A DNA stretch of 32,750 nucleotides from Syntrophaceae bacterium. Lineage in GTDB: Bacteria; Desulfobacterota; Desulfomonilia; Desulfomonilales; Desulfomonilaceae. Position 1 is the first letter of the stretch. Each line of letters starts with the position of its first letter. The translations under genes and the position numbers were made by a program. The notes under the pieces are model-generated. The model was not told the origin of the DNA, did no database searches, and was given only the letters and a program-made list of their open reading frames with translations. Shown here piece by piece: positions 1 to 32,750 of this stretch. Location: positions 1 through 32,750 of the forward strand of contig JARLHM010000140.1 of the NCBI GenBank assembly GCA_031292235.1, given 5' to 3'.

Positions 1-2396
1 CCTTTGTTGCCTGAAGGTCTCAGACGAGTATCAATGGAATAAACCGAACCTTCAGATGTCGGCACGCTCAGAATTGAAATGATTCTATTGGCAAGTCGAG
101 TAAACCACTCTCTCGATGATAGCCGGCCTATTTGTTCACTCGGAGGATCAAACACAAAGATGACATCCAGGTCGGACAGGTATGTCATTTCCATTCCGCC
201 CAGTTTCCCCAACCCTAAAACCACAAACGGCAATGGCCCAGTGAGGCCGTTAGAGCCAAATTTACGTTCCATTTCGCGACGGGCTATTTCTACCGCCGCT
301 GCCAGGCAAACATCAGCGAGTTCAGCAAGAAGCCGTCTGGCGACTGGTGAACCGATTTCTCCATTGAGCTGGCGTACCCCAATCAGTAATGTTTCTTCAT
401 TCTTGAATGTGCGGAGCACATTAAGTTTGTCCTCCAAAGCCTCACAGTAATCAAGACGTTCCAGTAGTTCCTTAGTAAGGTTCCCGGAACTCCTGGATGA
501 ACGTTCGGACCCACGACCTATCAATGAATCAATAGATTCAGGATGTCTCACTAGAAGGTCCGTGAAAAAACGGCTTTCCCCTAAAATACGTATCAGGAAT
601 CTAGTAGTGGCAGGGTTTTCAAGAAATGTAGAATAATAGTTTGGCGCAGCCTGCAGGGAAACTATATAGGAGTCGAGTCCGGTTAAGGTCTTTTCAGGTT
701 CAGGGGCTTTCAATAACTCGTCTATAAATAGAGGGGCTAACCGCTCCAGTAAGTCTTGGGCCCGTTCAGAAACTACCCTTCCTAAAGAAGGGGATATCAG
801 GTTCCTTAAAACCGGATATGCGGACGAAGGATTGCGGAAACCAAGGTCCGTCAATATTGAGATGATTTCATCATGATTATCTATTGATTCGATGAGATGA
901 CGGGTAACAGATGACACACGTTCCAGGCTGTCCTCCGGAGAATGATAAAACAGGGAAGTGAATAGTTCCTCTACAAGCCTGCGGTGTCTTTCCAGATCCT
1001 CCAGAAAACTGTCAAGCGCTTCCGGATCTTGATATCCCATTCGCCTGGCAAGTTCCTCCTGCTCCTCAGGTGTCCTGGGTAGATCATGTTTTTGTAACTG
1101 ATGGTCTATCTGGATCCTGTGCTCGACTTTTCTGAAGAACAAATAGGCGTCTCTCAAATCCCTTGCAGTGTCGGAACTTATGTGGCCCGCCTCAATCAGC
1201 AACTCAAGGGCTCTCAATGTAGAGGCTGAACGCAATCCGGGGTTTTTACCCCCGTTAATTAGCTGCAAGGTCTGGACAAAAAATTCAATTTCACGTATCC
1301 CACCTTGACCAAGCTTGATATTCAAACCGGGTTTTTTCTTAAGCTGGACCTCTATCTGCTTCTTCATGGAGCGCATTTCATCGAGAGTTGAATAATCGAG
1401 GTGCTTCCTAAATACGAATGGCTCAATTTCCTTGAGAAACTTCTCTCCGGCGCCGAGGTCGCCCGCTATAGGCAGCGCCTTCATGAGGGCGGCCCGTTCC
1501 CATGTTCTCCCCCACGAGAGATAATATTCTCTGGCATTGGAAACTGAAGGCGCCAGTTCGCCTTTGTCACCTTCCGGTCTGAGTCTTAAATCTACACGGA
1601 ATACAAACCCATCTTCAGTAATATCCGACATTGATCGACTGACGGACCTTGCGAGACTTTCATAAAAGCGAGTCACGACAATCTTATCAGGCCCAGAAGT
1701 CAACCCCTCTTCCGGGCCCCGTAGGTATATTAAATCTATATCCGATGAAAAATTGAGTTCCCGACCCGAGAGCTTTCCCATGCTTAGAATTACGAACCCG
1801 TATTCGCCAGGCGACAGCCCTTTGGGTATTCCGTGCTTACGAACTAAAAGCCTAAAATAGAAATCAAGGGAAGTTCTTAGAGCCGCAGCGGCGAAATCAG
1901 ACAATTCAGCCATCACCTCAGTAACAGCCGCAATATCAGTAAGGTCTCTGCAACCAATCCTCAGAAATTCTTCTTCCTTGTATCGCCTCAACTCACGGTG
2001 TAAATCCTCCGATGTCGGATTTGGAATCAGGGACAAACGATTGCGTAATTCGACTTCTTTCTCGATCCTGTCCTTGGTTAAAGTGTAACCCTCTTGGAGG
2101 AATATTGAATTTATCAAATCCGGCGAACGCCTGATGACCGAGAATAGGAACGCTGAAGCTGCAATTGTTCTTACAAAACAGCTCCACGTTTTGGGATCTT
2201 GTGAAAGTTTTGGAATTAGTTTTTCCGAATCAAGGCGAAGTAACTCTTCGAGTCGAATAACCGCGATCCTGGGATTCACGGCCTCCATAAGACCCGAAAC
2301 CACCATATTACCCTGGTATGGTTTTGCCTGATCTATTAGATTGTCTAGAAGAGGAGCTTCCGATTTGAGGAAATCTTCGAGAATATGTTGATCCAT
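1..2396 (-). CDS. glnE: GlnE, glutamine synthetase adenylyltransferase/adenylyl-removing enzyme (partial, C-terminus off the window)
   Basis: Bifunctional enzyme that adenylylates and deadenylylates glutamine synthetase to match nitrogen supply. Reading the minus strand from the ATG at 2396, the frame stays open for 798 codons to the left edge. Two nucleotidyltransferase motifs are visible: GKLSGRELNFSSDIDLIY in the N-terminal half (the deadenylylating domain in E. coli) and GKLGGMEMTYLSDLDVIFVF in the C-terminal half (the adenylylating domain). Each has the paired aspartates of the active site. The helical linker lies between them, and LRPSG follows the second motif just before the edge. An in-frame TAG lies close upstream, so 2396 is the first possible ATG, although its ribosome site is weak. 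It starts 35 bp after purM on the same strand. The last part of the protein is outside the window. The family call is firm. Confidence 0.95.
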   Translation of the reverse strand, partial: MDQHILEDFLKSEAPLLDNLIDQAKPYQGNMVVSGLMEAVNPRIAVIRLEELLRLDSEKLIPKLSQDPKTWSCFVRTIAASAFLFSVIRRSPDLINSIFLQEGYTLTKDRIEKEVELRNRLSLIPNPTSEDLHRELRRYKEEEFLRIGCRDLTDIAAVTEVMAELSDFAAAALRTSLDFYFRLLVRKHGIPKGLSPGEYGFVILSMGKLSGRELNFSSDIDLIYLRGPEEGLTSGPDKIVVTRFYESLARSVSRSMSDITEDGFVFRVDLRLRPEGDKGELAPSVSNAREYYLSWGRTWERAALMKALPIAGDLGAGEKFLKEIEPFVFRKHLDYSTLDEMRSMKKQIEVQLKKKPGLNIKLGQGGIREIEFFVQTLQLINGGKNPGLRSASTLRALELLIEAGHISSDTARDLRDAYLFFRKVEHRIQIDHQLQKHDLPRTPEEQEELARRMGYQDPEALDSFLEDLERHRRLVEELFTSLFYHSPEDSLERVSSVTRHLIESIDNHDEIISILTDLGFRNPSSAYPVLRNLISPSLGRVVSERAQDLLERLAPLFIDELLKAPEPEKTLTGLDSYIVSLQAAPNYYSTFLENPATTRFLIRILGESRFFTDLLVRHPESIDSLIGRGSERSSRSSGNLTKELLERLDYCEALEDKLNVLRTFKNEETLLIGVRQLNGEIGSPVARRLLAELADVCLAAAVEIARREMERKFGSNGLTGPLPFVVLGLGKLGGMEMTYLSDLDVIFVFDPPSEQIGRLSSREWFTRLANRIISILSVPTSEGSVYSIDTRLRPSGNK

Positions 2397-2431
2397 TCTG
2401 GACTGGAACTCACACTAACTGCTAAATCGAC

Positions 2432-3478
2432 TCATTTGATTACGACTTGGGGTTTAGACTGGCTCTCCCTGTTTTGGGTAGATCCAATCACCCAAACCGG
2501 TAGGTCATGACCTCTCAAACATCGGGTGGCGATATCCGTATCCGCTTCATTAATGATCATAATCATTCCTATGCCCATGTTGAAGGTTGTGAACATTTCA
2601 CGATCATCCAGGCCCGTATGCCTTTTCAATATCTCAAATATCGACGGGACATCCCATGTCGCTGAGTCTATGTTGGCCACAACGCTCTCAGGCAGAACTC
2701 TCGGGATATTTCCGTAAAAACCGCCTCCGGTAATATGCGCCATACCATGAACAGATATCTGGTCAAGAAGTGAAAGGACCGGTTTAACATAAATTCGCGT
2801 TGGAGTTAAAAGCTCTTCCCCTAACGTTTTATCTGAATCCGGAAACTTGTGATTTAACGAATACTGGGCCTTTTCCAGAAGGGCTTTACGAACAAGGCTG
2901 AAACCGTTGCTGTGTAAACCGGACGAACCGATGCCGAGGATCACATCTCCCGCCTTTACTCTTGATTGATCAATGGCTGTAGATTTGTCGAGTATACCTA
3001 CGCAAAAACCTGCCAGGTCGTATTCCCCCGCTGTGTAAAAATCAGGCATTTCCGCTGTTTCCCCTCCTATAAGAGCACAGCCGGAAATTCGGCATCCCTC
3101 CGCTATACCCGATACCACACTTTCAAATGTTCCCGGTTCGATCTTTCCGGTGGCGAAATAATCCAGGAAGAAAAGCGGTTCAGCCCCTGTGACCAAAAGG
3201 TCGTTGACATTCATAGCGACCAGATCTATCCCGACCGTGTTGTGAATTCCTGTCATGAAAGCGATTTTGAGTTTTGTTCCAACACCGTCGGTAGCAGAGA
3301 CTAGAACGGGGTCCTGGTATTTTTTCCAATCAGGTCGGAACATCGCTGCGAACCCGCCCAGATTGCCTATAACGCCTGGTGTAAAAGTGGATAGGATGTT
3401 CTTTGCTGCGGAGCCCAATGCCCTGTCCGCGAGGTCTATGTCAACACCAGCGTCTCGATATGTGATCTTTTCTGACAT
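2432..3478 (-). CDS. purM: PurM, phosphoribosylformylglycinamidine cyclo-ligase (AIR synthetase)
   Basis: Fifth step of de novo purine synthesis: ATP-dependent closure of FGAM to aminoimidazole ribotide in the cytoplasm. The 348 residues match the usual family length. Family signatures run in order: YRDAGVDID at the N-terminus, SATDGVGTKLKIA, the glycine-rich GGETAEMPDFY, GIGSSGLHSNGFSLVRK, and AHITGGGFYGNIPRVLP. The ATG at 3478 has an AAGG Shine-Dalgarno sequence a few bases upstream. The gene begins 8 bp after the deaminase gene and is followed 35 bp later by glnE, so all three are probably one transcript. Nothing looks damaged. Confidence 0.97.
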   Translation of the reverse strand: MSEKITYRDAGVDIDLADRALGSAAKNILSTFTPGVIGNLGGFAAMFRPDWKKYQDPVLVSATDGVGTKLKIAFMTGIHNTVGIDLVAMNVNDLLVTGAEPLFFLDYFATGKIEPGTFESVVSGIAEGCRISGCALIGGETAEMPDFYTAGEYDLAGFCVGILDKSTAIDQSRVKAGDVILGIGSSGLHSNGFSLVRKALLEKAQYSLNHKFPDSDKTLGEELLTPTRIYVKPVLSLLDQISVHGMAHITGGGFYGNIPRVLPESVVANIDSATWDVPSIFEILKRHTGLDDREMFTTFNMGIGMIMIINEADTDIATRCLRGHDLPVWVIGSTQNRESQSKPQVVIK

Positions 3479-3486
3479 GATTAACC

Positions 3487-4827
3487 TTATTGAAATAATT
3501 TTTTACCGGTATCCGATGCAATTTTGGCGGCCAATTCGAGGACCTTTTTTTTGATGACATTGTAACTAACTGAACAGAGTTTCCGATTCCGGACTATCTG
3601 CTTTCCGGCTACGATGACGTCACGGACATCAGACCCTCTGGCGCAATAGACCAATTGTGAAACAGGATTATAAAGCGGTTGCAAGTGTGGTTGACTGAGA
3701 TCTACCACTACTATGTCCGCCTGCTTTCCCGGACTTAATGTACCAATCACGTCATCCAGTCCAAGAACTCTCGCTCCTCCAATCGTTGCCATGGTCAGGG
3801 TTTCTGCCGCATTAACAGCTTCAGGATTCTTGGATACCAATTTTCCCAATAAGGAAGCTGACCTCATTTCCTCAAAAAGATCAAGATTGTTGTTGCTGGC
3901 GGCGCCGTCCGTTCCAAGCCCGACTGTCAGCCCATTATCCAGGAGATTCTTAATGCGGGCATGGCCTGAAGCAAGTTTCATGTTCGATTCAGGACAGTGT
4001 ACTATGCTGACTTGCGAGTCCCGGAAAATTTCCACGTCCCTGTCTGTCAAATGAACACAGTGAACAGCCACGAATGAACTGTCCAAAACACCGGAGGAGT
4101 TTAACAGTTCTACAGGAGTAACACCGTATCTTTTGTGTATAAGTTGACTTTCAGTAAGTGTTTCGGCCACATGCGAGAACAGTTTGACATCATGAGACTT
4201 GCAGATTTCCGCCGCCGAACTGTATGTGCCGGGTTGACACAAGTAAGGTGAATGGCAAAACAAGGCGGGGGTGATATTAGGATGCGATGGCACGGACCGA
4301 AAGAAATAGAGCGCTCTTTCTTTCCAGGCGCCTTGGCTTTTTGCGTCAGGGGTTGGAACATCCAGAACACCTTGGGCAATTACGGCGCGAAGCCCTACAT
4401 CGATTACGGCCTGGGCAGCTTCCTCCATAAAGAAATATGCGTCGGCGATGGTTGTTACCCCTGAAAGAGCCATCTCGACGGCCGATAGAGTAGAACCGAG
4501 TCTAACCATCTCTGGTGACACATACTTGGCTTCGCTCGGAAAAATGAATTGGTTCAACCATGTTTCCAAAGGCAGGTCATCGGCTAAGCCTCTGAACATG
4601 CTCATGGCGGAGTGAACGTGGCAATTTACAAGCCCAGGCATAATAAGACAGTTTGAACAATCGACAACCTGTCCCGGTGACCAGTCTACTTTCTCGCTCG
4701 TGTTCACGGAGGCGATGATGTCACCTGAAATCAGGGTACGGGCGTGAACCTCAGGCCCGGATGTCGATGGATCGCGTAATATCAATCCGTTTTCTAGGAC
4801 GAGGGAAGGGGCTCTTAACAAGTTCAT
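3487..4827 (-). CDS. mtaD: Amidohydrolase of the 5-methylthioadenosine/S-adenosylhomocysteine deaminase (MtaD) type
   Basis: Cytosolic metal-dependent hydrolase expected to deaminate methylthioadenosine, S-adenosylhomocysteine or adenosine to the inosine analogue. In this 446-residue protein the metal and catalytic residues of the family are all visible: H70 and H72 in NCHVHSAMSMFRG, H219 and E222 in SHVAET, H256 in AVHCVH, the HCPESN loop near 277-282, and D307 in GLGTDGAASN. ADDLPLETWL after the first motif is typical of the MtaD/SsnA-type amidohydrolases, and GKQADIVVVDL marks the C-terminal beta domain. It lies 21 bp downstream of a purine nucleoside phosphorylase and 8 bp before purM. 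This supports a purine or methylthio salvage role over a guanine-deaminase or chlorohydrolase role. Exact substrate preference cannot be read from the sequence. Confidence 0.85.
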   Translation of the reverse strand: MNLLRAPSLVLENGLILRDPSTSGPEVHARTLISGDIIASVNTSEKVDWSPGQVVDCSNCLIMPGLVNCHVHSAMSMFRGLADDLPLETWLNQFIFPSEAKYVSPEMVRLGSTLSAVEMALSGVTTIADAYFFMEEAAQAVIDVGLRAVIAQGVLDVPTPDAKSQGAWKERALYFFRSVPSHPNITPALFCHSPYLCQPGTYSSAAEICKSHDVKLFSHVAETLTESQLIHKRYGVTPVELLNSSGVLDSSFVAVHCVHLTDRDVEIFRDSQVSIVHCPESNMKLASGHARIKNLLDNGLTVGLGTDGAASNNNLDLFEEMRSASLLGKLVSKNPEAVNAAETLTMATIGGARVLGLDDVIGTLSPGKQADIVVVDLSQPHLQPLYNPVSQLVYCARGSDVRDVIVAGKQIVRNRKLCSVSYNVIKKKVLELAAKIASDTGKKLFQ

Positions 4828-4848
4828 TAGGGTCCTATTATCAGCTAG

Positions 4849-5679
4849 TTATAGTGTCATCCGGCCAATAGCGATTTCCATGATTTGTCCCATCAAACGT
4901 CCGGTAATCTTAGCGTTTTGAATCACCTGTGAAAGAGAAATGGGTAACATGTTCTCTGGATTATTCACATTTGTGATAGCGGCTAAAAAAAGAACTCTAA
5001 AACCAACTTGGACAGCGGTAATTACTTCTGGAACAGAACTCATTCCCACGGCGTCGCCGCCAAGCATCCGAAGCATTCGTGTTTCTGCGGGGGTTTCCAG
5101 ACTGGGCCCGGCAACAGCCACGTAAACGCCGCGTCGCAAGGTGGCCCCAATTTCCCGGACGGCCTTTGACGCCTCTTCAATACATTCGCTGTCATAAACC
5201 CGGCCCATGTCCGGGAAACGGTCTCCAAGACGCGGGTCAGTTATTCCTCTCAGAGGGTTGGAGCCGAGCAGGTTGATGTGATCGGTCACTATCATTACGT
5301 CGCCAGGATTGAAGGACAGGTTCAGGCCACCGGCAGCGCTATTTACAATTAGCAATTTGGCGCCCATGGCTCCAAATACCCTCACAGGAAAAGTTACATG
5401 CTCGAGACCGTATCCCTCATAATAATGAAAACGGCCCTGCATCGCCACAACGCGTTTGCCGGCGAACGTCCCGAATATCAGTTTGCCTTTGTGACCCTCA
5501 ACCGTAGAGGCTGGAAAATGGGGGACATCCTCGTACGGAATCACACAATTGGGAGTTAGCTGGTCGGCCAGATCGCCGAGTCCCGTCCCGAGGATAATAG
5601 CCACTTCGGGATTCTCCCAAGCTGCTGTTTTCCCCAGGAATGTTTTGGTCTCTAAGACTTTTTCGAATATATCGTCCAT
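4849..5679 (-). CDS. punA: Purine nucleoside phosphorylase, trimeric PNP/MTAP family
   Basis: Phosphorolysis of purine nucleosides to base and (deoxy)ribose 1-phosphate. From the ATG at 5679 the product has 276 residues, the normal size. Visible landmarks are ILGTGLGDLA (the family usually has GSGLG), H63 in EGHKGK, QGRFHYYEGY with R83 and H85 for phosphate, GPSLETPAETR with E195, GMSSVPEV with M213, and ITN with N237. E195 and N237 are the base-contacting pair of 6-oxopurine phosphorylases; methylthioadenosine phosphorylases carry Asp at the Asn position. The frame also opens from a GTG at 5793, adding 38 residues unlike the family, so 5679 is preferred although its ribosome site is weak. 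The adjacent MtaD-type deaminase suggests an inosine-type substrate, possibly methylthioinosine. Confidence 0.88.
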   Translation of the reverse strand: MDDIFEKVLETKTFLGKTAAWENPEVAIILGTGLGDLADQLTPNCVIPYEDVPHFPASTVEGHKGKLIFGTFAGKRVVAMQGRFHYYEGYGLEHVTFPVRVFGAMGAKLLIVNSAAGGLNLSFNPGDVMIVTDHINLLGSNPLRGITDPRLGDRFPDMGRVYDSECIEEASKAVREIGATLRRGVYVAVAGPSLETPAETRMLRMLGGDAVGMSSVPEVITAVQVGFRVLFLAAITNVNNPENMLPISLSQVIQNAKITGRLMGQIMEIAIGRMTL

Positions 5680-5828
5680 AATAACCAGTGACACCGAATA
5701 AAATTGCGCCGAAAAACAATCGAGCCCCGGCTTGCTATAAAAGGGGCCATGCCGCAGACTCGACCGGTAAAAGGATAACTCAGTGTTCCCCACAATCGAA
5801 CAGGGGGGCGCGGTAGAAATTGAAAGAA

Positions 5829-6803
5829 CTACCTTTTAAGGGATTTTATTTTCTCATTCAGAACTGGAACCACCTCGTTGAGGTCTCCCACGATTCCGTA
5901 AGAGGCTACACGGAATATGGGGGCTCTAGGGTCTTTGTTTACAGCGACAAGAAGGGGCGATCCCTTAATGCCTCCAAGGTGCTGAAACGCTCCACTGATT
6001 CCTAGAGCCAGGTAGACCTTGGGTTTGACTTCAACCCCGGATGTCCCAACCTGGTGGAATTTTGGAAGCAGGTTCTTGTCCACAATTGGTCGAGAACACG
6101 CCAGGACCCCACCCATAGTATCCGCTAGCGATTGGAACACATCGAGGTCCGGTTCATCGCCAATGCCACGACCAATGGAAACAATTATGTCAGCGGACGC
6201 GATATCCACGTCACCTTTCTCGGCTTCGACATATTTTATAAAGCGTTTTTTCAAAGATGTCGGGTCTATAGGGCAGGCGACATTTTCAATAGCCCCTTTG
6301 GCCGCGTCTGACGGAGTGAATGGAAATGACCCTGCCCTTATGGTTAGGACCACCCGTTCCGAATCCTTAAAAGAAACTAGAGAATTTATTTTGTAACTAT
6401 ACATCTGACGAGAAGCAAAAAGCTTTCCGTTTCTTACTTCCGCAGAAAAACAATCAGTCGCCAGAGCTGCGTCTAGAGCTACTGACAGGCCTGGAGCGAA
6501 ATCCAGTATTGCGTTCGAAGCCCCCATGAGCAGGACATATGATCCGCTTGGTTTCAGGATTTCCTTTAGTGTTTTGATAATCGCTTCAGAGTTCATGGTT
6601 TCGAATATTGGGTTTTCCACAACCATCACTCTGGGCGCCTCTGTGGACAACGTTTCCGCCATGGCGGCGTTCGCGGACAAAAGGATACACGTAAGTTCGG
6701 CCCCAAGTTCAGATGAGAGTTTTCGGCCCGCTGCTATAGCCTCCCATGTGGTGTCTCTAATTACGCCTTTTCGGTGCTCTGCAAGAACATATATGTTTTC
6801 CAT
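5829..6803 (-). CDS. etfA: Electron transfer flavoprotein alpha subunit
   Basis: FAD-carrying large subunit of the soluble heterodimer that accepts electrons from acyl-CoA dehydrogenases. In 324 residues the C-terminal FAD domain is clear: VSIGRGIG, ACSRPIVDK, QVGTSGVEVKP, LALGISGAFQHLGGI, VAVNKDPRAPIF and YGIVGDL, in the order seen in the family. The N-terminal domain begins MENIYVLAEHRKG. Its ATG shares one base with the TAA of etfB (TAATG), which indicates translational coupling and 1:1 expression. The membrane Fe-S oxidoreductase lies just upstream of etfB, so the likely destination of the electrons is menaquinone. I cannot decide from sequence alone whether this pair bifurcates electrons. 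Confidence 0.96.
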   Translation of the reverse strand: MENIYVLAEHRKGVIRDTTWEAIAAGRKLSSELGAELTCILLSANAAMAETLSTEAPRVMVVENPIFETMNSEAIIKTLKEILKPSGSYVLLMGASNAILDFAPGLSVALDAALATDCFSAEVRNGKLFASRQMYSYKINSLVSFKDSERVVLTIRAGSFPFTPSDAAKGAIENVACPIDPTSLKKRFIKYVEAEKGDVDIASADIIVSIGRGIGDEPDLDVFQSLADTMGGVLACSRPIVDKNLLPKFHQVGTSGVEVKPKVYLALGISGAFQHLGGIKGSPLLVAVNKDPRAPIFRVASYGIVGDLNEVVPVLNEKIKSLKR

Positions 6804-7594
6804 TATCCTATGGCCCCTTTTTCTTTCAGGATTTCGGCCAGACGAGCAGCGGCTTCTTCAGGTTTGCCCTTTATGATCTCAGCGCCTTCGCCTTCGGGCG
6901 GTAGAGAGACCTGCTCAATTTCAACACGGGCGCCTGACTGGCCTACTTTGCCCGCGTCAATTCCGATTTCATCAATCCCAACGTTGGGGATTTCTATTGA
7001 AGTCACCTTTCTGACAGCCCTTATCGAAACAAAACGGGGTTCATTCAAACCGGTAGCGACAGCTATCAGACATGGTAGGTCCATTTCCATGGATTCATAA
7101 AGGCCGCCTTCAAGTTCTCGGACAAATGAAGCCTTCTGGCCCTTGATTTCGATCCTTGAAACGAGAGTAGCGCTCGGAATGTCTAGCATTGCAGCCAACA
7201 TTCCGCCTAATTGACCAGCGCCGTCATCCTCTGCAAGTGTTCCGGTCAAGATCAAGTCGTGGGGTCGTCCTTTAATAAATTGGGAGAGGACGGAAGCCGT
7301 TGCGTATCCATCTCCGCCTTCCATTTGGTCGGACCAAATCTGGAAAGCTTCATCAGCGCCTCGAGCCAGACACTCTCGAAGCATGTCCTCTGATTCCTCG
7401 GGCGCCAGGCTTACGACCGTAACCTTGCCGCCGACCTTCTCCTTGATCTGAGCGGCTTCTTCAATGGCAAAACGGTCCCAATCATTCATGTCAAAATCAA
7501 GATCATCCTTCTTGATGTCTTTGGCCGCCGCCGACACGGTAAGATCCGCCTCTGACGTGTCCGGTGTCCACTTCATGCAGACAATGATATTCAT
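6803..7594 (-). CDS. etfB: Electron transfer flavoprotein beta subunit
   Basis: Small subunit of EtfAB. From the ATG at 7594 it has 263 residues. A GGGAGG ribosome site sits at ideal distance before this ATG, so the possible start four codons upstream is not used. The start MNIIVCMKWTPDT, the DMNDWDRFAIEEA segment, the SLAPEESEDMLRECLARGADEA region and the nucleotide-binding stretch LTGTLAEDDGAGQLGGMLA are typical of the family. The last of these differs from both the AMP-binding form and the DGDTAQVGP form reported for bifurcating proteins, so the class is left open. It overlaps etfA by one base and follows the Fe-S oxidoreductase gene by 56 bp. Confidence 0.95.
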   Translation of the reverse strand: MNIIVCMKWTPDTSEADLTVSAAAKDIKKDDLDFDMNDWDRFAIEEAAQIKEKVGGKVTVVSLAPEESEDMLRECLARGADEAFQIWSDQMEGGDGYATASVLSQFIKGRPHDLILTGTLAEDDGAGQLGGMLAAMLDIPSATLVSRIEIKGQKASFVRELEGGLYESMEMDLPCLIAVATGLNEPRFVSIRAVRKVTSIEIPNVGIDEIGIDAGKVGQSGARVEIEQVSLPPEGEGAEIIKGKPEEAAARLAEILKEKGAIG

Positions 7595-7650
7595 GTGTCC
7601 TCCCAAATATTCTTTGGATTCTGATGAACCAATCTATTGTAAATTGTCCT

Positions 7651-9693
7651 TTACGACGTGGATCGATCGATAAGCTCAACCAGGTCGATTACCTCAATCT
7701 TCCCTTCGTTTCCGGTTGTCTTTATCGCGTCCTCGATATTGATCAGGCAGAAAGGACACGCAGTGACAATGACTTGCGCTCCTATTTCCATAGCCATTTT
7801 AACGCGCCTTTCACCCATGCGTTCCTTTTCTTCCTCATTTTCATACCACAGCAAAAGACCTCCACCGCTGCAACAGAAGCTTCTGGAGAAAGAGCGGTCC
7901 ATTTCCTGATACCGGATTCCGGGGATAGATTTCAGCGCGCGTCGAGGTTCCTCGTAAATTCCATTATGCCGTCCCAAATAACAGGGGTCGTGGTAGGTGA
8001 CCATCCTGTCGCCGAGATATTCCCCATTCAACGACATGACGCCGTGGCTCAAAAGCCTGTAGATCAACTGGCTGGAATGGATAACTTTGAAAGGCTCAGG
8101 ATAGTCGTTTTTTATAGCGTTGAAAGCATGAGGGTCAAAAGCCACTATTTCCTCGAAATTGCGAGCTTTAAAAGCTTCAATGTTGCGACCGGAAACCTGC
8201 TCGAACAACCCTTCTTCTCCGAGTCTTCTGACTTCATTGCCAGAATCGTTTTCTTCCTGACCTAAGATGGCGAAATCCAGTTTATTCCGTGCCATGATCC
8301 TGGCGAAGGATTTGGTAATCTCTTGAATGCGGGGATCGAAGGAACCGCAACTGTCGACAAAGAACAGGAGATCAGAGTGTTCACCCTCAGCAAGTGTGTG
8401 AACCTGAAATTCTTCGAGATCTTTTGTCCACGCCGCTCGCTTGGATTTCATTGCGCCGTAAGCGTTCCCCCTTTTTTTAATCTGTTGAAGAGGTTTTTGG
8501 AGCGACTGCGGTACTTCGCCTCGATCGGTCAAATACCGTCTCATGTCAACTATCTTATCAATATATTCGATAAGAATCGGGCATTCAGCCTCACATGCGC
8601 CGCAAGTGGTACATGCCCAAATTTCCTGCTCGGTAATGATATCTCCTACGAGCCTTTTTTCGTGGGCCGGGTCTTTAGAATTTTTGTCGAAGATCGGGAA
8701 ATGCTCGTACGCATAGTCGCGGGCTTTGACGCTTATCATTTTTGGCGAAAGCGCTCTGCCAACTGTATTGGCCGGACAATTGTCCGAGCATCGACCGCAG
8801 TCGGCGCAGGAGTAGAAGTCGAGAATATGCTTCCACGTGAAACCGGTCAGGTCACTGACACCACACTGGTCCAATTCCATCCAGTCAACAGCGCCATACT
8901 TGACGGGCTTGATTGTCCCCTTGTTCAAATTTGAAAAGAAAACGTTAGGGATTGCTGTAATAACATGGAAGTGTTTGGATATCGGGAGGTAATTTAGTAG
9001 ACCGAAGAAAAACAGGATGTGCGCCCAATAGCCCCCGACATGGAGGAAGTTGAGGGTGGCGGGGTCGTTGGAAGGCATGAAGACCGAGGCAAAGGCCGCC
9101 GCCGGAAACCAGTGGTATTCTCCGCAGACCCCTGATGCCCGATAGGCGCTACCATCGTGAATCATGTCTGTGATCATTAGCGCCGATACCAAACCGAGAA
9201 TTACATAGGCTTCATATTCATGCCCGGCGGTCCCCGGATGATCGTATCGCTTCGGGTGAAAAACAGCCCGTCTCACGATTGCGATCAAACACACTATCAA
9301 CACCACTATTACTGTGTAATCCTTTAACGACTCATAGGCGAAGCCGACTGAACCCGTAAGGAAAGGAATATGGAATGTCGGGGAGAAACCCCGCCCGATA
9401 AGGGTCAGCGAGCGCAGTGAGAGGATCATGAACCCGGCGAATAAAAGAATGTGAAGAATACCAGCCCCTAAATAACGAGGTTGCCTCCACTGACCGAATC
9501 CATACATCAAAGCGCGCAGCAGCCTGGTTGGTATGTCCGAAAATCTAGGGTCCGGCGCCGCCTTACGGAGCACATCCAAGCGACGGAACATTACGTAGCA
9601 GAAGAAAGCGACTGACAGGAAAAGAATGATGAATGCTATTGCGGGGGCAGGAGCGCCTAGAATGGGCGCATCCGCCGGTTTAAGGATGTTCAT
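7651..9693 (-). CDS. Membrane-bound HdrD-like iron-sulfur oxidoreductase, probable EtfAB:menaquinone oxidoreductase
   Basis: A 680-residue fusion of a membrane domain and an iron-sulfur domain. The N-terminal ~240 residues hold several hydrophobic segments (about 17-38, 77-97, 127-142, 164-177, 215-237) with histidines suited to haem b, as in the NarI-like domain. Two 4Fe-4S motifs follow: CADCGRCSDNCP at about 296-307 and CTTCGACEAECP at about 361-372. The C-terminus carries two CCG-type domains. The second is intact (YHDPCYLG, FCCSGGG, ACPFCL), fitting a noncubane cluster. In the first, the Cys-Cys-Gly position reads DSG and the Pro-His-Cys position reads PHA. This is the architecture of the DUF224 protein called EMO in syntrophs, which takes electrons from EtfAB to menaquinone. 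Location immediately before etfBA fits. The ATG at 9693 is preferred over a TTG at 9702 because GAGG is correctly spaced only for the ATG. Confidence 0.9.
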   Translation of the reverse strand: MNILKPADAPILGAPAPAIAFIILFLSVAFFCYVMFRRLDVLRKAAPDPRFSDIPTRLLRALMYGFGQWRQPRYLGAGILHILLFAGFMILSLRSLTLIGRGFSPTFHIPFLTGSVGFAYESLKDYTVIVVLIVCLIAIVRRAVFHPKRYDHPGTAGHEYEAYVILGLVSALMITDMIHDGSAYRASGVCGEYHWFPAAAFASVFMPSNDPATLNFLHVGGYWAHILFFFGLLNYLPISKHFHVITAIPNVFFSNLNKGTIKPVKYGAVDWMELDQCGVSDLTGFTWKHILDFYSCADCGRCSDNCPANTVGRALSPKMISVKARDYAYEHFPIFDKNSKDPAHEKRLVGDIITEQEIWACTTCGACEAECPILIEYIDKIVDMRRYLTDRGEVPQSLQKPLQQIKKRGNAYGAMKSKRAAWTKDLEEFQVHTLAEGEHSDLLFFVDSCGSFDPRIQEITKSFARIMARNKLDFAILGQEENDSGNEVRRLGEEGLFEQVSGRNIEAFKARNFEEIVAFDPHAFNAIKNDYPEPFKVIHSSQLIYRLLSHGVMSLNGEYLGDRMVTYHDPCYLGRHNGIYEEPRRALKSIPGIRYQEMDRSFSRSFCCSGGGLLLWYENEEEKERMGERRVKMAMEIGAQVIVTACPFCLINIEDAIKTTGNEGKIEVIDLVELIDRSTS

Positions 9694-9812
9694 GGACAGC
9701 AACCTCTAGTTTTGGAACCGAGAGCAACTTTCTTGGCTCCTGGACAAACCTGCGAGCAGCCAGGAAGATTCTAATTGTAAGAAGGCGACAACAAGAAAGA
9801 TAGCATTTGGCG

Positions 9813-10499
9813 CTAACTTATAAGCACAGCCAATATCTTGGCGGGTTTGTCCCCGTGGGCTTTCACCAGATGTATGTCGCCGGAATCATAATAAATCGCG
9901 TCTCCAGGGCCTAAGACGTCTTTTGTTTCACCTACTAAGACATCCATTTGGCCCTCAAGGACATAAATGAATTCCTGCCCATCATGAGCCGAAGGTTCAT
10001 CAGCGTCAGATGGGTGAAGCGTGACGACGAACGGTTCCATGAGCCGGTCCTTTTTCCCCGGCGCCAGAGATTCATACTCATAGCCTCGATGCTCTTCCTT
10101 GGATTTGCCGAAACGCTTAAAACTCTTTCTGGCTCCAGCTCTTACGATTGTAAAAGCCTTGTCTCCCTCGGAAATAAAATCCGACATCTTTAGAGATAGC
10201 GTTTTGCTCAATTTGATAAGCTGACCAAGAGGCAGAATCGTCTTACCTTCTTCCATCTCTTCGAGTAAGCTGGCGGAAACTCCGATTTTTGAAGCGAGTT
10301 CCCGAAGCGAAAATCCCAGTGATTGTCTTGCCGCGCGCAGCTTAGGGCCGTGATCCGTGTCCCTTTCTTTTTGGGATTCGCGTTTTGCCGCCTCAACAGC
10401 TACGGGGTCGGTAAGTAAGTCAATACCCTTTTCGTCGCCGTATCCATCAACAGTGTCGCGGAAAGACTGATATGAAGTTTCTTTGAACTCTTCGTTCAT
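9813..10499 (-). CDS. XRE-family regulator with C-terminal cupin domain
   Basis: Predicted DNA-binding regulator of 228 residues. A helix-turn-helix spans about 53-108 (LRAARQSLGFSLRELASKIGV and on to the LSLKMSDF segment). A cupin_2 domain spans about 155-226, with AHDGQEFIYVLEG (H172, E176), GPGD and a later H210 that could bind a metal or ligand. An N-terminal 50-residue charged tail precedes the helix-turn-helix. AAAGGATC lies before the ATG at 10499; an in-frame TTG five codons upstream overlaps this site and is rejected. It sits between an acyl-CoA dehydrogenase and the Fe-S oxidoreductase on the same strand, so it probably controls this electron-transfer operon in response to a metabolite. 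The ligand is unknown. Confidence 0.9.
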   Translation of the reverse strand: MNEEFKETSYQSFRDTVDGYGDEKGIDLLTDPVAVEAAKRESQKERDTDHGPKLRAARQSLGFSLRELASKIGVSASLLEEMEEGKTILPLGQLIKLSKTLSLKMSDFISEGDKAFTIVRAGARKSFKRFGKSKEEHRGYEYESLAPGKKDRLMEPFVVTLHPSDADEPSAHDGQEFIYVLEGQMDVLVGETKDVLGPGDAIYYDSGDIHLVKAHGDKPAKILAVLIS

Positions 10500-10552
10500 G
10501 TCTGATCCTTTCAATTGGTATGGTTCCGAATAATTGGCCCCAATTCAGGCGC

Positions 10553-11722
10553 TCACATTGACCGGCCCGGAACGCCGATGTTTCGAGCAATTACTATGCG
10601 CTGAACCTCAGAGGTTCCTTCGCCGATGTCGAGAAGTTTCTGGTTCCGATAGTGCCTCTCCACCGCGTAATCCTTCATCAAACCATACCCACCATGCATC
10701 TGGACCGCATGATTGGCCGCCCTGTAATAGGTTTCCGAACATACTAGCTTGGCCATTGCGCCGTATTTGGGATTGAGTCGATCATTGTCTTTTAACCAGC
10801 ATGCCTTATAGAGAAGTAACCTGGCCATTTCGACTTCAGTGGCCATGTCAGCGAGTTTAAAAGCGTTTGCCTGGAAAGATCCTATTGGGCGCCCAAACTG
10901 TTGCCGTTTCTTGGAATAGTCAAGCGCCAGTTCAAAGGCCCCCTGTGCTCCTCCTAGTCCCATTGCCCCTATTGACAGACGTCCACCATCTAGAGTTTTC
11001 AGCATCTGGTGAAAGCCTTCGCCTCGTCCACCAAGCAAGTTCTCGTTTGGAACACGACAATCCTGAAAAGTAAGTAGCCCTGTGTTGGATGATCGCCAAC
11101 ACATTTTCCCATGCATCTTCTCGGCGGTGAAGCCTTTTGTGCCGTTTTCCACAAGAATGCAACTGACCTCGGGTTTCCTGGGGTCGGAACTGTCTGTTAC
11201 ACACTGCACAACGCACACAGCGCTGATGTCGGTAGATGAATTGGTAATGAAAATCTTGCTGCCATTTATCACCCATTCATTGCCGTCAAGGACAGCGGTA
11301 GTCTTAGACGCTCCAGCGTCCGAACCGGCGTCAGGCTCCGTAAGTCCAAAAGAAGCGAGAATTTTTCCTGAGCAAAGGTCCGGTAACCACTTTTTCTTCT
11401 GCTTTTCAGTCCCAAAATAATATATTGGGGCTATACCCAAAGAATTCCCCGCTGCGATTGTGGCGGCCTGTGAACCGTCGATCCTGGCTATTTCCTCGAC
11501 CATTATAATGTAGTTAAGATATCCAACATCACTGCCTCCGTACTCTTCAGAAACGAAAGGCCCAAAGAAGTCAAGTTCGCCCATTTTTCGCGTCAAGTCA
11601 TAGGAAAATTCCTCTTTGTCATCGAGTTCCTGAGCGATTGGCGCAATCTCTTTCTCCGCAAACTCTCTAACGACTTTTCTGGTTAGCTCCGCGTCCTTGG
11701 GAAGATCAAAATTTAACGACAT
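10553..11722 (-). CDS. Acyl-CoA dehydrogenase (short/medium-chain type)
   Basis: FAD enzyme that introduces the alpha-beta double bond into an acyl-CoA and hands electrons to EtfAB. The 389 residues are the usual length of the tetrameric class. Visible are GLTEPDAGSDAG at 126-137, the WVINGSKIFITN strand at 150-161, KKRQQFGRPI at 271-280, and YGLMKDYAVERHYRNQK then GEGTSEVQR, where E368 sits at the usual catalytic-base position. It is the first gene of a minus-strand run that continues with the XRE-cupin regulator, the Fe-S oxidoreductase and etfBA, so it is the likely electron donor to that chain. The Shine-Dalgarno bases lie in the loop of a small hairpin just before the ATG. Chain-length specificity is not readable from sequence. 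Confidence 0.95.
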   Translation of the reverse strand: MSLNFDLPKDAELTRKVVREFAEKEIAPIAQELDDKEEFSYDLTRKMGELDFFGPFVSEEYGGSDVGYLNYIIMVEEIARIDGSQAATIAAGNSLGIAPIYYFGTEKQKKKWLPDLCSGKILASFGLTEPDAGSDAGASKTTAVLDGNEWVINGSKIFITNSSTDISAVCVVQCVTDSSDPRKPEVSCILVENGTKGFTAEKMHGKMCWRSSNTGLLTFQDCRVPNENLLGGRGEGFHQMLKTLDGGRLSIGAMGLGGAQGAFELALDYSKKRQQFGRPIGSFQANAFKLADMATEVEMARLLLYKACWLKDNDRLNPKYGAMAKLVCSETYYRAANHAVQMHGGYGLMKDYAVERHYRNQKLLDIGEGTSEVQRIVIARNIGVPGRSM

Positions 11723-11723
11723 T

Positions 11724-11739
11724 CTAAAGCCCCCTTTAG
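11724..11739 (-). promoter_or_regulatory. Hairpin presenting the ribosome site of the acyl-CoA dehydrogenase
   Basis: On the minus strand the bases read CTAAAG, GGGG, CTTTAG: a perfect 6-bp stem with a GGGG loop. It ends one base before the ATG at 11722. The G run is the only Shine-Dalgarno candidate, so it would be displayed in the loop or hidden by the fold. Confidence 0.5.
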
Positions 11740-11883
11740 GGATTCATTAAAGATGAAAAACAGCGCTCTCTAAAAAAAACAAAAAACGCTATCAGCACCG
11801 ATCGAGTCGGTTGTAATTCAAAAATACAAGGCGGTAGATGACGTCTAGCGAACGGGCAGGGAATCGCATTCAACACGTTTTCC

Positions 11884-11897
11884 CACCTGATCAGGTG
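11884..11897. promoter_or_regulatory. Perfect 14-bp palindrome, possible operator
   Basis: CACCTGATCAGGTG is its own reverse complement. It lies 162 bp upstream of the acyl-CoA dehydrogenase start in the divergent intergenic region, a position suited to a dimeric repressor. No regulator can be assigned; the XRE-cupin protein encoded two genes away is one candidate. Confidence 0.4.
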
Positions 11898-12190
11898 TTT
11901 GGCGTTTTGTCGGGTCTCGCCGATGTGGAGAGAAGAATAGCTAATAGTTGATCAATAGCAGATGGTAAAGAGCGTTGTCAAGACGAATGGCGCGTGCTCT
12001 TTTTGAAGATGGCCTAAAATCGAGATGCAGAGGCGCGTTGTTAATAGCCCAAAAACATCACAATTGGCAATCGCATGAATGTGGGAATTGATTAAGAGAC
12101 GTTTCAGTGTGGAATTGAGATAAAATGAATAAATTATCTAAAAATTGTATATTGTATTTAGAACAACATACCATATTCATTATATTTTAA

Positions 12191-12219
12191 TTGACATGAT
12201 TCTGTTTTATCAATAGAAT
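12191..12219 (+). promoter_or_regulatory. Sigma-70-like promoter of the lipoprotein gene
   Basis: TTGACA at 12191-12196 and TAGAAT at 12214-12219 are separated by exactly 17 bp. The first hexamer is perfect and the second has one mismatch. The -10 box forms half of the perfect palindrome TAGAAT-T-ATTCTA (12214-12226), which could be an operator. Confidence 0.65.
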
Positions 12220-12228
12220 TATTCTAAT

Positions 12229-12237
12229 TGGTATAAT
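12229..12237 (+). promoter_or_regulatory. Second, extended -10 promoter element
   Basis: TGGTATAAT carries a consensus TATAAT at 12232-12237 preceded by TG at the extended -10 position. No good -35 is present 17 bp upstream. It sits 52 bp before the lipoprotein start, downstream of the first promoter-like element. Confidence 0.45.
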
Positions 12238-12288
12238 TACATTGTAGTTTGTCAAGTTTATCGTTGGCGCCGAAAGGAGATACCGGGA

Positions 12289-13269
12289 ATGAAGCCATTA
12301 GGATTGATTTCAATATTTCTGATACTGGCCTCGGTGTCCCTTCAATCTTGTGGAGGAAAGACTGATCAGTATTCGGGTCCTGAGAAACCTGGCGCTTCAG
12401 TTCAGACACCCAACGTTGAGACTGAATTGAAACGGGCCAAAGAAAAGCTTTCTTCATTAGAAACCGATAATCAGGACTTAAAAGCTTCCAACAAAATACT
12501 TTCTGAGAAATTGAAGGAACTCCAAGACGCCGCAGAAAATGAAACTAACAACACACCAACCGGAACATCTTCAGGTGGGCTGTCAGACCAGACTAGAATC
12601 GCCCTCATGGGAGCCAAGGCCGTCTCCGAGTTCAAGGCGCAACAGGCGCAGAGACGCTTAGAATCTCTTACTGCGGACCTGGCCAAAAAGGATGATGAGC
12701 TGAAAGGCGCCTTGGAGCAAGTTGAAGCCTCTTCGCGTGAGAACGAGGACCTTAAAAACAAGTTGGAAACTCTAAACACGGAAGGCGCCCAGAAGGAGTC
12801 GGAACTTGAGGAAACTGTAAAGAAACTCGAGTCCACAATTGCGGTGCGTACTTCTGTGATAACTCAAAGGGAAGCGGAGTTAAAAGAAAAGGACGATCTC
12901 CTAAATACATTAAAGAAGGCCTGGTCCGACGCTACGCAACTAAAAAGCGCAGCAGAAGCTGATCTAAGCAAACTCAAAACGAGTTTTACGGATTGTCAAA
13001 ATCAGACTACTCAACTCAAAACAACGGAGGACCAACAGAAGAAGGAAAACGAGAGACTCGTGGGAGAACTCGAGAATCTGAAAAAAGATTATTCTTCATG
13101 CATGACTCAGTCACAGCAAATAAAAGCTCAGTCCGACGCTTATCTCAAGCAGATCCAGGATTTCAAATCCACCGGTAATCAGCAACCTGACCAGGCCGAG
13201 TCAAGAGAGAACAAGAAGCCCCCTTCGGTCATTGAAAAGCTCCTGGATGGTGTAGTGACGGATAACTAA
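12289..13269 (+). CDS. Coiled-coil lipoprotein of unknown function
   Basis: A 326-residue protein that I do not recognise as a named family. The N-terminus MKPLGLISIFLILASVS is a typical signal sequence, followed by LQSC with C21 as the probable lipidated cysteine; Gln at -2 is unusual for a lipobox. Residues after the cysteine are C-GGKT, with no Asp at +2, so outer-membrane sorting is more likely than inner-membrane retention. From about residue 46 to 290 the chain is almost entirely charged heptad sequence (Glu, Lys, Leu, Gln rich), a long coiled coil broken by a Thr/Ser/Gly-rich stretch near 86-97. The tail is Pro/Lys-rich. AAAGGAG lies at the right distance before the ATG. It is alone in its transcription unit and convergent with recO 31 bp away. 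Confidence 0.8.
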   Translation: MKPLGLISIFLILASVSLQSCGGKTDQYSGPEKPGASVQTPNVETELKRAKEKLSSLETDNQDLKASNKILSEKLKELQDAAENETNNTPTGTSSGGLSDQTRIALMGAKAVSEFKAQQAQRRLESLTADLAKKDDELKGALEQVEASSRENEDLKNKLETLNTEGAQKESELEETVKKLESTIAVRTSVITQREAELKEKDDLLNTLKKAWSDATQLKSAAEADLSKLKTSFTDCQNQTTQLKTTEDQQKKENERLVGELENLKKDYSSCMTQSQQIKAQSDAYLKQIQDFKSTGNQQPDQAESRENKKPPSVIEKLLDGVVTDN

Positions 13270-13300
13270 TCAGGAGAAAAATGAGGTTGGTCGACTGTTT

Positions 13301-14053
13301 TTAATAGTATCCGATATCTTCCATGAATTTCAGGGATTTTAGGTCCTGTCCCCTTACATATCGAACGAAGGCTGACAGACTCCGCCTAATTTCTGTACGG
13401 GCGCTTCGACTAAGCTTAATTCTACCGGCCAGCCGAGAATCGGAATTCAGGGCGTGACAGAGAGCCACGACGGTTGCGGGGCTAACCGGCACATTAATGG
13501 GGGATGGCTCGTTCAAACACGTTTTGTGACACAAGCCTCCAGCCCATGGGGAGAATATGGTGTCATTGCTAGCTGAAAAACCTTTCCCGCACAGCGGGCA
13601 ATTGTCGAACGCGGGCTGATAACCCAATAACGCGAGGAGACGAATTTCCTGAACCAGGAACTCAATAGAACCTGGAGCTGACTTATCCAGGCTCTCAAGA
13701 ATCTTTTCGAGGAGATCGAAGACATTAGAATCCGCCTGGCCTTCAGGTAGGAGCCCCGATGAGAGTTCCAGAAAATAAGACGCCCTGGCCAGTAATTCCA
13801 TGTTTTCCCTTATCCGGAGGAACCCTTTTACCATGTGAGCTTCATCAATCCAGACCATAGCATCCTTGCGCCTGGATCTAATGACGATATCTACCAAACA
13901 GAACGGTTCAAGATGCCCCCCGAATCTGACTCGACTTTTTCTCGAGTTCTTGGCCACACCTGTAAGCCATCCTTTGTCACGAGAAAGGAATATGACGATT
14001 TCGTCCGCTTCACCTCGATCCATTTTCTTCATTATTATTGATCTTGTTGTCAT
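13301..14053 (-). CDS. recO: RecO, DNA repair and recombination mediator
   Basis: Mediator of the RecFOR pathway that helps load RecA on SSB-coated single strands. The 250 residues from the ATG at 14053 fit the family. An N-terminal OB-fold contains the IIMKKMDRGEADEIVIFLSRDKGW pattern (family: redox-free start, then E-x-D, then LTR-x-G-like) and the basic KNSRKSR segment. A helical C-terminal part has a zinc-finger-like CPLCG ... GGLCHKTC set. A GTG at 14080 could add nine residues, but neither site has a strong Shine-Dalgarno and the family alignment favours the ATG. It follows hda by 66 bp on the same strand and converges on the lipoprotein gene. Confidence 0.85.
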   Translation of the reverse strand: MTTRSIIMKKMDRGEADEIVIFLSRDKGWLTGVAKNSRKSRVRFGGHLEPFCLVDIVIRSRRKDAMVWIDEAHMVKGFLRIRENMELLARASYFLELSSGLLPEGQADSNVFDLLEKILESLDKSAPGSIEFLVQEIRLLALLGYQPAFDNCPLCGKGFSASNDTIFSPWAGGLCHKTCLNEPSPINVPVSPATVVALCHALNSDSRLAGRIKLSRSARTEIRRSLSAFVRYVRGQDLKSLKFMEDIGYY

Positions 14054-14119
14054 TGCGCCAAACAGGATAAGCCGAACCACAAACGGTAAATGGATTCTTT
14101 GTATAAGGCTGCCACTGAG

Positions 14120-14854
14120 CTAAATTATTCCTTCCGCTTCGATTTGCTTTACAAGCCGCAAAGTGACGCGTCTGCGCTCTTCCATGGACACTCTATCAAG
14201 GATTTTCAAAATTTCTTCGAGACTTTTGAGGTTCCTAGATTTTCTAGAGAGCAAATAACTTATTACATCATGAGTCATGCGTATTCCACGTTTTGTGGCC
14301 ATCCTGTCAAGAATCAAAATCCTGGCCGCGTCATCCGGTGGTAACAGTTCCACTGACAGACCCGATATCATTCTGGATCTGAGGTGCGGATCATCTGAGA
14401 AGATTCTGTCAGGACCCACTGATGAGGAACAGACAAGATGCGCTCCTGTTGTGAGAAGCTTGTTCCAAAGATTCCAGAGGTGTTTCGAATCAATGCCCGA
14501 CACTTTGTCAACATCATCAATCAGTACAGCTCCATATTGACCTAATTGCTCGTGATTCATACCCACTACTGATTCAAGTGTCGGACTACCATGCCCGTTG
14601 TTTGTGACTGGTACAAAAATGCATTTGGATCGGTGTTTCACGTTTTCGGACGTCAGAAATCCTTGCAAGGCTTTCAAGATGAGAGTTTTTCCTGAACCCA
14701 AAGGTCCATGCAAAAACGCTGGGACCGCTTCATTTAGCTCCGAAAGAAAAGTCGCCAGGAGCATTTGAATCGGATTGGCTATACCTGAATGACTGACTAT
14801 ATCCGAGAATGAGCAGTCATCCGGAGCGTAAAGTGGGAGGGCTATCTGCTTCAT
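14120..14854 (-). CDS. hda: Hda-like DnaA-homologous regulator of replication initiation
   Basis: A 244-residue AAA+ protein resembling DnaA without its DNA-binding domain IV. The N-terminus reads MKQIALPLYAPDDCSF, closely matching the start of E. coli Hda (QLSLPLYLPDDETF), whose Q-L-x-L-P-L motif binds the beta sliding clamp. A full Walker A (GPLGSGKT), a Walker B (AVLIDDVD), a SRM arginine-finger-like motif in the LRSRMISGLSVELL segment, and a C-terminal RNLKSLEEILKILDR sensor-2 helix follow in order. In E. coli, clamp-bound Hda stimulates DnaA-ATP hydrolysis. Here the clamp motif suggests the same role. The gene is divergent from rho and probably cotranscribed with recO. A more general DnaA-like ATPase role cannot be excluded. 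Confidence 0.82.
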   Translation of the reverse strand: MKQIALPLYAPDDCSFSDIVSHSGIANPIQMLLATFLSELNEAVPAFLHGPLGSGKTLILKALQGFLTSENVKHRSKCIFVPVTNNGHGSPTLESVVGMNHEQLGQYGAVLIDDVDKVSGIDSKHLWNLWNKLLTTGAHLVCSSSVGPDRIFSDDPHLRSRMISGLSVELLPPDDAARILILDRMATKRGIRMTHDVISYLLSRKSRNLKSLEEILKILDRVSMEERRRVTLRLVKQIEAEGII

Positions 14855-15136
14855 GTCCTGATTGTACTGGCGTCCTTAATAATGATCAACAAGGATTTTT
14901 AGCAAAAAAGCTTGACAGTTCGGACTGCCTCCATTAATCTTCTACAAGCTGCTATACGGCTGCTAATCTTCAGCCGCGCGAAACCATCCGAGGAATTCCA
15001 AAGCAAGGTTGGGGCACTACGTAAATCCATCGATTTCGTTTCCTGTTTAACCTGTCCTAGAATTGCTTCAAAAATTATAGATCCCAGTAATCATAATATA
15101 TTAAATCCAGTTTGGAAAAATCGATCAGGAGAAGGC
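14855..15136 (+). other. Rho upstream/leader region
   Basis: This 282-bp stretch between divergent hda and rho has no supported gene. The rho frame happens to be open upstream to 14912 without family similarity. It contains a promoter-like element and an AT-rich segment near 15075-15110. Long leaders ahead of rho often mediate autoregulation, but no specific structure could be assigned here. Confidence 0.5.
14912..14940 (+). promoter_or_regulatory. Possible rho promoter
   Basis: TTGACA at 14912-14917, a 17-bp spacer, and TAATCT at 14935-14940. The -35 is perfect and the -10 is weak (three matches). It would give a leader of roughly 190 bases before rho. Confidence 0.4.
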
Positions 15137-16390
15137 ATGGACGTTCAAGAATTGAAAGAAAAAAAGGTGAGTCAACTTCTGTCTATCGCTAATTCCCTCG
15201 AGATCGAGGGCGCTAGTAGTATGCGGAAGCAAGAGTTGATCTTTGCGATCCTACAGGCTCATCAACAACAGGAAAAGGAACAGCCGATCCGGGGCGAAGG
15301 AGTTCTGGAGACTCTACCCGACGGATTTGGGTTCCTCAGAGCGCCTGACTACAATTACCTGCCGGGCCCGGATGACATTTATGTCTCACCGAGTCAAATA
15401 AGACGTTTTAATCTTAGAACCGGTGATACCGTCGCAGGGTACATCCGTCCACCAAAGGACACAGAGCGCTATTTCGCTTTGCTAAAAGTCGAACAGATAA
15501 ATGGCGAAGACCCTGAAAAAGTGCGAGACAAGATCCTGTTCGACAACCTGACACCCCTGTACCCTGACGAGAAGTTGAAGCTTGAGATTGGACCGACTCA
15601 ATATTCTATGCGGATAATGGACTTGGTAGCGCCCATTGGTAAAGGCCAACGCGCTCTTATCGTTTCTCCACCAAAGGCCGGTAAAACTGTTCTGCTTCAG
15701 CAGATCGCCAACAGCCTCACTGTGAATCATCCTGATGTTTACCTGATCGTGCTTTTGATAGATGAACGTCCCGAAGAAGTTACGGACATGCAGCGTTCAG
15801 TCAGAGGGGAAGTGATCTCATCAACTTTTGATGAACCGGCGCAACGTCACGTCCAAGTCGCGGACATGGTAATCGAAAAGGCTAAACGATTGGTGGAGCA
15901 CAAAAAGGACGTTGTCATACTGCTGGATAGTATCACCCGTTTAGCCCGCGCTCACAACACGGTTGTGCCGCCCAGCGGGAAAATCCTCTCCGGAGGTGTT
16001 GATTCAAATGCGCTTCACAGGCCCAAGAGGTTCTTCGGGGCTGCTAGAAACATCGAAGAAGGCGGAAGTTTGACGATAATCGCTACAGCGCTTATCGATA
16101 CCGGAAGCAAGATGGATGAAGTCATATATGAAGAATTCAAAGGAACTGGAAATATGGAAAGCCATCTTGACCGACGTCTCTTGGAACGACGCATATTCCC
16201 GTGTATCGACATCAATCGTTCCGGTACCCGAAAGGAAGAGTTACTGCTTAATCCTCAAGATTTACAGAGAATATGGCTGCTTCGAAAGCTTCTGGCCGAT
16301 ATGAACTCAGTGGATGCTATGGAATTTCTTTTGGACAAAATTATGCAGACAGATTCAAACAGAGAGTTTCTGCAAGTCATGAACAAGTAG
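15137..16390 (+). CDS. rho: Transcription termination factor Rho
   Basis: Hexameric RNA helicase that ends transcription of untranslated RNA. From the ATG at 15137 (AGGAG five bases upstream) it has 417 residues, the standard length; the frame is open further upstream but that part has no Rho character. Visible are the N-terminal SAP-like helices ([20 protein letters not shown]), the RNA-binding cold-shock-like domain with [18 protein letters not shown] at about 53-70, Walker A PPKAGKT at 178-184, Walker [13 protein letters not shown] near 260-271, and the [20 protein letters not shown] region with the ATPase R-loop. It heads a block with rpmE, DUF1385 and prfA, an arrangement common in Desulfobacterota. 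No insertion or loss is seen. Confidence 0.98.
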
Positions 16391-16539
16391 TTTGAGGCGG
16401 CGGCATGGTATTTTGTTTTTAAGAAAGAGCGAGTCAGATCTATCGGCTTATGGTTCACATGATCAAACGGAATGCTGTTGTGATGCCTGCGCTTGTGTCT
16501 GTTAAAATTATGATTTATCTTTTAATCGCAGGATCATAG

Positions 16540-16548
16540 TGATATATT
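16540..16548 (+). promoter_or_regulatory. Extended -10 element before rpmE
   Basis: TGATATATT combines an extended -10 TG with TATATT at 16543-16548, 35 bp before the rpmE start. No good -35 is seen. It may give rpmE its own promoter inside the rho block. Confidence 0.35.
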
Positions 16549-16582
16549 ATTTTGTTCAAGACCTAATTCCTGGAGGATAAAT

Positions 16583-16894
16583 ATGAAAAAGGGGATCCAT
16601 CCCGAATATAAAGAATCTGTTTTCCGCTGCGCCTGTGGAGCTGAAGTCGCGACACGGTCATTGCAGGAGGAGTATCGTCTGGAGATTTGTTCTTCATGTC
16701 ATCCTTTTTTCACTGGAAAACAGAAGCTGATAGATAGCGCTGGACGCGTTGAAAGATTTTTAAAGAAGTATGGGGACCAGGCCATCGCTACTGGTAAGAA
16801 GCCCGCCAAAACAAAAAAGAAAGCCGAGCCGGCTATAAAGGCGGCTCCAAAAGCGAGGAAGGATTCCCCAAAGGCGACTTCTCAGGATAAATAG
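16583..16894 (+). CDS. rpmE: Ribosomal protein bL31 (zinc-binding form) with basic tail
   Basis: Protein of the large ribosomal subunit. The first ~70 residues are bL31: [10 protein letters not shown], cysteines C16 and C18, C36 and C39 in [14 protein letters not shown], and [10 protein letters not shown]. The four cysteines define the zinc-binding type, which zinc-starved cells can replace with a cysteine-free form. Residues from about 72 to 103 form a Lys/Ala/Pro tail ([13 protein letters not shown] and similar), resembling histone-H1-like tails and making the protein about 30 residues longer than E. coli bL31. CTGGAGG lies before the ATG. It stands between rho and the DUF1385 gene. Confidence 0.95.
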
Positions 16895-16966
16895 TTGTTG
16901 AATGCATACTCGGCGCTGTTGGTGTAAATAGGTTGCTTTGCATGGGAGCCAATAGTCGCTTCCAAT

Positions 16967-16979
16967 GAGCGGGGGCTCA
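16967..16979 (+). promoter_or_regulatory. Hairpin at the DUF1385 ribosome site
   Basis: GAGC, GGGG, GCTC form a perfect stem with a GGGG loop directly abutting the ATG at 16979; a further T-A pair would include the A of the start codon. The loop is the only Shine-Dalgarno candidate. The same layout occurs at the acyl-CoA dehydrogenase start. Confidence 0.45.
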
Positions 16980-17947
16980 TGATCTTAAATAATAATTCAA
17001 GCTCCAGTGTCGGCCTTGTAAAGGTCGGGGGACAGGCGGTAATCGAGGGCATAATGATGCGCGCCCCTAAAACTTTTACCGTGGTCGTCCGGAGACCTGA
17101 TGGCCAGTTATCAGTTAGGGAGGATCGATGGTACTCTCCGATGGAAAAGTGGCCATTGCTTAAAAAGCCATTTTTACGCGGTTGCGTAGTGCTTTACGAA
17201 GCCCTCTTCAATGGTATCCAGGCATTGACCTATTCAGCCCAGGAAGCTCTGGGAGAAGAAGAGGAAAAGCTGAGTCCACTGGCGCTAGCCGGTACCATTG
17301 GCTTTGCGCTCGGCGGGGCGATCTTGCTGTTCGTCGTGGTTCCACACTTGGCGACTCTAGGGATAGGGGCCCTTACCGGGGCTGATCTTGGGGTGCGTAA
17401 TGTTTGGTTCCATGTAATCGACGGTATAATCAAGGTAAGTATTTTTGTGGGATATATCGGATTAATTTCGATGCTGAAGGAAATTAGACGAGTTTTCCAG
17501 TACCACGGAGCTGAGCACAAATCGATTCACGCTTACGAAAGAGGGGATGAACTCACCGTAGAGAACGCGAAGAAATACTCGACATTGCATGCCCGCTGCG
17601 GGACGGCTTTTATATTGCTGGTCCTCATGCTCAGTATTTTATTGTTCACTATTGTGTTCCCATTCGTGCCGAAAGACCTTTTTGGCAATAGGATTGTTAC
17701 CAACATTTTTTTTATCTTGGTCAAAATTGCCTTATTGCCGCCAATCGCTGGAATTTCTTACGAACTGATAAGACTTGCGGATAAGAGTCAAAACGCGGTT
17801 CTCTTGTTCATATTGTCGCCTGGCCTATGGTTACAGAAACTTACTACTCGTGAACCTTCGGATGATCAGCTTGAAGTTGCCATAGTGGCGCTGAAAAGAA
17901 CTTTGCAAAAAGAGGAAGAGTGGGCTGAAATAAAAAACGCCCTTTAA
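16979..17947 (+). CDS. DUF1385 (YqhQ-like) membrane protein
   Basis: A 322-residue member of the DUF1385/YqhQ family, whose function is not established. The hallmark N-terminal VGGQAVIEGIMMRAPKTF is at about 16-33. Hydrophobic segments lie at about 101-130, 150-166, 208-231 and 240-262, so it is a multi-pass membrane protein. Conserved polar stretches between them include YHGAEHKSIHAYERGD and HARCGTAF, with histidines, a glutamate and a cysteine that could bind a metal. The C-terminus SPGLWLQKLTTREPSDDQLEVAIVAL is also typical. Only 9 bp separate it from prfA. The recurrent link with prfA, rpmE and rho suggests a translation-related or envelope housekeeping role, but that is inference. Confidence 0.9.
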   Translation: MILNNNSSSSVGLVKVGGQAVIEGIMMRAPKTFTVVVRRPDGQLSVREDRWYSPMEKWPLLKKPFLRGCVVLYEALFNGIQALTYSAQEALGEEEEKLSPLALAGTIGFALGGAILLFVVVPHLATLGIGALTGADLGVRNVWFHVIDGIIKVSIFVGYIGLISMLKEIRRVFQYHGAEHKSIHAYERGDELTVENAKKYSTLHARCGTAFILLVLMLSILLFTIVFPFVPKDLFGNRIVTNIFFILVKIALLPPIAGISYELIRLADKSQNAVLLFILSPGLWLQKLTTREPSDDQLEVAIVALKRTLQKEEEWAEIKNAL

Positions 17948-17956
17948 GAAAAATTC

Positions 17957-19036
17957 ATGCAAGTTTTGGCCAAACTGGAAGAATTGAATCGCAGGTATGA
18001 GGAACTCGACTACGAGCTTGCTCGACCTGAAATTGTGTCAGACCTGGCATCACTCAAGAAGTTTTCCAAAGAACAGTCTCAGTTGAGTGATATAATATCG
18101 GCTTACAAGAAGCTCAGTGGCGTTATCCATGAAATAACGGAACTCGAGAAAATAATATCTGACGGCGAAGACCCTGAACTGGTTGGAATGGCTCGTGAAG
18201 ATCTCCTCGGCCTAACGGAGCGTCAGGCCCAACTCGATAGTGAAATCAAATTACTTTTGGTCCCGAAGGACCCCAATGATGAAAAGAACATTTTCCTGGA
18301 GATTAGGGCTGGGACGGGCGGCGAAGAGGCTGCTTTGTTCGCGGCTGATTTGTTTCGCGCTTATTGCCGTTACGCTGAATCAAGAAAATGGAAAGTCGAG
18401 ATGATGTCGGTCTCTAACAGCGGATCAGGGGGGATCAAGGAAGTTATTGCTCTGGTTCATGGTCAAGGGGCCTTTTCGAGACTAAAGTACGAAAGAGGTG
18501 TCCACAGGGTCCAGCGTGTGCCGCTAACTGAATCCCAGGGACGCATCCATACTTCCGCCGTAACAGTCGCTGTATTGCCTGAAGCTGATGACGTCGAAGT
18601 AAACATCGATCCAAAAGATCTTAAGATTGACGTTTATCGTTCATCGGGTCCTGGGGGACAGAGCGTAAACACCACAGACTCAGCGGTTAGAGTCACCCAT
18701 TTACAGACTAACATAGTTGTTACTTGTCAGGACGAGAAGTCTCAGCACAAAAATAAGGCCAAAGCGATAAAAATTCTTCAAGCCAGGCTTCTTGACAAGA
18801 TGGAAGAGGAACGTGACTCCGAAATAAGCAAGGAACGAAAAAGCCAGGTAGGTTCAGGCGACCGTTCTGAAAGAATCAGGACTTACAATTTTCCTCAGAA
18901 TCGCGTTTCCGACCATAGAGTCGGCTTGACCCTCTACCGTCTCGAAGAGATCATGGAAGGAAAGTTAGATGACCTTATTGATCCTCTGATTATTCATTTC
19001 CAAACTCAAGCAATGAAAGACACTTTCACCAACTAA
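17957..19036 (+). CDS. prfA: Peptide chain release factor 1
   Basis: Class I release factor that reads UAA and UAG and triggers peptide release. It has 359 residues, the normal size. The GGQ loop that enters the peptidyl-transferase centre is at 233-235 in [16 protein letters not shown]. The stop-codon-reading tripeptide is PLT at 189-191 within [19 protein letters not shown]. coli RF1 has PAT there and RF2 has SPF, so this is RF1. The C-terminal [18 protein letters not shown] is intact. prmC, the methyltransferase that often follows prfA and modifies the GGQ glutamine, is not the next gene; the rnf cluster begins instead. Confidence 0.98.
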
Positions 19037-19092
19037 TCCGCACAGACATTGACTTTACAATCAAATTCACGCATTTTTACCGTAATAAATTC

Positions 19093-19126
19093 TTGACACG
19101 AGCATGGCGATTCATTAGTGTAAAAT
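19093..19126 (+). promoter_or_regulatory. Possible promoter of the rnf cluster
   Basis: A perfect TTGACA lies at 19093-19098. Downstream candidates are TAGTGT at 17-bp spacing (19116-19121) and a better TAAAAT at a too-long 22 bp (19121-19126). It gives a leader of nearly 190 bases before rnfC. The assignment is uncertain. Confidence 0.3.
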
Positions 19127-19237
19127 GCTATATAAATTGCTCATATGGAAAGCTAACTGCCTACCGGGAGCTTTTATCACAACCTCGTAATCAAGAAAAA
19201 TAGCATGGATAACGCTCTTCCGGAATCCATCCGAAAG

Positions 19238-19271
19238 TCGGCGCAAAGTTAGATTTTTAACTATGCGTCGA
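19238..19271 (+). promoter_or_regulatory. Long hairpin in the rnfC leader
   Basis: TCGGCGCA pairs with TGCGTCGA (one G-U), then one A-A mismatch, then AGTTA pairs with TAACT around a GATTTT loop: 13 pairs in 34 bases. It ends 43 bases before the rnfC ATG. It could be an RNA stem or a DNA operator. It lacks a U-run and so is not a simple terminator. Confidence 0.5.
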
Positions 19272-19314
19272 ACGTGGATATTGGGTTCTGGCAAAGTGTA
19301 AAGCAAGAGGAAAT

Positions 19315-20637
19315 ATGGCTGGAACAACATTCGCTAAAGGCGGGATTCATCCCGAGGAACACAAGGAGTTAACAGAACACTTGGCAATTGAAGAAATGCC
19401 GCCTCCCAGTCAGGTGGTTTTGCCATTGTCAATGCACTTTGGGGCTATCGCTCAACCGATTGTCAAAAAGAAACAGGAAGTCCAAGAAGGCGAGGTAATC
19501 GCCGTAGTCGAGAAGGCCCTTGGCGCTTCGATTCACAGCAGCGTAACTGGAGTTGTAAAAGCTATCGAGCCGAGGCCTCATCCGACCATGGTGAGGTGTG
19601 GCGCGATAATTATAGATCGTGATCCGTCGGCGCCGCCACGTCAATATTCGACTGAGGACTGGAAGAAGTTAAGCCGTGAGCAGCTACTCGCGAGAATAAA
19701 GGACGCTGGGATTGTCGGCATGGGAGGAGCGGGCTTCCCAACCCATGTCAAACTGTCACCGCCACCAAACGCCAAAGTGGACACGCTTGTGCTAAATGGA
19801 GCTGAATGTGAGCCGTATTTAACCACGGACCACAGGTTGATGCTTGAATATCCGGAGAAGGTTATTGAAGGAGCAAGAATTATTCTCAAGGTCCTGGGCA
19901 TCAAACAGTGTGTGATCGGCATCGAGTTGAACAAGGCTGATGCGATAAATGTCATGAACAAGGCTGCCGCTCAATCTTCTGAAAAGGATGACACAGTTGT
20001 ACGAATTCAAGGGATGCAAGTAAAATATCCCCAGGGTTCTGAAAAGCAACTGATCTATTCATTAACCAAAAGATCAGTTCCTGGCGGTGGGTTGCCCTTC
20101 GATGTTGGTGTGATTGTTCAGAACATATCGACAACCCTGGCAATATTTGAAGCATGTCTTATGCAAAAGCCTCTCTATGAAAAGGTGGCTACATTTTCTG
20201 GGAGAGCTTTGGACAGGCAGGCGAACTTGAAGGTGAAGGTCGGGACGCTTCTTTCAGATGTTGTCGAATATCTCGGTGGAACGAAGGACTTAGTAAAGAT
20301 AGTTTCTGGCGGCCCTATGATGGGGTTTGCAATTTCTTCGATTGACGTTCCGGTTACCAAGACCACGTCAGGTGTTCTTTTTCTGAACAGTTCCGAGACA
20401 GACCTTGGAGAATTTGGTCCATGCATTCATTGTGGTTGGTGCATGGAAGCCTGTCCAATGGGGCTGAGCCCCAAGGAAGTCGGTCTCTATGTCGAGGCCG
20501 GCAGAGGCCACTTGACTGAAAAATTCGGTATTTTTGATTGTTTTGAGTGTGGTTGCTGTGCTTACGTCTGTCCCGCCAAACGGCCTCTCGTGCAGTTTGC
20601 AAGACTAGCGAAAATAGCGATCAAAAAACGAGGGTGA
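19315..20637 (+). CDS. rnfC: RnfC, NADH-site and 4Fe-4S subunit of the Rnf complex
   Basis: Cytoplasmic peripheral subunit of the ion-translocating ferredoxin:NAD oxidoreductase; it carries the NADH/FMN site. The 440 residues begin with the family N-terminal hairpin domain (GGIHPEEHKE ... HFGAIAQPIV). The Nqo1-like domain follows, with GMGGAGFPTHVKL at about 135-147 and NGAECEPYLTTDHRLM near 161-176, and an SLBB region. Two ferredoxin motifs end the protein: C370, C373, C376, C380 and C409, C412, C415, C419, all intact. There is no long E. coli-type Ala/Lys tail. An AGAGGA ribosome site precedes the ATG. It opens a C-D-G-E-A-B cluster, with 178 bp before rnfD. Confidence 0.97.
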   Translation: MAGTTFAKGGIHPEEHKELTEHLAIEEMPPPSQVVLPLSMHFGAIAQPIVKKKQEVQEGEVIAVVEKALGASIHSSVTGVVKAIEPRPHPTMVRCGAIIIDRDPSAPPRQYSTEDWKKLSREQLLARIKDAGIVGMGGAGFPTHVKLSPPPNAKVDTLVLNGAECEPYLTTDHRLMLEYPEKVIEGARIILKVLGIKQCVIGIELNKADAINVMNKAAAQSSEKDDTVVRIQGMQVKYPQGSEKQLIYSLTKRSVPGGGLPFDVGVIVQNISTTLAIFEACLMQKPLYEKVATFSGRALDRQANLKVKVGTLLSDVVEYLGGTKDLVKIVSGGPMMGFAISSIDVPVTKTTSGVLFLNSSETDLGEFGPCIHCGWCMEACPMGLSPKEVGLYVEAGRGHLTEKFGIFDCFECGCCAYVCPAKRPLVQFARLAKIAIKKRG

Positions 20638-20643
20638 ATTTTG

Positions 20644-20656
20644 GGACCAATGGTCC
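20644..20656 (+). repeat. Short perfect inverted repeat after rnfC
   Basis: GGACCA-A-TGGTCC is a perfect 13-base palindrome starting 7 bases after the rnfC stop. With one loop base it is unlikely to be a good RNA hairpin, so a DNA-binding site is at least as plausible. The following 160 bp to rnfD are AT-rich and gene-free. Confidence 0.35.
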
Positions 20657-20815
20657 GGAACACTTAGCTCATTTCCTTTTCTGTTGTGAAACCTGAAGGA
20701 GTGCAGTGTTTCGGAGATAGGGTTTATTAATTATTATACAATTGGTCAACATATTGACTCAAACCCATAACTTACAAGGGAGGATGGGAAAATCGAAACA
20801 CTAGATTCTAGAAAC

Positions 20816-21859
20816 ATGATTCCTAAACCTGACTGGGCTGTTTCGGTATCCCCGCACATAAGGCAAGGTACCACTACGTCCCAGATCATGTGGACCGTGT
20901 CAGCAACATTAATGCCTGTGCTGATTCTGTCCATTTATAATTTCGGGTTCAGGAGCCTGATCATAACACTCATAAGTGTTCTTTCGTGTATGTTTGTAGA
21001 AGCCATATCGCAAAAAGCTTTGGGTCGCGCAGTGTCCGTCAAAGATGGAAGCGCAGTGCTTACCGGGATTTTGCTAGCGTTTGTTATACCGCCCGGTGTT
21101 CCTTACTATCTTCCATTGATAGGAGCGGTGGCCGCCATTTTCATAGCCAAAGAACTTATGGGTGGTCTGGGATACAACGTATGGAACCCTGCTCTCGTTG
21201 GAAGGGCCTTTCTACAGGCGTCCTTTCCGGTAGCTATTACCACTGCGTGGATAGCCCCTCAACAGTTGGCCAAGGGCGCATGGGACGTTTTTCTCAGCCC
21301 TGGAAGTGTCGACGCTATATCAACTGCGACCCCGCTGTCTGTTGTTAAGCAGTACGGAATAACCGCTCTAACACAGCAATTTGGGGGTTTAGACTCCATT
21401 TATTGGAATTTTTTCCTCGGGTTCAAACCGGGATGTATAGGCGAAACATCCGCTTTGCTGATTTTGCTTGGCGGTCTGTACTTAATGGCCCGAAAGATAA
21501 TCACTTGGCATATTCCAATGTCCACATTGGCCTCCGCGGCCCTCGTGGCCTGGATTTTCGGTGGTCAGACCTGGTTTAGCGGTAATCCATTAGTCCACGT
21601 GCTTTCCGGCGGACTGATGCTCGGGGCCTTTTATATGGCCACTGATTACGTGACATCACCTACATTAAAATCCGCACAACTTATATTTGGAGTCGGCGTA
21701 GGAGCTTTGACAGTCCTGATCAGGCTTAAGGGTGGGTATCCCGAAGGCGTTTGTTACGCTATACTGCTCATGAACTGTTTGACACCCGCAATGGACGAAT
21801 GGTTCCAACCCAGTCGGTTCGCTCCACCCAAAGCCGCTCCGGTTGCGGCTGCAAAATAG
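20816..21859 (+). CDS. rnfD: RnfD, flavinylated membrane subunit of the Rnf complex
   Basis: Integral membrane subunit that carries a covalently bound FMN. In 347 residues the N-terminal SPHIRQGTTTSQIMW and the NVWNPALVGRAF segment are typical, and many hydrophobic helices follow. The DAISTATPL motif at 166-174 places the flavin-bearing threonine at T172 by analogy with RnfD/NqrB. The C-terminal half contains MATDYVTSPTLKSAQLIFG and EGVCYAILLMNCLTPAMD, also conserved. The ATG at 20816 is the first standard start. A strong GGGAGG at 20778-20783 is placed for an in-frame ATC at 20792 instead, so the true start is uncertain by eight codons. rnfG follows after 24 bp. Confidence 0.95.
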   Translation: MIPKPDWAVSVSPHIRQGTTTSQIMWTVSATLMPVLILSIYNFGFRSLIITLISVLSCMFVEAISQKALGRAVSVKDGSAVLTGILLAFVIPPGVPYYLPLIGAVAAIFIAKELMGGLGYNVWNPALVGRAFLQASFPVAITTAWIAPQQLAKGAWDVFLSPGSVDAISTATPLSVVKQYGITALTQQFGGLDSIYWNFFLGFKPGCIGETSALLILLGGLYLMARKIITWHIPMSTLASAALVAWIFGGQTWFSGNPLVHVLSGGLMLGAFYMATDYVTSPTLKSAQLIFGVGVGALTVLIRLKGGYPEGVCYAILLMNCLTPAMDEWFQPSRFAPPKAAPVAAAK

Positions 21860-21883
21860 TACCTATTCCTGAAAGAGGTTTCA

Positions 21884-22792
21884 ATGAAAGAAATCTTCAA
21901 AATTACATTGAGTTTAACGGTGGTTTGCATAGTAGCTTCCTTGATACTCGGTTTTGTATATGCGAAGACAGAGCATGCGCGAAAACTAAATGATGAGCGG
22001 ATAGAGCAGCAAACGATCCAAAGTTTGCTTGGCTATGGCGTTGGCGCCAAGATCCCAAGCGACCTTAAAGTATACCCTGTTTATAGATACGTCATCACAA
22101 CTGAAAAAGGGGAAACTGTCCTGGGCTATGTTTTACCAATTAAAGACAACAAGGTAGCGCTTGCGGAAATGGACCTTTCCGGTAATCCCATAAAAGTTAT
22201 CCCCATCCCTGTCGAACTATCCGCTCTTGCCGATAAGGCCACTAGAGACGACGCTGTAAACGCTGCTCTGCCCAAAGGTTCAAAATCCATATACGCACAG
22301 ACTATCTTTGTTGCCGACCAGGGAGGCAAACGACTCGGCTATGTCGTCCCCGGAGTGACCCAGGGATTCAAGTCATTCATAAAACTAATGGTCTCCTTGA
22401 ACCCGGATTTCACAGTTACCGGTGTGGCCGTAACATCGGCGGAAGAGGACCCAGGTCTTGGGGCCGAGATTCAAAAGAGCTTCTTCAGAAATCAGTTTGT
22501 TGGAAAGACAATCGAATTACTCAAGAAACTCACCGTGGTAAAGGAGCCTCTGCCACCAAATTTCGCCGCCGCTCTCGATCCCGCCAAAGCTAAAGCGAAA
22601 GGATTGACACCTGAGCAGGTAAAGGAAATCAAAGAGAAACATTTGAAAGATAATATTTATGCCTTGACCGGCGCTACTATTTCAAGCAGAGCGATGACAA
22701 ACGGAGTTGTGAGCACGGTCAAGAAGTTCGTCTACCGTCTCGACAAATTGAACGAGGCTATCAAAAAAGAACAATTAAGCGTGGCGTTTTAG
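21884..22792 (+). CDS. rnfG: RnfG, periplasmic flavinylated subunit (enlarged)
   Basis: Membrane-anchored subunit whose soluble domain faces the periplasm and carries FMN bound to a threonine. One N-terminal helix (about 6-27) anchors the protein. The ApbE-type flavinylation motif TGATISS lies at 262-268, with T265 the expected attachment site. The segment IYAQTIFVADQGGKRLGYVV and the SAEEDPGLGAEIQ loop (E. coli family: E-T-P-G-L-G) are conserved. At 302 residues it is roughly 100 longer than the E. coli protein. The extra length lies in a stretch around 85-135 and in an Ala/Lys/Pro-rich stretch around 220-255 just before the flavin motif. AGAGG precedes the ATG; rnfE follows in 12 bp. Confidence 0.93.
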   Translation: MKEIFKITLSLTVVCIVASLILGFVYAKTEHARKLNDERIEQQTIQSLLGYGVGAKIPSDLKVYPVYRYVITTEKGETVLGYVLPIKDNKVALAEMDLSGNPIKVIPIPVELSALADKATRDDAVNAALPKGSKSIYAQTIFVADQGGKRLGYVVPGVTQGFKSFIKLMVSLNPDFTVTGVAVTSAEEDPGLGAEIQKSFFRNQFVGKTIELLKKLTVVKEPLPPNFAAALDPAKAKAKGLTPEQVKEIKEKHLKDNIYALTGATISSRAMTNGVVSTVKKFVYRLDKLNEAIKKEQLSVAF

Positions 22793-22804
22793 CGGAGGCA
22801 AAAA

Positions 22805-23425
22805 GTGAGCAGCAACCTCAAACTTATTTGGAATGGACTGATACCTGAAAACCCCATCTTCCGCCTTGCGCTAAGTATGTGCCCGGCGGTCGCGGTTACG
22901 ACCTCAGTTGAAAATGGATTGATGCTCGGGCTGGCCGTCGTATTTGTTCAGGTTTTTTCCAGTTGCACGGTATCAATATTCAAGTCTTTCATCCACCCCA
23001 GGATAAGAATCCCGGCCTATGTCATAGTCATAGCGCTATGGGTTACAGTTATCGACATGATTCTGCCGGTTATTTCCCCGGATGTTTACAAGAAGGTGGA
23101 ACTCTTCGTTAAATTGATAGTCGTTTTCGCTATCATCATTTCAAGATTGGAACTGTTCGCCTCAAAGGAACCCCTGATTCCTTCTTTCTTTGATGGGCTG
23201 GGAATGGGTTTCGGCTTTCTGTTCGGTTTGTGCCTGATCGGCGCTATACGGGAATTCTTTGGAACCGGCCAACTGTTCGGTTATGACATCTTGGGATTCA
23301 ATCCATTACTCATCATGGTATTACCAGCCGGTGGATTTTTCGTTATCGGATTCATAATGGCTATATTCAACTGGTTCGAATACAAGATTACGGGAAAAAT
23401 CCCCACATCGGGAGGGGCCCACTGA
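22805..23425 (+). CDS. rnfE: RnfE, membrane subunit with one expected cluster cysteine replaced
   Basis: Six-helix membrane subunit which, with RnfA, holds a [2Fe-2S] cluster inside the membrane. It starts at a GTG with GGAGG six bases upstream and has 206 residues. The first ligand, C26, is present in LSMCPAVAVTTSVENG. The second should lie in the strongly conserved N-C-x3-G-R-A-E-A-F-A-x-K segment, but here the ungapped match is LIVVFAIIISRLELFASK, with A109 at the cysteine position. The codons around 23120-23145 read through cleanly, so no frameshift explains it. Other cysteines, C54 and C143, lie in other helices. The remaining sequence (RIRIPAYVIVIA, GAIREFFGTG, LPAGGFFVIG) is typical. 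It is separated from rnfA by a single base. Confidence 0.95.
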   Translation: MSSNLKLIWNGLIPENPIFRLALSMCPAVAVTTSVENGLMLGLAVVFVQVFSSCTVSIFKSFIHPRIRIPAYVIVIALWVTVIDMILPVISPDVYKKVELFVKLIVVFAIIISRLELFASKEPLIPSFFDGLGMGFGFLFGLCLIGAIREFFGTGQLFGYDILGFNPLLIMVLPAGGFFVIGFIMAIFNWFEYKITGKIPTSGGAH

Positions 23426-23426
23426 C

Positions 23427-24389
23427 ATGAACGTAAAACAGTTCTCAAACGTGGCGTTGCTAATAGTTTTACCAATATTCCTGTTTCTGATGATCTTTCC
23501 GACCCTAGTCCACGCTGCTACAGGTTCTGGTTCATTTAAGAAAGACACGGAAATCCAGATTTCCTTTGGAGCGCCTGTGGACGAAACATGGGCGAATGAC
23601 CCTGCAAACTACAGAGTATTTCAGAAGACGGACCCGGATATTGAGATACCGGTAACCTCAATTACCCTAAGCCCCAGGAAAACAAGCGCAGTCCTGACAT
23701 TTGGGGAAGCGCTTAACCTATCGAGTGAGTACGAGGTTCAAGCCAAGAATGTCACATCCGACGGAAAAGTTTTGGGAAATGTGGAGTTTTTGGTAAAGAA
23801 AAGCGAAGGTCAAATCCTTTTCACAATATTTCTCGGGGCTATGTTGATAAACAACTTTGTTTTTACGAAATACCTCGGGCTATGTATCTTCTTTGGCGTC
23901 TCCCAGAAAAAGGAAACGGCCATAGGAATGGGGATAACCTTTACCATAGTCATGGTTCTCAGCGCTGTGATGTGCTGGGCCTTGCTCACTTTTGTTTTGC
24001 AGCCACTCCACTTAGGATTCTTGCAAATCATCGTGTTTATCGGCACTGTGGCTATTTTTGTGCAGGCTGTCGATACAATATTGAGAAAAGTCAATCCGTA
24101 TCTATTCAAGAAACTAGGTGTTTTCTTGGTCCTTATTGTCACGAACTGCATAATTCTGGCGGTTCCGTTGATAAACGCGGACAGTGGTAACGGGCCCTTT
24201 GAGAGCCTTACGTTGGGACTTGGCGCCGGACTCGGTTTTGCTCTAGCCCTATTCCTGATGTCATGTGTCCGAGAAAAACTGGAACTTTGTAGAGTGCCGG
24301 CGATGTTTAAGGGTTTACCCATAGCGTTCGTCGTGGCGGGGGTCTTTGCGCTTTCATTTTTAGGATTTTCAGGGTTTTCAATTTTCTGA
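23427..24389 (+). CDS. rnfA: RnfA with an N-terminal signal sequence and Ig-like domain
   Basis: Membrane subunit that pairs with RnfE. The last ~193 residues (128-320) are a complete canonical RnfA: six helices, cluster cysteines C153 (KYLGLCIFFGVSQKKETA) and C241 (LIVTNCIILAVPL), and the GFSGF end. Ahead of them are 126 extra residues. Residues 1-30 look like a signal peptide (Lys, a hydrophobic core, then LVHA-AT as a cleavage-like site). Residues about 35-125 resemble bacterial Ig-like SbsA/Big_5 domains (ISFGAPVDETWANDPANYRV ... LTFGEALNLSSEYEV). The ATG has GGGAGGGG upstream and follows rnfE by one base. No ATG lies near the core start; a TTG at 23790 with GGAG could give an unfused form. 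RnfA homologues have the N-terminus outside, so an external domain fits. Confidence 0.93.
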   Translation: MNVKQFSNVALLIVLPIFLFLMIFPTLVHAATGSGSFKKDTEIQISFGAPVDETWANDPANYRVFQKTDPDIEIPVTSITLSPRKTSAVLTFGEALNLSSEYEVQAKNVTSDGKVLGNVEFLVKKSEGQILFTIFLGAMLINNFVFTKYLGLCIFFGVSQKKETAIGMGITFTIVMVLSAVMCWALLTFVLQPLHLGFLQIIVFIGTVAIFVQAVDTILRKVNPYLFKKLGVFLVLIVTNCIILAVPLINADSGNGPFESLTLGLGAGLGFALALFLMSCVREKLELCRVPAMFKGLPIAFVVAGVFALSFLGFSGFSIF

Positions 24390-24445
24390 GGACCATGAAC
24401 AGAAAATGGCGATCTCAAGAAATGGGACTTTAGAGGTGATCTGAT

Positions 24446-25369
24446 ATGGAAGATGTTTGGCATATAGCCACTATGGGAATAATATTTTTTGCGGTGTTCG
24501 GCGCCTTATGCGGATTAATTCTAGCTTTGGCGGCCAAGAAGTTCGCTGTAAAAGTCAACCCAAAAATCGAAGCAGTCCGTGCCTGCCTACCAGGGGCAAA
24601 TTGTGGAGCGTGTGGGTTTGCCGGCTGTGAATCCTATGCGGAAGCTGTTGTAACAGACCCCAGTTGTCCAACAAACAAATGCGCTCCAGGCAAACAAACC
24701 GTTGCCGAAAAGGTGGCGGCGATTACTGGAAAGGCCGCCGGGGCTGCGAGCCCAATAATCTCGGTCCTTCGTTGCTCCAGAAATGAGGGCGAGGTAAAGA
24801 AGAAATATTCCTATGTTGGTTTCGACACATGTCAGGGAGCGGCGATAGCCTTCGGTGGACCATATGAGTGTAATTTTGCTTGCATCGGCTATGGTGACTG
24901 TGAGGCTGCTTGCCCGTTTCATGCCATACACATGAAAGACAATATGCCGGCCATAGACCCTGAATTGTGCACCGGTTGTGGCGTTTGTATAAAAACCTGT
25001 CCAAAACAGGTGCTCGAACTCATGCCAAAGGACGCTCTGTGCTACGTTCCTTGCAACAGCAGAGACTCGGGGAAAGCGGTCACCAACGTTTGCAAAGCCG
25101 GATGTATCCACTGCGGCGCGTGTACCCGTAAGGCTAAAGATATAGTTACAATGGTCAATGACCGTATCGAAATCGACCACGAAAAATGCGATGAAGATTG
25201 CACAAAGGCAGGAGTTTGGGCATGTAGCAAACAATTCATTTTCAGATACACTGACATGGAGCGTCAGGTCAGAGCCGTAGAACAGATAAAGTCTGAACAA
25301 GCGGCCAAGAAGGCCGCGGCGGCCAAATCACAACAGCAGTCCGAAGCAAAAACTTCCGACAATGCTTGA
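24446..25369 (+). CDS. rnfB: RnfB, multi-cluster ferredoxin subunit with a degenerate C-terminal motif pair
   Basis: Entry point for electrons from reduced ferredoxin. An N-terminal helix (about 8-30) anchors it. The Fe4S domain has C47, C53, C56, C61 in CLPGANCGACGFAGC. The first ferredoxin pair is complete: C142, C146, C152, C156 and C175, C178, C181, C185. A second pair is expected, but the first member ends C220, C223, C226 followed by TRKAKD instead of a fourth Cys-Pro, and the next region keeps only C248, C252 and C260. By ferredoxin ligand swapping, one cluster could still form and the other is probably lost. The tail from about 285 is Ala/Lys/Gln-rich. GAGGTG precedes the ATG. It closes the rnf cluster, at 307 residues. 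Confidence 0.95.
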   Translation: MEDVWHIATMGIIFFAVFGALCGLILALAAKKFAVKVNPKIEAVRACLPGANCGACGFAGCESYAEAVVTDPSCPTNKCAPGKQTVAEKVAAITGKAAGAASPIISVLRCSRNEGEVKKKYSYVGFDTCQGAAIAFGGPYECNFACIGYGDCEAACPFHAIHMKDNMPAIDPELCTGCGVCIKTCPKQVLELMPKDALCYVPCNSRDSGKAVTNVCKAGCIHCGACTRKAKDIVTMVNDRIEIDHEKCDEDCTKAGVWACSKQFIFRYTDMERQVRAVEQIKSEQAAKKAAAAKSQQQSEAKTSDNA

Positions 25370-25501
25370 AAACAGCTATTTTTGAGGAATTAGGATTTAA
25401 CGTTTACAGAGTCCTGTCACACTTATCCTGGGTGATGTTTCGCATCTAGCCGAATTGCAAGACGCTGAATTTCACTCAGACATGGAAGGGAGGCGCTCGT
25501 T

Positions 25502-26215
25502 ATGAAAGACAAAAATTACGTTTGGAACCCACTTCGTTTGTTGAGCCCAATGCTCAACTCCGAAATCGGAAAACTTGACGAAGCCGTTGACATTCCGGTA
25601 GACGCTTCAAAGTCCCCAGATGAAATACTGGTTATCATGTTTGGTAAACTCATAGAATTGACTAAAATGATATCCGTCGGCTTTAAGAGTGAAAGTGATT
25701 CAAAAGCTGATTTATGTGAAAGACTGATTGTGGAAATTGAGCAATTGGAATTAGTTTCGACATCTGAGCTTGTCAAGGGTTCCGAGACCTTTGGGCAAAA
25801 CCTTTTCAGGACAGTAGTTAGACTTCCAAGCCGTGTAGAACGAATCGCCGTGATGTTCGAACACATATTGAAATGCCTGAAGATCAAGATACGGGAAGGA
25901 ATTCTTTTCAGCGATAAAGCCCTGGCCGAACTTGACGAACTGTTCACGGTTACGGCTGAACTATTAAAGAACCTTCGTGATTCGCTCTTGACCTGTAACA
26001 GCGTTATTCTTGATCATATCAAGGCGCAAAGCGCAAAAGTATCCGAACTTGCTGAAGAAGCAAGATTCAACCACTGGGAACGCTTGGAAAAGGGCTTTTG
26101 TTCGCCCAACGCCTCCACAATCTACCTGAAGATCCTTGATTCTTTTAAACAGGTAGCTGAATATTCTATGAAGATAACAAATTCAATATGTTCATTAGAG
26201 GACGTATCCAGCTAG
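25502..26215 (+). CDS. PhoU-like helical protein
   Basis: A 237-residue, mostly helical soluble protein. The C-terminal part reads ARFNHWERLEKGFCSPNASTIYLKILDSFKQVAEYSMKIT, which follows the pattern of PhoU domains (a His/Arg-Leu stretch, a Gly, then a Tyr-Leu-x-Ile-Leu helix with Asp and a final Ala-x-x-Ile-x-x helix). The N-terminal half (about 45-150) could be a second, more divergent three-helix repeat. In other bacteria PhoU-like domains regulate phosphate uptake or occur as C-terminal domains of Na/phosphate cotransporters. No transporter gene is adjacent. It has its own GGGAGG ribosome site, lies 132 bp after rnfB on the same strand, and ends before two hairpins. The family call is by pattern recognition only. 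Confidence 0.6.
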   Translation: MKDKNYVWNPLRLLSPMLNSEIGKLDEAVDIPVDASKSPDEILVIMFGKLIELTKMISVGFKSESDSKADLCERLIVEIEQLELVSTSELVKGSETFGQNLFRTVVRLPSRVERIAVMFEHILKCLKIKIREGILFSDKALAELDELFTVTAELLKNLRDSLLTCNSVILDHIKAQSAKVSELAEEARFNHWERLEKGFCSPNASTIYLKILDSFKQVAEYSMKITNSICSLEDVSS

Positions 26216-26247
26216 TTAGTTATTGGGGGAATTTCCTGGGTTTTCCG

Positions 26248-26276
26248 AACCCCGTGGGAGAATGACTCACGGGGTT
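26248..26276 (+). terminator. Hairpin terminator between convergent operons
   Basis: AACCCCGTG (26248-26256) pairs with CACGGGGTT (26268-26276), a perfect 9-bp GC-rich stem with an 11-base loop. It lies 33 bp after the PhoU-like stop. The downstream bases hold only a short T run, so Rho-independent strength is uncertain. Confidence 0.65.
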
Positions 26277-26294
26277 TCCATTTGGATGGGGAAT

Positions 26295-26329
26295 CGGAGG
26301 AAGTTCCCGCAAATTCGGGGCTTCCTCCG
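26295..26329. terminator. Second hairpin, possible bidirectional terminator
   Basis: CGGAGGAAG (26295-26303) pairs with CTTCCTCCG (26321-26329); inside it CCCG pairs with CGGG around a CAAATT loop. It sits 30 bp beyond the end of the minus-strand hydratase/dehydrogenase gene, so it can serve transcripts from both sides. A T-rich stretch (near 26342-26350) follows on the plus strand. Confidence 0.6.
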
Positions 26330-26358
26330 CTGATCCAATTAGCTTTCTTTCGCCAATG

Positions 26359-28410
26359 CTAGAAAGTAAAAAACACTTTCTGCAAGACCTTTGGGGTATA
26401 ACCTACAACATCCAGATAAAGAGTTATGCCTCCATTAAAGAACGGCCAGCCAGCGCCAAGGATCATTGCCGTATCTATGTCTTTTGGGTCCGCAACGACC
26501 TTTTCCTTTAAGATTTGATCAACTTCATGGGTAAGACTCGTTAAAATTCTATCAACTATCTCTTCCTTAACGAACTCTTTATCCCCCCGGTTTTTGAAAA
26601 TCTCAGCAACCTTTGGATTAAGGGACTTTCCGGGGCCCATTCCATTATAGATTGCGGTGACCTTTGCTTCGACCATCTTCCTCAGGTTTTCATTGATGGG
26701 GAAACGATCCGGCCACGCTTTGTTACATGTCTCCAATACGTGGAACGCTACGGCGGTCCCGACAAAAGCCAGCAAGTCAAAAGGCGCCATTGGTAATCCC
26801 AGCGATAACACAGCGTCATCCACCTGCATGAAATCTGCGCCTTCGTCTACCATTTGAAAACAATCGCCAAGGAGTTTCGTCAACACCCTGTTAACCAGGA
26901 AAGCAGGAGAATCTTTGACAAGAATCGCCGTTTTCTTGAGTTTCTTTGCACACTCAAACGCAGTGACCAGTGTTTGGTCATCAGTCTTTTCACCCTTTAT
27001 CATTTCCAATAATGGCAATACAGCGACAGGGTTAAAGAAATGGAACCCGACAACGCGTTCTGGATATTTGAGGTTGGACGCCATTTCGGTTATGGACAGG
27101 CTGGATGTGTTAGTCGCCAGGACGCACGTCGGCGAGACAATTTCTTCCGCTTGGGCGAAGACCTGCTGTTTTATTTCGATCTGCTCAAAAACGGCCTCAA
27201 TCACAAAATCACAGTCAGAAAAATCTTTCCAATCAAGTGTTCCGATCAGGATGTGAAAGAGGTGATCAGCCTTGGCCTGAGTCATTCGTCCTTTACTCAC
27301 CAGAGCGCTCAGTTCACCTTTAACGTATCCCAAGCCTTTATCCAGAAATTCCTGTTTTATGTCTTTCATCACAACAGGAACGCCATATCTTCTCAAGAAA
27401 AGCATGGCTAACTGAGACGCCATGAGACCGGCTCCAATAATGCCGATCTTGTTTATTGGACGGGCCTTGATATCCTTGGGCCTACCAACCGGCTTCTTCG
27501 CGCGTCTCTGAATCAAGTCAAAGCTGTAAACGCCAGCCTTGCATTGGCGGCTTTTGATGAGATCTCCAAGCGCCCTATCTTCCCCAGCGAAACATTCATC
27601 AATTGAATGACTCATGTCGCAAGCAAATTCGACTAGTTCCAGCGCACGGTAGGGGGCCGGGGCCGCGCCGTGAACTCTCATGTCAAGGAAGTTTCGAGCA
27701 GCGTCCAAACTTGTTTTAAGCTTGGACATATCGGGAGTTTTCCGTTCAATCTTGACTTTTCCTTCAATTATGTCTTCGAGTAACGCCAGAGATTCATCAA
27801 AAAATTCAACGGATTCATAGAGCCTGTCTGCGAGGCCAAGCTGGAAGGCCTTGGTCCCATCCAACATTCGGTTTTGATTCATGGGGTTGTAGATGATGAC
27901 TTCAAGGGCCTTTTCCGGGCCGATCAGCCTTGGGGTAAGGGTAGATCCACCCCAACCCGGGATGAGCCCTAGAAAACATTCAGGGAATGCGATGGCGGGA
28001 ACACCTTTCGAGATAGTCCGATAATCACAATACAACGATATTTCCAAGCCGCCGCCCAAGGCAGCGCCGTTTACTGCCGCCAATGTCGGGATCTTGAGGT
28101 CCAAGATTCTCTTCATTGCCGCATGACCTGCGGCCCCAATGCTCCGCCCCTGTTCGAACGTGTTGATGAAGGGGACCTGCATCAAATCAGCGCCGGCGGC
28201 ATAAATGTAGTGTTTACCGCAAAGCATCATTCCCTTGATGTCTTTGTCGGATTCGATCTTGTTTACAGCTCTGTGCAAAGAGGTTAACGCGTGTTCGTCA
28301 AACGTGTTGGGCTTCTTGTAATCTTCACCATTATCCATGGTGACTATCGCTATCTTGCCAACGCGAGAATTATAATAGTTAGTATGGAACTGAGTATGCG
28401 CTTCAGGCAT
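26359..28410 (-). CDS. fadB: Fused enoyl-CoA hydratase/3-hydroxyacyl-CoA dehydrogenase (FadB-type)
   Basis: Bifunctional beta-oxidation enzyme: hydrates the 2-enoyl-CoA and oxidises the L-3-hydroxyacyl-CoA with NAD. The 683 residues hold an N-terminal crotonase domain with AVNGAALGGGLEISLYCD (E123) and FPECFLGLIPGWGGS (E144), the two catalytic glutamates. The NAD-binding domain starts KIGIIGAGLMASQLA near 321; its third glycine is Ala, a variation also known in actinobacterial FadB proteins. The dehydrogenase motif GFHFFNPV gives H457, with E469 in LLEMIKG. AAAGGAAA precedes the ATG at 28410. It is the last gene of a minus-strand operon, 38 bp after the thiolase. Both active sites look complete. 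Confidence 0.95.
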   Translation of the reverse strand: MPEAHTQFHTNYYNSRVGKIAIVTMDNGEDYKKPNTFDEHALTSLHRAVNKIESDKDIKGMMLCGKHYIYAAGADLMQVPFINTFEQGRSIGAAGHAAMKRILDLKIPTLAAVNGAALGGGLEISLYCDYRTISKGVPAIAFPECFLGLIPGWGGSTLTPRLIGPEKALEVIIYNPMNQNRMLDGTKAFQLGLADRLYESVEFFDESLALLEDIIEGKVKIERKTPDMSKLKTSLDAARNFLDMRVHGAAPAPYRALELVEFACDMSHSIDECFAGEDRALGDLIKSRQCKAGVYSFDLIQRRAKKPVGRPKDIKARPINKIGIIGAGLMASQLAMLFLRRYGVPVVMKDIKQEFLDKGLGYVKGELSALVSKGRMTQAKADHLFHILIGTLDWKDFSDCDFVIEAVFEQIEIKQQVFAQAEEIVSPTCVLATNTSSLSITEMASNLKYPERVVGFHFFNPVAVLPLLEMIKGEKTDDQTLVTAFECAKKLKKTAILVKDSPAFLVNRVLTKLLGDCFQMVDEGADFMQVDDAVLSLGLPMAPFDLLAFVGTAVAFHVLETCNKAWPDRFPINENLRKMVEAKVTAIYNGMGPGKSLNPKVAEIFKNRGDKEFVKEEIVDRILTSLTHEVDQILKEKVVADPKDIDTAMILGAGWPFFNGGITLYLDVVGYTPKVLQKVFFTF

Positions 28411-28448
28411 GGCGTTTCCTTTCTATAAGATATGAAACTGGGTAAATT

Positions 28449-29660
28449 CTATTTTTCCTTTTTATCCTTTTTGCCGTCTCTCTGGAGGTTCTTCCATATT
28501 ACAGCGCCACCTTGACCGAGACCGACGCACATTGTTTCCAAGCCATATTTGGCTTCAGGATGTTCTTTAAATCCATGCATCATATGTAAAGCTAACCTGA
28601 CACCGGATGACGCAAGTGGATGCCCGAATGCTATTGCGCCACCATATATGTTCAATTTCGGGTCATCCGGGAAGTTCAGACCAAATTCCTCCATAAAAGC
28701 CACTGCCTGTACTGCGAAAGCCTCGTTCATCTCTACCAGACCAATATCTTCAAAACTGAGTCCAGCGGCCTTTAAAGCCTTGTGTGTCGCCGGAATAGGC
28801 CCTATTCCCATGATTTCCGGTTTTACTCCGGCGTATGAAAAGGATTTGAGTTCCATCTTTGGTTCAATTCCCAACTCTTCAGCCTTTTCAAGTGTCATCA
28901 AGAGTGCGCCCGCAGCGCCATCATTTAATCCGGAAGAATTGCCGGCCGTTATTTTCCCCATCACTCTGAATGGAGTTTTTAGGGACGCCAAGCCTTCCAT
29001 GGTGGTTTGTGGACGAGGTTGTTCATCCTTGTCAGCGACGACCCAGCCATTCTTTGTGTAGACAGTCATTGGAACAATCATCTCACCAATTTTGCCCGAC
29101 TGTATCGCTTTGGCGGCCTTCTGTTGACAAATCAACGAATATTCATCGGTCATCTCTTTTGTTATGTGCGGGAACATGTCATGCAGGTTCTCAGCGGTCA
29201 TTCCCATCGACATTGCGCTGGAATCGACCAGTTTGTCAGTGAGGAACCTGGGATTCGGGTCTGCTGTCGCTCCCATGGGATGGTGGCCCATGTGTTCGAC
29301 CCCACCGGCGATAGCTACATCGCATCCGCCCAGCGCTATTTCCGACGCTGCCGTGGTCAGAGCGCTCATCCCGCCGGCGCACATCCTGTCGATAGAATAT
29401 CCGGCGCACGTCTCAGGTAACCCTGAAAGTATGACCGAGGTCCTCCCCAATGTGAGCCCCTGGTCCTTTTCCTGACAAAAAACGCCCCACGCGTTTTCTT
29501 CAACCATCTCTGGTTTAACCTTTGGATTTCTTCGCATAAGTTCTCGGATTACTTTGACGACCATATCGTCCGCTCGAGTATTCCAAAAGACACCTTTTTC
29601 ACCCGCACGGCCGAAGGCTGTCCTGATCGCGTCAACTAAAACTACTTTTCTCGCTTTCAT
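28449..29660 (-). CDS. fadA: Acetyl-CoA acyltransferase (3-ketoacyl-CoA thiolase)
   Basis: Cleaves 3-ketoacyl-CoA with CoA to acetyl-CoA and a shortened acyl-CoA. In 403 residues the nucleophile is C94 in DRMCAGGMSAL. NEAFAVQ lies at 312-318, the catalytic histidine is H347 in YGGAIAFGHPLASSGVRL, and the second cysteine is C378 in MCVGLGQGGA. The family usually has GHPLGATGAR at the histidine motif; here Ala-Ser-Ser replaces Gly-Ala-Thr, as in some FadA-type enzymes. The C-terminus ends in a short Lys-rich tail (KKDKKEK). It lies 20 bp after the acyl-CoA dehydrogenase and 38 bp before the fused hydratase/dehydrogenase, so the operon encodes a whole beta-oxidation turn. Confidence 0.95.
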   Translation of the reverse strand: MKARKVVLVDAIRTAFGRAGEKGVFWNTRADDMVVKVIRELMRRNPKVKPEMVEENAWGVFCQEKDQGLTLGRTSVILSGLPETCAGYSIDRMCAGGMSALTTAASEIALGGCDVAIAGGVEHMGHHPMGATADPNPRFLTDKLVDSSAMSMGMTAENLHDMFPHITKEMTDEYSLICQQKAAKAIQSGKIGEMIVPMTVYTKNGWVVADKDEQPRPQTTMEGLASLKTPFRVMGKITAGNSSGLNDGAAGALLMTLEKAEELGIEPKMELKSFSYAGVKPEIMGIGPIPATHKALKAAGLSFEDIGLVEMNEAFAVQAVAFMEEFGLNFPDDPKLNIYGGAIAFGHPLASSGVRLALHMMHGFKEHPEAKYGLETMCVGLGQGGAVIWKNLQRDGKKDKKEK

Positions 29661-29680
29661 ATTGCTGACTCCACAGAAGA

Positions 29681-31543
29681 TTAAACTAACGCAAAAGATT
29701 CTTCGGGAAGATCTATGGCGGAGCGTTCCCCACTCATGATCGCCTTAGCTTTGCCGGGCGCCAAAGACAAAATTGTATTGGCGAAAAACTCGGCAGACGC
29801 CACCTTGCCGCGATAGAAAGCCGCGCTTCTGTTCGATTTCAGAAGTTCAGCCCTTTTTGCGGGGGTATCCGCCTTGGCGTCGCTGTACAGTTCTTCCAGA
29901 CGTCTGTCCGCTATGACCGCCTGCCATAACAACATGAAACCAACCGCCACATCACCGAAGAGTTCAAGGTAAGGGGTCGCGTATAAGATTGGGGTCATGA
30001 AGTCTTCAGTAATGCTTTTAAGTCCAAAGTAACGGGTAACCTCAATAAGATGCTTACGGGCTGTCTCAAAGGGCTCGACCGTATCTTTCAACCTGTAATT
30101 TTTCTTGGCGCTCTTTAATAGGGCCCCAGTTTCAGTCACTATATTCTTGAAGAGCAAGCCCTGTTTGTAACCAAGCTTTCTACCTACAAGATCAAGGGCC
30201 TGAATGCCGTTTGTGCCTTCATAAATAGACGAAATTTTGCAGTCTCTCATGAACTGCTCTACAGGGTATTCTCGGCAAAAGCCATAGCCACCATGGACCT
30301 GAATGGCCAACTCAGTAACCCTGAAACCCATATCAGACCCCCAAGCCTTGCAGATGGGGATAAGAATATCCAGAAAACCTTGGAATTTGGCCGATTCCTC
30401 AGGGGTCTTTGCAATGTGGACCCTATCCTCACAATAGGCCGCATAATAGAGCAAAGCCCTGATCCCCTCGGTTACACTCTTCATCCACATCAACATTCTG
30501 CGAACATCCGGATGCTGAATGATGGGCACTTTCGGGGCTTTCGGGTCCTTCATCGTGGAAATCTCAGGCCCCTGGAAACGCTCTTTGGCGTATTTCAGGG
30601 CGTGCATATAGGCGGTGCTAGCCTGGGCAAGTCCCTGGACACCAACAGAGAGTCTCGCTTCATTCATCATGTTAAACATGATTTTCATGCCCTGATTTTC
30701 TCCGCCAAGCAGATAACCGATACAATTGTCCTTTTCTCCGAAATTTAGCGCACATGTGGATGATCCATGTATGCCCATTTTTTTCTCAACCGCCATGGTG
30801 GTCACATCGTTGTCCACGAGATTGCCAGCCTCGTCATAGCGGAATTTGGGGACTATGAAGATGCTTATCCCCTTTGTTCCGGCGGGAGCGCCCTCCAGTC
30901 TCGCAAGGACCAGGTGAATTATGTTCTCGGTCAGGTCATGATCACCGGCAGAGATAAAAATCTTTCCACCGGAAATTGAGTAAGTTCCATCAGGTCTCTT
31001 GACGGCCTTGGTTCGCAATGCGCCAACGTCACTACCTGCCTGAGGCTCGGTCAGACACATTGTTCCGCACCATTCGCCGGTATACATCTTGTCCATGTAC
31101 ATCCGCTGTTGTTCTTCGGAGCCATAAATCTCGATCAAACGAGCTGATCCAATAGTGAGACCCGGATACATCATCAACGCCTGGTTCGCGGACACAAACA
31201 ATTCCATTGCTGCTATGTAAAGGACGCTCGGAAATCCCTGTCCACCGTGCTCTTGGGATATTGGAAGGGAAGCCCATCCACCTTCGCAATAATGTTGATA
31301 AGCTGAATGAAAGGACGGCGGAACTGTTACTTTTCCGTTTTCGAGTTTTACTCCTACAGCGTCGCCTTCAACGTTAGTAGGGGAGATCTCCTTTTCTGCG
31401 AGTTTTTGTGCGGCTTCCATAACCATGTCGAACATTTCTCTAGAAAATTCGGAAAACGCGTCTGATTCACAAAGTTCTTCCATGTTCAGTTGCTCATAGA
31501 GCACGAATTTCGCGTCGCGCTCGTCAACGAGAAGATTGGCCAT
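29681..31543 (-). CDS. Large acyl-CoA dehydrogenase with C-terminal extension
   Basis: FAD acyl-CoA dehydrogenase of the ~600-residue class (FadE5/DmdC-like), which has an extra C-terminal helical domain beyond the usual ~390 residues. From the ATG at 31543 it has 620 residues; AAGGAGG lies upstream at good distance. The open frame reaches back to 31702 without family character, so that start is rejected. MCLTEPQAGSDVGALRTKA is at about 162-180, KIFISAGDHDLTEN at 194-207, VQGLAQASTAYMHALKYAKERFQG near 302-325, and IYEGTNGIQ at 440-448 with E442 at the catalytic-base position. It is first in the thiolase/FadB operon and probably uses the EtfAB encoded on the left of the window. Confidence 0.94.
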   Translation of the reverse strand: MANLLVDERDAKFVLYEQLNMEELCESDAFSEFSREMFDMVMEAAQKLAEKEISPTNVEGDAVGVKLENGKVTVPPSFHSAYQHYCEGGWASLPISQEHGGQGFPSVLYIAAMELFVSANQALMMYPGLTIGSARLIEIYGSEEQQRMYMDKMYTGEWCGTMCLTEPQAGSDVGALRTKAVKRPDGTYSISGGKIFISAGDHDLTENIIHLVLARLEGAPAGTKGISIFIVPKFRYDEAGNLVDNDVTTMAVEKKMGIHGSSTCALNFGEKDNCIGYLLGGENQGMKIMFNMMNEARLSVGVQGLAQASTAYMHALKYAKERFQGPEISTMKDPKAPKVPIIQHPDVRRMLMWMKSVTEGIRALLYYAAYCEDRVHIAKTPEESAKFQGFLDILIPICKAWGSDMGFRVTELAIQVHGGYGFCREYPVEQFMRDCKISSIYEGTNGIQALDLVGRKLGYKQGLLFKNIVTETGALLKSAKKNYRLKDTVEPFETARKHLIEVTRYFGLKSITEDFMTPILYATPYLELFGDVAVGFMLLWQAVIADRRLEELYSDAKADTPAKRAELLKSNRSAAFYRGKVASAEFFANTILSLAPGKAKAIMSGERSAIDLPEESFALV

Positions 31544-31699
31544 CAGTTTTCTTCCTCCTTGTGTAACTTGCCAGAGTATCCAATTCTTTTTTAAATTCGC
31601 TTTAAGGGCGCCCAAAATTCCATTTGCGCCTTGGTCAACAAAATTACGTGCCTCATCAAAACAGGTATAAAGCAACCAAGGTTGGCGCATTTCAGAATA

Positions 31700-31728
31700 C
31701 ATTTACACGTTACAGTGTAATATCTCAA
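31700..31728 (-). promoter_or_regulatory. Possible promoter of the beta-oxidation operon
   Basis: On the minus strand TTGAGA (31728-31723) and TAAATG (31705-31700) are 17 bp apart. The -35 has one mismatch from TTGACA and the -10 is moderate. The spacer holds nearly all of the inverted repeat described separately. Confidence 0.45.
31703..31720. promoter_or_regulatory. Operator-like inverted repeat TTACAC-N6-GTGTAA
   Basis: Two perfect 6-base arms, 31703-31708 and 31715-31720, flank six bases. It lies between the -35 and -10 of the presumed promoter, where a bound dimer would block RNA polymerase. A TetR-type fatty-acid regulator would be typical for such an operon, but no such gene is in the window. 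Confidence 0.55.
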
Positions 31729-31900
31729 GAAAATTAATTCCTTACTCAATCAGTAAAGAATACCAGATTTCCCTTGAAACATTGACTTTCTCTGTAAACG
31801 AGCTTACTTGTTCTCAAAATTTGTTTTTCATTCCAATCACATTCCATGCGCGCAACCTATCTATCGGTTGCTGATTTGCGCGGTTCCCGGGAGAAGCGTT

Positions 31901-32750
31901 ATGTGGGAAGAAAATAACAGGAAAGCCGTAGAACTTTTTAAAAGTGGTAAACGATCTGAAGCCATAGAGCTTGTAGAAACCGCTCTCAAACAGGCTGAGG
32001 ATGAGTTTGGCCCGGACGACCCTAGGGTTGCGCGCTGTCTGAACAACCTGGCAGAGATGTATAGAACTCAAGGGAATCTCAAAGAGGCTTTACCTTTTTG
32101 GGAACGTTCGCTCGAAATTCGTAAAAATGCGCTCGGTTCAGATCACCCTGAAGTCGCAATAGCCTTCAACAACATCGGAGGAGCGTATTTTGAACTCGAA
32201 ATGTTCACTGAAGCTGAATCGGCATTAAAGAAAGCCGCACGCATCGTCGAAAAGTCTGTTGGAGCGGAATCCGACATGATGGTCAAGTGTTTGAATAACC
32301 TGGCTTCAGTCAATCGGGCTATGGGACGATATCCGGCTGCCAAACCCTATTACGAAAGGGCCCTGTCGGTTGAGGAAAAACTGCATGGTCCGTCAAGTGT
32401 AGAAGTAGGGGTAGCCCTAAATGACCTGGCCGGCCTATATGAAAATCTTGAACGATATGCCGAATCCGAACCTCTATATCGTCGCTCACTGGCCATAGCG
32501 GAGGAGAATTTTGGGCTGTATCATCAACACGTGGCGGATTCGTTAAACAACCTTGCGTCCGCTCTAGTCGGGTTGGGAGAATATGAGGAATCGGAGCGAC
32601 TGCTGCTTCGCGCCCACGATATAATACAAAAGAATTACGGGGATTGTAATCCTATGACAAACCATAGTCTTGAACATCTTGCGGAGTTTTATGAAGGGGT
32701 GGATCGGCCTGGTGACGCCCAAAAGATGCGGGACCTTGTTTCTGGAGGGC
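31901..32750 (+). CDS. Tetratricopeptide-repeat protein, kinesin-light-chain-like (partial, C-terminus off the window)
   Basis: The frame is open from the ATG at 31901, with GGGAGAA upstream, to the right edge, giving 283 codons. There is no signal peptide, so it is probably cytoplasmic. After a ~45-residue N-terminal part, at least five repeats of about 42 residues follow. Each has the form L-N-N-L-A-x-x-Y then A-x-P-x-x-x-R-x-L-x-I then a G-x-x-H-P-x-V linker, for example CLNNLAEMYRTQGNLKEAL and SLNNLASALVGLGEYEESE. This 42-residue TPR_12 type resembles kinesin light chain and NB-ARC-associated TPRs and mediates protein-protein contacts. The partner is unknown. Whether a further domain follows is hidden by the window edge. 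It is divergent from the beta-oxidation operon. Confidence 0.85.
   Translation, partial: MWEENNRKAVELFKSGKRSEAIELVETALKQAEDEFGPDDPRVARCLNNLAEMYRTQGNLKEALPFWERSLEIRKNALGSDHPEVAIAFNNIGGAYFELEMFTEAESALKKAARIVEKSVGAESDMMVKCLNNLASVNRAMGRYPAAKPYYERALSVEEKLHGPSSVEVGVALNDLAGLYENLERYAESEPLYRRSLAIAEENFGLYHQHVADSLNNLASALVGLGEYEESERLLLRAHDIIQKNYGDCNPMTNHSLEHLAEFYEGVDRPGDAQKMRDLVSGG

Follow-up and report, generated by a model that had tools for sequence, protein, structure and literature searches.

The rnf operon described here raised a simple question: why does its RnfA, a membrane subunit of ~190 residues in the Rnf complexes of A. woodii and C. tetanomorphum, have 320 residues? The 32,750-nt stretch of DNA that we analysed (hereafter the window) was found by Pfam and NCBIfam profile searches to hold a complete rnfCDGEAB operon with all six genes (Table 1). 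An earlier note, made from the sequence, had read this RnfA as a full-length RnfA led by a signal peptide and an Ig-like domain, had taken the fusion to be the natural product, and had suggested that the added domain might dock a partner such as a cytochrome or stabilise the enlarged RnfG.

Table 1. Features of the rnf operon and of the fused rnfA in the window
Feature	Position	Strand	Evidence or remark
rnfC	19315..20637	+	TIGR01945, E 6.5e-150; canonical, both 4Fe-4S motifs, eight cluster Cys
rnfD	20816..21859	+	TIGR01946, E 4.2e-99; clade-conserved Cys58 and Cys313
rnfG, enlarged, 302 aa	21884..22792	+	TIGR01947, E 5.2e-23; AlphaFold pLDDT 93.7
RnfG residues 44-118, periplasmic stretch	22013..22237	+	largely missing from 14 aligned unfused RnfG
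rnfE, one cluster cysteine short	22805..23425	+	NF009070, E 1.2e-62; alignments
RnfE Cys26 codon, cluster ligand kept	22880..22882	+	alignments
RnfE Ala109 codon GCT	23129..23131	+	aligns without gaps to 7zc6_E and 9eri_E, where C. tetanomorphum has Cys109 and A. woodii has Cys108
rnfA ribosome-binding site GGGAGGGG	23410..23417	+	sequence
rnfA, fused form, 320 aa	23427..24389	+	ORF and profile searches
RnfA signal peptide, residues 1-30 (LVHA-AT)	23427..23516	+	sequence; N-termini of 85 homologues
RnfA Ig-like (Big_5/SbsC-type) domain, residues 31-126	23517..23804	+	Pfam, AlphaFold, Foldseek, dN/dS
RnfA D-P-D-I motif, residues 69-72	23631..23642	+	P70, D71, I72 invariant in 85 homologues
RnfA membrane core	23805..24386	+	Rnf-Nqr 132-317; cluster cysteines C153 and C241 kept
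rnfB	24446..25369	+	profile match; Cys53 is first Cys of FdI cluster motif

The Pfam Rnf-Nqr match covered RnfA residues 132-317 (E-value 5.5e-50) and left residues 1-126 as extra sequence, so that the protein runs from a signal peptide (1-30) through a beta domain of ~95 residues to a complete RnfA. Its ATG lies one base past the rnfE stop codon (23423-23425), with GGGAGGGG nine bases 5' of it, as the earlier note had described. When the N-terminus was scanned alone, residues 31-108 matched Big_5 (PF13205) with an E-value of 0.013, and the window protein scored 14-17 bits against a cut-off of 23.6; among 85 RnfA homologues there were 41 Big_5 matches at E≤1, the best at 2.2e-6. An AlphaFold model made with the 85 homologues placed about 7-8 beta strands in residues 34-123 at a moderate pLDDT of about 70-78 (mean for the whole RnfA model only moderate, 68.6), and Foldseek searches with the model returned the Ig domains of the S-layer proteins SbsC and Sap (~1e-6) and the CopC-like 2c9r and YcnJ (1.9e-4 and 6.2e-4). 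Assignment of residues 31-126 to an Ig-like beta-sandwich is thus supported at the level of fold, at moderate model confidence; the predicted structure bore out the earlier reading, while the Pfam score in the window fell short. The domain shares fold and sequence pattern with Big_5/SbsC-type domains, but unlike those of SbsC and Sap it occurs once, is joined to a multi-pass membrane subunit of a respiratory complex and carries a PDI motif of its own, which is invariant. The CopC-like proteins have a similar beta-sandwich, whereas the RnfA domain lacks a conserved metal-binding His/Met/Cys set. We found no paralogue of the domain elsewhere in the genome at E≤10.

The extra region behaves as translated protein. 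For close pairs, dN/dS across residues 31-126 was 0.08-0.22, which indicates purifying selection, and the reading frame upstream of the core was the same in all homologues. In addition to the PDI triplet, residues F37, D69, L90, L96, N97, V123 and K125 were nearly invariant. No internal start near the core was conserved among the 85 sequences; the TTG of the window (codon 122, 23790) was start-like in 8 of them. The fusion is therefore confirmed as real, neither chance nor an effect of annotation, in agreement with what had been claimed for it. D. multivorans had been a candidate source of proteomic proof for the fusion; we dropped it, since its Rnf1 could not be shown to be of the fused type. 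In L075 (550-2289; G552:C158) a single open frame of 580 residues, which no stop codon interrupts, spans both RnfE and the fused RnfA, suggesting either a polyprotein of the order RnfE-signal-Ig-RnfA or an in-frame start that overlaps.

The signal peptide is variable in sequence among the 85 homologues, yet it has been kept. In most of them, including relatives in Desulfomonile and Desulfobulbus, it ends in an AxA site of the kind used by signal peptidase I; in about 20 of the 85, all from Desulfobacteria, it ends in a lipobox (LTGC, LMAGC, LGGC and similar), so these proteins are predicted lipoproteins. The window protein has no lipobox. Two classes of processing signal at one site argue strongly for a periplasmic domain and would be hard to account for if the N-terminus were not exported; from these signals we infer that the domain is exported and processed. 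RnfA and RnfE are an inverted pair in which the N-terminus of RnfA is periplasmic (PMC12174285, citing Saaf 1999), and K32 of A. woodii RnfA, just past TM1, has a cytosolic role (PMC11889175); the external location proposed in the earlier note fits this topology.

Searches for the fusion, which the earlier note had proposed across Desulfobacterota, recovered it widely. Each of the 18 family genomes, the window's own and those of 17 relatives, carried it, as did at least 80 GTDB loci and more than 100 loci overall; a scan of 84,980 species genomes placed it in three broad groups of Desulfobacterota (Desulfomonilaceae, Desulfobacteria and Desulfobulbia), isolates included. In a phylum-wide sample of 394 genomes RnfA was matched in 142, with a fused form in 15 of those, and in the class of genome G382 (160 genomes) the respective counts were 96 and 57. 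Several complete genomes had one fused copy together with one or two unfused copies. In a phylogeny built on the RnfA core common to fused and unfused proteins, the fused ones formed one clade (support 99/96, and 100% of 200 bootstrap trees), showing a single origin. The fused architecture is old, conserved and lineage-wide. The unfused sister of this clade (support 100/100) was L184, a single 4-kb contig of a metagenome-assembled genome that might be a contaminant, and a search of its order found no further members of this unfused lineage.

The fused operons also differ at one ligand position of the intramembrane cluster, a cysteine regarded as invariant in Rnf and Nqr. In characterized complexes the [2Fe-2S] ligands of RnfA/E are Cys25 and Cys113 of RnfA with Cys26 and Cys109, or Cys25 and Cys108, of RnfE (PMC9588780, PMC11889175). 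In the fused type the RnfE motif V-x-N-C has become V-x-F-A, so the Asn next to Cys109 has been replaced as well. Position 109 was Ala in 94 of 94 fused operons and Cys in 27 of 27 remaining RnfE, the comparison set being the Desulfobacterota phylum plus solved structures only; these counts came from a separate alignment, as one of our subunit comparisons had typed loci by the RnfE motif itself, which made its RnfE columns circular. Six more rows of the alignment had Ala, namely L184 and five loci of the fused type in which RnfA was cut short, broken or without a label. An ungapped alignment showed Cys at this RnfE/NqrD position in the four solved sequences (7zc6, 9eri, 7xk3 and 8ahx). RnfA Cys153 and Cys241 and RnfE Cys26 are kept, i.e., three of the usual four, and the fused type thus lacks the four-cysteine set of the canonical Rnf intramembrane [2Fe-2S] site. 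We found no conserved cysteine in the aligned RnfE that might replace Cys109; another residue could serve, and no candidate was identified. With three of four cysteines left, the iron centre probably differs in its coordination and has been retuned; altered cluster chemistry in fused-type Rnf is likewise probable. L184 has the RnfE Ala and neither the Ig fusion nor the RnfG extension, so the loss of the cysteine was probably the earliest of these changes. A separate feature of RnfE is His64 (22994-22996), found in the fused clade and in L184 where other RnfE have Pro; in A. woodii an R67-E115 ion pair has been proposed for Na+ entry, the Arg being three residues past the His64 position, and His64 might bear on ion specificity.

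The third difference is in RnfG, which was 296-304 residues long wherever a fused operon had the complete subunit and ~185-230 residues in unfused operons. When 14 unfused RnfG were aligned, they lacked residues 222-252 of the window protein and largely lacked residues 44-118, and the extension was present in none of the unfused operons examined. In the model of the window RnfG, which is of high confidence, a long TM helix is followed by an extra beta domain (residues ~61-130), and the FMN domain comes last. Given this strict pairing, RnfG is the likeliest partner of the Ig domain, which is probably a periplasmic dock for it. Covariation in 69 sequences was less telling: after correction for variability the Ig-RnfG signal exceeded that between the Ig domain and the RnfG FMN domain or between the RnfG extension and RnfD, and the signal between the Ig domain and the RnfG extension was slightly higher than for most pairs of segments, yet it stayed short of that for known contacts and did not surpass the signal-peptide controls. 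Of the two partners that the earlier note had put forward, the enlarged RnfG gained support from the strict length pairing, and the cytochrome was not supported.

In known Rnf the electron arrives on the periplasmic side at the RnfA/RnfE interface, and RnfG swings between there and RnfD (PMC12174285, PMC11889175). An exported domain on the N-terminus of RnfA would be placed right at this interface. Our preferred reading, to which we give a probability of roughly 55%, is that the operon encodes an Rnf subtype of its own, whose electron step from RnfA/E to RnfG has been rebuilt; Ig-RnfG docking and the altered cluster would both be part of that step. RnfA would be made with a Sec signal that is cleaved, or lipidated in the Desulfobacteria relatives, so that the mature protein would begin with the Ig-like domain on the periplasmic face and continue into TM1 of a normal RnfA. 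The Ig domain would bind the extra beta domain of RnfG, and this contact may hold or steer the flavin domain of RnfG above the outward RnfA/E opening, where RnfG would take the electron before passing it to RnfD. Replacement of RnfE Cys109 and its neighbouring Asn by Phe-Ala would retune the iron centre. This change in RnfE points to a rebuilding of the entire electron step, of which the periplasmic Ig-RnfG module would be a part. A more specific form, which we offer tentatively, would make the centre a three-Cys site in place of the four-Cys [2Fe-2S] cluster (e.g., one that has a different type of cluster or a fourth ligand that can exchange). The Ig-RnfG contact would then act as a periplasmic clamp that enables transfer, and in one branch the RnfB domain feeding the centre would have a selenocysteine ligand.

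Three other roles for the domain appear less probable to us. The best of them, though still unlikely, is that signal peptide and Ig domain serve biogenesis, i.e., Sec or lipoprotein routing, N-out orientation and assembly, with no role in turnover. Retention of a variable signal sequence would fit this, as would the N-out topology that RnfA requires (PMC12174285), but unfused RnfA inserts N-out with no such domain, and the invariant PDI motif, the purifying selection and the strict pairing with enlarged RnfG all speak against it. Slightly less likely still is docking of a redox protein of the periplasm, for instance a tetrahaem cytochrome c3, through which Rnf would exchange electrons with that compartment. 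The domain is on the right side of the membrane, near RnfG, and a multihaem ORF lies near the operon in L058-L060, L108 and L043; yet an ORF with at least three haem motifs was found in the flanks of only 5 of ~88 fused loci, and the Ig domain has no conserved Cys across the 85 homologues, its conserved His102 being Tyr in the window lineage. We found no conserved partner gene or cytochrome in the rnf neighbourhood, where shadow ORFs made up most of the clusters of neighbouring genes. The small ORFs of L058, L059 and L060, with 3-4 CXXCH motifs, resemble a local cytochrome c3 association in this sub-branch. We consider it improbable that the domain ties Rnf to the cell envelope, be it to peptidoglycan or to some other envelope protein, in the manner of surface-protein Ig modules: its top fold matches are S-layer Ig domains, but behind them is a very common fold, the domain is single, short and close to the membrane, and the RnfG pairing would be left unexplained. 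Finally, an artefact in which an internal start yields normal RnfA and the upstream region is untranslated or a relic could draw on the in-frame TTG and the sub-threshold Pfam score, and was rejected given the dN/dS and the lack of a conserved internal start, with the kept frame and good ribosome site also against it.

The rebuilt subtype that we favour belongs to Rnf (ferredoxin:NAD+ oxidoreductase) by homology and operon content, and we classify it as a variant rather than canonical Rnf; it looks like an uncharacterised version of Rnf and not a new kind of system. It shares its six subunits with the complexes of A. woodii and C. tetanomorphum (9eri and 7zc6), along with the flavin, RnfC and RnfB motifs, including the covalent-FMN threonine motifs TGATISS in RnfG (where T262 and T265 are invariant in the alignment) and STATPLS in RnfD, and the RnfA cores are closely similar (phmmer 3e-46 and 2e-47). 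The differences are that RnfA in those two species has no exported domain, their RnfG chains are shorter (187-207 residues) and their RnfE has Cys108/109 in place of the Ala of the fused clade (PMC9588780, PMC11889175). A second Rnf type in the same phylum, the Rnf2 of Desulfobacula/Desulfococcus with RnfB of ~700 residues (PMC5109826), is often found alongside the fused type within one genome (L150-L153) and differs from it in having unfused RnfA, short RnfG and RnfE with the Cys.

Our literature search found no description of RnfA with an Ig domain or an N-terminal extension, or of RnfE without the cysteine, in line with the earlier note, whose author was not aware of such an architecture in characterised Rnf complexes. 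The route of electrons and of Na+ or H+ across RnfA/RnfE is debated, and current models assume that the cluster has four invariant cysteines and that RnfG is mobile. A lineage that has naturally lost one of these cysteines and gained a periplasmic module on both RnfA and RnfG therefore offers a ready way to test which of these features are essential. The fusion also marks an Rnf subtype that occurs in many sulfate reducers and related bacteria, among them the isolates Desulfofustis glycolicus and Desulfobulbus elongatus.

Other observations concern the remaining genes. At the position of RnfB Cys53 (24602-24604 in the window), 19 related loci have an in-frame TGA. It was seen as GAQ-TGA-GGCGF in the fused-type Desulfobacteria operons L044, L047, L048, L050-L057, L061, L112, L113, L115, L116 and L199-L202, and their close relatives L049 and L058-L060 have Cys instead. 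A tRNA-Sec was found in all six related genomes tested, and in a SECIS search the region behind the TGA had a weak fold without compensatory changes. The codon appears to stand for a selenocysteine that serves as ligand of a [4Fe-4S] cluster; the table of a 2016 survey included RnfC and did not include RnfB (PMC5029168). Directly 3' of rnfB is an ORF of 237 residues (25502-26215) without a Pfam or NCBIfam match. RnfD has two membrane cysteines that set the fused clade apart: Cys58 (20987-20989), present in 76 of 76 clade members vs. 4 of 17 other RnfD, and Cys313 (21752-21754), present in 74 of 76 vs. 0 of 17.
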